In this document: one piece after another, positions 1 to 64,000 of the stretch
Numbering within the stretch: the first letter of the stretch is position 1
Layout: every line of letters begins with the position of its first letter
Assembly: GCA_005883615.1 (NCBI GenBank)
Contig: VBEC01000021.1
Location: forward strand, 1 to 64,000
Length of the DNA stretch: 64,000 nt
From: Chloroflexota bacterium
GTDB lineage: Bacteria > Chloroflexota > Limnocylindria > Limnocylindrales > CSP1-4
Direction of reading: 5' to 3'
Position numbers and translations under genes: made by a program
The notes under the pieces: model-generated
Database searches by the model: none
What the model was told of the DNA's origin: nothing
What the model saw: the letters and a program-made list of their open reading frames with translations, nothing else

Positions 1-137
1 ACCTCGGCGATTTCGCGCAGGCCGGGTGTCAGTGCCAGGATCGCCGCCCCGTCGAGGGTTGGGATGTTCCCTCCGGCGGCATCGTCGGCCTGCATGCTGA
101 TCGTGCCGCCGGTGAAGATGACCGCGACGCGGGGCAT
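1..137 (-). CDS. L-asparaginase family protein, N-terminal fragment (runs off window start)
   Basis: Reverse complement from ATG at 137 reads MPRVAVIFTGGTISMQADDAAGGNIPTLDGAAILALTPGLREIAEV; TGGTI is the asparaginase N-terminal motif. Overlaps the GT2 gene end as ATGA. Not in the ORF track because truncated. Confidence 0.75.
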   Translation of the reverse strand, partial: MPRVAVIFTGGTISMQADDAAGGNIPTLDGAAILALTPGLREIAE

Positions 138-1513
138 CAGCCAGCTCCCCGATGCGGCATCTTGTCGTAGCCGACGGACCCGCGGCGGAGGGCCATCCGG
201 AGGAGGGCCCCGGGAACGGCGCCGAGCCAGATGCCGTTGAACAGCGACAGGCGAAGCGCACGCACGAGGCGTTGGGAGGTCGCAAGCCGGTCGCCCGAGG
301 CGGTCCGCTCCCAGCGCAGCGAGTCGAACGAGAGGATCCCGCCGAGGAGCGCGTACGTTCCCAGCAAGGCTGAAGCGACGTCGAGGCGCCCTCGGCGCAA
401 CGACCCGACGATGCCGCCCACCACCAGAGCGGGGGCTACGAGCTGGCCGGCGTAGGCCGCAAAGTCGAGCCGGGCGCTCAGCGGCAGGCGCGAGCTGGTA
501 AGCACAAGCAGCCCGTGCTCGAATGCCCGCCGGATCGCGCCTTCCGCCCAGCGCAGGCGCTGCCGCCAGAGAGCGCCCCAATCGGTGACCGGCTCCTCCC
601 ACACCTCGGCATCGATCGCCCAGGCCACGCGAATGCCCTGGGCCGCCGCGATGCGGCTGGACAGGTCGAGATCCTCGGTCAACGCCTCCGCGCGCCAGCC
701 TCCTACTTCCGCGAGGAGACCGCGCCGGACGACGATGCCGTTGCCGCGGAACTCGGAACAGCCACCGAGCGCCCAGCGACCTCGCTGGAGCTCCCCGTCG
801 AGCGTCTGTTCGTCGGCCTGCACGGCCGCCATTGCTGCGCCTTCGGTGTGGAGAATCCGGCGACGGGCCGTGATCGCCGGGGCTCCCGCCTCGGCGTAGC
901 CGGCCAGCGTAGCCAGAAACTCCGAGCCGATCCGGGCATCCGCATCGAGGACCACGATCACGTCGCCCTTGCAGACATCGGGCTGGGCGGCCGTGAGCGC
1001 GGCGCCCTTGCCATCGGGCAGCCCGACGCCGTCCCGTCGAATGACGCGCGTTACCCCACCGATTCCCGCGTCTCTGGCAGCGCTCAGTGCCGCGTCGCCC
1101 GTCCCGTCGGTCGAGCGATCGTCGACCACGACCAGCTCGAAGCACGGCTGCCCGCCTGCCTCGCGGTGCGTCTGCATGGCCACGTCGCCGACGAGGTTGG
1201 GCAGGACGGCCGCTTCGTCACGAGCGGCTACGAGCACAGTGAACGTCAGGCTGCTGCCTCGATGTTCGCGCGCCTGGGCAGGCGTGATCGGCGGTCGCCG
1301 CCCGGCGCGGGCGATCGCGAGGGCGGAGGCCAGCACCGCTCCGACGGCCGCACCGAGCCACGCGCGCGCGAGGCGACCTCGCGTCCCGGCCGCGCGATCC
1401 CCCGCCAGCATCCCTCCCCCCAACAGCAGGCCGGCCAGCACGCGCCAGTGCATCGGCGTCTCGGCTGCCGCAACGGCGTCAGCGGCCGGTACGGCCTCAG
1501 TCGCGACGCTCAT
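137..1513 (-). CDS. Glycosyltransferase family 2, membrane-associated
   Basis: LVAARDEAAVLPNLV...VVVDDRSTDGTGD...VIVVLDADARI...LTEDLDLSSRI...QRLRWAEGA: GT2 motifs including DxD and QxxRW-like. Confidence 0.85.
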   Translation of the reverse strand: MSVATEAVPAADAVAAAETPMHWRVLAGLLLGGGMLAGDRAAGTRGRLARAWLGAAVGAVLASALAIARAGRRPPITPAQAREHRGSSLTFTVLVAARDEAAVLPNLVGDVAMQTHREAGGQPCFELVVVDDRSTDGTGDAALSAARDAGIGGVTRVIRRDGVGLPDGKGAALTAAQPDVCKGDVIVVLDADARIGSEFLATLAGYAEAGAPAITARRRILHTEGAAMAAVQADEQTLDGELQRGRWALGGCSEFRGNGIVVRRGLLAEVGGWRAEALTEDLDLSSRIAAAQGIRVAWAIDAEVWEEPVTDWGALWRQRLRWAEGAIRRAFEHGLLVLTSSRLPLSARLDFAAYAGQLVAPALVVGGIVGSLRRGRLDVASALLGTYALLGGILSFDSLRWERTASGDRLATSQRLVRALRLSLFNGIWLGAVPGALLRMALRRGSVGYDKMPHRGAG

Positions 1514-2960
1514 CGTCCTCGGTCGCGAGGGTCATGCGATCGGATGGCTCGGGTGGCGCAATGGGCGGCAGCGTCGCGCCGGTCGACGTGCCCCGGTGAC
1601 TCACAACAGACGCAGCGCCGGCCAGGGTCGTGAGGATGCCCACCAGCAGGATGACCGGGGTCGTGCCCACGATGTCGGCGATCGGTCCGACGACGATGAT
1701 CGGCACGAAGCTGGCAACCGAGATGAGGGTGAACAGGACCCCGTATACGCGCCCCCGGACGTCCGCAGGCAGGTCCTCCTGGAGCTGCGTCTGCGACGAG
1801 ATGGCCACGATGGCGTAGGCGATGCCGGTCAGGATGGCGATTGCCACGACGACTGCCAGGAGTGACACGAGCGACGACGGGTCCACCAGCCTGGACGCCG
1901 TCTGCACGCGCTGCAGGAACCTCGTGATCGGGCCGGCCAGGGAGAGCAGCACGATCAGCACGCCGAGGGAGATGAGCCCTCCCTCGATGAGGCGGCGGCG
2001 GGGCAGCAACCGGCCATAGCTGTTGAGCAGGAGCAGGCCCATGACGATGCCGAAGCCCATCGGAAGGACGACGACCACGATGTCCTTCGGGTTGAGCCCG
2101 AGGGTCTTGCTGGCGAAACCCGGTCCAAGTGAGCCAAGCACGCCGATGAGTGAGGCGGTCACGCCAAGGTAGACCAGCGACCAGCTGACGGACCGGTTCT
2201 GGCGGATGAAGTCGATGCCCTCCGAGAGCTGCCCGAAGGTCGATCCGACCGCCTGTTCGGCATCGTGCACCGCTCCCAGGACCGTGGGGTGCTCGCGGTC
2301 ACCTTCCTCAGCCGGAGGGGCCGGCGGCAACGTGTAGCAGAAGCCCGCGGCAACCAGATACAGCAGGGCGACCAGCATCAACAGGGCTGGCGCCCCGGCG
2401 AGGTTGACGACGATGCCGCCCAGTAGCGCGAAGCCGATCGGAAAGGCCGCATTCAGGGTCAGGGTGAAGATCCCGTTCGCGGCCAGGAGCTGGCTGCGGG
2501 GCACCAGCCTCGGGATCATCGCCGCCTCCGCAGGCGCGAACAACGTCGAGGCGATCGCGACCAGCGTGTTGAGCAGATACAGCAGCAGGAGATGGTCGCC
2601 CACCAGAAGCATCGCGCCGAAGGCCGCTGCCCTGATCAGATTCGTGACCACCAGGATGCGGCGCCGGTCGAGCCGATCGACGTACACACCGGCCACGGCC
2701 GAAAACAAGACCGAGGGCACGAGGAATGTCAGCAGCAGGCCGCTGACCGCAGCGCTCGAATTGGTCGACGAGAAGATGATGAACGTCAGGCCGAAGATGA
2801 CCATGTTGCCGCCGATCTGTGTGGCGGCCTGGGATAGCCACAACAGAAGAAACGGCCGATTGCGGAGGACTGCAAGTGCGCTCGGCTCGCCGACCGCGGA
2901 GGTGATCGGCTGCGAGGGTGCCCGCTCGACGCGCTGTTCCGGCGGGAGCTCCGGGATCAC
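1497..2960 (-). CDS. MFS transporter
   Basis: About 12 hydrophobic segments; FLLLWLSQAATQIGGNMVIFGLTF and VYVDRLDRRRILVVTNL, typical of an MFS drug-efflux-like family. Confidence 0.85.
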   Translation of the reverse strand: MIPELPPEQRVERAPSQPITSAVGEPSALAVLRNRPFLLLWLSQAATQIGGNMVIFGLTFIIFSSTNSSAAVSGLLLTFLVPSVLFSAVAGVYVDRLDRRRILVVTNLIRAAAFGAMLLVGDHLLLLYLLNTLVAIASTLFAPAEAAMIPRLVPRSQLLAANGIFTLTLNAAFPIGFALLGGIVVNLAGAPALLMLVALLYLVAAGFCYTLPPAPPAEEGDREHPTVLGAVHDAEQAVGSTFGQLSEGIDFIRQNRSVSWSLVYLGVTASLIGVLGSLGPGFASKTLGLNPKDIVVVVLPMGFGIVMGLLLLNSYGRLLPRRRLIEGGLISLGVLIVLLSLAGPITRFLQRVQTASRLVDPSSLVSLLAVVVAIAILTGIAYAIVAISSQTQLQEDLPADVRGRVYGVLFTLISVASFVPIIVVGPIADIVGTTPVILLVGILTTLAGAASVVSHRGTSTGATLPPIAPPEPSDRMTLATEDDERRD

Positions 2961-3262
2961 AAGCCGGGGCGACCGTCAGGGGGTCCGGCGGTCGGCTCCG
3001 GGGCCGCGGCGGCGCTGAGCTCGCGATCGCCACGCTCGACGAAGTCCGCGAGGCGCCGCTCGACGAGGCGCCGCTCGAGCAGGACGTGCCGGCCGCAGGA
3101 GAGGCAGCGCAGCCCGATATCGGCACCCAGGCGATCCACTCGCCAGTCCGTCCCACCGCAGGGATGTGGTCGTCGGAGCCGAAGCACGTCTCCCAGGAAC
3201 AGCTCGAGCGGCGGCTGGGTTGGCATTGGGCGGGTCAGGGTATCAGAGGTGCGGTGTGCCAT
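2957..3262 (-). CDS. DUF951 domain protein (start uncertain; 3226 also possible)
   Basis: LELFLGDVLRLRRPHPCGGTDWRVDRLGADIGLRCLSCGRHVLLERRLVERRL matches the DUF951 pattern from memory. Confidence 0.8.
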   Translation of the reverse strand: MAHRTSDTLTRPMPTQPPLELFLGDVLRLRRPHPCGGTDWRVDRLGADIGLRCLSCGRHVLLERRLVERRLADFVERGDRELSAAAAPEPTAGPPDGRPGL

Positions 3263-3917
3263 GACTCGGCGTGAGGGCGCGGGTCGTGGGCGGCATGTCG
3301 ATGCGTTCGACCGGCGTCACGATCACCTCGACGTCCGGGAGCGTCGCGCGCAGCTGCGCGATCATGCCCCCGGCGCGAGTGAGGAGGCCGGTCAGCGACG
3401 CCGAGTTGCCGATCGCGGCGACCTCGAAGGTGTTCCCGAGCGGTGTGTTCTCGACGGAGATCGCACCGGCGTTGCCGGCCACCACGCTCCCCGCGACCAG
3501 CCGCACGTTGGCCACCGAGAGGGCCTCCGCGCCACCGTTGCGCAGCTCATTGAGGAGGTCCTCGACCACCACCCCGGGGACGGGTCCCGTGATGGTCACC
3601 CGGATGCCCGCGCCTGTGACGGAGCGCACGCCGGTCCAGCCCTCGATCCGGGCGAGGTCGGTGTTCAGCTGCCCTAGCGAGGTTTCGCCTCGGGCTTCAG
3701 CCGCCGACAGCTGCTGCGCCTCGACCTGGAGCTGGGCGCGCTCGGTGCGCAGGAGGTCGTTGCGGGTATTGAGATTGCCGACGAGATCGGTCAATTCCTG
3801 TGCAGACAGTGCGTCGAGACCGGGGCCCGCGGTCTGCGAACGGAGCTGGAGCACGAGCAGGATGCCCAGGATGACCGCGACGCCTGCGATCGAAAGCTGA
3901 CTCGACGTGCGGCGCAT
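3243..3917 (-). CDS. DUF881 family protein
   Basis: N-terminal TM, coiled coil, then GAGIRVTITGP...VVEDLLNELRNGGAEALSVANVRLV. Confidence 0.75.
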   Translation of the reverse strand: MRRTSSQLSIAGVAVILGILLVLQLRSQTAGPGLDALSAQELTDLVGNLNTRNDLLRTERAQLQVEAQQLSAAEARGETSLGQLNTDLARIEGWTGVRSVTGAGIRVTITGPVPGVVVEDLLNELRNGGAEALSVANVRLVAGSVVAGNAGAISVENTPLGNTFEVAAIGNSASLTGLLTRAGGMIAQLRATLPDVEVIVTPVERIDMPPTTRALTPSHGTPHL

Positions 3918-3922
3918 CGCGA

Positions 3923-4687
3923 TCAGGGGGCCGACGGCGCACGCGATGCGGCCGGACGGGCGTAGCGCAGGTTGATCGTGCCGGCATAGGCGGGCACCGT
4001 AATGTCGGCCGGCTGGGCGAAGGAAATGCGAATGCCAAAACGCTCGCCACGAGCGCGCACGAATTCGCCGAAGGCCGCGGACGTAGAGAGGCGGCTGTAC
4101 AAGTCGGCGGGGCCGATGCCGTCGACCTGATAGGGCTGGTTCTGGTAGGCCGAGTTCACGAGCAGGGAACCGCCGATGTCGAGGAGGGCGGTCGACTGCG
4201 TTACCCGCTCGCCGTTTACCGACACGGCCTCCGCGCCGGCCAGCCAGAGGAGATCGATGACCATCCGCACGTCTTTCGAGCTGACCAGGTAGTCGGTCGC
4301 GTTGTCCCCCGGCGGCACGGCGCTCGTCGAATCCTGGAGCTGGATGACGAGGCCGCTGCCATGAAGGCCGATGAGACCGGCCGCGACGCGCGCCGCCTGC
4401 AGGTCGGTGTTGAGCTGCTGTACCTGGACGGCGCTGCCCTGGCCCTGCGACTCCAGGTCCGCGATCTGCTTGCGCAGGTTGAGGATCTGCTGCTTCAAGT
4501 CGTCCTGTTGGCTCTGGAGCTGGCGCGCGGTGCCGATCAGGGGTACTCGCTCCTGGGTCGTGTAGCTCACCCGCGGTGCCTCCGATTGAAGCTGCGCCGC
4601 AATCAGGAAGCCCAACGCCAGGAGTGCCACGCCAAGGGTGACCTGCCAGCTCGGGATCGATCGAAGACGCGCGGCGACGGTGGTCAC
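3923..4687 (-). CDS. DUF881 family protein (paralogue of preceding gene)
   Basis: N-terminal TM plus coiled coil; GSGLVIQLQDS...VIDLLWLAGAEAVSVNGERVTQST. Confidence 0.8.
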   Translation of the reverse strand: MTTVAARLRSIPSWQVTLGVALLALGFLIAAQLQSEAPRVSYTTQERVPLIGTARQLQSQQDDLKQQILNLRKQIADLESQGQGSAVQVQQLNTDLQAARVAAGLIGLHGSGLVIQLQDSTSAVPPGDNATDYLVSSKDVRMVIDLLWLAGAEAVSVNGERVTQSTALLDIGGSLLVNSAYQNQPYQVDGIGPADLYSRLSTSAAFGEFVRARGERFGIRISFAQPADITVPAYAGTINLRYARPAASRAPSAP

Positions 4688-6057
4688 GACGCGGGACCAG
4701 AAGGCCGGGCGCTCACGCTCCGGCGGAGGAGCCAGGCGATCGCGGCGACTGCGATCAACACCAGAATCAAGCCGAGCACCACTCCCAGGCTACGGTCGGT
4801 CGCGGAGGTCGGTGAGTTCGAGGGCGCGTTCGGCGCGGCGGTGACACGCGGTGCTGACTGGGCCGTGCTGCCAGGGGCGGGCGGGTTCCCTGCATTGGCC
4901 GGACCAGACCAGCCCGTTGGCAGTGGTCCTGCGGGTGCGGACACGGGACCGACCTTCGGTGGGGCCTTGGTCCCGAGCTGAGCCAGCCACGCATCGTCGA
5001 AGGCGCCGGTGTCCACGCCGAGCGCCGCCCGAAACGCCTCGTCGTCGGTGACGCCCGTGGCATAGGAGCGGATCAGGCTCACGAGTGCCGCCTTGCTGTA
5101 CTTCCGAACCATGAAATCGACAGCCGACACGCTTTCGGCATAGGCCAGCGAGAAGCGATCGCCGGTCGCCGGGAATTCGCCGGTCAGCCCGTCGAGCGGA
5201 ATGATCGAGCCGTCTCGCGCGGCTCCCTCCACCTGCGATCGGTCTCCGGCGTCGTAGCCCTGTGACAGATAGACGGCGAGACCCTCGTTCAGCCAGCGCG
5301 GCGGGAAGTGATAGGGGTTGTCGACAGCGGTGTTGAAGACAAGATGCGTGAGCTCATGGGGGATGACGATGCCGACCCAGCCCGCGTTGATCTCGCCGGG
5401 CGTGATCAGCGCGAACAGTGTGCGGATGGACGCCACGGCCTGGCCCCCCACGTTTTCGCGGGTGCCCGGCCCAAGCGCATCGTAGAAGGGCTTCTGGTCC
5501 GCATAGACGAAGAAGTCGACCGGTTCCTGCACGGCCACGCCGAGCAGCTTGCTCGCGTCGTCGACCGCTTTCTCGCCGATCGCCAGCGCTCGCTCTCCGA
5601 ACGCGGCAGTGCCCTTGTACCAGTGGACTCGGACGATCGCGCCGGAGCGAGTCTTCCAGTCGAATCGGGTGTCGGCGTAGAGCACCGAGACCTGCGGGCC
5701 GGTCTCGGCGGTGCCGTCTCCGAAGGTCAGTCGCCAGCGCGCCTCGATACGGGTGTTCGGCTTGAGGCTCGTCTGGCTCAGGTCCAGCTGGTAGCGAAGG
5801 GCCTGCGTCAAGCCGTTGGAAATCGGGACCTCGTTCGCTTCGGCGCCCAGGGAGCCCGGAAAATAGAGCAGCACTTCTGCGCGTTTGGGTGCTCTCGCCA
5901 ACCGCACCGGCTGGTCGAAGACGATCGAAACGCCGAATGTCGACGATACCCGGGGAGTCTCGAACGTGACCGACGCCGCCGCAGTCGGGCTCGGCCCGGC
6001 CAGGAGGATCGGGAGTGCCACGAGGGTGGCGGCGGCCAGTCCCAGCCGTCTCCTCAT
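4684..6057 (-). CDS. Secreted/anchored peptidase MA family metallohydrolase (gluzincin)
   Basis: Start trimmed to MRRRLGLAAATL signal peptide; zinc motif IPHELTHLVFN...LNEGLAVYLSQG; C-terminal TM. Confidence 0.8.
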   Translation of the reverse strand: MRRRLGLAAATLVALPILLAGPSPTAAASVTFETPRVSSTFGVSIVFDQPVRLARAPKRAEVLLYFPGSLGAEANEVPISNGLTQALRYQLDLSQTSLKPNTRIEARWRLTFGDGTAETGPQVSVLYADTRFDWKTRSGAIVRVHWYKGTAAFGERALAIGEKAVDDASKLLGVAVQEPVDFFVYADQKPFYDALGPGTRENVGGQAVASIRTLFALITPGEINAGWVGIVIPHELTHLVFNTAVDNPYHFPPRWLNEGLAVYLSQGYDAGDRSQVEGAARDGSIIPLDGLTGEFPATGDRFSLAYAESVSAVDFMVRKYSKAALVSLIRSYATGVTDDEAFRAALGVDTGAFDDAWLAQLGTKAPPKVGPVSAPAGPLPTGWSGPANAGNPPAPGSTAQSAPRVTAAPNAPSNSPTSATDRSLGVVLGLILVLIAVAAIAWLLRRSVSARPSGPAS

Positions 6058-7658
6058 TGCTGCCACGCCAGGCCCGCGAGGCGAAGGAACCCGAGACCGT
6101 TCTGACCTGCGCCGAGGAGACTCGTTCGCGACAGGGCCCAACCCGGCCCGTAGGACACGGGGATGACGGGGACGTCGCGCTGAACGATCGCTTGGGCGCG
6201 CTCGTAGGCGGCAGCCACCTCGGACGGCGTCGTGGCGGCCCCGGCTTCGTTGACCGCCGCATCGAACGGGTCCGAGGACCAACGGCCGTAGTTGTTGGTC
6301 ACGCCGGTTCCCAACAGGATGCCCAGAAAGTCGTTCGGGCTCGGGTAGTCGGCCACCCAGCCCAGCGACCACATCGCCGGCGGGTCATCGGCCAGCCGCG
6401 TGAACAGCGTGTCGAGCGTCTCGTACGTCACGGTGACGCCCAGTACGTCGTGCAGCTGCCGGAGCATGCCCGGGTCCGTCACGAGGCCGCCGGACACGTA
6501 CGTAATCGCGGGAAGCCCTGCGCCGCCAGGGTATCCGGCAGCGGCGAGCAAACCCCGTGCGGCAGCAACGTCCTGGTGCGGCGCGTAGTCGTGGGCGGAG
6601 CGGCCAGGTATGCCCGGCGGCACCATGCCCGTCCCGGGGATCGAGGTGTCCTCGCCGCCCAGAGCGACGAGGCGTTGCCAGTCGACCGCGAGCGCAAAGG
6701 CTTGCCGGACGCGCACGTCGTCAAAGGGCGCGTGCACCGTATCGAAGCCGAGATAGGCCACGCTGAGAGACGGCACCGAGCGCAGCTGGCGGCCCAGCTC
6801 AGCGTCGTAAGCGATCCAGGACGCGTCAAAGCCACTGATCGGCGTGTAATCGAGGTCGCCGCTCTGGAATGCGTCGACGGGGCTGCGGCCGCCGATGCTG
6901 GTTTTGAGGTGCACCGTCCGAATGGCGGGCGTCCCCGCCCAGTAGCGATCGTTGGCGGCGAGGGTGATCTCGTCGGACGTCTGCGCCTGGATCCGGTACG
7001 CCCCGCTGACAACCGTCCCGAAGCTTCCGGTCGCCGGCACGATGCCGAAGGACGGCCCCGCCACGACGGAGACGAAGTCGGAGGCCGGATTGGTCAGGCT
7101 GACTTCCACGTCATTGCCGGAGGCCTTGAGCCCGACACTGGCCGCAGCCGTCGTTCCACGCAGGTATGCGGTTGCCCCGACGACGTCGCCCAGCAGCGAC
7201 GCGAGGGGTGACGACGCCCCCGGTTCGATCAGGCGAAGCCAGCTGCGGACCACGTCCGCGGCTGTCAGCGACGATCCATCCGAGAAGGTCAGACCCGGGC
7301 GCAGGTGGAAACTGATCTGCCGGCCGGCGTCGGCGATATCCCAGGAAGCCGCGAGCGCGGGCCGGACGGTGAGAGTCGGGTCGAGCGCTGTCAGGCTCTC
7401 GTACAGCTGGGCTGTGACCGCCGCGCTGTCCACATCGCCCTGGGCGGCGGGGTCGAGGGTGGCGGGCGTGGCGCCGAAGATGCTCACGTCGTCCGGTGGA
7501 GCGGCCCGAATGGTGGCGGGCGGCGCAGCTGTCCCCCATCCTAGGCCCACGACGACCAGGATTGCGCCAAAGATGATCGGGCGACGGGCCAGCCGTCGAG
7601 CCGGCAATCGAAGGGTGGCGGCAGCACGGGAGGCCGGGCTCGGTCGGTGCGCCGCCAT
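6054..7658 (-). CDS. ABC transporter substrate-binding protein, family 5 (peptide-type)
   Basis: Start trimmed to MAAHRPSP; ATPATLDPAAQGDVDSAAVTAQLYESLTALDPTLTVRPALAASWD and ...HLRPGLTFSDGSSLTAADVVRSW are SBP_bac_5 signatures. Confidence 0.85.
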   Translation of the reverse strand: MAAHRPSPASRAAATLRLPARRLARRPIIFGAILVVVGLGWGTAAPPATIRAAPPDDVSIFGATPATLDPAAQGDVDSAAVTAQLYESLTALDPTLTVRPALAASWDIADAGRQISFHLRPGLTFSDGSSLTAADVVRSWLRLIEPGASSPLASLLGDVVGATAYLRGTTAAASVGLKASGNDVEVSLTNPASDFVSVVAGPSFGIVPATGSFGTVVSGAYRIQAQTSDEITLAANDRYWAGTPAIRTVHLKTSIGGRSPVDAFQSGDLDYTPISGFDASWIAYDAELGRQLRSVPSLSVAYLGFDTVHAPFDDVRVRQAFALAVDWQRLVALGGEDTSIPGTGMVPPGIPGRSAHDYAPHQDVAAARGLLAAAGYPGGAGLPAITYVSGGLVTDPGMLRQLHDVLGVTVTYETLDTLFTRLADDPPAMWSLGWVADYPSPNDFLGILLGTGVTNNYGRWSSDPFDAAVNEAGAATTPSEVAAAYERAQAIVQRDVPVIPVSYGPGWALSRTSLLGAGQNGLGFLRLAGLAWQQ

Positions 7659-7922
7659 GGGCCGGAGTATACGGGCGGGGGTCGGCGGGCCCTCCGGGCG
7701 GGAGTCGGCGATGCGCCCGAGGCTGGGCAGGAGATGAGGCCTCGCCGAACCACACCGCCGGGGGAACGATGTTTTGCTGCGAGGCCTCTGCCCGGAGAAC
7801 GCGCTGTCCAATGATTCGTTAGGCCGCGTCCCGAACGATTTTTTGGCGCCCAGTCCTGCCGTCCTCCTGGGCGGTGGCTGTCCAACCTGGGACTAGGATT
7901 CCGGCATCAATCGGATGCCTCG

Positions 7923-9479
7923 ATGACCCTTCGCCTTCGCAACACGTTGACCCGCAGCGTCGAGCCGGTCGTGCCGCTCGAGCCGGGGCGGGTTCGCATG
8001 TACACCTGTGGGCCGACGGTCTATCGCTACGCCCATGTCGGCAACCTGCGGAGCTACCTGCTGGCCGATCTCATCCGGCGCGTCCTGCTCTACCACGGCC
8101 TGGAGGTGGTCCACGTCAAGAACATCACGGACGTGGGCCACCTTCGCGACGAGCGCTTCGATCGCGGGGAGGATCGCATGCTCGTCGCGGCGGGCCTCGA
8201 GTCGAAGACCCCCGCCGAGATCGCCGAGGCCTATGAAGCGGCGTTCCACGCCGACGAGGCCGCCGTCAACATCCTGCCGGCGCACGTCTTCCCGCGGGCA
8301 ACCGAACACATCGGCGACATGATCGTGCTCGCGGAGCAACTGGTCGACTCCGGCTTCGCGTACGTCTCAACCCACGGGACCGTGTACTACTCCGTGGGTC
8401 GCTTTCCCGAGTACGGCCGCCTCTCGGGCAATGACCTTTCCGAGCTGCGCGCGGGCCATCGCGGAGCGGTCGAGCACGACAAGGCAGACCCGGCCGACTT
8501 CGCCCTCTGGAAGCACGCCGGGGAAGGCCGCCTTCTGCGGTGGCCAACGGCCCGCTGGGGAGAGGGCTTCCCGGGCTGGCACATCGAATGCTCCGCGATG
8601 TCGGCGCGATACCTGGGACCCGAGTTCGAGATCCACACCGGTGGAATCGACAACGTCTTTCCGCACCACGAAGACGAGATCGCCCAGTCGGCCGCGCTGA
8701 CCGGGCACCCTCCGGCGCGCCACTGGGTCCACGGCGAGTTCCTCCTCATGGCCGGCCGGAAGATGGCCAAGTCTGCCGGTAATTTCCAGCGCGTCACCGA
8801 GCTGGCGACCGCGGGCATGGATCCGCTGGCGTTCCGCTACCTGGCGCTGACCTCGCGATACGGCCGCAAGCTCAACTACTCGAAGCACTCGCTGGAAGCC
8901 GCTGCGGCAGGGCTGGCCTCGCTGCGGACGCGTCTTCGAGGCCTGGGCCCGCCGCCCGTGGAGGGGCCCTGGCGCGCTCCAACAGCGCTGAGGGCCGGTG
9001 CGGCCGGGGATCGCCCAGAGGGCGTGGCGGCAGGCGTTGCCGGGCACGGCGATCCGAATTCGTCATTGCGCGTCGCGGACCTGGCCCACGGTCCGGAGGC
9101 GCCTCTCTCGCCCGACGGCCGCCGAATGCACGACGAGATCGTGGCGGCGCTCGACGACGATCTGGACACACCGACCGCCCTCGCCGGCCTGCGAAACGCG
9201 CTCCGGTCCGGCATCCCGGAGGACGAACGGCGCTGGCTCGCCCTCGACGCCGATTTCGTTCTCGGCCTCGACCTGGACCGCGTGTGGGCCACCTCAATGA
9301 CGGAGCACGATGGCGTGAGCCCTCGACAGCGGGAGCTGCTCGACGAGCGCACCAAAGCGCGCTCCAGCCGCGACTTCGAGCGGGCCGATGAGCTTCGCCA
9401 CGAGTTGCTCGAGGAAGGCGTCGAAGTGACCGATCTGCCCGGGGGACAATCGACCTGGCGCAAGCTCGAACGACGCTAG
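7923..9479 (+). CDS. cysS: Cysteinyl-tRNA synthetase
   Basis: RMYTCGPTVYRYAHVGNLRSY, GWHIECSAMS, GIDNVFPHHEDEIAQS, GRKMAKSAGNF. Confidence 0.97.
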   Translation: MTLRLRNTLTRSVEPVVPLEPGRVRMYTCGPTVYRYAHVGNLRSYLLADLIRRVLLYHGLEVVHVKNITDVGHLRDERFDRGEDRMLVAAGLESKTPAEIAEAYEAAFHADEAAVNILPAHVFPRATEHIGDMIVLAEQLVDSGFAYVSTHGTVYYSVGRFPEYGRLSGNDLSELRAGHRGAVEHDKADPADFALWKHAGEGRLLRWPTARWGEGFPGWHIECSAMSARYLGPEFEIHTGGIDNVFPHHEDEIAQSAALTGHPPARHWVHGEFLLMAGRKMAKSAGNFQRVTELATAGMDPLAFRYLALTSRYGRKLNYSKHSLEAAAAGLASLRTRLRGLGPPPVEGPWRAPTALRAGAAGDRPEGVAAGVAGHGDPNSSLRVADLAHGPEAPLSPDGRRMHDEIVAALDDDLDTPTALAGLRNALRSGIPEDERRWLALDADFVLGLDLDRVWATSMTEHDGVSPRQRELLDERTKARSSRDFERADELRHELLEEGVEVTDLPGGQSTWRKLERR

Positions 9480-9495
9480 CCCGTTCCCCTCGGGG

Positions 9496-10473
9496 CTACC
9501 TCGCGATGACGAGGTCTCGCCGCCTCCCGAAGCGGTCGATGATCCGATAGAAGTTGCGCTTGCTCAGGCGGTCCCTCTCTTCTGGCGGGACGCTGGAGTA
9601 CTCGCGTTTCTCATGGCGCTGGAGCGGCAGGCCGGCCAGTTGCAGGGCGCGTCGGGGATCCTTTGCCACCCCTTCGTCGCGCAGGACGAGGCTCCACCAG
9701 ATATCCAGATTGCGATAGAACCGGAAATGCTCGTCGAGCGGCCCGCGGTCGACGTAATCGGAGCGCCTGAATCCCTGGACGTAGCCTTCGATGGCGTCGA
9801 CGTCTCCGGCGGCAGCCTCCGCGAAATGCCGCAAATCGCCTGATCGCAGGCCCCATGGACCCGTGACCGCGACGCCGGGATCATCGAGCGCTCCGGTCAG
9901 CGGCGCTACGAAGTCGCCGAGCGGCTCAACGCTGCTGTCGAGGAGGATGACAACGGCGCCCGACGCGCGCCGGATGCCGGCGTTGAGCGCCGCTGCATGG
10001 CCCAGGCGCACGCTCGTCCACACGACCTCCAGCTCGGCGCCGGGGATGGTCCGCTGAGACTGCTCGATGGCGGACTGCTGGTCGCCCGACGGAGCATTCG
10101 CCACGAGCACGATCTGGCTACCGGCTGGCGTGTGTCGTGCGAGCCCTTGAAGCGCCCGGTCGAGATCGTCCGGCCAGTCGGTCGCCGTCAGAATGACCGA
10201 GGCCGCCGTCGTCGCTGGCTCGTCGAGCCTCGACGGAACAGATTGGCTGGAGCCGTACCGGACCTGGTCCCCTACCGCCACGTCCGGCGCGTGGGCCGGT
10301 GTCAGCTCGAAGTCCACGCCTCGATCGACGACTCTCCAACCGGCCGACTCGATCTCGTCGCGGAGCTCGTCGGCTCGACTCCAGTCCCGGTCGGCGCGCG
10401 CTTCCCGTCGTGCATGCGCGAGATCGAGGACGTCCTTTGGTGGGCGTTGTCGCTGGATATGTTGATCGGTCAT
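9496..10473 (-). CDS. GT2-like protein with N-terminal CysS-C-terminal-like helical segment
   Basis: N-term ARREARADRDWSRADELRDEIESAGWRVVDRGVDFEL resembles the CysS C-terminus; then SVILTATDWPDDLDRALQGL...LGHAAALNAGIRRASGAVVILLDSSVEP GT-A-like pattern. Confidence 0.7.
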   Translation of the reverse strand: MTDQHIQRQRPPKDVLDLAHARREARADRDWSRADELRDEIESAGWRVVDRGVDFELTPAHAPDVAVGDQVRYGSSQSVPSRLDEPATTAASVILTATDWPDDLDRALQGLARHTPAGSQIVLVANAPSGDQQSAIEQSQRTIPGAELEVVWTSVRLGHAAALNAGIRRASGAVVILLDSSVEPLGDFVAPLTGALDDPGVAVTGPWGLRSGDLRHFAEAAAGDVDAIEGYVQGFRRSDYVDRGPLDEHFRFYRNLDIWWSLVLRDEGVAKDPRRALQLAGLPLQRHEKREYSSVPPEERDRLSKRNFYRIIDRFGRRRDLVIAR

Positions 10474-10613
10474 GTTCGGTCAGCATGAACCTGCTCGGAC
10501 CAACCGGCAAACGGGCCGGCAATTGTTGAAACGATCAGTTGTAGCGCCAGTGCGGGGGATATGATGCGAGTGGCTTCGTTTGTCTACCGTCGGTTTGTTG
10601 AACCGGGAGGATC

Positions 10614-10928
10614 ATGTTCGTGGCCAGATACAAGCACATCGAGGTCGGCAAACCCGTCGATCTTGCTGAGCTCGCAGCGAAACGACGCGAGAGAAAAGTC
10701 TCAGCACGCCAGCTCGCCATCCAGGAGCGTGACGACGAGATCCGGCGGGCGATCAACGAGGCATCGGCCGCGCCGTCGAGTCAGGCCATCGCCACGATGC
10801 GCGCAGCAGTTAATCGCGTGCTCAAGGAAAGTGAATCAAACGTTCAGATGGGCGTTCGTGGAACGACCATCTATCTGAGCAAATCGCCAATTCCCGGCGG
10901 CCGCGGCCGCGCCCGGCGAGGAAACTGA
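10614..10928 (+). CDS. Hypothetical 104-aa protein with basic C-terminus
   Basis: ATG preceded by GGGAGGA Shine-Dalgarno; no family recognised. Confidence 0.6.
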   Translation: MFVARYKHIEVGKPVDLAELAAKRRERKVSARQLAIQERDDEIRRAINEASAAPSSQAIATMRAAVNRVLKESESNVQMGVRGTTIYLSKSPIPGGRGRARRGN

Positions 10929-10950
10929 GTCGGACTGATTGTCGGACTGA

Positions 10951-11151
10951 TTGACCTGCGAAAACATCTACCTTGCCCGCCGCGCGGCGCACTTCGGGCG
11001 TCTCGTTCAATACGGCCGCTTCGATGAGCTCGATGCCGAGCATTGGCTGGCGGCCTGGGAGCGCGAGGCCGAGACGCGCGCGCTAGATCGACACGCCCCG
11101 ACGTTCCGGCGGGAGGGCGAGGCTTGGATCAAGGAACGCAACCTGATCTGA
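10951..11151 (+). CDS. Small protein with RRAAHF..DELDAEHWLAAWERE motif (TTG start in ORF track)
   Basis: Second copy of the motif at 34365-34470; differences over the shared core mostly at third codon positions. Confidence 0.5.
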   Translation: MTCENIYLARRAAHFGRLVQYGRFDELDAEHWLAAWEREAETRALDRHAPTFRREGEAWIKERNLI

Positions 11152-11194
11152 TCAGCGGGTCCCCGTTTGCGACCCGGACTGAGCGAGGACAGCA

Positions 11195-12004
11195 GTGACA
11201 CTGCTGGCGAGGATAACCGCGCGAGCGCGGGTCCGCCCCCTCCGTCTTCTGATTGCCATCCTGGTGGGCCTGATGTTAACGACCGGTTTCCTCGTGGTTG
11301 CGCCAGCCATGGAGCCGCAGCGCACCACCCCGATTTACGACCCGCCGGTGCTCGCCGGCCAGCAGCTCTGGGGAGCGTGTGCTGGCGGGTTCTATGCTCG
11401 CCACGGGGACACGATCGTGCTCACCTCCACCGGTCACTGCACCAGCGAGGGCACGGTGGCCTACGACCCTGACGGCATGACGGTGCGGGGCGTCTTTGGC
11501 CCGGCCGCCCGCAGCGCCTCGTGCCCGCATCAGGGGCACAAGTGCGCGGCGTCGGACATGAACTACCTGGTGGTCGCCAAGGATCGCATTCCGTGGGGGC
11601 ACCTGAACGTGGTGGACCTCGGCACGGCGGGCTACCGGATCATCCCGCCGGGCACGCGGCCACTCGCCTGCGTTGACATCGCGATCGGTGACCAGGTCGA
11701 GATCGACGGCCGCAACTCCTACCGGAGCGGAACGGTGGCCGAGAAAGGCGAGTATCTCCATCCGGAAGACGGCGACTACTTCCCGTGCATGATCGCCGCG
11801 AACATTCAGGTCGAAGTCGGAGACTCCGGCGGTGCCGTCCTCGTGCGAGGGACCCCGGCGGGGGTCACGAGTCGCAGCTTCGGCGGGGTGCTCGGGTTCA
11901 CGCCATTGGCCGAAGGGATGGCCGAGCTAGGGCTGGATCTCTGCAGCACCCCCGACTGCGGGCTCGCGCCGCCCGTGGCCGATCCGGCGGGAACCGACAA
12001 GTGA
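11195..12004 (+). CDS. Secreted chymotrypsin-like (S1-type) serine protease-like protein
   Basis: N-terminal hydrophobic segment; LTSTGHCTSEGT (His) and VEVGDSGGAVL (Ser) motifs. Confidence 0.75.
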   Translation: MTLLARITARARVRPLRLLIAILVGLMLTTGFLVVAPAMEPQRTTPIYDPPVLAGQQLWGACAGGFYARHGDTIVLTSTGHCTSEGTVAYDPDGMTVRGVFGPAARSASCPHQGHKCAASDMNYLVVAKDRIPWGHLNVVDLGTAGYRIIPPGTRPLACVDIAIGDQVEIDGRNSYRSGTVAEKGEYLHPEDGDYFPCMIAANIQVEVGDSGGAVLVRGTPAGVTSRSFGGVLGFTPLAEGMAELGLDLCSTPDCGLAPPVADPAGTDK

Positions 12005-12439
12005 CCGCATCGTCTGCGGCCGCCCGGGCGCGCGAACGAGGCTCGGCGGCGAGCCCAGGACCACGTGGTATGCGACTTCTCAGGCGCGACCGCCATGCGC
12101 ACTACAACTAGTCCGCGATACGCAACGCCCCGCCGAACGTAGCGCGCCTCAGCCGGCTGAGGGCCCGGGCGGTCGGGTGCCCCAGCCTCGCTGATCCCGG
12201 CCGACATCCTGACCTTGCCGGACCGACATCCCGGCTTTGAGAGGACACGACCCGCTCGATGGCAAGGATTTGACCGGGAACGCCCTGGGGCGCCTCCAAC
12301 CGTGGACTGACGTACGCTAGGCCGCCACACGCTGAGCGGATTGTGTCGCGTGGGCCTTCCCCCGAGATTCCCGATCAGCCCGAGATCTTGCGGCCCTCTG
12401 CGAACGGGTCCAGCAACGAGCGACACCTGGTCCTGTCGA

Positions 12440-12871
12440 CTACCCCTTGGCCTGCAGCCGGGCGAGGAGCTCCATCATGGCCGGTGACAGGTCGGTGTGG
12501 TGATGGACGACCTTCCACCCGCCCTCTTCCCGGCGATAGATGTTCGTGACGCGCTGGTCGATGGCGACCTGCTCTCCGGCCATGGTGCCGTGGCCGCGCT
12601 CCACTCCCACCTCGTACGCGGTGTCACCAGCCACCGACAGCAGCTGGTCGGTCAGCGTGACCTGGCCGTCGGAGGCGATCGAGGCGACCTGGTCCCACAC
12701 GGGGCGGATGTTGTCCCAGCCCACCTCGCGTCCACCGATCGGGTGCATGGTCGTCGCGGTCGCGTCGTGCGACCAGATGGCATCCATGGAGCCCGTATGG
12801 CCGGTGAGCATCTGGTTCAACGCCGCGTAGAACTGCGCCGATGCTGCCTTAGCCTCGTCGTATGCCGACAT
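12440..12871 (-). CDS. NTF2-like/SnoaL-type (DUF4440-like) protein
   Basis: AKAASAQFYAALNQMLTGHTGSMDAIWSHDATATTMHPIGGREVGWDNIRPVW...WKVVHHHTDLS. Confidence 0.8.
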   Translation of the reverse strand: MSAYDEAKAASAQFYAALNQMLTGHTGSMDAIWSHDATATTMHPIGGREVGWDNIRPVWDQVASIASDGQVTLTDQLLSVAGDTAYEVGVERGHGTMAGEQVAIDQRVTNIYRREEGGWKVVHHHTDLSPAMMELLARLQAKG

Positions 12872-13414
12872 GTACCGCCTCCCGTGCTGTGACCAAACGT
12901 CGGCAGAGTTCGGAGGGTTTCACGCCCTTGTGCCAGCGCGCGAGGACGAGCTGATCTAGCGGGCGCGTCCCTCCTCTCCGCCGGAGTGCATTGTGCGCGC
13001 TCGGTGCCCCCCGGTGTGAAGAGTAGTCCGTGCGCCGATTGTCTTGCGCCCCTCTGAAAAACTGCGCCCCCAAATCGAGCCGGGCGAGCGCGGCTCGTCC
13101 AAAGGTCCGGGATCGACTCGCCAGAGACCGCGGTAACCTGCGACTCGGGTCGCGGTTGCGGTCTCGAAAACTGGTTCCGGGGGCAGGATCTCGGGCCGAC
13201 CGCGGCCCTACTGCCGAACCTGGACAGGCGACAAGCCGTGGAGCTGATCCGCCGTCCCGCCGCCGGCATCGCTTGGTGTCGCGAGTCGCTGCAAGGGTTA
13301 GCGGCGTCCGCGCAATCGAGGAAGCGCCGGATCATTGCCTCGAGCCTGGGGCGTTCATCTCTACGATGACGTTCGAAGCGCCTCATCGACTCGGCGCGAA
13401 ATTCTTCGGGCTTC

Positions 13415-13921
13415 TCAACGCCTAGGTAACTCAGGGGGTGACAGTTCCCCAGCGAGCATCTCTAGGAACCAACGTGCGGTCCGGCGAGCGACGAAGTGCA
13501 GGAGTGCCCCGTCGATCAGCAGGCCGACGCCTCCGAGTGGTGGCGTGTAAAGGCCGGTTAGCGAAAGCCCGGACGGGTTGATCCTGAGCAGCCCCGCGAA
13601 TACGGGAAAGAGCGGCGCGAGGCTGGACGAACTCCATTCGATCTCGACTTCGCAGCCACCCGGGAGGGTGCGCGCCGGGCCGAGATCCACGTAGGTCGCC
13701 TTGCGGAACAAGAGTGTCCTGCTTCCCTGCGACACTGGAAAGGCCAGATCGGTCAGGTATCTGTGACGGTCGAACCGGGAGCTCTCGACGACCGTGCCCA
13801 GCCAGTCCGGCGCTTCGAGCCTTCGACAGGCAGCCGCCGGGTCGAGTTCGACGGAATGCGTGGCCGACAGCCTGGCGACGCGGTCGGAGGTGACCTCAGT
13901 CACTCGGTCAGGCTGTGGCAT
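13415..13921 (-). CDS. Hypothetical protein, SRPBCC-like by eye
   Basis: 168-aa ORF with coherent composition; no definite motif. Confidence 0.45.
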   Translation of the reverse strand: MPQPDRVTEVTSDRVARLSATHSVELDPAAACRRLEAPDWLGTVVESSRFDRHRYLTDLAFPVSQGSRTLLFRKATYVDLGPARTLPGGCEVEIEWSSSSLAPLFPVFAGLLRINPSGLSLTGLYTPPLGGVGLLIDGALLHFVARRTARWFLEMLAGELSPPELPRR

Positions 13922-13995
13922 GCCCAGGGACCTCGAATCCAGGGTGGCTCCCTACCGAGTCGGGGCGACGTGTCGGGGACATAGACAACCAGCCG

Positions 13996-14286
13996 TCACG
14001 GGCTCCAGTAATCGGATCGTGGGATCCGCCGTTTGATGTCAGCATCGGCCTCGACGACGAGCGCGAGTTTACTTTCAATCGTCGTCAGGGCGGCCTGCGT
14101 CGCGGCGTCGACGGGCGCTTGGACGAGCTCGGACAGATGGTTGAACTCATCCGCGGACAGATAGTCGCTGGCGAACGGCTGGACAACATCAAGGGCGACG
14201 CCAAGGAGGGCATCGGCGACTCGCCCGCGAGCGTGAACGGAATGCAGCCGCGCCCGCAGGCGGCCGGAGTCTGGAAGAGTGAGCAT
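13996..14286 (-). CDS. Hypothetical small protein
   Basis: MLTLPDSGRLRARLHSVHARGRVADALLGVALDVVQPF..., coherent helical composition. Confidence 0.45.
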   Translation of the reverse strand: MLTLPDSGRLRARLHSVHARGRVADALLGVALDVVQPFASDYLSADEFNHLSELVQAPVDAATQAALTTIESKLALVVEADADIKRRIPRSDYWSP

Positions 14287-14348
14287 CGATGGCCTCCTGG
14301 ATCTGTGGCAGTCGTCCCGTTGCAATGCGCGTTAACGGTTTTGGTCGA

Positions 14349-15257
14349 TCAGGGGCCGACCGTCAGATCGACCGTCCCTTTCATGCCGGCCTCGTAGTGG
14401 CCGGGCACGTGACACGCGAAGGCATAGGCCGCGCTGGTTGTGGGGAACGTGTACGTCAACTCGGCGACATGGCCGCCGTCGATGTCGGCGACTTCCCTGA
14501 CTGACTTGCCGTCGACCTGGTTGGCCGCCACGCCGGTCTCAGGGCCGACCTGGAACTCGTGGGTCGCGGCGCCCGCGTTGATGAGCACGAACGACACCGT
14601 CTCTCCGGGGGCTGCCGATTCGGTGGACGGGTCGAACTTCAGTGCATCGGTCATGGTGATCGGGGCGATCCGCGGCACCTTCGTCGTGCCCACGCTCGGG
14701 AGACCGGGTCCGACTACCTGGACGTAGCCGAGCATCCCGTGCTCGTAGTGACCAGGCGCGTGGCAGGCAAAAGCGAAGGGGCCCGGTCCCGTGAAGGTGT
14801 ATGTCAGCTTCTTGGTCTGGCCGGCCTTGATGCCGGCGATCTCCGGCGTGCCCTCCACGTCGCCGAACGCCGCTTTCTGGGGCCCGACCATGAACTCGTG
14901 CTCGGCCTTGCCCGCGTTCGCGATCTCGAACGTCACGGTTTCGCCAGCAGCCACGATGAGGAAGTTCGGGGCGAAGAGCAGCTTGTCGTTGGTGTCAACG
15001 TGAATCAGCCGAGGAGCTGACTTCGTGCCAGGCGTGAACCCCAACGCAGTCGCCAAGGGCATCGGCGAAACAGCGAGGCTCGGGGCTGCGGGCTTTCCGG
15101 ACGCGGATGCTTCGGAGGGTCCGGGCGATGCCGTGCTGAAGGTAAAGGCCGGCGCTGGGGCGGCGGACGAGCAGCTAGCAAGGACGAGCCCGAGGCTGGC
15201 AAGAGCGGCGAGCCAGGCTCCGCCGCGGCTCCGAGACGGCGCATGCGCGGATGGCAC
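14349..15257 (-). CDS. Lipoprotein with two tandem cupredoxin (plastocyanin-like) domains
   Basis: GTG start at 15257; lipobox LVLASCSS; two copies of HEF...FACH.PGHYE.GM type-1 copper ligands. Confidence 0.85.
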   Translation of the reverse strand: MPSAHAPSRSRGGAWLAALASLGLVLASCSSAAPAPAFTFSTASPGPSEASASGKPAAPSLAVSPMPLATALGFTPGTKSAPRLIHVDTNDKLLFAPNFLIVAAGETVTFEIANAGKAEHEFMVGPQKAAFGDVEGTPEIAGIKAGQTKKLTYTFTGPGPFAFACHAPGHYEHGMLGYVQVVGPGLPSVGTTKVPRIAPITMTDALKFDPSTESAAPGETVSFVLINAGAATHEFQVGPETGVAANQVDGKSVREVADIDGGHVAELTYTFPTTSAAYAFACHVPGHYEAGMKGTVDLTVGP

Positions 15258-15510
15258 GAGTGTGTCCTTCCTGGGCGGGACGATCCGCCGTGATGATCCG
15301 GCCCCAGCAAGGGCACGGGACGTCCACGGTCGTGTGCGTCCGCCGAAGTACAGCGCTCCCCGGGCCGCGTCGGCAGGGCCGATGGGCCCCAAAGAGCAGG
15401 CCAAAGGGCCCATGGCCGTATCGGAGTAGAACCTTAGTGACGTCCGGCCTACGGGCAACGTGGGGGCCAGAGGTCCCGAAGGCGGGAGCAACGCTGCTAG
15501 GCTCGCAGCC

Positions 15511-16692
15511 ATGGCTCCTCGTCATCCTTCCGGGATCAGTTCCGATGAGTCTCTCGACGCAGCCGCGCTGAATGCCGTCGACGAGGCCGCCCGTGCGATC
15601 GCCGGACTGCTCGACATTGAGGAAGCACTCCAACTCATCGTCGAGCGAGTCCGGACGCTCGTTGGCGCACGCTACGCGGCGCTCGGGATCGTGGGCGCTG
15701 ACGATAGGATCCAGCGCTTCATCACGAGCGGGATGAGCCACCTCCAGCGGGAGGCCATCGGGCCGCTGCCGCGCGGACGAGGCCTCCTAGGGCTGATCAT
15801 CCGCGAGGGAAGCTCGTACCGGATCCCGGACATCGCGGCTCACCCCGGCAGCTCCGGCTTTCCGGCGAACCACCCGCCGATGACGTCGTTCCTCGGGGTC
15901 CCGGTCACTTCGCGCGGCCGGTCCATCGGAAACTTCTACCTGACCGACAAGGCCGGCGCTACCGAGTTCACCGCGGACGATCAGCGGCTTGTCGAGCTGT
16001 TCGCCCTCCACGCGGGCATCGCGATCGACAATGCACGACTGCATCAGCAGGCTGCCGAGTACGCGATCGTGCAGGAGCGGGACCGGATCGGTCGCGATCT
16101 GCATGACGGGATCATCCAGTCGCTCTACGCCGTGTCGCTCTCGCTCGAGGATGTCCCAGAGATGATGGTTTCATCTCCGGGCGAGGCCGAGGGCCGCGTC
16201 GACGCGGCGATCGACTCCCTGCAGGCCTCGATTCGCGAGTTACGAAATTTCATTTACGGTCTCCGGCCGGAGACGTTCAACGGTGCCGACGTCCCTGCCG
16301 GCATCCTCGCCCTCGGCGAGCAGTTCCGATACAACACGCTTGTCGAGATCGACATCGACGTCGATCCCGAGGCGGGTCGGGACCTTTCGCCAGAGCGCGG
16401 AGCCGAGCTACTCCAGCTCGTTCGCGAATCCCTGAGCAACGCAGCGCGCCATGCGCGGGCCCGCCATGTCGTCGTGACATTTCGCCAGGACGCGGGAGCG
16501 CCGATGCTCATCGTGGCCGACGATGGTGTCGGCTTCGACGTCTCCGCTCGCGTGGCCGCCGGCCATCAGGGCCTCGCCAATATGGAAGCCCGGGCCCTGG
16601 CGATCGGGGCAACGATGCGAGTGGAGAGCGCCGGGGGCGAGGGCACACGTATCATCGTGGCGTTGCCCACCCGGCATCCTGATGCGAAGTGA
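15511..16692 (+). CDS. GAF-domain sensor histidine kinase, NarX/DesK-like (HisKA_3)
   Basis: GAF N-terminus; ERDRIGRDLHDGIIQSLYAVSL H-box; LVRESLSNAARHARARHV; ADDGVGFD; HQGLANMEARA. Confidence 0.9.
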   Translation: MAPRHPSGISSDESLDAAALNAVDEAARAIAGLLDIEEALQLIVERVRTLVGARYAALGIVGADDRIQRFITSGMSHLQREAIGPLPRGRGLLGLIIREGSSYRIPDIAAHPGSSGFPANHPPMTSFLGVPVTSRGRSIGNFYLTDKAGATEFTADDQRLVELFALHAGIAIDNARLHQQAAEYAIVQERDRIGRDLHDGIIQSLYAVSLSLEDVPEMMVSSPGEAEGRVDAAIDSLQASIRELRNFIYGLRPETFNGADVPAGILALGEQFRYNTLVEIDIDVDPEAGRDLSPERGAELLQLVRESLSNAARHARARHVVVTFRQDAGAPMLIVADDGVGFDVSARVAAGHQGLANMEARALAIGATMRVESAGGEGTRIIVALPTRHPDAK

Positions 16693-17369
16693 CGATGCCC
16701 GACACCCAACCTGCCCGCCGTCTGCGCGTGCTCGTCGTTGACGACCATGAGGTCGTTCGACAAGGCCTGGTCGCCCTGCTCGACCGCAGGCCGGGATTCG
16801 AGGTGGTCGCCCAGGCCGGCTCCGTTGCCGAGTCGATCGACCACGCGCGCCTTCACCGGCCCGACATCGTCGTCATGGACGTCCGCCTGCCAGATGGGTC
16901 GGGCGTGGAGGCCTGCCGCGCGATCCGCGACCAGCTGCCCGAAACGCGGGTGATCATGTTCACTTCATTTCCCGACGACGAAGCCGTGCTCTCCGCGATC
17001 GTCGCGGGGGCTTCTGGTTACCTCCTCAAGCAGATCCGCGCGCGGGACCTCGTCGCGGCCCTTGAGGCCGTTGGGCGCGGCGAATCCCTGCTCGACCCCG
17101 CCGTCACGGAGCGGGTCCTGGAGCGCGTCCGACGGATCGCGGCGGGTGACGCGAACGACGAGCTGTCGGTCCTCACCCCCCAGGAGCGGAAGATCCTAAT
17201 GCTGGTGGCCGAAGGCAAGACGAACAAGGAGATCGCGGCCGACGTGTTCCTGTCTGACAAGACGGTCAAGAACTACGTCAGCTCCATTCTGTCCAAGCTC
17301 AACCTCGAGCGGCGGGCGCAGGCGGCGGCCTTCGTCGCCAGGCAGCGAAGCGACCGGGGCGGGATCTAG
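16689..17369 (+). CDS. NarL/LuxR-family response regulator
   Basis: VLVVDDHEVVRQGLVALLD...VMDVRLPDGSG...LTPQERKILMLVAEGKTNKEIAADVFLSDKTVKNYVSSILSKL; GTG start overlaps kinase stop. Confidence 0.95.
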   Translation: MTMPDTQPARRLRVLVVDDHEVVRQGLVALLDRRPGFEVVAQAGSVAESIDHARLHRPDIVVMDVRLPDGSGVEACRAIRDQLPETRVIMFTSFPDDEAVLSAIVAGASGYLLKQIRARDLVAALEAVGRGESLLDPAVTERVLERVRRIAAGDANDELSVLTPQERKILMLVAEGKTNKEIAADVFLSDKTVKNYVSSILSKLNLERRAQAAAFVARQRSDRGGI

Positions 17370-17542
17370 CCAGGGCTTCGCCCACGCGACCTTCGTGGCA
17401 CAGGCCAAGTGGGCCGCTTGGCCCGACGTTTTGTGACCGGCGGCACGGTCCCCGGAGCACATCCAAAGCCGACGATGACATCGAGTTCGACGACCGACTC
17501 GGGACAGCCAAGCGGCGCACCGGGCTCGAGCGGAAGGAACAC

Positions 17543-18061
17543 ATGATGGACAAGGCGAAGGGACTTGCCGCACTGCGGATCCTGCTCGGTGCTGGTTTCC
17601 TGTATGCAGGGCTCGAGAAGGTCTTCGACTTCGCTGGGTCGGGCAAGGCGTTCACCGCGGCCGGCTTCCTGAAGTTCGGGACGAACGGCAGCCTTCCCGG
17701 GTCGGACCCGAAGGCGATCGTCAACCCGACCCACGACCTGTGGGTCTCCATCGCCGGCAATCCCGGGCTGATCAACGTCATCAACTCGCTGGTCGTCATT
17801 GGCGAAGTCGCAATTGGGGTCGCCCTGATCCTTGGCATCGCGACTCGCTTCGCCGGCGTAATGGGCGCCCTCATGATGGGGTTCATCACCTTGGCGGCGT
17901 GGAGCTTCGCGTTCGGTCCCGTGAACGAGACGATGCTCTACGCGGCGGTGGCGCTCTACCTGGCCTACGCCCAGGCGGGCCTTGCCTACGGGTTCGACGC
18001 GATCATCGAGAAGACCGAGATCGTCACCCATCGCCCGGCGCTGCACTACCTGCTCGGATAG
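17543..18061 (+). CDS. DoxX-family membrane protein
   Basis: GLAALRILLGAGFLYAGLEKVFDF... four-TM DoxX pattern. Confidence 0.85.
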   Translation: MMDKAKGLAALRILLGAGFLYAGLEKVFDFAGSGKAFTAAGFLKFGTNGSLPGSDPKAIVNPTHDLWVSIAGNPGLINVINSLVVIGEVAIGVALILGIATRFAGVMGALMMGFITLAAWSFAFGPVNETMLYAAVALYLAYAQAGLAYGFDAIIEKTEIVTHRPALHYLLG

Positions 18062-18103
18062 CGATCCGGGGCCTTCCGGTCGGGCCGCGACCTCGGCAGC
18101 ATC

Positions 18104-18134
18104 AACCAGCGGATCCGCTGAGGATCCGCTGGTT
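18104..18134 (+). terminator. Rho-independent-like hairpin downstream of doxX
   Basis: AACCAGCGGATCC-GCTGA-GGATCCGCTGGTT: 13-bp perfect stem, 5-nt loop, followed by CCTTCTACTTCT. Confidence 0.7.
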
Positions 18135-18434
18135 CCTTCTACTTCTAGGCGTGTGAACGGTCCGGCGGTCGGACCTTGACCACCGCGAGCAGCACGGCGA
18201 CGGAGGGCGATCAGGCTCCGCTCCTCTGCGCGGGAGCTACGCGGTCTCACAAATATCTCTCGCGGCGAAGAGCCCTCGTCGGCCTAGCAGGGTCCGCGGT
18301 ACGGGCAGCCTCTACCCCCACCGGTTGGTCATCGTCGCCACTCGTCGCCGGTCAACGACGAAGCGAGGGCGTCGATGTCGTCGTTAGACTCGAGGCCCGC
18401 CAGTTCTTTGCGGGCCTCCGGAACCGTATGGCAA

Positions 18435-18510
18435 TGGCGCCCCCGGACGGACTCGAACCGCCGACGCAGGCCTTAGGACGGCCTCGCTCTGTCCACTGAG
18501 CTACGGGGGC
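18435..18510 (-). tRNA. tRNA-Arg (anticodon CCT), CCA encoded
   Basis: Minus strand GCCCCCGTAGCTCAGTGGACAGAGCGAGGCCGTCCTAAGGCCTGCGTCGGCGGTTCGAGTCCGTCCGGGGGCGCCA; 7-bp acceptor, anticodon stem AGGCC/GGCCT, loop GTCCTAA. Confidence 0.95.
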
Positions 18511-18590
18511 GCGCGAACGAATCGTACAGCCTTCGTTTGCGCGATCAGCGGAAGACCAGCGCGCGGCCTCTTCTACGAGGGCCACGTACC

Positions 18591-18911
18591 ATGCTGGCGA
18601 CGATGGCCGCTTACCTCCCCGACCTGATCCTCTATGGCCGCGACGGCTGCCACTTGTGCGACGAAACGCGCACTACCCTGCGTACCATCCTTGCCGAGCG
18701 CGCGGCCCAGGGACAGTTGGTTCCTCCGCTGGTCGAGCGTGACATCACGGCCGATCCGGAATGGGAGCGGTCCTATCGCGAGACCATCCCCGTCGTCGAG
18801 CTGGAAGGACGAAGGCTCGAGCTGGCAACGAGCCCGGCCAGGCTCCGAGCCCTCCTCCGCGACATCCTCGACCGCGACCGTCCGGGCGCTCGAGCTGGCC
18901 TGGCAAGGTGA
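18591..18911 (+). CDS. Glutaredoxin-like thiol-redox protein (DUF836-like)
   Basis: LILYGRDGCHLCDETRTTL...TIPVVELEGRRLEL; CxxC motif. Confidence 0.85.
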   Translation: MLATMAAYLPDLILYGRDGCHLCDETRTTLRTILAERAAQGQLVPPLVERDITADPEWERSYRETIPVVELEGRRLELATSPARLRALLRDILDRDRPGARAGLAR

Positions 18912-19723
18912 GAAGCGACCTGACCATCCTGGTGGCCGTCGCCGCCGGCCTGATCAGCTTCCTCTCGCCGTGTGTGTTGCCCCTCGTACCGGCCTACCTC
19001 GGCCAGCTGACAGCGGTTGCCGTGGCCGGATCGGCCGTGCCCGCCAGGCCCTCGCGGTGGCTCGCCTTCCGGCACGCCGCCGCCTACGTGGCCGGCTTTG
19101 GCCTCGTGTTCACGATCCTCGGGATAACCGCCACGTTCGCCGGAGGCCCGCTGGTCGATTACCTGCCGGCCCTCCGCGAGATCGGCGGCGTCCTGTTGAT
19201 CATCCTGGGTCTCAATCTCGCCGGTGTCCTGACCATCGCGGTGCTCGAGCGGGCGTGGCGGCCGCTGGAGGCGGGGGTCTCACGCTCGGTCGCTTCGGCG
19301 ACCGGGACGATTTCGCTGAGCGGGCGCCCTGATGGGAGCGTCGGTCGGTTCGACCGGGTCGGCGAAGCCGTCGTCAGCCGGCGTGGCGGATGGCTGGCGT
19401 CATTCGGGCTCGGTGCGATCTTCGCGGTGGGTTGGTCGCCCTGCATCGGCATCATCCTCGGCGCGATCCTGACCATGGCGGCGACCTCGGGAAGCCAGCT
19501 TCAGGGAGGCGTCCTGCTCGTGGCATACACGATTGGCCTCGGGGTTCCCTTCCTGGTCCTGGGTGCCCTCTACGATCGGGCACCCACGCTCCTCCGACCA
19601 CTCGTCGCGCATGGTCGAGCGGTTTCCGTCATCGGCGGACTGCTGGTGGTGGCCGTCGGAGTGGCGATGCTCTTCGACTGGCTGGTTCTCCTGCCGCGCT
19701 ACTTCAACTTCCCCGGTGTCTGA
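18908..19723 (+). CDS. ccdA: Cytochrome c biogenesis protein CcdA family
   Basis: GTG start; GLISFLSPCVLPLVPAYLGQL...IFAVGWSPCIGIILGAIL. Confidence 0.9.
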   Translation: MRSDLTILVAVAAGLISFLSPCVLPLVPAYLGQLTAVAVAGSAVPARPSRWLAFRHAAAYVAGFGLVFTILGITATFAGGPLVDYLPALREIGGVLLIILGLNLAGVLTIAVLERAWRPLEAGVSRSVASATGTISLSGRPDGSVGRFDRVGEAVVSRRGGWLASFGLGAIFAVGWSPCIGIILGAILTMAATSGSQLQGGVLLVAYTIGLGVPFLVLGALYDRAPTLLRPLVAHGRAVSVIGGLLVVAVGVAMLFDWLVLLPRYFNFPGV

Positions 19724-20699
19724 TAGCAGCGGCGAGGGCGGGGCGCCCCGCCCGGAGTTCAGCCATGCACGGCCGAAGCACGGCCTCGTGGGACCGTTCA
19801 GCGGGCGCCAGCTGCTCACAGGGGTAATCGTCGTGGCGGGAGTCCTGCTGCTGCTCGTACTCGTCACCCGACCGCTCGGGAACACCGATCAATTGGGCCC
19901 GCGGGATCCTCGCGCGACTCCGTTCATCCTCGGAGCTGCCCCGGCCAACGGGTTGCACGCTGGGGATCGACCGCCCGAGCTCCAGGAGGCTCCGCCAACC
20001 AGCCAGCACACCGACGCCCGTCCGCTGGCGATCGTCGGCATCGCGGCGCTCGGTGCCGCGCTTGCCTTCGTCATCGTGATCCCGCGGTGGGTCGGGTTTG
20101 CCGGTCCACACGGGCGCGCCGTGTGGCCCTGGCGGATCCTCTTCGCGGGCAACTTCGCGCTGGTCCTCGTCTTCACGAGCGCCTCCATGGGGCTCGGTCG
20201 AACGACTGTGGTCGTGGGCCCGGCGCCAGCCCTCACCGACCTCGACGGGCGGCCCGTGCAGCTCGCCGATCTTCGCGGCCACGCCGTCTGGATCAACTTC
20301 TGGGCGAGCTGGTGCCCTCCATGTCAGGCCGAAACGCCGGTGTTGCGCGACGTCTACCGGGCTTACGAGTCGAAGGGCCTGAAGGTCGTCGGCATCAGCG
20401 TCCAGGAGTCGAATGCGGCCGACGTCGCCGCCTACGTCGCTCGTTACGGGCTTGGGTATACCGTCGCCGCCGACCTGTCGGGCGACGTCTTCCGGGCCTA
20501 CAAGATCTACGCGCTGCCGACGCAGTTCTTCGTCGGGCCCGACGGTGTCATTCGATCGATCGTGTACGGACCTTTGACGCGCGAGTCTGCAGTTGCTCGC
20601 GTGGAACAGATCCTGCCCGCAACTGCTCCGTCGCCCGGCGCCAGCGGTCAGCCCAGCCCGAGCGCTTCGCCGACCTTAAGCGTTTCGCCTAGCCCCTGA
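19716..20699 (+). CDS. TlpA/ResA-like membrane-anchored thioredoxin-fold protein
   Basis: GTG start overlapping ccdA; N-terminal TM segments; VWINFWASWCPPCQAETPVLRDVYRAYESKGLKVVGIS. Confidence 0.88.
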   Translation: MSDSSGEGGAPRPEFSHARPKHGLVGPFSGRQLLTGVIVVAGVLLLLVLVTRPLGNTDQLGPRDPRATPFILGAAPANGLHAGDRPPELQEAPPTSQHTDARPLAIVGIAALGAALAFVIVIPRWVGFAGPHGRAVWPWRILFAGNFALVLVFTSASMGLGRTTVVVGPAPALTDLDGRPVQLADLRGHAVWINFWASWCPPCQAETPVLRDVYRAYESKGLKVVGISVQESNAADVAAYVARYGLGYTVAADLSGDVFRAYKIYALPTQFFVGPDGVIRSIVYGPLTRESAVARVEQILPATAPSPGASGQPSPSASPTLSVSPSP

Positions 20700-20712
20700 C
20701 TCGGGGAGCTCG

Positions 20713-21579
20713 TCAAACGGCCTCGTAGGCGAAGCGGTCCCGATCGGGCCTGAGTCGTCCGATCGGGTGGAGCGGCTCGTGCGAGAGGGCGATCAGCCAG
20801 CCTTCGTTCGCAGCCCTGGCGAATAGCGAGGCCTTGACGTCGACTGAGTCGAGAGGGAAGTCGTCGAACGCGCTGACCCAGCGCGGATTTGCGTTCCACG
20901 GCCGCATGAACAGGTCACCGAAGAACGCGACGGTGCGAGCGCCCGCGCCCGACCCGCGAACGAGGATGGCCTGCGAGCCTGCCGTGTGTCCCCCCGCGGG
21001 CACGACCGAGACGCCCGGAAGGAGCTCGACCTCCCCGTCGGTTGCGCCTGCCTCACCCCACGCTCGCACCAATTCCAGCTCGGGCTGGACGTAGCTCGCA
21101 ACGATCCGACTGTTCTCGGAGAACGCGATGGCCCACTCCGATCGCTGGGCCGCGATCCTCGCACGCGGAAAAGCGCGTGATCCGTCGGCCAGCAACAACC
21201 CGCCCGCATGATCGAAATGGAGGTGGCTCATCGCGACGACGTCCACGCTCTCGGGGTCGAAACCAGCCGCGCGCATGGCGGGGATGACCGCCGGTCCCCG
21301 GTATTGCCGCATCGTCCGGGTCTTCTCGTCGACCCGTTCCCCGATCCCCGTTTCCACGAGGACGCGTCCGCTCTGCGTCTCCACCATGAGGCAGTTGAGC
21401 GCCTGGAGGAGCCGATGTTCGTGGTCGATCTCGTCGACGACCAGCCGGTCCCAGAGCAAGCGAGGAACCGGCCCGAACAACGCTCCCGCATCCGAGCGAA
21501 AGGTGCCGGCCTGGACCAGCGCCACCCGGGTTCCGCCGCCCAGGTCGGCCGACCAGTCGACCGCCTCGTTCAGAGCCAT
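20713..21579 (-). CDS. MBL-fold metallo-hydrolase
   Basis: MSHLHFDHAGGL, PAGGHTAGSQAILV, FFGDLF. Confidence 0.9.
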   Translation of the reverse strand: MALNEAVDWSADLGGGTRVALVQAGTFRSDAGALFGPVPRLLWDRLVVDEIDHEHRLLQALNCLMVETQSGRVLVETGIGERVDEKTRTMRQYRGPAVIPAMRAAGFDPESVDVVAMSHLHFDHAGGLLLADGSRAFPRARIAAQRSEWAIAFSENSRIVASYVQPELELVRAWGEAGATDGEVELLPGVSVVPAGGHTAGSQAILVRGSGAGARTVAFFGDLFMRPWNANPRWVSAFDDFPLDSVDVKASLFARAANEGWLIALSHEPLHPIGRLRPDRDRFAYEAV

Positions 21580-21603
21580 CGAACCCTCAGCGCAAGTGCT
21601 CGC

Positions 21604-22209
21604 TCAGCGCGGCGAGGGCTCTCGGTCGGTCGTCTTGCGACCCGCCTCGAAATCCGAATGGAAGGCCGAGGCGGTGGGTTCCGACTGGCCCTGGTATTTC
21701 GATCCGAGCCCGGCCGAACCGTACGGCCGCTCGACGGCCGAGGACATCCGGAAGAAGCTGATCTGCCCGATTCGCATGCCGTAGTAGAGGGCGATCGGCA
21801 GGTTCGCGACATTCGAGAGCTCGAGGGTCAGGTTGCCTTTCCAGCCCGGGTCGACATAGCCGGCCGTGGAGTGGATGAGGAGGCCCAGCCGGCCCAGGGA
21901 GGACTTGCCCTCCAGGCGCGCCACGAGGTCATCGGGCAGCTCGACCCACTCGAGGGTCTGCCCCAGGACGAACTCGCCGGGATGCAGGATGAACGGCTCG
22001 TCCTCGGCGACATGGAGCAGCTCGGTCAGGTCCGGCTGCGGCGCCCGGACGTCGATGTATGGATAGCGATTGTTGCGAAAGACTCGAAAGCTCCGGTCGA
22101 GGTGCAGATCGACCGACGACGGCTGCAGATCGGCCGGGTCGTATGGCGCGATACGAACGCGGCCCGACTCGAGTTCGGTCCGGATGTCGCGATCTGCCAG
22201 GACGCTCAC
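21604..22209 (-). CDS. dcd: dCTP deaminase
   Basis: [37 protein letters not shown]...[32 protein letters not shown]. Confidence 0.95.
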
Positions 22210-22685
22210 CCGGGCGAATCCTCGGGCATGTCGCGCTGCTCGTACAGGGTGTCCACCTCACGTTTGAGGTCCTCGAGGTCCTCGAAGCTCTGGTACACGC
22301 TGGCGAATCGAATGTAGGCGATGTGGTCCAGGGCTCGCAGCTTCTGCATGGCCAGCGAACCGACGCGCGACGACGGGACCTCGCTGTTGCCCGTTGCGCG
22401 CAGCTCCGCTTCGATCTCGTCGGCGGCCTGGTCGGGGGCGTCGTCGCGAACGGGGCGCCGCGTCAGCGCCTTGCGCAGGCCCGCCGCCAGCTTGTCGCGG
22501 TCGAACTCCTGGCGCGTCGTATCGCGCTTGACGACGACCAGGCGCGCCGCCTCGACGCGCTCGTAGGTCGTAAAGCGATTGCTGCAGGCAGCGCACTCGC
22601 GACGGCGTCGAATCGTCGCCGCATCATCGAGGTCACGCGAGTCGACCACGCGGGAGTCCCGGGCACCGCATTGGGGGCAGCGCAT
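22206..22685 (-). CDS. nrdR: Transcriptional repressor NrdR
   Basis: [45 protein letters not shown] zinc ribbon plus ATP-cone. Confidence 0.96.
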
Positions 22686-22706
22686 GGATCCTCATTACCT
22701 CCTCGG

Positions 22707-22755
22707 ACCACTAGCTGTTGTGGTGTCGCTCGACCATACCACAAGATACGGGCCG
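22707..22755 (-). promoter_or_regulatory. Putative tandem NrdR boxes upstream of nrdR
   Basis: CCACTAgcTGTTGTGG (22708-22723) fits the CWA-N4-TWG core; second partial box CCACAAGATACGGGCC 31 bp downstream. Confidence 0.5.
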
Positions 22756-22846
22756 TCAGGCAAATCGATAGGATGCCTGGCCCGACGCCCCAACCGGAGG
22801 CTCTGCCGCCACGCTCTGACACAACGCTCTGACGCGACGCCCGAGC

Positions 22847-23398
22847 TCAGGCCCGCCGGCCCGTGAGCCAGCGATTCTCTTCCTCCGGCCGGAACGCGAC
22901 TGCCTCGGTCCCGGCCTGAAGGATTGCTTCGCGCGCGTGCAGCAGGTTCAGGTAGCCCCGTTTGATCGCTGTCTGGGCCTCCAGCTCGCGACCTCCGATG
23001 CGAGCTGACATCAGGATCGCGCAACCGTGCTCGACCATCTCGAGCGCGCGGGCCGCGCGCTCGAGCTCGGCGACCACCCGGTCACGGGCGCCGGCAGCGG
23101 ACGCTGGCGGACGCAGGCCCCGCACCTCGGAGTCGTAGGCCTTCATGGCCTCGAGAGCGGAGCTCAGATGATCGGCGATCGCCTCGGCACCCATCCGCCG
23201 GCGACGGACGCCATCGATCGCTTCGATCACCAGCGCCATCGACGCGTCGATCTTGCGGCCAAGCTCGACCATCGAGCGCCGGAAGGTTTCCGCATCGCGA
23301 GTCCGACTGAGCATCTGGCCGGCGCGCCTCAGCACGAGCGCGAAGAGGGCCGCGAGAAGACCGAATACGACGAGCGGGATCAGGAGCACGGGCTGCAC
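22847..23398 (-). CDS. Hypothetical single-TM protein
   Basis: N-terminal TM MQPVLLIPLVVFGLLAALFALVLRRAG followed by helical cytoplasmic region. Confidence 0.65.
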   Translation of the reverse strand: MQPVLLIPLVVFGLLAALFALVLRRAGQMLSRTRDAETFRRSMVELGRKIDASMALVIEAIDGVRRRRMGAEAIADHLSSALEAMKAYDSEVRGLRPPASAAGARDRVVAELERAARALEMVEHGCAILMSARIGGRELEAQTAIKRGYLNLLHAREAILQAGTEAVAFRPEEENRWLTGRRA

Positions 23399-23417
23399 AG
23401 CGCCTCCCCCTCGGCCT

Positions 23418-24395
23418 TCAGCCCGTGCGCGCTCGGAGCGCCGCGCTGATCGCAGGCGCGACCTCGAACAGGTCGCCCACCACCAGCAGGTCCGCGAATT
23501 CGGCGATCGGGGCGTCCGGGTCCCGGTTCACGGCAACGATCGTCTCGGCCGTCTGCATTCCGACCTTGTGCTGGATCGCGCCGCTGATGCCGAGGGCAAG
23601 GTACAGCTGCGGCTTGACGATCTTGCCGGTCTGGCCGATCTGGTGGGCGTAGTTGATCCAGCCGGCATCGACAGCAGCCCTGGTCGCTCCAACTGCCCCA
23701 CCAAGGGCATCGGCCAGCTCCTGCACGATCTTGAAGCCGTCTTCGCCGGCTACGCCGCGGCCACCGGCCACGACGATGCGGGCTTCCTCGATCGGGGCCG
23801 CTGCTCCGGCCTCCGCCACGCTTTCCACGACGGGGACGCTGGGCAGCTTCGCATCGCCGCCTGGATTGCTTGATTCAACCGCTCCCTTCGTCGCGGCCGG
23901 CTGCGCAGTGACGGCGTTCGGCCGGATCGTGATGATTCCGTGCTCGCCGACGAACGCATTGCGTGTGGTGAGCCTCCCACCGAACACGCTCATCTCGACG
24001 GTCGGGCCGTCGTCGGCCCAGCCGAGGCCCGTCGCATTCGCAAGCACAGGCCAGCCGAGAAGCACAGACAGGACGCCCGCCGCGTCCCGGCCTTCCGGGC
24101 CCGCCCCGAGCAGGAGATAGTCCGGCGGCTCGTCGGCGGCGAGTGCTGCCACCCGCTCTGCGAGGAGGGTGGCACTCGCGTGCCCGTCCGTGACCGGGTC
24201 GGCGACCGAGAGGACGCGTGGCACGAACCGTGCCAGCTCTTCCGCCGGCTTCCCCGGGTCGGCACCCACCACGACGCCGACGACGTCGCGACCGGCCTGC
24301 TCGGCGATCCCACGCGCGGCAGTGGCGACCTCGGTGGTTATTCGCGAGAGTTTCCCGTCGGCGACCTCGGCGATGACCCAGATCGAGCGGGCCAT
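23418..24395 (-). CDS. etfA: Electron transfer flavoprotein subunit alpha
   Basis: ARIVVAGGRGVAGEDGFKIVQELADALGGAVGATRAAVDAGWINYAHQIGQTGKIVKPQLYLALGISGAIQHKVGM. Confidence 0.96.
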   Translation of the reverse strand: MARSIWVIAEVADGKLSRITTEVATAARGIAEQAGRDVVGVVVGADPGKPAEELARFVPRVLSVADPVTDGHASATLLAERVAALAADEPPDYLLLGAGPEGRDAAGVLSVLLGWPVLANATGLGWADDGPTVEMSVFGGRLTTRNAFVGEHGIITIRPNAVTAQPAATKGAVESSNPGGDAKLPSVPVVESVAEAGAAAPIEEARIVVAGGRGVAGEDGFKIVQELADALGGAVGATRAAVDAGWINYAHQIGQTGKIVKPQLYLALGISGAIQHKVGMQTAETIVAVNRDPDAPIAEFADLLVVGDLFEVAPAISAALRARTG

Positions 24396-25183
24396 CAGAT
24401 GATCCTCCGCTCGGCGAGGAAGGCCACGACCTGGTCGGCGGCGACATCGGCCGGTTCGCGAACGACGCGAGTGGCCGCTCGCGGCGGGGGCGGGGTGGAT
24501 TCGAGCACCTTGGTGCCCGAGGCCGCGCCACCGACTGCCTGCCCACCTAGATCAAGGTCCGCCAGGGATCGGGTCACGATCTCCTTAGACCGGGCGGCCA
24601 TGATCCCCTTGAGTGACGGGTAACGCGGCTCCCCGAGCGCCTGGGTGCAGACGACCAGCGCCGGCATCGGCGCCTCCAGCACGTCGAAGCCTGTCGGCGA
24701 GATGCGGCGCACTCTCACCTGGCCCGCCGTTTCGTCCGGTTCGATCTTCGCCGCGTAGGACAGGAGAGGCAGGCCAAGCAGCGCTGCGACGCCCGGACCG
24801 ACGACTCCCGCGCCGCCGTCGGAGGTGTCGGCGCCGGCAAACACCAGGTCGTATTCGAGCGTCTCGAGCGCTGCGGCCAGGACTCGCGCCGTGGAGAGCG
24901 TGTCCGATCCCTCGAGCGAAGAGTCCGTCACCAGGACGCCTCGATGCGCCCCCATCGCGAGCGCCTTGCGCATGGTCTCGGGGGCGTTCGACGGAGCCAT
25001 GGCCAGTACCGTGATCTCGCCGTCTCCCGCTTCGGTCAGCTTGATCGCCGCCTCGAGGGCGTATTCGTCGTTGGCGTTGACCACTGCGGGCACGGCCGCT
25101 CGGTCGAGTCGCATCTCCGCTGTCAGGCGCTCCCCACCCGCCGCGGTGTCGGGGACCGGCTTCATCAGTACGACGATGCGCAC
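24395..25183 (-). CDS. etfB: Electron transfer flavoprotein subunit beta
   Basis: MRIVVLMKPVPDTA...VNANDEYALEAAIKL...DLVFAGADTSDGGAGVVGPGVAALLGLPL. Confidence 0.95.
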   Translation of the reverse strand: MRIVVLMKPVPDTAAGGERLTAEMRLDRAAVPAVVNANDEYALEAAIKLTEAGDGEITVLAMAPSNAPETMRKALAMGAHRGVLVTDSSLEGSDTLSTARVLAAALETLEYDLVFAGADTSDGGAGVVGPGVAALLGLPLLSYAAKIEPDETAGQVRVRRISPTGFDVLEAPMPALVVCTQALGEPRYPSLKGIMAARSKEIVTRSLADLDLGGQAVGGAASGTKVLESTPPPPRAATRVVREPADVAADQVVAFLAERRII

Positions 25184-25240
25184 GAAGCGTGATCCTCCTG
25201 CCAGTTCGATCGGCCGCCGGGCGGCGGCGTTGGCACCTCG

Positions 25241-26425
25241 TCAGTGCGGCTGTCGAGCGAGGAGGGCGCGGGCGACGACAAGCCGTTGGATCTGCTGCGT
25301 GCCTTCGTAGAGCTGGGTGATCTTTGCGTCACGCATCATCCGCTCGACCGGGAACTCGTCGATGTAGCCGTATCCACCGAGTACCTGGACGGCGTCGGTG
25401 GTGACTCGCATCGCGGCGTCTCCGGCCACGAGTTTACACAGGGACGCCCAGCGTCCGGCATCGGCCGAGCCACCCTCGATCTCGGTGCAGGCCTTGTACA
25501 GGAGCTGGCGGGCGGCTTCGGTTGCGGCGTCCATGTCCGCGAGCATGCCCTGGACCATCTGGAGCTCCCCGATCGGCTTGCCGAACTGTTTCCGCTCGGC
25601 CGCGTAGCGGACCGCCACGTCGAGGGCACCCTGGGCAACGCCAACGGCCTGCGCGGCGATGCCGGGGCGCGAGCGCTCGAATGTCTTCATCGCGATCGCG
25701 AAACCCTGGCCTTCATCCCCGAGCCGGTGATCGGCTGGGATGCGCACACGATCGAACGAGAGCTCGGCCGTTGGCGAGCCTCGGATGCCCATCTTGTGCT
25801 CCAGGCGGGACACGCTGAATCCCCGGGAGTCGGACGGGACGACGAAGGCCGACAGGTTCCGGTAGCGAGGTCCCTCCGGATCCGTGACTGCAAAGACGAC
25901 CACCAGGTCCGCCACGCTGCCCTGGCTGATGAAGCGCTTTTCGCCGCTGATGACGTATTCGTCTCCCTCCCGCGTGGCGCGAGTCCGAATCGCGGCCGCG
26001 TCCGAGCCCGCCTCCGATTCGGTGAGGGCAAACGCAATGAGCTTCCGGCCGGCGGCCAGGTCGGGCAGCCAGTGTGTTTTCTGCTCCTGAGTTCCGGCGT
26101 TGCGGATGGGCAGAGACGCGAGCTCCTGGACCGCAAGGATCAGCCCCGAGGTTGCGCAGACCCTGCTGATCTCCTCGATCGCCAGGCAGACCGTCAGGAG
26201 GTCGGCCCCGATGCCGCCGAATCGCTCTTCGAAGGGCAGCGCAAGGATGTCGTGATCCGCCAGGAGGTCCTTGACATCCATCGGGAACTCGGCCGACCGA
26301 TCGATCTCGGCGGCCCGTGGCGAGATGCGTTCGGCGGCGAGCACCCGGACTGCCTCCCGGAGCATCTGCTGCTCTTCGGTCAGCTGGTAGCCGGTGGTCT
26401 GGTTGGTCGCCGTCACCGGCGGCAT
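25241..26425 (-). CDS. Acyl-CoA dehydrogenase
   Basis: Start trimmed to MPPVTATNQ; ALTESEAGSDAAAIRTRA, MGIRGSPTAELSFDRVRIP, QVLGGYGYIDEFPVERMMRDAKITQLYEGTQQIQ. Confidence 0.95.
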   Translation of the reverse strand: MPPVTATNQTTGYQLTEEQQMLREAVRVLAAERISPRAAEIDRSAEFPMDVKDLLADHDILALPFEERFGGIGADLLTVCLAIEEISRVCATSGLILAVQELASLPIRNAGTQEQKTHWLPDLAAGRKLIAFALTESEAGSDAAAIRTRATREGDEYVISGEKRFISQGSVADLVVVFAVTDPEGPRYRNLSAFVVPSDSRGFSVSRLEHKMGIRGSPTAELSFDRVRIPADHRLGDEGQGFAIAMKTFERSRPGIAAQAVGVAQGALDVAVRYAAERKQFGKPIGELQMVQGMLADMDAATEAARQLLYKACTEIEGGSADAGRWASLCKLVAGDAAMRVTTDAVQVLGGYGYIDEFPVERMMRDAKITQLYEGTQQIQRLVVARALLARQPH

Positions 26426-26558
26426 CCTAGCATCCGGTTTTGCGCACTCGTACGGCGCCGTTCCCTCGCGCGCAGCGCACCGCGGGCCGCAGTACCCTGC
26501 AGGCCGCAGGCTGCAGTCAGGGGGCGTCAGGCTCGTGGCCGCGGCATGAGGGTCCGTC

Positions 26559-26780
26559 ATGGAGCAGACAACCGCATTCGCCCTGATTGTTGCGGCCGTC
26601 ATCGGCATGTTCGGGTTGCTGTTCATCATTCGGCGGCAGCGTCATGAAGTCGAGGACGCCGGCCGAGAGAGCCCCTTCGGGGTATCGACCGAGGGCATGA
26701 AGGTCTGCCCGAAGTGCGGCCGCGGCAACCTCTGGACGGACGCGAGCTGCATCTACTGCGGCACCCACCTGAAGGGCTGA
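26559..26780 (+). CDS. Small TM protein with zinc ribbon
   Basis: N-terminal TM then CPKCGRGNLWTDASCIYCGTHLKG. Confidence 0.7.
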   Translation: MEQTTAFALIVAAVIGMFGLLFIIRRQRHEVEDAGRESPFGVSTEGMKVCPKCGRGNLWTDASCIYCGTHLKG

Positions 26781-26813
26781 GGGCACCGGTTCGGCGTTTC
26801 CCCGCGACGCGCC

Positions 26814-28931
26814 CTACTGAAGGACGGAGAGACGGCGTCCCCCTTCAGCAGGGATTGCGCTCTCGGCCAGGAGCTCGGCGATGTCGGCGATCGAGACCGG
26901 GTCCTCCGTGCCCGGACCGCGACCGGCGTCTGCGAGGCCGTCCTTGAGCATGACCATGCAGAACGGACAGGCCACCGCCACGGTCTCGGCCCCCGTCGCG
27001 AGTGCCTGGCGGGTGCGCTCCTGGTTGATACGCGTTCCGCGCGTCTCCTCCATCCACATTCGACCGCCGCCGGCGCCGCAGCAGAACGTATTCCGGCCGT
27101 GGCGTTCCATCTCCTCGAGCTGGAGCCCCGGCACCGCCGCCAGGGCGTCGCGCGGCGCGGACTCGATTCCGTTGTAGCGCGTGAGGTAGCACGGATCGTG
27201 ATAGGTCACCTTGCCGGCAACCGCGCCGTCTTCACCGATCCGCAGCCGGCCGGAGGTCAGCAATCGGTCCAGGTATACGGAGTGATGAACGACCTCGAAC
27301 GAACCACCCAACTGGCCGTATTCGTTGCCGATGACGTTGAAGCAGTGCGGGCATGCGGTCACGATCGTGCGCTCGTTCATGCCGTAGCGGTTCAGCGTTT
27401 CGACGTTGCCCGATGCGAGGATCTGATAGAGGTAGTCGTTGCCCATGCGTCGAGCCGGATCGCCGGTGCACGACTCCTCCTGACCGAGGATGGCGAAGCG
27501 CACACCGGCCGCGTTGAGGCACGTCGCGAATGCCCGGGCGACCCGCCGATTGCGCTCGTCGAAGGCGGCCGCACAGCCGACCCAGTAGAGCACCTCGATT
27601 TCGTCGAGCCGGCCGTCGGCCGCAAGCGAGGCGACTGTTGGCACCTCGAAGGGCAGGCCGCGTGTCCAGTCGGTTCGGGTCGAGCGGGGCTGGCCCCACG
27701 GGTTGCCGACACCCTCCATGTTCCGCATCGCGCCGGCCATTTCCTGCGGAAAGCGACTCTCGTCGAGGACGAGGTTGCGACGCAGTCCCACGATCTTGTC
27801 GACGTGCTCGATGAGCACCGGGCAGGCCTCGACGCATGCGCCACAGGTCACGCAATCCCAGACCGCATCGAAGGGAATGGCGGTGTCGACGATCGGACGG
27901 GCAAGGAGCTCCGGCCGGACGCCGTCCGTCAGGCCATACGTCTCCCGCACCGAAGGGCTGTTCGGGATCAGCGGGACGCCCTCCTCGGCGTCTGCCGCCA
28001 TGTCGCGGATGCCCATGATGAAGGTCTTCGGGTTGAGCGGCTTTCCGGTGGCCCAGGCCGGGCAGGCAGCCTGGCAGCGCCCGCACTCGGTGCAGGTAAA
28101 TCCGTCGAGGAGGTCTTTCCAGCCGAGGTCCTGGAGGGTCTTGAGACCGAACGTCGCGTCCTCGCGTTCGAGATCCATCGAAGGCAGCTCGCCCCGCGGC
28201 GCCAGCTTCCGGAAATAGATGTTGAAGAAGCTCGTGACGATGTGGAGGTGCTTGCTGTAGGGCAGATACACCAGGAACAGCGCGACCAGCGCGATGTGCG
28301 CCCACCAAAGCGAGATGAATCCGGTCTCGACGCCACCCGGCCTCAGGATCGAGCGGAACGGGACTGCCAGGGCCGAAGCGACGAACGCACCCGGCTGGTC
28401 GCCATAGCGCGCGAACTCGAATGCCTGCGCGAGCAGCTCCGTCGCGACGACCCCGCCGATCAGCGCAAGGATGACGAGCGCATCCGTCGTGTACGTCAGG
28501 CGCGCCGGCCGGGTCACGAGGCGCCGGAAAAAGGCATACCCGATTGCCACCAGGACGATGACCGTCACGACGTTCTGGAGTGCCGAGACCGCCGTCCAGA
28601 GCAGGCTATCGAGCGGCCACGAGAGCACCGCCTGGATGAACCCACCCGTGACGGCGTTGGCCGTACCGACCGTCAGCAGCACGAACCCCCAGAAAATGCC
28701 CCAATGCATCAGTGCCGCGCGAGGGTCCTTGAACATCCGGGTCTGGATGAGCGCGTACTCCACGACGCCCCACAACCGCGCCGGGATGTTGCCCGAGACG
28801 GTCGACGGTCCAGCGACCGCGAAGACCCGCAGGTGGCGGGCCATCACCAGCGCGAAGATCACCGCAGCTCCATAGAACAGCGGAAACACCAGCGGGTAGG
28901 CGGGGACGTGTTCGAACGGGCCGAACAGCAC
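26814..28931 (-). CDS. Membrane-bound FeS oxidoreductase, ETF:menaquinone oxidoreductase (EMO)-like (NarI-like TM + 4Fe-4S + CCG domains)
   Basis: TM N-terminus; CTECGRCQAACPAW and CVTCGACVEACPV ferredoxin motifs; NTFCCGAGGGRMWMEE CCG motif; neighbours etfAB. Confidence 0.8.
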   Translation of the reverse strand: MLFGPFEHVPAYPLVFPLFYGAAVIFALVMARHLRVFAVAGPSTVSGNIPARLWGVVEYALIQTRMFKDPRAALMHWGIFWGFVLLTVGTANAVTGGFIQAVLSWPLDSLLWTAVSALQNVVTVIVLVAIGYAFFRRLVTRPARLTYTTDALVILALIGGVVATELLAQAFEFARYGDQPGAFVASALAVPFRSILRPGGVETGFISLWWAHIALVALFLVYLPYSKHLHIVTSFFNIYFRKLAPRGELPSMDLEREDATFGLKTLQDLGWKDLLDGFTCTECGRCQAACPAWATGKPLNPKTFIMGIRDMAADAEEGVPLIPNSPSVRETYGLTDGVRPELLARPIVDTAIPFDAVWDCVTCGACVEACPVLIEHVDKIVGLRRNLVLDESRFPQEMAGAMRNMEGVGNPWGQPRSTRTDWTRGLPFEVPTVASLAADGRLDEIEVLYWVGCAAAFDERNRRVARAFATCLNAAGVRFAILGQEESCTGDPARRMGNDYLYQILASGNVETLNRYGMNERTIVTACPHCFNVIGNEYGQLGGSFEVVHHSVYLDRLLTSGRLRIGEDGAVAGKVTYHDPCYLTRYNGIESAPRDALAAVPGLQLEEMERHGRNTFCCGAGGGRMWMEETRGTRINQERTRQALATGAETVAVACPFCMVMLKDGLADAGRGPGTEDPVSIADIAELLAESAIPAEGGRRLSVLQ

Positions 28932-28945
28932 GCTGCCTCTCGCGG

Positions 28946-29512
28946 TCAGTCGGGTCTGCGGCCGGCGACCTGGTCCAGATCGCCGACGAGGAGGTCTGCG
29001 CGCCCGATCCGCGCCTGGTGGTCGAACGGTCCGGCGAGAGTTTCGAGCGCGTGCGGGAGCACTGCCACGATCGCGTCGAGCGACTCGATGGCGCCCTTCG
29101 GACTGCCGGGCAGGTTGACCAACAAGCTCCGACCACGAACCCCCACCACTCCGCGCGACAGGTCGGCCATCGGCGTGTGCCGGCGACCCTCGGCTCGCAT
29201 GGCTTCGGCCAGGCCCGGCACCGCGTAGTCGAGCACGGAGGATGTCGCCTGGGGGGTGACGTCGCGAGGCGTCAGGCCCGTGCCCCCGGTCGTGATCACG
29301 AGCCGATGCCGAGCGGCGCCCGCGACCAGGGCCTCGGCGATCAGCGCCTCCTCGTCGGGCACGACCTCGCGAGTGACGACGAGGCCGAGACCTTCCAGGC
29401 GCGTGCCGACTTCCTCGCCCGATGCGTCGTCACGCTCGCCCGCGGCGCTTCGGTCGCTGACTGTCAGAACGAGCGCGGTCAGCCCGCCAAGGGGGCCCCC
29501 CGGATCGCTCAC
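28946..29512 (-). CDS. MogA/MoaB-type molybdopterin biosynthesis protein
   Basis: GTG start at 29512; LVITTGGTGLTPRDVTPQAT...LLVNLPGSPKGAIESLDAI. Confidence 0.9.
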   Translation of the reverse strand: MSDPGGPLGGLTALVLTVSDRSAAGERDDASGEEVGTRLEGLGLVVTREVVPDEEALIAEALVAGAARHRLVITTGGTGLTPRDVTPQATSSVLDYAVPGLAEAMRAEGRRHTPMADLSRGVVGVRGRSLLVNLPGSPKGAIESLDAIVAVLPHALETLAGPFDHQARIGRADLLVGDLDQVAGRRPD

Positions 29513-29540
29513 TGCGGGACCATGGCGCGGCAGATCTCGA

Positions 29541-30194
29541 TCATAGTCCGCTGGGGCGCCGGCTCGGGCGCGGGAGGCGGCCGGCCATCCGTTCCGACGT
29601 CCGTTTCGGACGGGCGGCAGTTGGATCGCGATCGCGCAGCCACTCGCCGCTCGTGCCGCCTGATTTCGCGAGCAGACGAACCGAACGGATCTCGACGCCT
29701 CGCTCGACACCCTTGACCATGTCGTAGATCGTCAGCGCGGCGATCGACACGGCAGTCAAGGCTTCCATCTCGACCCCGGTTGGACCAACCGTGGCGGCCT
29801 CGGCGCGAACCCGCAACGCGCCGGCAGCGCGATCCGGGGTCACTGTTACGACGAGATCGGTCAGGGCGATCGGATGACAGAGCGGAATGAGATCCGAGGT
29901 GCGCTTGCCGCCCATGACGCCGGCCAGCTCGGCGACCGACAGTACGTCGCCCTTTGGGCCGCCACCATCGATCACGAGGCTCAAGGTCTCCTGGGACAGC
30001 CCTACGACCGCCTCGGCGACGGCCCTCCGGGCGGTTGCCGGTTTCTCGCTCACGTCGACCATCCGGGGCCGCCCGGCCCGATCGACGTGCGTCAGGCGGC
30101 GCCGGTCGGCTCGAGTTTCGGACGGGTTGAAGAACGACCCGGTCGGAGCCCGCGTCGCCGGCGCTCGTTTCGGGCGCACTCGATCGGCACTCAT
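29541..30194 (-). CDS. moaC: Cyclic pyranopterin monophosphate synthase
   Basis: LTHVDRAGRPRMVDVSEKPATARRAVAEA...GKRTSDLIPLCHPI...GVEMEALTAVSIAALTIYDMVKGVERG. Confidence 0.95.
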   Translation of the reverse strand: MSADRVRPKRAPATRAPTGSFFNPSETRADRRRLTHVDRAGRPRMVDVSEKPATARRAVAEAVVGLSQETLSLVIDGGGPKGDVLSVAELAGVMGGKRTSDLIPLCHPIALTDLVVTVTPDRAAGALRVRAEAATVGPTGVEMEALTAVSIAALTIYDMVKGVERGVEIRSVRLLAKSGGTSGEWLRDRDPTAARPKRTSERMAGRLPRPSRRPSGL

Positions 30195-31507
30195 CGGTCC
30201 AGCCACCAGAGCTCGACCTCGGTCCCCGCGTCCACGCCATCGACATCCTCCGGGATGATGGCCAGGGCCTCAGCGGCGGCGAGCGCGCTGATGACATGAC
30301 TCCCCTGCCCGCCCGCGAGGCGTACTGGGACGCGCCCACGTTCGTCACGAACGATTCTTCCCTCCTGATCGCGCTGGGCCACGACGCGAAGATACGCTCG
30401 CCGGCCGGGGCTCTTCTTCGCCTCACCGAGCAGAACCGCTCGATCCACCTGGCGGCCGAGCTCACAGTCTCCAGCCAGTTTCCGGATCGCGGGCCGGACG
30501 AAGAGCTCGAACGTGACGAACGTCGAAACCGGGTTGCCTGGCAGTCCGAACAGCAGCACCGGCGGATCATTCGAGCGCTTCGCAAGCCCGAAGGCAAACG
30601 GCTTGCCGGGCTGCACGGCGACCCGCCAGAGGTCGACCGTTCCGAGTGCGCCAAATGCCTCGCGTACCACGTCGTATGGCCCGACCGATACGCCACCGCT
30701 GACGATGATCGCGTCGGCGGTCGCAACACCCTGGGCCAGTCGGTCGCGGACATCGGCGAGCCGGTCCTGCGCGATCCCGAGATCGATCGCATCAGCATCC
30801 GACGTCATGACCAGCGCGCGAAGGCCGGGGCCGTTCGCGTCCGGGATCCCGGCGGCTCCAAGCGGCTGCCCCGGTGCGCGAATCTCGTCGCCGGTGGCCA
30901 GCACAGCAACGCGCGGTCGCCGGCGAACGAGGACGCGGTCCACGGCCGAACCCGCCAGCAGGGAAATCCGCGCGGGATTGAGGGTCATCCCCGGGTCGAG
31001 AAGCCGGTCACCTCCCGCGAGATCGCTTCCCGCTTGCCGGATCGAGCCACCCACTGTCACGGCGCGATACACCGCGACGCGTGCCGGGAGCGGGCCCGTG
31101 GCATCCCGACCGCGCGGACCCGTGGCCCCTCCGTCGGCGCCCACGGGGGTCGTCTCCTCGACGGGCACGACGGCGTCGGCACCTTCCGGGAGAGGAGCCC
31201 CCGTCGCGATGCGGACGGCCGTGCCGCGGCCGACCACTCGATCAGGCGCCGAGCCGGCTCGAACCTCGCCAACCACCGCCAGAACCACGGGACTCGTCTC
31301 CTGTGCACCTGCCACGTCAGCCGACCGAATCGCATAGCCGTCCATCGCGCTGTTGTCCCACGGGGGCAGGGCCGTCGCGCTGATCGCCGGCTCGGCGAGC
31401 ACGCGGCCCAGCGCGTCGCCCACCGCCACCCGTTCCGTGGACACAGGTCCCTCGATCGTCGCGAGGATTCGATCCAGCGCCTCCTCGACCGACAGGAGAT
31501 CGTTCAC
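30191..31507 (-). CDS. moeA: Molybdopterin molybdenumtransferase
   Basis: GTG start; LPPWDNSAMDGYAIRSADV...IIVSGGVSVGPYDVV...LFGLPGNPVSTFVTFELFVRPAIRKL. Confidence 0.95.
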   Translation of the reverse strand: MNDLLSVEEALDRILATIEGPVSTERVAVGDALGRVLAEPAISATALPPWDNSAMDGYAIRSADVAGAQETSPVVLAVVGEVRAGSAPDRVVGRGTAVRIATGAPLPEGADAVVPVEETTPVGADGGATGPRGRDATGPLPARVAVYRAVTVGGSIRQAGSDLAGGDRLLDPGMTLNPARISLLAGSAVDRVLVRRRPRVAVLATGDEIRAPGQPLGAAGIPDANGPGLRALVMTSDADAIDLGIAQDRLADVRDRLAQGVATADAIIVSGGVSVGPYDVVREAFGALGTVDLWRVAVQPGKPFAFGLAKRSNDPPVLLFGLPGNPVSTFVTFELFVRPAIRKLAGDCELGRQVDRAVLLGEAKKSPGRRAYLRVVAQRDQEGRIVRDERGRVPVRLAGGQGSHVISALAAAEALAIIPEDVDGVDAGTEVELWWLDR

Positions 31508-32778
31508 GACGGCGCCTCCGGAGGTTTGTCCGGGGGGTCGTTCGGCCGCTTGGTGGAATCCGGCCCGGGACGTCCCTGCCGGCCGGTGTTCCACGGGCGC
31601 GGCACGGCGCTCGCCACCGACAACCACGCTCTCCGCCCGGCCGATGGGCTTCCGGCTCGCTCCGTGGCGCGACGCTGGATCGCCGCTACGACCGAGCGGC
31701 GCGTGAGGACGCCCAGCAACCCTGCACCCTCGCTCACCGGCAGCCCGTCGACACCGGTTCGTCGAAGCTCCTCGAGGCCTGCCCGCATTGGCAATTCAGG
31801 GGCGAGAATGGGTAAGACGGGCGCCCCGACCATGATCTGCTCGGCTCGCGTCGTTGGCCATCGGCGGCGAGCGATTCGGCGCAGGTCGGACACGCCGATC
31901 AGTCCCAGTAACGAATCGCCGCGCATCACCGCCAGGCTCGAGGCATCCGCGCGGTCGAGGTACTGACCCGCGAACGTATCGAGGGTGAGCTGCGGCGAGA
32001 CGGACGGTGTATCCCGTTCCATGACCTCGTCCACACGCAGGCCCTCGAGCAGATCCTCGATCGCGGCGCGCCGGTCGAGACCGCGCGCGGCGCTGCCCAG
32101 GAACCAGCCGCTTACGACGAGCATGACGCTCGTCAGCGCATCGCCCATGACGCTGACCACGAGACCGATCCCGATCAGGACGTAGCCGACGAGGCGCCCG
32201 ACGAGCACCGCCACCCGGCTCCCGCGTCGCTCGTCGCCCGTGTACTCCCACGCAACCGCGCGCAGGATTCGGCCGCCATCCAGTGGGTAGGCGGGGACCA
32301 GGTGGAGGAGGCCCAGGCCGGTGTTGAGAATACCCAGCAGGAAGGCCGCTTCCACGAACGGAACCCGGATGTCGTTGACAGCCAGCGCGGCGGCCACGAG
32401 TGACAGGCCGATCGCCAGACTCGCCAGGGGGCCGGCGGCGGCGATCCACGCTTCGTCCCGCGGTCGCCCTGCGGCCTGGTCGATGAGGGCGGCCCCGCCG
32501 AAGAACAGCAGATTGATGGGCGCGACCGGGACGCCCCGGCGTCGAGCCGTGATCCCATGCGCCAGCTCGTGGACCAGGACAGAACCGAGGAAAGCGAAGG
32601 CGGCCACCAGCCCGACCCCCCAGCGGACCTGGGCCGGCACGTTCGGGCTCAGCTCGCCCACCTCCGTAGCGGCCACTGCGGTGATTACGGCCAGGATCAG
32701 GATCCAGACCGGGTGTATCCGGATCTCGATGCCCATGATCCGCGCGACGGGGACCCCACCGACCGGCCGGAGCGTCAT
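31504..32778 (-). CDS. Site-2 protease family (M50) protein with CBS domains
   Basis: Start trimmed to MTLRPVGG; VLVHELAHGITARRRGVPV zinc motif; LVPAYPLDGGRILRAVAWE; C-terminal CBS pair. Confidence 0.9.
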   Translation of the reverse strand: MTLRPVGGVPVARIMGIEIRIHPVWILILAVITAVAATEVGELSPNVPAQVRWGVGLVAAFAFLGSVLVHELAHGITARRRGVPVAPINLLFFGGAALIDQAAGRPRDEAWIAAAGPLASLAIGLSLVAAALAVNDIRVPFVEAAFLLGILNTGLGLLHLVPAYPLDGGRILRAVAWEYTGDERRGSRVAVLVGRLVGYVLIGIGLVVSVMGDALTSVMLVVSGWFLGSAARGLDRRAAIEDLLEGLRVDEVMERDTPSVSPQLTLDTFAGQYLDRADASSLAVMRGDSLLGLIGVSDLRRIARRRWPTTRAEQIMVGAPVLPILAPELPMRAGLEELRRTGVDGLPVSEGAGLLGVLTRRSVVAAIQRRATERAGSPSAGRRAWLSVASAVPRPWNTGRQGRPGPDSTKRPNDPPDKPPEAPS

Positions 32779-33485
32779 CGCGCGTCTTCCAGGCTGGACG
32801 ACAGGCTGCCGGGTGTCGCGACGGGTCGGGAATCGGGCGGCTCGGTAGCTCGGCGGCCGGCGAGTCTCCTCACCACCAGACAGAGCACGAGGCCCACGAC
32901 GGCGAGCGCGATCGAAGTATCGGTCCAGAACTTGGCGGGGAACAGCTGGACGAGCCGCTCGGTGCGAGGGTCGAACGTGTAGCTTCCACCCGCGAAGAAG
33001 ACCCGATGAAAAAGGTCGAACATCGCGTCGAACGCGAAGGCGAACAGGACCCCGCCGGCGACGATCAGGAGAGCGAGTGCCGTCGCTCCTCTGCGCACGG
33101 CGCGCCAGTACCATCCCGCGCCCCGACTCGCAGCCCCGACGACGGCCAGGATGGCCGCAGCGATGAGCGTCACGAGCCCGAGCCCGAGCAGGACCGTCCG
33201 CACGTCGGCGAGGTGCGCTCGCTCCCGCAGGTCGAAGACAGGCTGGCCACCGACCGCCTGGTCGAATGACGGCGGCCCGAGGTAGATCTGGTCGAGGACC
33301 GAATTCGTAACAGTGTGGACCTCGTCGCGCGTGAAGCCAGTCCAGGCGTCGGCCTGCGCTCGATCCTGTTCCAGCGCCACGTAAGCGGGGTTGAAGAAGA
33401 AGGCGACCATGACAGCCACGATCACGACTGGCATCGCCAGGGCGACCAGCTCGGCCCCGGCACGGCGAGCCAGCATTCGACTCAT
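32775..33485 (-). CDS. TIGR01906/DUF1461-like integral membrane protein
   Basis: RERAHLADVRTVL...LFHRVFFAGGSYTFDPRTERLVQLFPAKFWTDT. Confidence 0.75.
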   Translation of the reverse strand: MSRMLARRAGAELVALAMPVVIVAVMVAFFFNPAYVALEQDRAQADAWTGFTRDEVHTVTNSVLDQIYLGPPSFDQAVGGQPVFDLRERAHLADVRTVLLGLGLVTLIAAAILAVVGAASRGAGWYWRAVRRGATALALLIVAGGVLFAFAFDAMFDLFHRVFFAGGSYTFDPRTERLVQLFPAKFWTDTSIALAVVGLVLCLVVRRLAGRRATEPPDSRPVATPGSLSSSLEDAR

Positions 33486-33594
33486 ACGGTCGATGGTAGC
33501 CCCCGCCGGTCGGGTCTGCGGTGTGTGGCCCGGAGGATTCGGCTGTCGCCCAGAGATATGCGGGACCGCCCCGACCCTGAGACCGGCTTTCTGC

Positions 33595-33984
33595 TTACTC
33601 CTCCTCGAGGGTGCGTGCCTGCTCCCACCAACCTTCGGTGCGCAGATCGTCCGGCGGCTCTCGCTTCAGCTCGCGCGCAGCCTTCGCAAGGCGCGCGCCA
33701 AACTCCTCCAACGAAAGGGACAGGATGTCCCGCAGGCCCTCGATGCCGGCCTGGATGAAGAGCTGGTGGTCGTCCTGGCCGAACGCCGCCAGGTTCAGCA
33801 TCAGGGCTTCGTCGCGCCACGCGAGCACGTCGTTCGGCGAAGCATCGACATGGTCGGCCAGATATTGCCGGCGAGCCGGGGTCTCCGAGACCTCGAGCAG
33901 GATCCCGGTCGTGAAGATGCCCTGCTTCTCGAGCCGCTCGAGGTAGACGGGCTCGATACGGGTCAGCTCGGTGATCGGCGGCAC
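33595..33984 (-). CDS. DUF4332-like helix-hairpin-helix protein
   Basis: VPPITELTRIEPVYLERLEKQGIFTTGILLEVSETPARRQYLADHVDASPNDVLAWRDEALMLNL. Confidence 0.65.
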   Translation of the reverse strand: MPPITELTRIEPVYLERLEKQGIFTTGILLEVSETPARRQYLADHVDASPNDVLAWRDEALMLNLAAFGQDDHQLFIQAGIEGLRDILSLSLEEFGARLAKAARELKREPPDDLRTEGWWEQARTLEEE

Positions 33985-34188
33985 TGCTCCTCCAGGTCGA
34001 TCTCTGCGGCCCCGATGATGCCAGAGCGCGCCCCGTCTTCGCGGCTCCGCCCGCCCCTCTGCCGCGATCCGTTCAGGCCTTCGGGTCGCCGAAGATCGTA
34101 TTAGGGCAGCGGTCGTGCTCACGCTCGGCATGAGGTCGTCCATCACGCACGATTGCGTCCGTTTTGTCCGCTAGGATACGGCCCAATC

Positions 34189-34207
34189 GGGTGCACAAAC
34201 GGGTGCA
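34189..34207 (+). repeat. Direct repeat copy 1 (att-like): GGGTGCACAAACGGGTGCA
   Basis: 18/19 identical to copy at 35996-36014; itself an internal GGGTGCA repeat. Confidence 0.6.
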
Positions 34208-34243
34208 GGATTGCTTCGGGAGCGGGGAGGTGGCGCGCAGGCC

Positions 34244-34363
34244 GTGGATGTGACCCTTGCGGCACTTGCCGACTCAGCCATCCAATCGTCCGACGGCAAG
34301 CTCAGCATCATCGGGCTGTTTTCGGAGATCCGCACGGGCGGCTTTCCTGCCGTGCACCCCCAA
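34244..34363 (+). pseudogene. 5' fragment of a DUF6941-like gene
   Basis: VDVTLAALADSAIQSSDGKLSIIGLFSEIRTGGFPAVHPQ then the homology-like region ends abruptly. Confidence 0.5.
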
Positions 34364-34364
34364 T

Positions 34365-34470
34365 GCGCGCTCGACGCGCCGCCCACTTCCGACGCCTCAC
34401 CGACGAGGACCGCCTCGATGAGCTCGACGCCGAGCACTGGCTCGCAGCCTGGGAGCGCGAGGGCGAGGCC
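34365..34470 (+). pseudogene. Truncated copy of RRAAHF..DELDAEHWLAAWERE motif gene
   Basis: MRARRAAHFRRLTDEDRLDELDAEHWLAAWEREGEA; diverges from the 10951 copy after ERE. Confidence 0.5.
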
Positions 34471-34674
34471 GGCATTGGCTCCCTTCGACGGGGTTGTGGG
34501 CGAACTGCTGGCGAGCCTTCTCCAGGAACTCATCGGGCGGGATTGAATGGTTCGGGCCTAGGGGGGCCTGCGGCGTTCTACATCGTCCACGCTCGCGGCG
34601 GGCGACGGCGTCGGGATCAGCATCGCGACCGCGATGACCACTGCCGCAACGAGTCCCAGGGAGACCCAGATCCG

Positions 34675-35568
34675 ATGACGACAGAACCGACCGGGCTCTC
34701 GGGCGGCGCGTTGCAGGCGCGCATCGATGAGCTCTGGGACTTCAAGGATCCTGCGGCCAGCGAGTCGAGATTTCGGGGTGCCGCCGGCGACGCCTCGACG
34801 ATGAGCGAGCAGGACATTCTCATGACCCAGGTGGCGCGAGCGCTCGGTCTCCAGGGCCAGTACGCAGAAGGACTGGAGATCCTCGATTCCATTCGGGCTA
34901 ATGGGGACGATGACCTCGAAGTCGCGGCGCGCACACGCCTCGAACGGGGCAGGATCCTCAACACGCGCGGCGACCGTGACGAGGCGCGGTCGAGGTTCCA
35001 GGCCGCGTTCGATCGCGCGACCAGCGCCGGACTGGAGAACCTCGCAGTGGACGCGCTGCACATGATTGCCATCGTCTCTCCGCCAGACGAGCAGCTGATC
35101 GCAAACGAACGCGCGATCGCGTTGGCCAAGACGGCGAACGACCCGCGGGCACGGGGATGGCTACCCAGCCTCTACAACAACACAGGCTGGACCCACTTCG
35201 AGGCCGGCAACCTCGACAAGGCTCTCAAACTGTTCGAGCTGGCTCTCGACGAGCGGCTCAAGCTCGACAAGCCCCGTGAGATCGGGATCGCCCGGTGGGC
35301 CGTGGCCCGAACCCTCCGCGCGCAGGATCGGACCGAGGACGCGCTCGCCGCGCAGCGCGAGCTCAAGGGGTTCAATGCCGCGGCGGGAATATTCGACGAT
35401 CCCTTCGTCGACGAGGAGATTGGCGAATGCCTGCTCATTCTGGGCCGATCGGAGGAAGCCCGGCCGTATTTCGCCAAGGCTGCCGATGGGATCTCGGCCG
35501 ATGGCTGGATAATGGCCAACGAGCCTGAGCGTATCGCTCGCCTACGAGAGCTCGGCGGCGCAACCTGA
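34675..35568 (+). CDS. Tetratricopeptide-repeat protein
   Basis: Start trimmed to MTTEPTGLSG; repeated helical pairs e.g. SLYNNTGWTHFEAGNLDKALKLFELALDERLKL. Confidence 0.8.
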   Translation: MTTEPTGLSGGALQARIDELWDFKDPAASESRFRGAAGDASTMSEQDILMTQVARALGLQGQYAEGLEILDSIRANGDDDLEVAARTRLERGRILNTRGDRDEARSRFQAAFDRATSAGLENLAVDALHMIAIVSPPDEQLIANERAIALAKTANDPRARGWLPSLYNNTGWTHFEAGNLDKALKLFELALDERLKLDKPREIGIARWAVARTLRAQDRTEDALAAQRELKGFNAAAGIFDDPFVDEEIGECLLILGRSEEARPYFAKAADGISADGWIMANEPERIARLRELGGAT

Positions 35569-35626
35569 TCGGGATCGCGGTAGTGGCTCCATCGCGCGCG
35601 AGCTTCACCCGGACGACGACTCGGGG

Positions 35627-35992
35627 ATGTGGTCGCTGCCCGACGCTGACCCGGGGACGGTCGTGATCGTCCTCAGGGTCCTACGGGAGGTCGTGAAGCG
35701 GACCGAAGGGCGGATCGTTTCATTCAGCCGCCGCGATGCCCGGCTGCTGCCGATCTTCTTTCGTGCGATCGAAGAGAACTACGAGAAGGTGCCGGCCCTG
35801 GCCGACTGGCACGCCTTCACGGCGGGCGAGGAGCTCGCGGTCATCAGCAAGGTACTAGGGCACGCGGACTACTCGACAACGCTCCGGGTGTACGCGCACC
35901 TCGATCCGGCGCGCGCGAAGTTGGCGGCGGCACGGATCGACGCCGTCCTGGGCCGCATGCTGCCAGCCATCGACGAGGCTGCCAACGCCTGA
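35627..35992 (+). pseudogene. Tyrosine recombinase C-terminal remnant in a chimeric ORF
   Basis: EELAVISKVLGHADYSTTLRVYAHLDPARAKLAAARIDAVLGRML retains H..Y box II; box I arginine/HxLR region absent. Confidence 0.65.
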
Positions 35993-35995
35993 ACT

Positions 35996-36014
35996 GGGTG
36001 CAGAAACGGGTGCA
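35996..36014 (+). repeat. Direct repeat copy 2 (att-like): GGGTGCAGAAACGGGTGCA
   Basis: Begins 4 nt after the last base of the integrase-remnant ORF; matches 34189-34207 except one base. Confidence 0.6.
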
Positions 36015-36066
36015 AAGACCCTCGGTGGACTGCCCGCCGGAGGCCCTTTCACGCTCAGATCCGGGT

Positions 36067-37587
36067 CTATCTGGCGGGCTTGTCGCCGAAGATCGTGTAG
36101 TGCCATGGCTTCTCGGGCTGGCCCGTCAGCTCGATCATGACGTGCTTCACCTGCGTGTACTCCTCGAAGGAGTAGCTCGACATGTCCTTGCCGAAGCCGG
36201 ACTGCCTGAAGCCGCCGTGTGGCATCTCCGAGGCGACCATCAGGTGGTCGTTGACGAGCACGTGGCCGAAGTTGAGCTCCTTGGCCGCGCGCATGGCGCG
36301 GTACACGTCCTTGGTCCAGACCGAGCTCGCGAGCCCGTAGCGGGTGTCATTTGCCTTCTCGATGGCCTCGTCGTCGGTGTCGAATGGCAGCACCGCGAGA
36401 ACCGGGCCGAACACCTCGTTGCACACGATGTCGCTGTCCTGCGCGACGTCGGCAACGAGGGTCGGGCGATAGAAGGCACCATGCTCGAAAGCGGGAACGA
36501 TCGCCCGCGCCCCGCCGGTGACGATGCGAGCGCCGGCCTGGCGCGAACGCTCGACGAAGCCCTCGACTCGCTCGACTTGCGCCTGACTGATCAGCGAGCC
36601 CATGTCGGTCGCCGGGTCGAACGGGTCGCCGACACGAACGCCCTCGAACAGCTCCTGCAGGCGCGCGAGCAGGCGGTCGTGGACCGGACCGTGGACGTAC
36701 AGGCGCGTTGCCGCGGTACAGTCCTGGCCTCCGTTGATGAGGGCTCCCGCTGTCGCGCCGCGGGCCGCTGCCTCCAGGTCAGCGTCGTCGAAGACGACGA
36801 ATGGCGCCTTGCCACCGAGCTCCAGATGGACGCGCTTCAGATTGCGGGCGGCGAGCTCCTGGATCTGCCGGCCCGTGGCGGAGTCGCCCGTCAACGACAC
36901 CATGTCGATGTCGGGATGCGCCGCGATCGCCGCCCCAACGATCTCGCCACGCCCCGTCACCACGTTCAGAACGCCGTCGGGCAGACCCGCCTCATGCGCG
37001 AGCTCCGCCAGCCGAATGGCGGTCAGCGGCGTTGCCGACGCCGGTTTCAGGATGACCGAGTTGCCAGCGGCGAGCGCGGGCCCGACCTTCCAGATCGCCA
37101 TCCAGAAGGGGTAGTTCCAGGGCGCGATCTGGCCGATCACGCCGATCGGCTCGCGACGCACCATGCTCGTGTGACTACCCGAGTACTCGGCCGCGGCCTT
37201 GCCTTCGAGGTGCCTGGCCTGGCCCGCGAAGAAGCGCAGATTGTCGATCGAGAACGGCAGATCCGAGTCTCGCCGCAGCTTGTATGCCGATCCGGTCTGA
37301 AGCGTCTCGGTGTGGGCGATGTCTTCCGCGTTGGCTTCGATGAGGTCGGCCAGCTTGCTCAGGATCCCTGCGCGTTCGCTCGGCGGCTTGCCTCGCCAGC
37401 GCCGATCGCGAAAGGCCGCCCGGCCAGCGCGGACCGCACGGTCGACGTCGTCCACTCCACCGGCAGGCACCCGCGCCAGGATCTCGCCGGTCGCGGGGTT
37501 CAGGACGTCGATCCACTGTCCGCCCAGGGCGGGAACCGGCCCGCCATCGATGAACATCTCGCGATCCGCGACCGCCTCGACGGCCAT
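36067..37587 (-). CDS. Aldehyde dehydrogenase family protein (betaine/amino-aldehyde type)
   Basis: APWNYPFWMAIWKVGPALAAGNSVILKPAS, VHLELGGKAPFVVFDDADLE, NGGQDCTAATRLYV. Confidence 0.95.
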   Translation of the reverse strand: MAVEAVADREMFIDGGPVPALGGQWIDVLNPATGEILARVPAGGVDDVDRAVRAGRAAFRDRRWRGKPPSERAGILSKLADLIEANAEDIAHTETLQTGSAYKLRRDSDLPFSIDNLRFFAGQARHLEGKAAAEYSGSHTSMVRREPIGVIGQIAPWNYPFWMAIWKVGPALAAGNSVILKPASATPLTAIRLAELAHEAGLPDGVLNVVTGRGEIVGAAIAAHPDIDMVSLTGDSATGRQIQELAARNLKRVHLELGGKAPFVVFDDADLEAAARGATAGALINGGQDCTAATRLYVHGPVHDRLLARLQELFEGVRVGDPFDPATDMGSLISQAQVERVEGFVERSRQAGARIVTGGARAIVPAFEHGAFYRPTLVADVAQDSDIVCNEVFGPVLAVLPFDTDDEAIEKANDTRYGLASSVWTKDVYRAMRAAKELNFGHVLVNDHLMVASEMPHGGFRQSGFGKDMSSYSFEEYTQVKHVMIELTGQPEKPWHYTIFGDKPAR

Positions 37588-37626
37588 CGCTGTCCTCCGT
37601 GTGTCCTCCTGGTCGGGCAGTCTAGC

Positions 37627-38832
37627 TCAGTGTCCTTCTCGCGCCTGCGCTTCGGTCCGCTCGATGAGTGCCTTCGCGTATGACTGGTAGGCAATGTCGT
37701 CGAGAGGCGGGTTGATCAGGCCGGCGCGAGCGTCGCGGAAGGCCCGCTCGAGGCGGCCGGCAAGGTAGCCTGGCCCACCGGCAATCCGCAGTGCCTCGTC
37801 GGTCGCCGTCACCGCGGCATTCGTTGCGGTGATCTTGGCCAGGCCGATGTCGGCCAGAAGGGCCGACCTGTCGCCGGGCGGCGCGGCGTCCCAGCGGCCG
37901 GCCACGTCGAGAAGCACGGTGCGGGCAACCCGCAGCGCCGCGTCGAGCTTCCCGAGACGAACCTGAACCGTGGGCAGATCCGCGACCGACGCCGACCCGT
38001 CACCCGGCCTGCGCCCGAGCGCCCATCGCGTGACGTCATCGCGAGCGCCCTCGCCCACTCCGAGATAGGTGGCAGCGATGCAGACACCGAACCATGCGCC
38101 GGGCGCCGGCCCTCTCGGGTCCGGCTCCCCCGGCCAGCGTCGCGCGATCATGTCGTCCAGCCCGACACGAACGTCCTCGAGGCCGAGGGTTCCCGAGGCG
38201 GAAGCGCGCACCCCGAGGGCGTCGAACGACGGCCGGCGGAAGACGCCCGGGAGCTGGAGATCTACCAGAAACGTGCCGATGACCGGCTCGTCGTCTGCGG
38301 GCGCAGCACGGTCGCCTTCCAGGGTCGCCGTCACGAGCGCGAAGCGGAGGGCGGGCAACCAGGTCGTCCAGGTCTTCTCGCCGCGCAGGACTACCGTCTC
38401 ACGATCGATCCGCGCCGTGGTCGCCGGGATCGCTCCCCTGGCCGGGCTGCCGCCGCCTTCCTCGGTCGCGGCCGAGTTCAGCAACGCGCCTTCGTCGCGG
38501 ACGGCGGCGAAGAGGCGCTGGCGGAGTTGGGCCGGCCAACTGGCCGACTCGACCGCTGACCCCAGGACGTGCTGATGCATCGCGAAGCCGAGTGCGGCCG
38601 AGCCGTCAATGGCACCCAGCGCAGCCTGGCCGATGGCAGTCTCCTTGAGCCCTGCGCCGAGTCCGCCTGCGTCCACGGGCAGGCAGATCGTGTGCAGGCC
38701 CGCGGCGACGAGCGCGGCCGGCACCTCGGGTCGGTAGACCTCCTCGGCATCGAGGCCCAGGCGCAGTCCCCGAAGCCGGTCCAACGCGTCGTCCAGTCGA
38801 CTGGCGACTTCCGATCGAAGGCCCTCAGCCAT
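37627..38832 (-). CDS. Acyl-CoA dehydrogenase-like flavoprotein
   Basis: AGLHTICLPVDAGGLGAGLKETAIGQAALG...VLRGEKTWTTWLPALRFALV...RIAGGPGYLAGRLERAFRDARAGLINPPLDD. Confidence 0.8.
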   Translation of the reverse strand: MAEGLRSEVASRLDDALDRLRGLRLGLDAEEVYRPEVPAALVAAGLHTICLPVDAGGLGAGLKETAIGQAALGAIDGSAALGFAMHQHVLGSAVESASWPAQLRQRLFAAVRDEGALLNSAATEEGGGSPARGAIPATTARIDRETVVLRGEKTWTTWLPALRFALVTATLEGDRAAPADDEPVIGTFLVDLQLPGVFRRPSFDALGVRASASGTLGLEDVRVGLDDMIARRWPGEPDPRGPAPGAWFGVCIAATYLGVGEGARDDVTRWALGRRPGDGSASVADLPTVQVRLGKLDAALRVARTVLLDVAGRWDAAPPGDRSALLADIGLAKITATNAAVTATDEALRIAGGPGYLAGRLERAFRDARAGLINPPLDDIAYQSYAKALIERTEAQAREGH

Positions 38833-40387
38833 CCAGCGCGGCGGCTTCGCGGCGGAGGAGCTGCCAGGCCCGCTCGATATGGCGCCGCTCGGTACGCAGG
38901 TTGCCGATGGCCATCCGGATGGTGTATCGGCCGCCCAGCTTCGTGTGCGACAGGAACACCTCGCCCGTCCCGTTGACCGCCGTGATCAGCCTCGCGTTCA
39001 GCGCGTCAAGCCGCTCGGAAATACTACCTGCGTCGGTTCCATCCCGGAGCGCAGCCGGCCGATAGCGAAAGCACACCGTCGAGAACGGAACCGGCGCGAG
39101 ACGCTCGAACTCCGGATCGGCGTCGATCCAGGAGGCGAACTCCTGCGCGAGCTCGATGTGATGATCGATCCGTCGGCGAAGGCCCTCCAGCCCGAACCAG
39201 CGAAGCTGGATCCAAAGCTTGAGTGCCCGAAAGCGCCGACCCAGCTGCGGCGTGAAGTCCGTGTAGTCACGCGGCGCCACCGAGCCGTCCGGCGCCTCGA
39301 TATAGGCGCGACTCAGGCTGAAGGCCGTGCGCAGGGCGTCCAGCCGGCGCGTCAGGAGGAGCGAGGCATCGAGCGGTGTGAAGAGCCACTTGTGCGGGTT
39401 GATCACAATCGAGTCCGCGCGCTCCCAACCCGCGAATGGCGCGCGCCGGCCGGCGATGAGAGCCACCGGGCCGGCATAGGCCGAGTCCACGTGAAGCCAC
39501 AACCCTTCACGCTCGGCCACAGCGGCGATCGCTGGGACGGGATCGACGGCCGTCGACGAGGTCGTCCCAACGGTCGCTACGATCGCGATCGGGCGGCGGG
39601 CGGCGGACCGGTCCGTCTCGATGGCCTCCGCGAGCGCGTCCGGCCGCATCGCGTACGCCTCGTCGACGGGGATATGGACGAGGCTGGCTCGTCCGAGGCC
39701 GAGCGTCATCGCCGCCTTGTCGATCGAGTTGTGTGCCTCCCTCGAGAGGTAGATCCGCAGCGACGGGACCTCGTCGCGTCCGGCGAGGCCTTCCGCGGCG
39801 GCAGAAAAGCCGGACGCTTCTCGCGCGCCGGCAAGGGCGATCAGGGACGACGTCGAGGCTGTATCGGTGAGCATGCCGTCGAATTCGGGCGGCAGCCCGA
39901 CGCCCTGGCGAAGCCAGTCGACGACCACCTGCTCCAGCTCGGTGCCGATCGGCGAGGTCCGCCACAGCATCGCGTTCTGACCGATCGCGGCGGTGAGCAT
40001 CTCGCCCAGGATGCCCGGCGCCGACGCGGTTGTCGCGAACAGCGCCATGAAGCCGGGATGCTGCCAGTGCGTGGCGTTTGGCTCGACGAGACGGCGATAG
40101 TCGTCGAGGATCGCCGCGAGCGGCTCGGGTTGCTCGGGCGGAGACGCGGGAAAGAGCGGCTTGAGCGAGCCGGGCGTGATCGGCGGCATGACAGGACGTC
40201 GCTCGACCGTGGCCAGGTAGTCGGCCATCTGGTCGACCACGGCATGCGCGGCGGCGCGGAAGTCTTCGGGATCCATGTCGGTCAGGCCGGACAGCTGCTC
40301 CGACATCAGATTCCCGGGCAACCGTGGATCGGGCGGGAGCTCGATCGGTCGAGTTCGGGGCTGCGGGGATCGCTCGGTCGTCGCCAT
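38825..40387 (-). CDS. Pyridoxal-dependent (aromatic-L-amino-acid type) decarboxylase
   Basis: NPHKWLFTPLDASLLLTRR PLP lysine; LWLHVDSAYAGPVALI; WQHPGFMALFATTASAPGILGEMLTAAIGQNAMLW. Confidence 0.93.
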   Translation of the reverse strand: MATTERSPQPRTRPIELPPDPRLPGNLMSEQLSGLTDMDPEDFRAAAHAVVDQMADYLATVERRPVMPPITPGSLKPLFPASPPEQPEPLAAILDDYRRLVEPNATHWQHPGFMALFATTASAPGILGEMLTAAIGQNAMLWRTSPIGTELEQVVVDWLRQGVGLPPEFDGMLTDTASTSSLIALAGAREASGFSAAAEGLAGRDEVPSLRIYLSREAHNSIDKAAMTLGLGRASLVHIPVDEAYAMRPDALAEAIETDRSAARRPIAIVATVGTTSSTAVDPVPAIAAVAEREGLWLHVDSAYAGPVALIAGRRAPFAGWERADSIVINPHKWLFTPLDASLLLTRRLDALRTAFSLSRAYIEAPDGSVAPRDYTDFTPQLGRRFRALKLWIQLRWFGLEGLRRRIDHHIELAQEFASWIDADPEFERLAPVPFSTVCFRYRPAALRDGTDAGSISERLDALNARLITAVNGTGEVFLSHTKLGGRYTIRMAIGNLRTERRHIERAWQLLRREAAALDG

Positions 40388-40645
40388 CGGCGGCAGTCTA
40401 CGCGGTCGTCGGCGGGGCCCCAGGACCGACCCGTGAGTCAAGCTATTGCGCCGGCATCGGGTTTCCCCGCTCCGCCCTCGTCGTTCGTGTCGCTGTTGGC
40501 ATTGATGCTCACCGCCGTGCGCGAGGCGGAGCATCAGCTGGATGGGCTTCCGGGGGGACGCTCCTGAACGGGCCCGGCTGGAAGCCGACATCAGCGGCCT
40601 GCGCTACGGCTATGAGCTGATGGTGAGGGCCCGGCTTGGCTCGGG

Positions 40646-41908
40646 CTAGACGCCCCGAGGTTTGGTTGACCGCCGAACGGCACCAATGCTCCTGGGCACG
40701 GGGGCTCGGCTCCGCCGCAGGAACGTAGGGACGTCGAGCTCCGCCGCATCCGCGTTGGAGGGAACCGGCTTCGGTGTCTCCAACTCGGTCCCGCCGACAT
40801 CGAGCGGCGGAGCCGAGGAGGCTGCGACGGCTTCGGCTGCCGTCTTCATCTCGGCGTGGGCGGGCTTGTTGGCCGGCATTTCGCCCAGGCCCACCGCGAT
40901 CAGCGTCACCGAAACCTCATCGCCGAGGCGGTCGTCGAAGCTTGCGCCGAAGATCACGTTCGCCTCAGGGTCGGCTGCGCTTCGAATGGCTTCGGCCGCT
41001 TCGGTCACCTCGGCCAGCCGAACATCGGATGATCCGACCAGGTTGAACAGGATCCCGCGGGCACCTCCGAAGCTGGCCTCGAGCAACGGAGACGACATGG
41101 CTTGCTGGGCAGCCAGCAGCGCCCGTTGCTCGCCGCCGGCGCGACCGAACCCAATCAGCGCCGGGCCCGCGTCCTGCATGATGGCGCGCACGTCGGCGAA
41201 GTCGAGGTTGATCAGGCCGGGCGTCGCCACGACATCGATGATCCCCTGGACTCCCTGGCGCAGGACGTCGTCCACGGTTCGAAATGCATCCAGGAATCGA
41301 GCATCACGCTGGACGACCTCGCTGACACGATCGTTGGGTATCGTGATCAGTGCATCGACCTTCGCCGCCAGCTCGCGCGCGGCGTCCTCGGCCACACGCC
41401 TGCGACGTGCGCCCTCGAAGGCAAAGGGCTTCGTCACCACACCGATCGTCAACGCGCCATGCTTCTTCGCGATTTCGGCGACGATCGGCGCTGCGCCCGA
41501 GCCGGTGCCACCACCCAGGCCGGCCGTCACGAAGACCATGTCGGAGCCTTCGAGCACCCAGCCGATCGTTTCGGCATCTTCCTCGGCTGCCTGTCGTCCC
41601 ACTTCCGGATCGCCGCCGGCGCCGAGACCGTGCGTGATCTTGTCGCCGATTCGCAGTCGACGCGGGGCTGCCGATCGGCGGAGCGCCTGGGCGTCAGTGT
41701 TGCATGCGATGAAGTCGACGCCGGCCGTCTTGGATCGGATCATCTCGTCGATCGCGTTACTGCCACCCCCGCCAACTCCGACGACACGGATGGATCGCGC
41801 CTCTGGCTTGTGCGACGAGAATCCGACGCCTACCGCTCCCGCGACAAGCAGGACCAGGACGACGATAGCGGCGATGACGAGAGGAGCGTTCTGGGCTAGC
41901 GCGTCCAC
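40646..41908 (-). CDS. ftsZ: FtsZ with N-terminal transmembrane segment
   Basis: VVGVGGGGSNAIDEMI, GLGGGTGSGAAPIVAEIAK, NLDFADVRAIM, C-terminal DVPTFLRRSR; preceded by LVIAAIVVLVLLVAGAVGVGF. Confidence 0.93.
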   Translation of the reverse strand: MDALAQNAPLVIAAIVVLVLLVAGAVGVGFSSHKPEARSIRVVGVGGGGSNAIDEMIRSKTAGVDFIACNTDAQALRRSAAPRRLRIGDKITHGLGAGGDPEVGRQAAEEDAETIGWVLEGSDMVFVTAGLGGGTGSGAAPIVAEIAKKHGALTIGVVTKPFAFEGARRRRVAEDAARELAAKVDALITIPNDRVSEVVQRDARFLDAFRTVDDVLRQGVQGIIDVVATPGLINLDFADVRAIMQDAGPALIGFGRAGGEQRALLAAQQAMSSPLLEASFGGARGILFNLVGSSDVRLAEVTEAAEAIRSAADPEANVIFGASFDDRLGDEVSVTLIAVGLGEMPANKPAHAEMKTAAEAVAASSAPPLDVGGTELETPKPVPSNADAAELDVPTFLRRSRAPVPRSIGAVRRSTKPRGV

Positions 41909-42126
41909 GGTCTGAGTCTAACAACGTGGTCGGGGTGCGCTCCAAGGCATTCGTCACGCCCCAGCACGGGTAGTTCGTGGGTGTTCCGTCCCACCGCCGG
42001 GTGGCGCCAGGCGTCCGGGGGCGTCGAGATGGCTGGTGCCGCCCGGCACCAGAACTCCGCGCCGCTCATTGACGCGGCTCGCCCGAAGTCTGACTCTCGC
42101 CGTCTCGGGACCAGATTGGAGGCCTG

Positions 42127-42381
42127 GTGGAAACGGCAAGGTTCCAGGTGAACACTTTCCCGTCGGATGACGAGGAATTGGCTCGGTATGTCGCGGAGCT
42201 CGTCTCGGCGGTTTCGGAGGTGTCGGACAGCGTCGTCGCATGGCTCGAGTCGGCTTTGCGAGAGCGCTACCCGCAGGCGGCCGTGGCGGAGAGGTCAGAG
42301 CTGGCCGACATGTTTCCGACCGAGCCGTTGACCGTGTACGTCTATCGCGACGGTTCGCCGCTCCCGGCCTCCAGGGATTGA
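42127..42381 (+). CDS. Hypothetical 84-aa protein
   Basis: METARFQVNTFPSDDEELARYVAELVSAVSEVSDSVVAWLESALRERYPQ..., coherent amphipathic composition. Confidence 0.5.
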   Translation: METARFQVNTFPSDDEELARYVAELVSAVSEVSDSVVAWLESALRERYPQAAVAERSELADMFPTEPLTVYVYRDGSPLPASRD

Positions 42382-42766
42382 GGTGAACCGCGGCACCCGT
42401 CGGACGCGCGACAGTCGGTGCCCCGGCGCACCGGTTCGTAGGACGAAGGTACTAACCCCCAGGTGGGACCATCGTTGTCAGTGGTACGGCTCGCGGCCGA
42501 CCCAATCCGTCCCCCCGGCGGTGTGATAGGTCGCGAGCCGTGCTGTGCGAGCTGCATCCCCGCGGTGGATGGCCGCTGATGGTCGAGTAGCGGCTCCGAG
42601 AGCACCGTCGAAGAGCCACAGGTGCTCACCATCCCCCCGGATGAGTTCGATCGGACAGCAAACGCGCTGGCCCTGATCGGCCGTCGACTCGCCAAGGACT
42701 CAAACAGCAACGGTCGCCCGCGGGGTCGGGCTCGATCGTAGGCCCGCCCGCGTACCTGGGTCGCCG

Positions 42767-42961
42767 CTACCTCAGGCCGAGGGGAATGACCTGCCCGTCG
42801 CCGACGAAGTAGGCGTACAGAACGACGGCCGCCATGACACCGAGGAGGGCCAATGCGAGCGCGAGAAGCGCGTTGGTGCGGGCCCTTCCCGCGACCCAGC
42901 CGATCGCGAAGGTGCCGGCGACGATAAGAAACACTCCTGCGTCAATCATGCCGGGCCGCAT
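42767..42961 (-). CDS. Small two-TM membrane protein
   Basis: IDAGVFLIVAGTFAIGWVAGRARTNALLALALALLGVMAAVVLYAYFVG. Confidence 0.6.
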   Translation of the reverse strand: MRPGMIDAGVFLIVAGTFAIGWVAGRARTNALLALALALLGVMAAVVLYAYFVGDGQVIPLGLR

Positions 42962-43052
42962 TCTCTACCACCCATCCCGTGGCGACTTTACAGCCGGACC
43001 GGAGGGATGAAATGCCCCCGGACCGCGCCGAGCGCCTTTCTCCTGGGAAAGT

Positions 43053-43129
43053 TGGTCGGGGCGGCCGGATTTGAACCGACGACCACCAGTCCCCCAGACT
43101 GGTGCGCTACCAGACTGCGCCACGCCCCG
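43053..43129 (-). tRNA. tRNA-Pro (anticodon GGG), CCA encoded
   Basis: Minus strand CGGGGCGTGGCGCAGTCTGGTAGCGCACCAGTCTGGGGGACTGGTGGTCGTCGGTTCAAATCCGGCCGCCCCGACCA; cloverleaf by eye. Confidence 0.95.
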
Positions 43130-43163
43130 ACACGCGGCCAGTCTAGCACCGGACGAATCGCGT

Positions 43164-44762
43164 TCAGCGCCCCCGCGCCTTGATCGGGGCCTTGCGTTTT
43201 TCGGGTTTCACGGCCCGTGATCGACCGGCTGTCGGGGATCGGCGCCGTCGCGGCAGCTTGATCGCGCTGCGGTCGCGGAACACCAGGCGAATGGGCGTCC
43301 CGTCGAAGCCGAACGTCTCCCGGAGGCGGTTCTCCAGGTAGCGGCGGTAGCTGAAATGAACGGCCGAGGCGTTGTTCGCGAAGAACACGAATGTGGGCGG
43401 CGCGACGCTGACCTGTGTCGCATAGAAGAGCTTGGGCCGGCGCCCCTTGACCGCGGGTGGGGCGACACGTTCGGAGGCCGCGGAGACGATGCGATTCAAC
43501 TCGGCGGTCGGGACGCGCTTTCGGCGCTCGCCCCAGATGTCGACGGCGGTCTCCAGCACGCGATCGACTCGCTGGCCGGTCTTGGCGCTGATCGATACGA
43601 CAGGCGCGAAATCGAGGAACGGCACCTCGGACCGGATCGCCGCGACGTATTCATCGAACGTCCGGTCCGTCTTCTCCTCCACCAGGTCCCACTTGTTGAC
43701 CGCCAGCACGAGGCCCTTGCCTTCCTCGACGACAAAGCCCGCCACGTGTGCATCCTGCGCAGTCAGCCCATCCACCGCGTCGATCACGAGCACGGCGACG
43801 TCCGCTCGCGAGATCGCCTTCAACGCCCGCAGCGTCGAATAGCGCTCGGCAGCCGGTCCGGAAGCTACCTTGCCACGCCGGCGGATGCCGGCCGTGTCGA
43901 TCAGCACGACCTCGCTGCGCCCCCACGCCAGCCGAGTGTCGATCGCGTCGCGCGTCGTACCCGGCACCGAGGAGACGATCGTGCGCTGCTGGCCGAGCAA
44001 CGCGTTGAGCAGGCTCGACTTTCCGACATTTGGTCGTCCCACGAAGGCGATTGCCGCCGGCTCCTCGTCGGCCGCGGCGGCTAGCTCGGCGTCCCAGCGG
44101 CGTGCGGCGACCTCATCCGCGCCGTCCGCGATGCTCTCGTCGATTCCGTCGTCGGCGTCCTCGCCGGCGATGATCGGCTCGAGGTGCCCGGCTGCAACCT
44201 CTCGGGCCCAGGCGTCGGCCTCCTCCGCGCGCGCTTTGGCCGCCCGCTCCTCATCGGTCTCGGGCGGGAGCGCCTCGACGATTGCGTCGAGCAGCTCGGC
44301 CGTGCCCCGGCCGTGCGTGGCCGAGATTGCATGCGTCTGCTCCCAGCCTAGCTCCCAGAACTCGGCCGCGTCGAGCTCGCGGCTTGGATTGTCGGCCTTG
44401 TTGACGGCCATCACGACCCGGGCGCTCGCCTGGCGCAGGAGCTCGGCCGCCTCCTGGTCGGCCGGCGTCAGCCCCGCGATCGCGTCCGCGACGAACACGA
44501 TGACGTCCGCCTCGGCGATCGCGAGCCGCGCCTGCTCCTGGACCGCGGCCTCGATCGAGTCACCCGGTGCCGTCTCCAGGCCGCCGGTGTCGACGATGAC
44601 GAAGCGCCGGCCGTTCCACTCAGCCTCGCCATACAGGCGGTCTCGGGTCGTCCGGGCGCGGTCCTCCACGATGGCCTTGCGCGACCCGAGGACGCGATTG
44701 AACAGGGTGCTCTTGCCGACATTCGGACGCCCGACGACGGCAACCACGGGGAGCGCGATCAC
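43164..44762 (-). CDS. der: Ribosome biogenesis GTPase Der (EngA)
   Basis: Two G domains: VVGRPNVGKSTLFNRVLG and FVGRPNVGKSSLLNALLG; C-terminal KH-like region. Confidence 0.96.
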   Translation of the reverse strand: MIALPVVAVVGRPNVGKSTLFNRVLGSRKAIVEDRARTTRDRLYGEAEWNGRRFVIVDTGGLETAPGDSIEAAVQEQARLAIAEADVIVFVADAIAGLTPADQEAAELLRQASARVVMAVNKADNPSRELDAAEFWELGWEQTHAISATHGRGTAELLDAIVEALPPETDEERAAKARAEEADAWAREVAAGHLEPIIAGEDADDGIDESIADGADEVAARRWDAELAAAADEEPAAIAFVGRPNVGKSSLLNALLGQQRTIVSSVPGTTRDAIDTRLAWGRSEVVLIDTAGIRRRGKVASGPAAERYSTLRALKAISRADVAVLVIDAVDGLTAQDAHVAGFVVEEGKGLVLAVNKWDLVEEKTDRTFDEYVAAIRSEVPFLDFAPVVSISAKTGQRVDRVLETAVDIWGERRKRVPTAELNRIVSAASERVAPPAVKGRRPKLFYATQVSVAPPTFVFFANNASAVHFSYRRYLENRLRETFGFDGTPIRLVFRDRSAIKLPRRRRSPTAGRSRAVKPEKRKAPIKARGR

Positions 44763-44769
44763 GGGACTA

Positions 44770-45753
44770 TCAGGCGGCGCCTGACGTTGGTCGCGAGGTC
44801 TCCGGTTTGGCGCTTGGCAGGGAGGTCGTTCGGCCGGCGGGCGTGGCGGCCTCCGACAGGGCGGCGGTCGCGAGCTCGTCGGCTCGTGCCCGAGCATCGG
44901 GCGTGCCGGCCAGTTCGAGGATTCGCCGCGTGACGGCGTGGAGATCCTCGATCGGAGTCGACGTGCCGCCGGTGATGCCGACCACTCGAACGCCCTTGAA
45001 CGAGCCGGCGTCGGTCAGGTCACGGTAGCCTTCGATCTGGATCGCCGGTGTACCGGCGATCCCGCACAGCCGCGTCAGCTCCTTGGTGTTGGCGCTGGAT
45101 CGGCCGCCGACGACCACCATCAGGTCGACCTCGCGGGCGGTCTCGAGCGTGTCCTCCTGCCGCCGGATCGTCACCGGGCAGACGGTGTTGACGATCTTGA
45201 GCTCGTGGCTGCGGCTGACCATGAAGGCGGCCAGCTTCTCGAACTTCCATGGCGGCTGCGTGCTCTGCGAGATGAGTGCCATCTTCTTGCGTCGGGGGAT
45301 GGCCTCCCAGTCCTCCTCCTCGTCGACCACGATTGCGTCGGGTGCAAACCCGAGGAGACCGACCACCTCCGGGTGGCGGGGGGTTCCGAGCAGGACGATC
45401 GTGTAACCCTCGTCGACGAGCTTGACGATCTCCTTCTGCTCCTGGATCACCCAGGTGCATGTACCGTCGATGACTTCGAGGCCGCGTGCGTTTGCACGTT
45501 CCATGACATCGGGTCGCACCCCGTGGGCTCGGATGACGACTGCAGCGCCGTGGTCGACGTCGTCGAGCGTGTCCACGGTCTGGATGCCGAGCAGCTCGAG
45601 CTCGGAGATCACACCCTCGTTGTGGACGACCTGCCCCAGCGTGTGCGTGGTCTTGCCGGCGGCCGACGCCTCCTTGGCCTTGTCGATTGCCTCGCGCACG
45701 CCATAACAGAATCCGGTCCGCTTTGCGATGCGGACCTCTTCGACGGCTCCCAT
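44770..45753 (-). CDS. ispH: 4-hydroxy-3-methylbut-2-enyl diphosphate reductase
   Basis: AKRTGFCYGVREAIDKA...LGQVVHNEGVISEL...VIRAHGV...DGTCTWV...NTVCPVTIRRQ...GITGGTSTP. Confidence 0.96.
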   Translation of the reverse strand: MGAVEEVRIAKRTGFCYGVREAIDKAKEASAAGKTTHTLGQVVHNEGVISELELLGIQTVDTLDDVDHGAAVVIRAHGVRPDVMERANARGLEVIDGTCTWVIQEQKEIVKLVDEGYTIVLLGTPRHPEVVGLLGFAPDAIVVDEEEDWEAIPRRKKMALISQSTQPPWKFEKLAAFMVSRSHELKIVNTVCPVTIRRQEDTLETAREVDLMVVVGGRSSANTKELTRLCGIAGTPAIQIEGYRDLTDAGSFKGVRVVGITGGTSTPIEDLHAVTRRILELAGTPDARARADELATAALSEAATPAGRTTSLPSAKPETSRPTSGAA

Positions 45754-45763
45754 GTCAACGCGA

Positions 45764-46498
45764 TTATCCCATGGGCCGGCCGTAGGCCCCCCTGTGGCGA
45801 GACGGGAGGAGCTCGGCGATGCGGCCCATGACCAATCTCGTCGCGGCGGTCTTGGCCGCCCGGCGATCCGGGTTCTGGGTGATGTCGGGCGGCAACGTGA
45901 AGGCATCTCCGACACGCATCGCGATTCGGCCTCCGGGATGAGGGCGGCTTCCGCGTGGCCAGAAGCGGTCCGTGCCTGAGATCCCGACCGGCAGAATCGG
46001 GGCGCCCGTCTTCAGCGCTAGGATGGCGAGGCCGTCCTTCGCTTCCTGGAGCCCGCCGGTCGGGCTACGGGTGCCCTCCGGGAATACCATCAGAACGTGT
46101 CCCTCGTCGAGGATTCGGCGCGCCAGGCGAAAGGCTTCGATGTCGGCCGTGCCGCGATCCACGGGGTGGATGCTGTTGCCCAGCACGAACCGACCGAGGA
46201 TTGGCCACTCGACCATCTCCCTCTTGCCGAGCCAATGGATCCGCCGGCCCATGGCCTGCGTCAGCCATCCACCGACCAGCACGCCATCGGCGTTGGACAG
46301 ATGGTTGGCGGCCAGGATCAACGGGCCAGTCTTTGGAATCTGCTCGATCGCGCCGTCCACCGTCACCCTCGTCAGGCTGCGCAGGGCCACTCGGGCAACG
46401 AGCATCGTCAAGCCGATCAGCGGGCTGATGCCGTCCTGGAGAGGTTCGCCGTCGGGGTGCGACTCGCGGGTCACGGCCGAATCGCGCGCGGCGTTCAT
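45764..46498 (-). CDS. 1-acyl-sn-glycerol-3-phosphate acyltransferase family
   Basis: LILAANHLSNADGVLVGG, VMVFPEGTRSPTGGLQEAKDGLAILAL. Confidence 0.92.
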   Translation of the reverse strand: MNAARDSAVTRESHPDGEPLQDGISPLIGLTMLVARVALRSLTRVTVDGAIEQIPKTGPLILAANHLSNADGVLVGGWLTQAMGRRIHWLGKREMVEWPILGRFVLGNSIHPVDRGTADIEAFRLARRILDEGHVLMVFPEGTRSPTGGLQEAKDGLAILALKTGAPILPVGISGTDRFWPRGSRPHPGGRIAMRVGDAFTLPPDITQNPDRRAAKTAATRLVMGRIAELLPSRHRGAYGRPMG

Positions 46499-47205
46499 GC
46501 CGGCGCCTTCGTCTGGGACGATCGCGCTTCTTCGGCTGCCGCGATCTCTTTGACGACCATGCCGACGGTCTGTTCGAAGCGGTTGCTGTCGGTCTGCAGG
46601 ATGTGGGCGTCGGTCGCGGGTCGCAGCGGCGCGACGGCCCGCGTTCTGTCCAGCTCGTCCCGTCTTCGCAACTGGCTGAGGATTTCGCCGGCCTCCCGGC
46701 TGTCCGGGGCGATGCCGCGCTCTTCGATCCTGCGCCGGGCACGCTCCTCGACAGAGGCCTCGAGGAAGATCTTGAGGTCGGCGTCGGGGAGGACGACGGT
46801 TCCGATATCTCGCCCGGCCATGATGATTCCGCGATCCCTGGCCAGAGCCCGCTGGCGCGGCAGCAGCGCCGCTCGAACCTCGCCGACCGCCGCGATCTCG
46901 GACACCCCCTGGTCGACTGCGGCCGTGTGCACCTCCTCGGTCACGTCCTTCCCGTCGACGACGACCCGGTCCAACCTTCCCTGGTGATCCGGGGCGAGGT
47001 GCACCTCCTCGGCGAGCGCGACCAGCGCAGGCACGTCGCCGGGCGACATGCGCCGCTGGAGCGAGAGCCAGGTCACGGAGCGGTACAGCAAGCCGGTGTC
47101 GCAGAACCGATAGCCGAGCTGCAGCGCCGCGGCGGCGCCCACGCTGCTCTTTCCGCTTGACGCGGGCCCGTCCAGGGCCACGACAAGCTTCCGATCCCTG
47201 CCCAC
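46495..47205 (-). CDS. cmk: Cytidylate kinase
   Basis: GTG start; VVALDGPASSGKSSVGAAAALQLGYRFCDTGLLYRSVTWL...GRDIGTVVLPDADLKIFLEAS. Confidence 0.95.
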   Translation of the reverse strand: MGRDRKLVVALDGPASSGKSSVGAAAALQLGYRFCDTGLLYRSVTWLSLQRRMSPGDVPALVALAEEVHLAPDHQGRLDRVVVDGKDVTEEVHTAAVDQGVSEIAAVGEVRAALLPRQRALARDRGIIMAGRDIGTVVLPDADLKIFLEASVEERARRRIEERGIAPDSREAGEILSQLRRRDELDRTRAVAPLRPATDAHILQTDSNRFEQTVGMVVKEIAAAEEARSSQTKAPA

Positions 47206-47261
47206 CCGGCCAGCATAACCGCCGCGCTCTCGGCGGCGACGAGCGCGTGAAGAACGGGCGG

Positions 47262-48041
47262 TTAGTCGGGCGACGGAGCTCCGGGCAGGGATCGGACCTC
47301 GGCTGGGGTCAGTCGCCTCACCTGTCCACTGGGCAGTTCGTCGAGACGGATCGGCCCGACCCGCACCCTGACGAGCCGCTCCACGGGCATCTCGACCGCG
47401 CCGAACATTCGCCGGAGCTGCCGCTTCCATCCCTGTCGGAGCGTGGCGCGGTACCACGTAAGTGGCGGCGGGGCCGGCTGGAGCAGAGCGACCAGACGGC
47501 GCGTCTCGATCGGCGTCGCCGCCCGCAGGTGGTAGAGCATTGCCTGGCCCTCGGGAAGCTCAATCCCTGTCTCGACCGCGCGGCGCTGCTCGCCCGTCAG
47601 GTCGGCGTGGAGGCCGAGCGCGTACTCGCGCTCGATCCCGAAGCGCGGATGAAGGATCCGCTCCGCCCACGAGCCGTCGTCGGTCAGGACAAGCAAGCCT
47701 TCGGAATCCTGGTCCAGCCGCCCGACGGGGAAGAGCCGGCCGCCCGCCGGCCGCATGGACGGAGGGACGAGATCGAGCACGGTCCGGGCGGCGTGCCGAT
47801 CGCGGACGGTCGAGGTCACCCCCGCGGGCTTGTGGAGGACCAAATACGTGCGTGTGCCCGATGGGCGCAGGATCGCGCGGCCGTCGACTTCGATTTCCGC
47901 GGTTTCCGAATCGACCTGTTCACCGATAACCGCCCTGCGACCATCGACCGTGACGCGCCCTGCGGCGATGAGCTCCTCGCTGCCACGCCGGGAGGCAATT
48001 CCGGCGGCGGCGAGGACCTTCTGGAGCCGCTCCGGGGGCAT
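47262..48041 (-). CDS. Pseudouridine synthase, RluB/RsuA family
   Basis: ERLQKVLAAAGIASRRGSEELI S4 domain; LFPVGRLDQDSEGLLVLTDDGSWAERILHP. Confidence 0.94.
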   Translation of the reverse strand: MPPERLQKVLAAAGIASRRGSEELIAAGRVTVDGRRAVIGEQVDSETAEIEVDGRAILRPSGTRTYLVLHKPAGVTSTVRDRHAARTVLDLVPPSMRPAGGRLFPVGRLDQDSEGLLVLTDDGSWAERILHPRFGIEREYALGLHADLTGEQRRAVETGIELPEGQAMLYHLRAATPIETRRLVALLQPAPPPLTWYRATLRQGWKRQLRRMFGAVEMPVERLVRVRVGPIRLDELPSGQVRRLTPAEVRSLPGAPSPD

Positions 48042-48044
48042 GGG

Positions 48045-48845
48045 TCAGGGGTGGGCTGTGGCGTCGGCCTCGAGCACCTGGGCGCCTCCGGCCTCGTCCG
48101 CGACTTGGGCCTCGTTCGCGACACGGGCCTCGTCCGCGACTTGGGCCTCGTCCGCGAGTTCGGCCGCCAGGCGCCCGGCGACCTCGGCATCCAGCGCCGG
48201 CAGGTCGTCGAGGCTCGTCAGGCCAAAGCGTTCGAGAAAATCGAAGCCGGTCCCGTACAGGATGGGACGCCCGGGGCCCTCCGCGCGTCCGAGCTCCAGC
48301 GCAAGCCTGCGGTGGACGAGCGCGCGGACCGTGTAGTCGGAGTCGACGCCCCGGATGCGCTCGATGACCGCCTTGGTGACCGGCTGGCGATACGCGATGA
48401 TGGCGAGTGTTTCCAGCGAGGCCTGTGACAACCGAATCGCGTCGGAGCCTACGTAGCGAGCGATCAGCGAGCCGGCTTCGGGGGCAGTCACCAGCTCGAC
48501 CTGGTCGCCGCTGGAAATCAGCCGAATTCCCCGGTTTCGAAGGCTGATTTCCAGATCGCCCAGTCGGGCATCCACGGTCGCCCGATCGACGCCTGCGGAG
48601 GCCGCGATCTCACGGCGGGAGAGCGGACGCTCGGCGACGAACAGGAGCGCCTCCAGCTGCGGCTCGGTCAGCTCGGCCGCCGGCGGTGGCGCGGTGAAGC
48701 CATCCTCCGGATAGAGGGCACCTTCCGGCCCGACGCCATTCGAGTCTCCTTCGCGACCGTCGCCGAACACCGGGACGCCGTTCACCGGCTCGTCATTCAC
48801 CCAGCCGGCTCCAATTCCGCCGTCCGCGCGACGATCGGTCCCCAT
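48045..48845 (-). CDS. scpB: Segregation and condensation protein B
   Basis: EALLFVAERPLSRREIAASAGVD...LETLAIIAYRQPVTKAVIERIRGVDSDYTVRALVHRRL...PILYGTGFDFLERFGL. Confidence 0.94.
   Translation of the reverse strand: MGTDRRADGGIGAGWVNDEPVNGVPVFGDGREGDSNGVGPEGALYPEDGFTAPPPAAELTEPQLEALLFVAERPLSRREIAASAGVDRATVDARLGDLEISLRNRGIRLISSGDQVELVTAPEAGSLIARYVGSDAIRLSQASLETLAIIAYRQPVTKAVIERIRGVDSDYTVRALVHRRLALELGRAEGPGRPILYGTGFDFLERFGLTSLDDLPALDAEVAGRLAAELADEAQVADEARVANEAQVADEAGGAQVLEADATAHP
48091..48162 (-). repeat. Four tandem 18-bp repeats within scpB 3' end
   Basis: GCCTCGTCCGCGACTTGG / GCCTCGTTCGCGACACGG / GCCTCGTCCGCGACTTGG / GCCTCGTCCGCGAGTTCG. Confidence 0.9.
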
Positions 48846-49624
48846 GGCTCCGCCTGTTCGACGACGATCTCGCGGCGCTTCATGAGCTCCAGCAGGGCGA
48901 GGAAGGTGACCGCAACGAGCACTCGGTCGCTCACCCCTCGCAGGATGTCCTGGAGGACCACGACACCCGCTCCACGCAGCGCCATGCGGATGATCGCCGC
49001 CCGCTCTTCGACCGTGACGCTCCGCGCCAGGACCTCCGGGGGCGGCTCGGGTGGCGGCACGATTCTGATCAGCAAACCCAGACCATCGACGAGCAAGCCC
49101 ACGTCGAGGGGAGCTCTTTGCGGCGCACGCGCGCCGGCGATGGCTGCCGCCTGGGCGGCCGCCGGCTCGCGCCGGAACAGGCCGCTGGCGCCCGTCACGC
49201 GCTCCTGGAGAGCGGATCCCGCATCCCGATAGGCCCGGTACAGCAGAAGGCGGGCCCGCAGCTCTGCTTCGGGATCTGGCGCGTCGTCGAGCGCTTCCCC
49301 GCCGGTGACCGTGCTATCGCCTCGCGGCGGCAGCAGGGCGCGGCTCTTGATCAGGATCAGCTGGCTGGCGACCGTGACGAAGGACGAGATGTTGCCGAGT
49401 CGATCGCCGGGCAACATCGCGAGCGCTTCCAGGTAGGCAACCGTGAGGCCGGCCAGGGGCACCGTCAGGATGTCGAGGCGACGTGCCTCGATGAGGGACA
49501 GGAGAAGGGCCAGCGGACCCTCGAATTCCTCGAAACGAACGTGAGTCGACGACTCCGGCCCGTGGCCTTCGCCGAAGAGCACCGTCGGCGTTGAGCCTTC
49601 CATTCGGTCGCTCGCCGGGACCAT
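48797..49624 (-). CDS. scpA: Segregation and condensation protein A
   Basis: VRFEEFEGPLALLLSLIEARRLDILTVPLAGLTVAYLEAL...ASQLILIKSRALLP...LALLELMKRREIVVEQAEPWGPI. Confidence 0.93.
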   Translation of the reverse strand: MVPASDRMEGSTPTVLFGEGHGPESSTHVRFEEFEGPLALLLSLIEARRLDILTVPLAGLTVAYLEALAMLPGDRLGNISSFVTVASQLILIKSRALLPPRGDSTVTGGEALDDAPDPEAELRARLLLYRAYRDAGSALQERVTGASGLFRREPAAAQAAAIAGARAPQRAPLDVGLLVDGLGLLIRIVPPPEPPPEVLARSVTVEERAAIIRMALRGAGVVVLQDILRGVSDRVLVAVTFLALLELMKRREIVVEQAEPWGPIVARTAELEPAG

Positions 49625-49643
49625 CAGGCAGCCGCGTCCGACC

Positions 49644-50291
49644 TCAACCGAACACCGGGTATCCGACGAGGAAGTTCACGATCGGATAGATCAGGATTTG
49701 AAAGAGCTCCGAGAGGACGGTTCCGCCCCGGCCAATCGGTACGAACGCGGCGATCAGGATGATGAAGATCCCGTACTGCTCGAGGACGGGTCGCCACTGA
49801 TACGCAGTCCGGGGAGGCAGGAAGGCAAACAGGATCTTCGAGCCGTCGAGCGGCGGAATCGGGATCAGGTTGAAGACGAACAGAATCACGTTGATCACGA
49901 CCAGGAACTGCAGGACGCTGCTGAGCACGTCGGGCACGACCATGGCGGTGGTGTAGATGTAGCGCAGCGGCAGTGCGAAGGCGACGGCGAGGACAAGGTT
50001 GGAGGCAGGACCGGCGAAGGCGACGATCGCCTCACCGTATCGGCCGTAGGCCAGGTTGTACGGATTGATCGGCGTCGGTTTCGCCCGGCCGAAGCCGATG
50101 AGCAAGAGCATCAGGGCCCCGACCGGGTCGAAGTGCGCGATGGGGTTCAGCGTCAATCGGCCCATCATCTTCGCGGTGCCGTCGCCTAGCCGGTAGGCCG
50201 CAAGCGCGTGGCTGAATTCGTGAACCGGCAATGGCACGAGCAGGATGATCGCGACTGCGATCACGTAGGACGGTGTGAAGCCGAAGAGCAC
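49644..50291 (-). CDS. Site-2 protease (M50B) family membrane protein
   Basis: PLPVHEFSHALAAYRLGD...LNPIAHFDPVGAL...FNLIPIPPLDGSKILFAFLP. Confidence 0.9.
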   Translation of the reverse strand: MLFGFTPSYVIAVAIILLVPLPVHEFSHALAAYRLGDGTAKMMGRLTLNPIAHFDPVGALMLLLIGFGRAKPTPINPYNLAYGRYGEAIVAFAGPASNLVLAVAFALPLRYIYTTAMVVPDVLSSVLQFLVVINVILFVFNLIPIPPLDGSKILFAFLPPRTAYQWRPVLEQYGIFIILIAAFVPIGRGGTVLSELFQILIYPIVNFLVGYPVFG

Positions 50292-50382
50292 CAGCGATCC
50301 TCCAGAGGGTCAGCGGTCCAATGCTAGCGGGGCGGGCAGTTTGACCGAGCGGCTCCAGCGAGCGTCTACCTGCTTAGCAGCT

Positions 50383-51117
50383 TCAGAGTCGCCCGAGCAA
50401 CTCCGTCTTCTTCGCCTCGTATTCTTCCGGGCTGATGGCGCCCCGATCGCGCAGGTCCGCCAGGCTGGCCAGCGTCGCCGTGACCTGGTCGGGGCTCATC
50501 GTCGCGGCCCGAGGAGGAAGCTCGGGAGCCGGCTCGGATCGCGAGGCGAGCGCGGGCTCCGCGGGTGCGGGCACGGACGTCGCTCGGATGGGCGGCGACG
50601 GCATCCGCACCATGTCCGACTCGAGAGCGTGCTTCTGGTTGAGCATCTCCTTCTTGAACGTCGGTGCCTGGTTGAGCATTCGGTAGTGGTCGACCTCCTG
50701 CTCGGCGGCCGTCAGGATGTCGAGATCGCCGTACCCAAGCATGCGGCCGAGGATGTTCTGATCGAGCACCGCATCGTTGATCTTCTCGAGGGAGCTGTCC
50801 GCGGAGTGCTTGTTGATGATGCCGTCGACTTTCAGCACGCGGCGGTTGGTGACGATGTAGTCCTCGGCGTACCAGTTCCAGTAGACCTTGACGAGCCACA
50901 ACAGGCCCACGAGCACGAGGATGAGGCCGCCTGTCCCCAACACGGTGCGCACGGGGTGGCCGGGATCGAAGTTCGAGCTCAGCAGCGTCAGAACAACGCC
51001 GGCGACGACCATCAGCCACGGATAGCGCCCGTCGATGATCGTCGCCAGCCAGTGCTGGCGGGTGCGCAGGGCGATTCGTTCCCCATCCGCCAGGAGGCTG
51101 TCCGCGTAGCGCGCCAT
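50383..51117 (-). CDS. PH-domain membrane protein with C-terminal SHOCT motif
   Basis: DYIVTNRRVLKVDGIINKHSADSSLEKINDAVLDQNILGRMLGYGDLDILTAAE; LADLRDRGAISPEEYEAKKTELLGRL. Confidence 0.85.
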   Translation of the reverse strand: MARYADSLLADGERIALRTRQHWLATIIDGRYPWLMVVAGVVLTLLSSNFDPGHPVRTVLGTGGLILVLVGLLWLVKVYWNWYAEDYIVTNRRVLKVDGIINKHSADSSLEKINDAVLDQNILGRMLGYGDLDILTAAEQEVDHYRMLNQAPTFKKEMLNQKHALESDMVRMPSPPIRATSVPAPAEPALASRSEPAPELPPRAATMSPDQVTATLASLADLRDRGAISPEEYEAKKTELLGRL

Positions 51118-51126
51118 CGTCCCTCC

Positions 51127-52140
51127 TCAGGCCCGCGGATGCGCGCGGGCGTACACCTCACGTACGCGTTCGCCGGTCAGGTGCGTGTAGAGCTGCGTGG
51201 TGCTGATACTCGCATGTCCGAGCAACTCCTGGACGATGCGCAGGTCGGCTCCGCCCTCCAGGAGATGGGTCGCGAACGAGTGACGCAGAGTGTGCGGCGT
51301 CACCCGAGCATCGAGGCCGGCCATGCGCGCGGCGCGCTTGACGGTCGTCCAGGCCTGCTGTCGCGCCAGGCGGCGGCCGCGGGGCGTCACGAAGAACGGA
51401 TCGCCGCGAGGGGTGGCGGTGCTTCGCGCCAGCGAGGCTGGCCTCACTTCGCTGTCGTAGCGGCCGAGCCATTCGAGCGCAACCTCGCCCACCGGCACCA
51501 TCCGCTCCTTGTCGCCCTTCCCGATGACCCGCACGAAACCACCCTCGAGGGAGAGATCCTCGCGGTCCAGGCCGAGTGCCTCGCTGATCCGCAGGCCGGA
51601 CGCGTACAGCAGCTCGAGGAGCGCACGGTCTCTGAGGCCTGCGGCAGAGGCAGCCGCCCGGGCGTCGAGACGAGGGTTGCCGGCGCCCTGCCCCAAAGTG
51701 AGCTCGGTCGGACCGATCGACTCGAGCATGCGCTCGACCTCCCCAACGGACAGGACCTCAGGGAGGTGGCGACCCTGGCGCGGAAGATCGATGTGTGACG
51801 CGACGTCGATGTCGATGAGGCCCTCTCCGAACGCGAAACGGTAGAACCCCCGTAGCGAGGCGGTTCGCCGCCGCCGCGTCGTCGTTCGCAGCACGCTTCC
51901 GCTCGGGGCCCGCCGGGTGGCGAGATCCGCCAGGTAGCGCACCGCAGGGTCGGACGAGCGGCTCCAGAGCCGATCCACCCCCTTCGATCGAGCAAAGGTC
52001 GATAGGTCGCCCCGATACGCGGCGATCGAGCGCTCGGCGAGGCCGCGCTCAACCCGAAGATAGGTGAGGTAGTCGTCGATCGCCCGGCCGAGCGAACCGA
52101 CACCGGCAGCAGCCCGACCGCTCGCGGCCAGCTCGTGCAT
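51127..52140 (-). CDS. Tyrosine recombinase XerC/XerD
   Basis: LLYASGLRISEALGLDREDL, TPHTLRHSFATHLLEGGADLRIVQELLGHASISTTQLYTHL. Confidence 0.93.
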   Translation of the reverse strand: MHELAASGRAAAGVGSLGRAIDDYLTYLRVERGLAERSIAAYRGDLSTFARSKGVDRLWSRSSDPAVRYLADLATRRAPSGSVLRTTTRRRRTASLRGFYRFAFGEGLIDIDVASHIDLPRQGRHLPEVLSVGEVERMLESIGPTELTLGQGAGNPRLDARAAASAAGLRDRALLELLYASGLRISEALGLDREDLSLEGGFVRVIGKGDKERMVPVGEVALEWLGRYDSEVRPASLARSTATPRGDPFFVTPRGRRLARQQAWTTVKRAARMAGLDARVTPHTLRHSFATHLLEGGADLRIVQELLGHASISTTQLYTHLTGERVREVYARAHPRA

Positions 52141-53876
52141 CAGCTCGCCGCGGCCAGCGCGCCTCGCCACGCCTCGGCACGATCGAGCAGGTCTCCGGCC
52201 CCCGCCAGAGCCGCTGCCCCGCCGTTCGCCCCGCCCAGCATGTGCGCGAGCTCGACGATCCGTCCTTCTCGATCCAGCGGGCGAATCTCGGTGATGGTGC
52301 GGCCGTCGCGCTCCCGTTTCGAGATCTGGAAGTGGGCGTCCGCGTGCGCTGCGATCTGGGGCAGATGGGTGACGCACAGCACCTGGTGGTCTCGCGCGAG
52401 GGTCCACAGGCTGCGCCCCACGGGATCGGCGCTTCGGCCGCCGATGCCCGCGTCGATCTCGTCGAACACCAGGACTGGCGTCGCATCGGCCGCCGCCAGG
52501 ACCTGCTTGATCGCGAGGGCCACGCGCGACAGCTCGCCACCCGACGCGATCTTTGCCAGCGGCCTGGCCGGCTCGCCGGGATTCGGTGCCAGCTGGAACG
52601 CCACTTCGTCGATCCCGGTCGCATCGAAGGCCACCGCGTCGCCGTCGACCTCGACCGCGGGTTCGTCGGCCAGGGCAGGCCGCCGGCCGACCGCGATCTG
52701 GAAGACATCGGGCCCGAAGCCAAGTCCTTCGAGCGCCTGACCGACAGAGGCGCTCAGTCCCGCCGCGGCCACCGAGCGAAGATCGGAAAGTCTCCCGGCG
52801 GTCCGGCCGACGTCCGAGAGGAGCACCGCGCCCTCCGCGACCCGACCCTCACGTTCGTCGTCCAGGCCGAGTAGTCGTTCGGCCTCCTCCCGCGCCCGCG
52901 CCCCATACGCGAGGATCGCCTCCTCGTCATCGCCGTAGCGGCCCTGCAGCGAGTAGATCAGAGAGAGGCGCTCGTGCATCGCCGCGAGTGCGGCAGGGTC
53001 ATGGTCGAGGTCCTCGATCAGTCCACGGATGTCGCCCGCGACGTCGGCGAGCTCGGCCTCCAGCCCGGCCAGACGCTCCGCGACCGCAGCGAAGCGGGGA
53101 TCCAGCTGGGCGATGTTGCGTGCCTCCCGAGCGGCGATGCCCGTCGCCTCGCGTGCACCCCCGCCTTCCCGCCCGGCCCGGCCCCCTCGCTCCCTCGCGA
53201 TCTCCCCCGCCAGCGCCTCGCGGATCGCGGCGCTGCCGCGCGCGATGGCCTCGGCATGTTGTGCGGCCGAAAGTCTCGCACGCAGGTCGGCCGCCTCCCC
53301 CGGGTGCAGTCGCGCAGCGGCGATCTCTGCCGCCTCATGCTCCAGGATCGCCAGCCGGCGCGCCAGCTCCCGAGGGTCGATGGCCAGCTCCGCGAGCGCC
53401 GATCGGTTGGCCCGCCAGCGGTCGACGGCAGTGGCGATGTCTGAGCGGGCCGCATCATGGCCGCCGAAGGCGTCCAGCAGATCGCGCTGCCGGCGGTCGT
53501 CGAGCAACCGCTGCTGGTCGTGCTGGCCGTGGACCTCGACGAGCGGCCCGATCTGCTCGGCCAGAGCCGCAGCGGTGACGGCATCGTCATCGAGACGGGC
53601 GGTGGACCTTCCGCCCGTCGAGAGCTCGCGCACGGCGATTAGCGGCTCGGGGACGCGGTCGAAGAGTGCCTCGACGCGAGCGGTCGATGCCCCGTGCCGC
53701 ACCAGCCCAGGATCCGCGCGCACGCCGAGTACGAGCCCGAGCGCATCGATCAGCAGGCTCTTGCCGGCGCCGGTCTCGCCGGTGATCACGGTGAAACCCT
53801 CGCCCAGCCCGAGCTGCACGCGGTCCATCAAGGCAAGGTCCGTGACGGTCATTGAGAGCAGGTGACCGGCGCTCAC
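52140..53876 (-). CDS. recN: DNA repair protein RecN
   Basis: TVITGETGAGKSLLIDALGLVLG...VEVHGQHDQQRLLD...ASGGELSRVALAIKQVLA...VLVFDEIDAGIGGRSADPVGRSLWTLARDHQVLCVTHLPQIAAHAD. Confidence 0.96.
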   Translation of the reverse strand: MSAGHLLSMTVTDLALMDRVQLGLGEGFTVITGETGAGKSLLIDALGLVLGVRADPGLVRHGASTARVEALFDRVPEPLIAVRELSTGGRSTARLDDDAVTAAALAEQIGPLVEVHGQHDQQRLLDDRRQRDLLDAFGGHDAARSDIATAVDRWRANRSALAELAIDPRELARRLAILEHEAAEIAAARLHPGEAADLRARLSAAQHAEAIARGSAAIREALAGEIARERGGRAGREGGGAREATGIAAREARNIAQLDPRFAAVAERLAGLEAELADVAGDIRGLIEDLDHDPAALAAMHERLSLIYSLQGRYGDDEEAILAYGARAREEAERLLGLDDEREGRVAEGAVLLSDVGRTAGRLSDLRSVAAAGLSASVGQALEGLGFGPDVFQIAVGRRPALADEPAVEVDGDAVAFDATGIDEVAFQLAPNPGEPARPLAKIASGGELSRVALAIKQVLAAADATPVLVFDEIDAGIGGRSADPVGRSLWTLARDHQVLCVTHLPQIAAHADAHFQISKRERDGRTITEIRPLDREGRIVELAHMLGGANGGAAALAGAGDLLDRAEAWRGALAAAS

Positions 53877-54718
53877 GAGGGCAGCAGCTCGACCTTGTGA
53901 CGCAACAGGTCCCAGAACGGTTGAGCGCCCTTGGGCTCCACGAACCGAACGGGCCGCTCGAGTGCCCGGACCTCGACGACATCGCCCACAGCGATGGGGA
54001 TGTCGTCCCGGCCGTCGATGCTGACAAGGGCCTCGTGCGCGTCGACCACCGTGCAGCGGACGGTCTGCCGGGGACTGACCACGACCGAGCGGATCGCCGA
54101 CAGGTAGCCGGCGATCGGAGTCACGATGAGGTTCCGGCTGAGCGGATCGACGATCGGGCCTCCCGCGGAAAAGGAGTAGCCCGTCGAACCGGTCGGGCTG
54201 GCGACGACGAGTCCGTCGGCGATGAAGGTGGCCAGATGTGACGGCCCGATCGCAACATCCAGGCGGCAGACCCGCGCCAGCGCCCCGCGCGCGACAACGA
54301 TGTCGTTGAGCGCCAGCTCGGTGCGGGCGGGGGCCATGCGTCCGGCCGGCAGGATGTCCGCCCTGAGCGCCATCCGCTCGTCGATCCGGAAGTCGCCGCC
54401 CGCGATCTGGGCGAGCGTGGGCTCGAGCTCGTGCGCCTCAACCTTCGACAGGAAGCCGATCTTCCCGAGGTTCACGCCGAGAATGGGGACGTCCACCTCG
54501 GCGACGGCTCGGGCCGCACGCAGGAATGTCCCGTCTCCGCCCAGGACGGCGAGAACGTCGCTCGTCTTCAGCTCCGCTAGCAATGTCTCGTAGTCGCCGG
54601 CCGCGGCGGACCAATGATCCAGGCCGCGCAGGCGGCACCAGCCGGACGCGCGCTCGCGGAGCTCGAGGGCCGCGTCGCTCGTGGGGTTGTAGGCGAAGCC
54701 GATCCGCTTGAGCGTCAC
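53873..54718 (-). CDS. nadK: NAD kinase
   Basis: VLAVLGGDGTFLRAAR...GVNLGKIGFLSKVE...VASPTGSTGYSFSAGGPIVDP. Confidence 0.95.
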   Translation of the reverse strand: MTLKRIGFAYNPTSDAALELRERASGWCRLRGLDHWSAAAGDYETLLAELKTSDVLAVLGGDGTFLRAARAVAEVDVPILGVNLGKIGFLSKVEAHELEPTLAQIAGGDFRIDERMALRADILPAGRMAPARTELALNDIVVARGALARVCRLDVAIGPSHLATFIADGLVVASPTGSTGYSFSAGGPIVDPLSRNLIVTPIAGYLSAIRSVVVSPRQTVRCTVVDAHEALVSIDGRDDIPIAVGDVVEVRALERPVRFVEPKGAQPFWDLLRHKVELLPS

Positions 54719-55563
54719 CGTCCGAAGACCTCGTCGAGGAGTCCGCCGATGTCCGCGTTCCGGGCATTCGGGGCCTTCACGCCACGGCCGACGTTCTCGC
54801 CAGCCCCGCCAACGCTCAGGTGCAGGAAGAACTCGCGATTGCCCCGCGGACCGAGCAGGGGCGAGACGGTCAGGCCCACGACCCTGATCCCGATCTCGAC
54901 CGCGTGCCTCGCCACCGCTTCGACCACCTGGCGATGGACGGCCGGATCGCGGACGACACCCCCGTCGGTCGCTCCCCTGCCCGCCTCGAACTGCGGCTTG
55001 ACGAGCGCAACGATCGCACCGCCCGCGCTCCCGAAACAGGAAGCCGCCGGCCCGAGGATCAGGCGGAGGGAGATGAACGAGACGTCGACGACGGCCAGCT
55101 CAATGGGCTCCGGCACTACGCCCGGAGCGAGCTCGCGCGCGTTCGTGCGCTCCATCGAGACCACCCGTGGGTCCTGCCGCAGGCGCTCGGCGAGCTGGCC
55201 CCGCCCCACGTCGACGGCATACACCTTCGAGGCACCGCGCTGAAGCAGAACGTCCGTGAAGCCGCCGGTGGAAGCTCCGACATCCAGGCACACAGCTCGC
55301 GACGGGTTCACGGCGAAGGCGTCCAGCGCGCTGGCGAGCTTGTGGCCGCCACGGCTGACGTACGCATCCGGTTGGTCGACGCGAACGGCGGTACCGGCGT
55401 CGACGAGATCGCCCGCCCTTCGGTCCGTTCGGGCGGCGTCGCCTTCCCCGACTCGGACCTGTCCGGCCAGGAGCAGCGCCTGGGCTCGGCTCCTGCTGGA
55501 AACGAGGCCCCGCTCCACGAGCAGCTGATCCAGTCGCTGGCGTGACGGTCGCTCCCGGCTCAC
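54715..55563 (-). CDS. TlyA-family rRNA methyltransferase/hemolysin A
   Basis: S4 domain RLDQLLVERGLVSSRSRAQALLLAGQV; CLDVGASTGGFTDVLLQRGASKVYAVDVGRGQLA. Confidence 0.94.
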   Translation of the reverse strand: MSRERPSRQRLDQLLVERGLVSSRSRAQALLLAGQVRVGEGDAARTDRRAGDLVDAGTAVRVDQPDAYVSRGGHKLASALDAFAVNPSRAVCLDVGASTGGFTDVLLQRGASKVYAVDVGRGQLAERLRQDPRVVSMERTNARELAPGVVPEPIELAVVDVSFISLRLILGPAASCFGSAGGAIVALVKPQFEAGRGATDGGVVRDPAVHRQVVEAVARHAVEIGIRVVGLTVSPLLGPRGNREFFLHLSVGGAGENVGRGVKAPNARNADIGGLLDEVFGR

Positions 55564-55635
55564 CCGCCTATCGTGGCACAGGCCGATGCTCCGCGGCTCA
55601 TCCTCGCGGAGCGCCTCTCGCGCGCGGCTGGACGA

Positions 55636-57657
55636 TCAGCCGACGATAGAAGCTTTCGAAGGCACCGATCCAATGGCGGCCAGGGCCTCGCGTACCTGCT
55701 CGGTGATGCCGGTGGCGTCCAGGCGCAGGTCGCGTCGAAGGTCCGAGACGGCGCCGTGGTCGACGAACGCGCCGGGCGGGATGCCGATGATCCTGATCGG
55801 CACATCGCGCAGCGCCGTGTCGGTCAGGCGAGCTGCTTCGAGCGCCTCCAGGACCGCCGACCCGAAACCGCCGGCGGCGACGCTTTCCTCGAGAGTCACG
55901 AGCAGCCGCTTGCCCCGCGCCTGCTCGAGGATGAGATCGGCATCCAGCGGCTTGGCAAACCGCGCATTGACCACACCCACCGACCATCCCTCGGCGGCCA
56001 GGGCGTCCGCTGCCTCCATGCCACGGGCGACGATCGGCCCGAAGCCGACGACGAGGACGTCCTCACCCCCGCGCAGAAGCTCGCCTTTGCCGACCGGCAG
56101 GATCTCCGGCTCGACGGGCGGCAGGTCGAAGCCGGGATCGCGCGGGTAATGCAACGCAAACGGGTGATCCTGAGCGAGGGCGGTTCGGAGCAGGGACCGA
56201 AGTTCCTGCTCGTCGCGCGGGCTGGCCACGATCAGGTTGGGCAGCTGGCGCTGAGCCGGGATCGTGAACATACCCTGGTGGCTCGTCCCGTCCTCGCCGA
56301 CGAGTCCGGCCCTGTCCACTGCCAGCACCACTGGCTGGTCGTTCTGACACACGTCGTGGATGGTCTGGTCGAACGCGCGCTGGAGGAACGTCGAATAGAG
56401 GGCGACCACGGGTCGCTGGCCGCCGAGAGCAAGGCCGGTGGCCATGGTCACGGCGTGCTGCTCGGCAATACCGACGTCGAAGAACCGGTCCGGGTAGACG
56501 GCCTGGAACTTGTTGAGGCCGGTGCCGGTTGGCATGCCCGCCGTGATCGCGACGATCCGCCTGTCTTCGGCCGCCAGCTCGATGAGCTCCGAGACGAAAT
56601 GAGCCGTGTAGTTGGGGGCCTTGGCGACCGATGGCCGGGGCCTCGCAGGCGGAGCCGCATCGTCGGACATCGATTCGCCGGGCATCGCGGCCTCAGAAGC
56701 GCCTCGGCCGTTGAGGTCGCCGATGCCGTTGGCCGACACCCGGGCGGGCATGGGCGGCAGCGCGGCGCCGTGGAACCCGACCTGGTCGCGCTCCGCGGGC
56801 CGGAAACCCTTGCCTTTGTGGGTGCGCACGTGGACCAGAACGGGCCCCGAGAGCTTGAGCGCCCCACGGATCGTCTCGTCGAGCGCGCGCAGGTTGTGGC
56901 CCGGGACGACCCCGATGTAGGTGATGCCGAGGTCCTCGAACAGTCGTCCGGGCTGGGCAAAGTTGACCACCGCCGAGCGCAACCGCCGCGAGAGCTCGAG
57001 GGCCGTCTCGCCGATCACGGGTACCTTGCGGATGAAGTCGTCGTAGGCAGTCCGGCTCGTCCGCCACGCGGCTGAGAGCTTGATCGTCGAGAGGTATTTG
57101 GAGAGCGCGCCGACCGTCGGACTGATCGACATCTCGTTGTCGTTGAGCAGGATCAGGATCTGCGTCTTTCGCTGGCCGATGTCGTTGAGTGCCTCCAGCG
57201 ACAGGCCGCTGATCAGGGCGGCGTCACCCACAACCACGGCAATGCGCTCGCGTCCGCCGCGCAGGTCGCGAGCCGCCGCCAGGCCCTGGGCGATCGACAG
57301 GCCCGTTCCGGCATGTCCCCCGTCGAACACGTCGTGAGGCGACTCGCTGCGCCTCGGGAAGCCGCCGACGCCACCGAGCTGCCGGAGCGTGTCGAACCGC
57401 TCGTAGCGCCCGGTCAGCAGCTTGTGGGGGTACGCCTGGTGACCGGTATCCCAGACGATCTTGTCCGTTGGCGACTCGAGAATGCGGTGGAGCGCGATCG
57501 TCAGCTCGACCACGCCGAGCGACGATCCAAGGTGGCCGCCGGTCGTCGCCACGGTGTCGATGATCGTGTCCCTGATCTCGGCGGCCAGCTGAGTCAGCTG
57601 TCGGCCCGACAGCGCGTGGAGGTCCTTCGGACCGTTGAGGGTGGCGAGTATCGTCAC
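55636..57657 (-). CDS. dxs: 1-deoxy-D-xylulose-5-phosphate synthase
   Basis: GHLGSSLGVVELTIALHRI...WDTGHQAYPHKLLTGR...GHAGTGLSIAQGLA...FDVGIAEQHAVTMATGLAL...DRAGLVGEDGTSHQGMF. Confidence 0.97.
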   Translation of the reverse strand: MTILATLNGPKDLHALSGRQLTQLAAEIRDTIIDTVATTGGHLGSSLGVVELTIALHRILESPTDKIVWDTGHQAYPHKLLTGRYERFDTLRQLGGVGGFPRRSESPHDVFDGGHAGTGLSIAQGLAAARDLRGGRERIAVVVGDAALISGLSLEALNDIGQRKTQILILLNDNEMSISPTVGALSKYLSTIKLSAAWRTSRTAYDDFIRKVPVIGETALELSRRLRSAVVNFAQPGRLFEDLGITYIGVVPGHNLRALDETIRGALKLSGPVLVHVRTHKGKGFRPAERDQVGFHGAALPPMPARVSANGIGDLNGRGASEAAMPGESMSDDAAPPARPRPSVAKAPNYTAHFVSELIELAAEDRRIVAITAGMPTGTGLNKFQAVYPDRFFDVGIAEQHAVTMATGLALGGQRPVVALYSTFLQRAFDQTIHDVCQNDQPVVLAVDRAGLVGEDGTSHQGMFTIPAQRQLPNLIVASPRDEQELRSLLRTALAQDHPFALHYPRDPGFDLPPVEPEILPVGKGELLRGGEDVLVVGFGPIVARGMEAADALAAEGWSVGVVNARFAKPLDADLILEQARGKRLLVTLEESVAAGGFGSAVLEALEAARLTDTALRDVPIRIIGIPPGAFVDHGAVSDLRRDLRLDATGITEQVREALAAIGSVPSKASIVG

Positions 57658-57729
57658 GCGGCGGGCGCTCCTTCGAGGCTGGACGGCGAGTCTACCCCGA
57701 GGCCCGCGGAGGCGCGTTCGAGCGCGCGG

Positions 57730-58032
57730 TCAGCTCTCGGGCGGCTCGATCGCCTCGTCCGGGCGCACGTGGAGTGCATCGAGGGCCCCGCCGGCTCGCT
57801 CGACGAGGCGCTTCACGCGAAGATCGGCGTCGGCCAGCAGGCGCGAACAGCGCTCGTGCAGCGCCACTCCGCGCTCGTACAGGGCGATCGACGTCTCGAG
57901 CGGCTGTCCGCCGGTCTCGAGGTCGGCGACGACGCGTTGGAGCTCGGCGAAGGCCTCATCGAAGGAAAGCCGGTCGATCGTGTCGGGCGCGATGGTTGGC
58001 CCATCGCTCCTGGCTGGCTCAGTCGCTGTCAC
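57730..58032 (-). CDS. xseB: Exodeoxyribonuclease VII small subunit
   Basis: LSFDEAFAELQRVVADLETGGQPLETSIALYERGVALHERCSRLLADADLRVKRL; GTG start. Confidence 0.93.
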   Translation of the reverse strand: MTATEPARSDGPTIAPDTIDRLSFDEAFAELQRVVADLETGGQPLETSIALYERGVALHERCSRLLADADLRVKRLVERAGGALDALHVRPDEAIEPPES

Positions 58033-58168
58033 GTCGGCGCTCTTCCTCGTTCGCGGCGTCTTCGGACCGCTGGATCCAGCGGTCGATACGGGGAGCAGCC
58101 AGCATACCAATCCGGATTCCCAGGGCGCCGAGAGCCAGCGCTACGGCGACGAACACCACGGCCTCCAT
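58019..58168 (-). CDS. Small 49-aa single-TM protein between xseB and xseA
   Basis: Translated by hand: MEAVVFVAVALALGALGIRIGMLAAPRIDRWIQRSEDAANEEERRRDSD*; overlaps the xseB GTG start; too short for the ORF track. Confidence 0.55.
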   Translation of the reverse strand: MEAVVFVAVALALGALGIRIGMLAAPRIDRWIQRSEDAANEEERRRDSD

Positions 58169-58171
58169 CGC

Positions 58172-59620
58172 TCAGGGCTTCTCGTCGTCCACGGTCGCCG
58201 CCAGCTCGCCGGCCGCGACGCGGACCGCGAGCCGTGAGCCGGGAGGTGCCTGGACGGGATCGCGGACGATGCGGCCGTCGGCCTGGCGGCGGACGATGGC
58301 ATACCCGCGCTCGAGCGTGGCCTGTGGTCCGAGGACGGCAAGTGCCGCGGCGTGACGCTCGAGCGCAGCGTGTGCAGCCGCGAGTCTCGCCGGTGCGATC
58401 GGATCGAGCCGCGCACCGAGCCGCTCCTGGGCTCCCCGGAGTTCGATCAGTCGCGCGAGCAGGCTTCGCGTCGCACGGTCGAGCAGGACGCCTGCACGTT
58501 CTCGCGCCTGGCCGAGTTGGGCGCTCGGGCTCAGCCGGTCGAGTGCGCGACGCTCCACGGCGAGGCCGACGGCCGCGGCCCCGAGCTGGCGGGTCATGCG
58601 GCGCTCGAGCGCCTCCGCATTGCCGGCCAGGGCGAGGGCGAACGCCGCGCGATCGGGCACGGCGAGCTCGGCCGCGGCCGATGGCGTGGCCGCCCTCACG
58701 TCAGCCGCAAAGTCTGCCAGCGTCACGTCGGTCTCGTGTCCGATGCCGGCGACAATCGGCAGCGCGTGGGCGACGATCGCTCGGACCACGCGCTCGTCGT
58801 TGAACGCCCAGAGGTCCTCGAGGGATCCACCTCCCCTCGCGAGGATCGTGGTCACAGGCGCATCTGCGATCCGTCCGTCCTTGCCGCACCGCTCCGCCCA
58901 GCGTTCCACCCGTCCGAGCGCCCGCACGATGCTCTGCGGCGCCCCCTCGCCCTGGACGAGACAGGGCGAGAGCACGACCTGGGTCAGCGGCCAGCGCCGG
59001 CGCAGGACTGTGCTGACGTCGTGCCAGACCGCCCCCGTCGGGCTGGTGACGACCGCGATGGTCGCCGGGCGTTCCGGCAGCGCCCGCTTCCGAGCACGAT
59101 CAAACAGGCCTTCGGCGGCGAGGCGTGCCTTCGTCGCCTCGAACTTGAGTGCCAGGTCCCCGAATCCGGCCGGCTGCAGGTCAACCACGTACAACTGGTA
59201 GACGCCCTGGGAGTCGAACACGTCGACGCGCCCGTGAGCGATCACGCGGAGCCCGGCCTGCGGCTCGAAGGCTGATGCGAGTCGATCGTCGCGGAACCAG
59301 ACACAGCTGAGCTGGCTGCGCTCGTCCTTGAGCGTGAAGTAGCCGTGCCCCGCGGACGAGATCGTCACCCTGCCGACCTCTCCCTCAACCCACACGTCGC
59401 GCAGCCGGTCGTCCCCTCGGACTGCCTCCCGTACGGCGCGAGTGACTTCGCTGACCGCCAGAATCCTGAGCCCGAACCTGCCCGGAGGCGGGACCGTCGG
59501 CGAGGCGGCCGCCGTAGGGATAGCAGCGGCCGTAGGCGTCGGCCGAGCGGGCTCCCCAACCACATCGATGGTGTCCCAGGCCGGAAGTGCCCAGTCGGGT
59601 GGTTCTCGATCGCTTCCCAC
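58172..59620 (-). CDS. xseA: Exodeoxyribonuclease VII large subunit
   Basis: VEGEVGRVTISSAGHGYFTLKDERSQLSCVWFR...TSPTGAVWHDVSTVLRRRWPLTQVVLSPCLVQGEGA...RGGGSLEDLWAFNDERVVRAIVAHALPIVAGIGHETDVTLADFAADVRAATPSAAAE. Confidence 0.95.
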   Translation of the reverse strand: MGSDREPPDWALPAWDTIDVVGEPARPTPTAAAIPTAAASPTVPPPGRFGLRILAVSEVTRAVREAVRGDDRLRDVWVEGEVGRVTISSAGHGYFTLKDERSQLSCVWFRDDRLASAFEPQAGLRVIAHGRVDVFDSQGVYQLYVVDLQPAGFGDLALKFEATKARLAAEGLFDRARKRALPERPATIAVVTSPTGAVWHDVSTVLRRRWPLTQVVLSPCLVQGEGAPQSIVRALGRVERWAERCGKDGRIADAPVTTILARGGGSLEDLWAFNDERVVRAIVAHALPIVAGIGHETDVTLADFAADVRAATPSAAAELAVPDRAAFALALAGNAEALERRMTRQLGAAAVGLAVERRALDRLSPSAQLGQARERAGVLLDRATRSLLARLIELRGAQERLGARLDPIAPARLAAAHAALERHAAALAVLGPQATLERGYAIVRRQADGRIVRDPVQAPPGSRLAVRVAAGELAATVDDEKP

Positions 59621-59913
59621 GAGCCGCACCTTACGCTGAGCGCCGGAGCTCCGCTTGTGACGACGCCCGGGCCGGGCTTCCCTGTCCAATGACCGACGCG
59701 CTCGGGCTGGCCATATCCATCGTGTTTCCGCTGCTCGGCTGGTCGCTGGCCCTGCGGTCAGACTGAGACACCGCCCGCTATCGGCTGTTGAGCCGAACTC
59801 GGCCATCGCGAGAGGCACCCGGGCATGCGGCCAACGGACCCCGGATGGTCGTTAGGCAGGAAGTCGCGCGGGCGGCGGGCCGGCTGCGCACCAGCCGCGC
59901 GTGGCCGATGCCG

Positions 59914-60471
59914 TCAGACCCGGGTCTGGTACTCCCCGGTCCGCGTGTCGACCCGGATCGTGTCGCCCTCGTTCACGAAGATCGGCACCTGCACGACCAG
60001 GCCGGTCTCCGTCCGCGCCGGCTTTCGGGCACCGGTCTGGGTGTCGCCGGCGAAGCCAGGCTCGGTCTCCTCGACGACGAGGTCGACGGTGACCGGCAGC
60101 TCGACGCCGATCGTTTCGCCCTGGTAGCTCGTCCGGTCGAGCGTCATACCTTCCTTGAGGTAGTTGACGGCGTCGTCGAGCTGGTCCGCGCGCAGCTGGA
60201 ACTGCTCATAGGACTCGGTCTCCATGAAATGAAAGTCGTCATCGTCCCGGAAGAGATACTGGACCGGCCGTCGTTCAAGCTGAGCGCGGGGCCACTTGCT
60301 GCCAGCCTGGAACGAGCGCTCCACGGTCTGGCCGCGCTTGATGTTGCGCAGCGTGATTCGAACCTGGGCAGAGCCGCGACCCATCTTGATGTGGTGGTAG
60401 TCGAGGATCTGCCAGAGCTCTCCGTCGAGCTCGATAGCGGCACCCTTGCGCAGTTCTCCCGTACTGATCAT
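59914..60471 (-). CDS. efp: Elongation factor P
   Basis: MISTGELRKGAAIELDGELWQILDYHHIKMGRGSAQVRITLRNIKRGQTVERSF...GARKPARTETGLVVQVPIFVNEGDTIRVDTRTGEYQTRV. Confidence 0.96.
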   Translation of the reverse strand: MISTGELRKGAAIELDGELWQILDYHHIKMGRGSAQVRITLRNIKRGQTVERSFQAGSKWPRAQLERRPVQYLFRDDDDFHFMETESYEQFQLRADQLDDAVNYLKEGMTLDRTSYQGETIGVELPVTVDLVVEETEPGFAGDTQTGARKPARTETGLVVQVPIFVNEGDTIRVDTRTGEYQTRV

Positions 60472-60564
60472 GGTCTCGCTGTGGCTCCTGGGCGGGCCGC
60501 GCTGCTCAATCCGGCGATCGAGGGCCGATTGTAGCCGAGCCTCGTCGAGCATCGGCCCGATGGT

Positions 60565-61797
60565 CTAGGCGCCGACGACCATCGCCTCGCGCGGGAACTG
60601 TGTCAGTCGCTCGACTCGACCGGCGGACCGATCGAACAGCACGAGATCTTCGATCCGGACGCCCATCTCCCCTTCGAGGTAGACCCCCGGCTCGACCGAG
60701 AACACGGTCGGGCTCGGCAGTAGGGCATCGACCGGCGCGGTACGTCCCAGGGTCGGTAGCTCGTGCGTGGCCAGGCCGATCCCGTGCCCGGTCCCGTGGC
60801 CGAAATGCTCGCCGTGCCCGGCAGCCTCGATCACCTGTCGTGCCAGCCCGTCGACACCACGCCCGGTCAGCGGCTCGCCAGCCCGGACCGCTCGCTCCAA
60901 CTCCGTAATGGCCGCTGCCTGGCTTCTCTCGACGAGCTCGTAGATCTCGAGATCGCGAGGAGAAGGCTCGCCGACGAAGAGGGTACGGGTCATGTCGCTT
61001 CGGTAGCCGTGAACCTGCGAACCGAAATCGAAGAGCAGGACCTGTCCTCCCTGGACCGGCCGATCGCCCGGCGAGCCGTGCGGCAGTGCGGCCTCCGGTC
61101 CTGCGAGCGCCGTGACGTCGAATGCCAGTGCCTCAGCGCCCCCCGTTCGCATGTGCCATTCGAGCTCGAGTGCGAGCTCATGCTCCGTCCGGCCGACCCG
61201 GATCGAGGGAAGGAGGGCCGCCAGCGCACGATCGGCCACCGTGCACGCAGCGGCGACCCTCTCCAGCTCGGCCGGTTCCTTGGTCGCCCGGTCCTCCTCG
61301 ACCCAGCCCTCGACGGGAACGAGCTCGACCGACGGAGCGGCCGCGCTCAGCCGCCCCCACAGGGCGTGGCTCACGAATCCCGCCTCGACAGCAACCCGCC
61401 GCGCTCCAAGCGATGAGACCAATCCCGGCCAGCGCTGTGGGAAGTCGCCGTACACGAATTCCACGCGAGCGTCGGGAGCCTCGCGACGCGTCTGTATCGT
61501 GTAGCGGCTGTCGGCCAGGACCACGACTTCCTCGCCACCCACGAAGAACTGGCCGGAGTGACCCGCAACCTTCTCCTCGCCGTCCCTCAGCGCGAAACCG
61601 GTCAGATAGCGGGTGTTCTCTGGTCGCACCCCGAAGTAAGCGTCGAGCCCGTCGCGAACCAGGCGTTCACGCACCCTGGCCAGCCTGGCCGGCCGCGCCG
61701 CGCGGTCGGCTTCCGCCCATTCGGATCGATCCGCCTGAGATGGTGGCGATCGGAAATCGGCCGGCAGCGGACGTGGGGCGGAGCGCACGCTGCTCAT
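60565..61797 (-). CDS. M24 family aminopeptidase (Xaa-Pro peptidase)
   Basis: LLFDFGSQVHGYRSDMTRTLFVGEPS...GHGEHFGHGTGHGIGLATHELPTLGR...FSVEPGVYLEGEMGVRIEDLVL. Confidence 0.94.
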   Translation of the reverse strand: MSSVRSAPRPLPADFRSPPSQADRSEWAEADRAARPARLARVRERLVRDGLDAYFGVRPENTRYLTGFALRDGEEKVAGHSGQFFVGGEEVVVLADSRYTIQTRREAPDARVEFVYGDFPQRWPGLVSSLGARRVAVEAGFVSHALWGRLSAAAPSVELVPVEGWVEEDRATKEPAELERVAAACTVADRALAALLPSIRVGRTEHELALELEWHMRTGGAEALAFDVTALAGPEAALPHGSPGDRPVQGGQVLLFDFGSQVHGYRSDMTRTLFVGEPSPRDLEIYELVERSQAAAITELERAVRAGEPLTGRGVDGLARQVIEAAGHGEHFGHGTGHGIGLATHELPTLGRTAPVDALLPSPTVFSVEPGVYLEGEMGVRIEDLVLFDRSAGRVERLTQFPREAMVVGA

Positions 61798-63149
61798 CGG
61801 TAGCCGTACTTCGTGAGGTTCGCCTCGTGTTCCGCCAGCGTCCTGGCGAACGCGTGCTCGTGGCTGCCATCGTTCTTGGCCACGAAGTACAGGTAGCCGG
61901 TCTTGGTGTCGGGCTGCAGCGCTGCATCGATCGACGCCGCTGTCGGGGTGCAGATCGGCCCGGGCATCAGCCCCCGATTCACGTACGTCTGGTAGCCGGC
62001 CAGCTCGGGTGGGAATTGGACGCCGTCGAGGCGCGTGCCCAGCGGCGACCAGAACGAATAGTTCGTCCACTGCTCGAGGGCCAGCTTCTTGAGCTCGATC
62101 GTGTCGTGGCCGTAGTACACGCTCGGATCGGCGTTGAGCAGCATCTTGTGGTTGAGCCGGTTCTGGTAGACGCCGGCGATGAGTGGCCGCTCAGCGTCGA
62201 TCACAGCCTCCTTTTCGACCAGGGATGCGAGCGTCAGCACCTGGTAGAAGGTCATGCCCCGGGCCTTCGGGACGGTCATCCGGTCGGGGCCGATCTGGCG
62301 ATAGAAGGCGTCGAGCATCATTCGGATGAGCGCGTCCGGCGTGACGTCGGGGGCGACCGTGTACGTCGCCGGCGCGAGGAATCCCTCGAGGGAGGCGCCC
62401 TGTGGCAGCTTGAGCCAGGGATAGTCGGACAGCAGGGCCTGGGGCGGGCTCGTCGCCTCCTTATAGAAGTCAGCGACGTTCATCTCGAGAGGCAGCGTTT
62501 CGAGCTTGGTCGTGACCTGCTCGAGCCGAAGGCCTTCACGAAGCTGGACGACGACGGTCGTGACGGGGGCGTTCAGCAGTCCTTCGACGAGCTGCTGCGG
62601 GGTCATGTTCCTGCGCAGGAGAAACGTCCCCGCCTTGAGCTGCGAGCTGAGCTTCTGCTCGGTGACCAGGAAGACGAAGGCTCGCGGATCCCGGAGATAG
62701 CCTTCCGAGGCAAGCTTGCTGGCGATGGCCCCCGCCGTGTCTCCGTCCGCGACCACGAAGTCGCGCTGCAGGGGATCGTCGCTGGGGGCCTGTGTGAGCT
62801 TGTCGCCCAGGTCGGAGCGAACCATGTCGGCCACGAAGGGAACGCTGAGGGCGCTCGGGTTATCGGCCGCCCAGCTGATCACGGCATCCGCGAACAGTGG
62901 TCGGAGGACCGTGAGAAGAGCGGTCAGCACGAGCGCGGCGAGCACGACCACGAAGACCAGGAACCGGATCAGGCCGAAGCGGCTCCCGGTGCTTCCGTTC
63001 CGAATCGGCCTCCCTCGGCCATTCCAGCCGTTGGTCGGGGGCCCGGCCGAGGGTGCCACCACGGGATCGCTCGGGCGGCCGATGTCTTCGGCGTCCAACG
63101 GATGCGCCTGGTCCCGGAGGCGTGGCCGGCCGCCGCCGCGCAGCGTCAC
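61794..63149 (-). CDS. mltG: Endolytic transglycosylase MltG
   Basis: N-terminal TM; YQVLTLASLVEKEAVIDAERPLIAGVYQNRLNHKMLLNADPSVYYG...GLMPGPICTPTAASIDAALQP. Confidence 0.95.
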   Translation of the reverse strand: MTLRGGGRPRLRDQAHPLDAEDIGRPSDPVVAPSAGPPTNGWNGRGRPIRNGSTGSRFGLIRFLVFVVVLAALVLTALLTVLRPLFADAVISWAADNPSALSVPFVADMVRSDLGDKLTQAPSDDPLQRDFVVADGDTAGAIASKLASEGYLRDPRAFVFLVTEQKLSSQLKAGTFLLRRNMTPQQLVEGLLNAPVTTVVVQLREGLRLEQVTTKLETLPLEMNVADFYKEATSPPQALLSDYPWLKLPQGASLEGFLAPATYTVAPDVTPDALIRMMLDAFYRQIGPDRMTVPKARGMTFYQVLTLASLVEKEAVIDAERPLIAGVYQNRLNHKMLLNADPSVYYGHDTIELKKLALEQWTNYSFWSPLGTRLDGVQFPPELAGYQTYVNRGLMPGPICTPTAASIDAALQPDTKTGYLYFVAKNDGSHEHAFARTLAEHEANLTKYGYR

Positions 63150-63718
63150 CGTGCCGAATCCACGCGTCGCTCCGGCACGTCAGCCCGCTCCGGCGCGCTC
63201 TCGTGGGCTGTCTCGCGGTCTCTCTCGGCAGCACTTTCCGTGGCGTTCTCGCGGTCCCTCTCGCTAGCGCTCTCCCGGCTTCTGGCATCAAGCTCGTCCT
63301 GCAGGATGATGGTGGCGGCCTCGCGATCGACCCGCTCGCGCCGGGCTCGCCGCTGGGCGGGCGTTGGCGGTCCGCCCGACCGACCGCGCTTCGCCGCTCC
63401 GACGCGTCCTTCGGCGAGATGGCTGGTAAGCCGCTCGTCCCGGTAGGCAAGCGGCAGCGCGAGCAGCCGGCCGACCTCGTCGGCCCAGGCTCGGGTCGAG
63501 CGCGCCTGCGGACCCTCGATACCGGACGCCTCGAAAGGCAGTCCGATCACGAGCTCGACGATACCTCGCTCGGTCACGATCCGGGCCAGATCCGCCACAT
63601 CCGCTGCCACGCTCGCTCGTCGCGGCAGGGTGGTCAGCGGGACCGCCCGCGGCGGCTCGCCTTCGGCGACGGCCAGGCCGATCCTGCGCTCGCCGAGATC
63701 GACTCCGAGGAGCGCCAT
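63146..63718 (-). CDS. ruvX: Holliday junction resolvase-like RuvX/YqgF with extended C-terminal tail
   Basis: MALLGVDLGERRIGLAVAEGE...ELVIGLPFEASGIEGPQARSTRAWADEV...LPLAYRDERLTSHLAE. Confidence 0.92.
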   Translation of the reverse strand: MALLGVDLGERRIGLAVAEGEPPRAVPLTTLPRRASVAADVADLARIVTERGIVELVIGLPFEASGIEGPQARSTRAWADEVGRLLALPLAYRDERLTSHLAEGRVGAAKRGRSGGPPTPAQRRARRERVDREAATIILQDELDARSRESASERDRENATESAAERDRETAHESAPERADVPERRVDSAR

Positions 63719-64000
63719 CACCGCGACGACCTTGCTATGGCTGGGCGGCCGGTCGTGGGCACGAGCGTGAGTCCGCCCACCGTCGGGGGCGCAGCTTCCG
63801 CGGACGCGCTTCCGATGCGAACGTCGAGTCGGAAATCGAAGCTCGGGATGGTCGTAACGAATGAGGGCCACACATCGATGCGGACGTCGCCATATTGTGA
63901 AAGGACCGACCGGGCGTCCTCAATCGTGCGGCCTTTCACCTGCTTCTTCAGGTCGTTGAGATCGAGGCGACGAAGTTGGCGGGCGGTCGCGCTCACTGGA
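63718..64000 (-). CDS. Hypothetical protein C-terminal region, probably continues beyond window
   Basis: LKKQVKGRTIEDARSVLSQYGDVRIDVWPSFVTTIPSFDFRLDVRIGSA; overlaps ruvX start as ATGA; only a weak GTG start at 63996. Confidence 0.5.
   Translation of the reverse strand, partial: PVSATARQLRRLDLNDLKKQVKGRTIEDARSVLSQYGDVRIDVWPSFVTTIPSFDFRLDVRIGSASAEAAPPTVGGLTLVPTTGRPAIARSSR

Follow-up and report, generated by a model that had tools for sequence, protein, structure and literature searches.

An insertion with a gutted tyrosine integrase at the 3′ end of an aldehyde dehydrogenase gene in a Chloroflexota genome

Gene content and the two 19-bp repeats

The stretch of DNA analysed here (the window) is 64 kb long and belongs to a 3.06-Mb genome of CSP1-4-type Chloroflexota. 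Between a DUF4332 gene and an aldehyde dehydrogenase (ALDH) gene, it carries two 19-bp direct repeats and a set of mostly fragmentary genes, as follows.

33595-34146, minus strand: DUF4332 gene (ORF as listed), the native downstream neighbour of ALDH in relatives
34073-34099, minus strand: putative displaced native ALDH 3′ end (TIFGDPKA-stop), including the left core; match to ALDH ends of relatives
34085-34099, minus strand: left 15-bp candidate att core, GTCGCCGAAGATCGT on the plus strand; repeat family and shuffles (0/2000)
34189-34207, plus strand: left 19-bp repeat, two GGGTGCA words with a 12-bp period; proposed arm-type site
34256-34372, plus strand: DUF6941 gene, 5′ part only, covering profile positions 2-39 of 125 (Pfam PF22091, E 1.2e-9)
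34366-34473, plus strand: small-protein gene fragment, a relative of the copy at 10951-11151
34675-35568, plus strand: intact gene for a TPR-repeat protein of 297 aa, probable cargo; ORF and profile matches
35588-35782, plus strand: middle fragment of a gene (function not assigned) that precedes the integrase in related elements; 52% identical to residues 89-152 of a 230-aa protein of G158:C84
35810-35992, plus strand: tyrosine integrase C-terminal remnant; retains the nucleophile-Tyr box but lacks box II HxxR and all that precedes it
35996-36014, plus strand: right 19-bp repeat, straight after the integrase stop; proposed arm-type site
36047-36059, plus strand: word TTTCACGCTCAGA, also present in related elements, where it lies between repeat pair and tRNA; sequence match
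36082-36096, minus strand: right 15-bp candidate att core, within the final ALDH codons; repeat search, shuffles and ALDH ends of relatives
36067-37587, minus strand: target gene ALDH, with an apparently element-supplied end (KPAR-stop); comparison with relatives

The two repeats, GGGTGCACAAACGGGTGCA (34189-34207) and GGGTGCAGAAACGGGTGCA (35996-36014), share 18 of 19 positions in direct orientation, exactly as an earlier note on this DNA had described them. With up to three mismatches allowed, the 19-mer occurs just these two times in the window, where shuffles lead one to expect 0.02 occurrences, and the genome holds one further copy, with one mismatch, on another contig. A looser form, GGGTGCANNNACGGGTGCA, was found among 177 genomes of the class three times in this genome and once in a congener, in the latter case inside an argC-like coding sequence. 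Because the 19-mer is so rare in the window, the genome and the class, finding two copies in the same orientation at a distance of 1.8 kb is not a product of chance. The earlier note had also considered a repeat common throughout the genome without integrase association, an idea that we rejected: the sole additional copy (G000:C34:8184-8202; L003, L004) is located between rpoB and rpoC, has no integrase close to it and was treated as a chance match. In viral contigs, the motif gave ten pattern matches, none of them preceded by an integrase box. Each 19-mer is itself composite, consisting of the 7-bp motif GGGTGCA twice with a 12-bp period.

The DUF6941-like 5′ fragment, the truncated small-protein motif and the apparently intact TPR gene that the earlier note had placed between the repeats are all present, the first confirmed by its Pfam match and the second by 72% amino acid identity (79% at the DNA level over 99 bp) to the apparently intact copy at 10951-11151. 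That copy follows a 12-bp tandem pair (TCGGACTGATTG twice) situated directly past the stop of ORF 10614-10928; the region 10929-11151, near which no tRNA gene was found, is possibly another element end. Relatives of the TPR protein at 35-50% identity occur in Planctomycetota, Armatimonadetes, Chloroflexi, Actinomycetota and other groups, and this spread over many phyla does not support the gene as a hallmark of the element; despite the spread, the protein was found in just 3 of 61 genomes sampled in the family. No transfer gene was seen in the 2-kb remnant, and its base composition showed no clear shift.

The last ORF between the repeats (35579-35992) is a fusion. Its residues 4-68 match, at 52% identity, the middle of a 230-aa protein that is encoded directly upstream of an integrase in G158:C84 and has relatives upstream in G010:C16, and in G161:C188, while residues 78 onwards match an integrase C-terminus, including LGHADYSTTLRVYAHL (PHROG integrase, E 3.2e-7). 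As the ORF joins a piece of the upstream gene to approximately 60 C-terminal integrase codons, a deletion appears to have removed most of the integrase. The earlier note had described the ORF as ending in a tyrosine-recombinase box II, with the catalytic N-terminal part lost; the integrase C-terminus and the gutting of the gene are real, but the loss extends further, with the H-x-x-R of box II also gone, and the N-terminal half of the ORF belongs to another element gene and not to the integrase. The right repeat begins 3 bp past the end of the remnant, directly after the ORF as had been noted. The order of upstream gene, integrase and repeat pair, followed by the target gene, is common to the window, G158:C84 and G010:C16.

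With a C-terminal remnant as its only integrase sequence, the locus is a relic and not a functional element. A search of the rest of the genome for the phage-type integrase of the class gave no match at 1e-20. In a separate search of genome contigs, no relatives of the remnant were confirmed. The full tyrosine-recombinase matches of this genome are two in number and Xer-sized, one at 51127-52407 in the window and one on contig C81. The former was rejected as the source of the remnant; it lies downstream of a recN-like sequence and has the appearance of a chromosomal Xer-type recombinase.

Insertion and duplicated gene end

A search of 61 family genomes for the ALDH protein showed that the DUF4332 gene comes after ALDH within approximately 1.5 kb, without this insert, in 15 relatives, a Lit-like gene coming next in most of them. 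The window instead reads DUF4332, a displaced ALDH end, 2 kb of extra DNA and ALDH, an insertion with an empty site in relatives as seen for tyrosine-integrase elements. The absence of the interval from these relatives means that it is not syntenic throughout the family and, together with the loss of most of the integrase, upholds the decayed integrative element proposed in the earlier note.

A repeat search of the neighbourhood uncovered a 15-mer, GTCGCCGAAGATCGT, in two identical copies (34085-34099 and 36082-36096) that lie beyond the 19-mers, so that a target is duplicated at both ends of the insertion. The right copy lies within the last codons of ALDH, which ends HYTIFGDKPAR-stop, and the left copy, on the minus strand (34099-34073), reads TIFGDPKA-stop. 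When the 589-bp left flank was shuffled 2000 times, no shuffle had a 15-bp word in common with the ALDH end, and a 22-bp word in the displaced left end, ACGATCTTCGGCGACCCGAAGG, matches the ALDH end of a relative (G082; L049) base for base. Joining the flanks at the core in silico yields an empty site with an ALDH ending HYTIFGDPKA-stop; native ALDH C-termini in relatives include PKS, PKE, PKAE, PKAD, QKA and KPA. Judged from these matches, the left copy is the displaced old end of ALDH, for which the element would have supplied a replacement. The displaced native end, the extra DNA and the restored ALDH end of the joined flanks bear the hallmarks of integration at a gene 3′ end with provision of a substitute, and the displaced end together with the 15 relatives lacking the insert points to a site-specific insertion of approximately 2.0 kb at the ALDH 3′ end. 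The listed DUF4332 ORF overlaps the displaced end, but the true start of this gene is probably near residue 55 (~33984), which would remove the overlap.

Two observations count against integration at the ALDH end: identity at the core is limited to 15 bp with degenerate surroundings, and no intact ALDH-targeting element was found in this analysis, the core edges being drawn from the remnant alone. In a non-exhaustive literature search, we came to know of no ALDH 3′ end serving as an att target.

Another reading is that ALDH and DUF4332 are separated by an ordinary gap of variable gene content, where the 15-mer and the 19-mers occur by accident. The gap is indeed occupied, with no integrase remnant detected, in three relatives (G001:C142, 1.6 kb; G026:C34, 5.2 kb; G036:C8, 3.0 kb; L046, L047, L048), which have other genes inside it. 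They were rejected as carriers of the same element, since no second copy of the core from the ALDH end was found near DUF4332 in any of them, and none of the matches listed clearly resembled the insert. In the window, two independent non-random repeat pairs accompany an integrase 3′ end, and pair and core follow one another in the order seen in tRNA-targeting elements, which makes a mere gene gap most improbable.

Repeat pairs beside related integrases

Both 19-mers lie inside the proposed element, the left one separated from its core by 89 bp (core, 89 bp, pair) and the right one by 67 bp (pair, 67 bp, core). To place them in context, we checked the stretch past the stop codon of 16 usable class integrases that resemble the remnant, scoring a pair where an exact 8-bp word was repeated at 11-13 bp within 63 nt of the stop. 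Direct-repeat pairs were present in 11 of the 16 (for example AACTGCGGTCAAAACTGCGGTCAG, TTGTGGGTCAAGTTGTGGGTCA and GGGTGGTACGCCGGGTGGTACGG), compared with 1.8% of random 63-mers (364 of 20000) and 2.3% of the positions that follow other long frames (18 of 786). A pair after the integrase is the rule among these relatives in the class, lying between the integrase stop and the targeted tRNA 3′ end, with a motif that varies from element to element. In a wider integrase set, a pair was found in 18 of 44 rows, and the approximately 59% without one near the stop count against reading the pairs as arm sites; where a tRNA gene lies within 200 nt downstream, 14 of 16 rows have a pair (two loci counted twice).

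In three related elements, a second pair in the same orientation was found at the far end: G176:C27 (positions 109 and 8753, exact), G064:C32 (10654 and 14824, 4 mismatches) and G158:C84 (19878 and 15041, 4 mismatches). The mismatches of G158:C84 weaken this comparison, as does the fact that no att duplication was found beside its far pair. In G064:C32, 62 bp of the tRNA-Lys 3′ end are duplicated (10508 and 14887), with the pairs immediately internal to the two copies, and no more than the final ~45 residues of the integrase were detected. Several integrases of the class beside tRNA genes are likewise detected just as a C-terminal stub or a broken frame, while the pair and the tRNA end persist (L057, L066, L069 and L055).

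Between repeat pair and target end, a conserved word, TTTCGTGCTCAGA or TTTCACGCTCAGA, recurs at L055, L056, L060, L062, L066, L069 and in the window (36047-36059), although the targets differ. As G064 has the word at its displaced tRNA end too, it may belong to the host, as a feature that follows tRNA genes. A terminator hairpin between the right repeat and the core was supported neither by folding against shuffles nor by a terminator scan.

Because related integrases carry their own pair past the stop, and three elements have it at both ends, the 19-bp repeats are most likely integrase arm-type sites inside the element; like such sites, they lie on both sides of the core and beside the integrase gene. 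The earlier note had taken them for attL and attR of a 1.8-kb element, for which their direct orientation, their near-identity and the position of the right copy beside the integrase end would speak. The duplicated host sequence is, on the contrary, the 15-bp ALDH 3′ end outside them, the longer-range duplication there matches the native ALDH end of relatives, each 19-mer is a 12-bp-period pair like those of related elements, and in G064 the att duplication lies outside the pairs. We therefore regard an attL/attR role of the 19-mers as very unlikely.

The main rival to arm sites is that the pairs bind an excisionase (directionality factor). Excisionase sites are usually on one arm, whereas the pairs occupy both arms, stand directly beside the integrase gene and have motifs that differ between elements. 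One study does describe excisionases that can bind direct repeats spaced one helix turn apart (PMC7498355), and we consider this explanation unlikely, though the strongest competitor of the arm-site assignment.

Proposed history and comparison with known systems

Altogether, the locus probably originated when a small element with a phage-type tyrosine integrase entered the 15-bp core in the last codons of ALDH by site-specific recombination. Its attP would have brought the alternative gene end KPAR-stop and so kept ALDH intact, while the original end, PKA-stop, would have been pushed to the far boundary beside DUF4332. In the circular attP, the integrase stop would be followed by a GGGTGCA pair, 67 bp, the core, 89 bp and a second GGGTGCA pair, and the integrase N-terminal domain would bind the 19-bp repeats on both arms. 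Later deletions, presumably after integration, would have taken nearly all of the integrase and the other element genes, leaving 2.0 kb in which the two cores, the two pairs and a single intact cargo gene, that for the TPR protein, survive.

It is tempting to speculate, although we hold it to be doubtful, that site-complete mini-elements with a gutted integrase recur in the class (the window and G064:C32), each retaining its two cores and two pairs beside an integrase reduced to a C-terminal stub. If so, the host gene may depend on the 3′ end supplied by the element, allowing the mini-element to persist; alternatively, integrases that recognise the pair motif may move it in trans. On this view, the pair past the integrase stop could be read as a key that shows which elements an integrase is able to move.

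The mobile elements of this bacterial group seem little studied, a literature search on them having given no match, and the relic offers a mapped, apparently gene-restoring attachment site in a metabolic gene of CSP1-4-type Chloroflexota. A short motif with a ~12-bp period past an integrase stop and again at the far end is suggested as a computational handle for delimiting elements and remnants in fragmented genomes. The locus also cautions against simply equating the most conspicuous direct repeat near an element edge with the att site.

Integrases that bind arm sites and attP sites that restore a gene are both established (PMC8138268, PMC12884075). As in lambda-type attP (PMC8138268), the proposed accessory repeats of the relic flank the core near the integrase gene; in contrast, its pairs have a 12-bp period and its integrase is destroyed. 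The closest anatomical match is G064:C32:10508-14948 at tRNA-Lys, where the att duplication is likewise outermost, 12-bp-period pairs stand at both ends with the same orientation and similar spacing, and only an integrase C-terminus is detected, but the pair motif (GGTGGTAC), the tRNA target and the glycosyltransferase family 2 cargo differ from those of the window. In anatomy, the relic resembles a cis-mobilizable element (CIME), a decayed ICE or IME that retains attL and attR (PMC5704250): as far as its sequence can be read, it has lost the integration gene, kept both attachment ends and occupies a host gene 3′ end. It departs from a CIME in being just 2 kb long, in that no transfer gene was seen in it to suggest a conjugative ancestor, and in that no intact helper integrase was detected in the genome.
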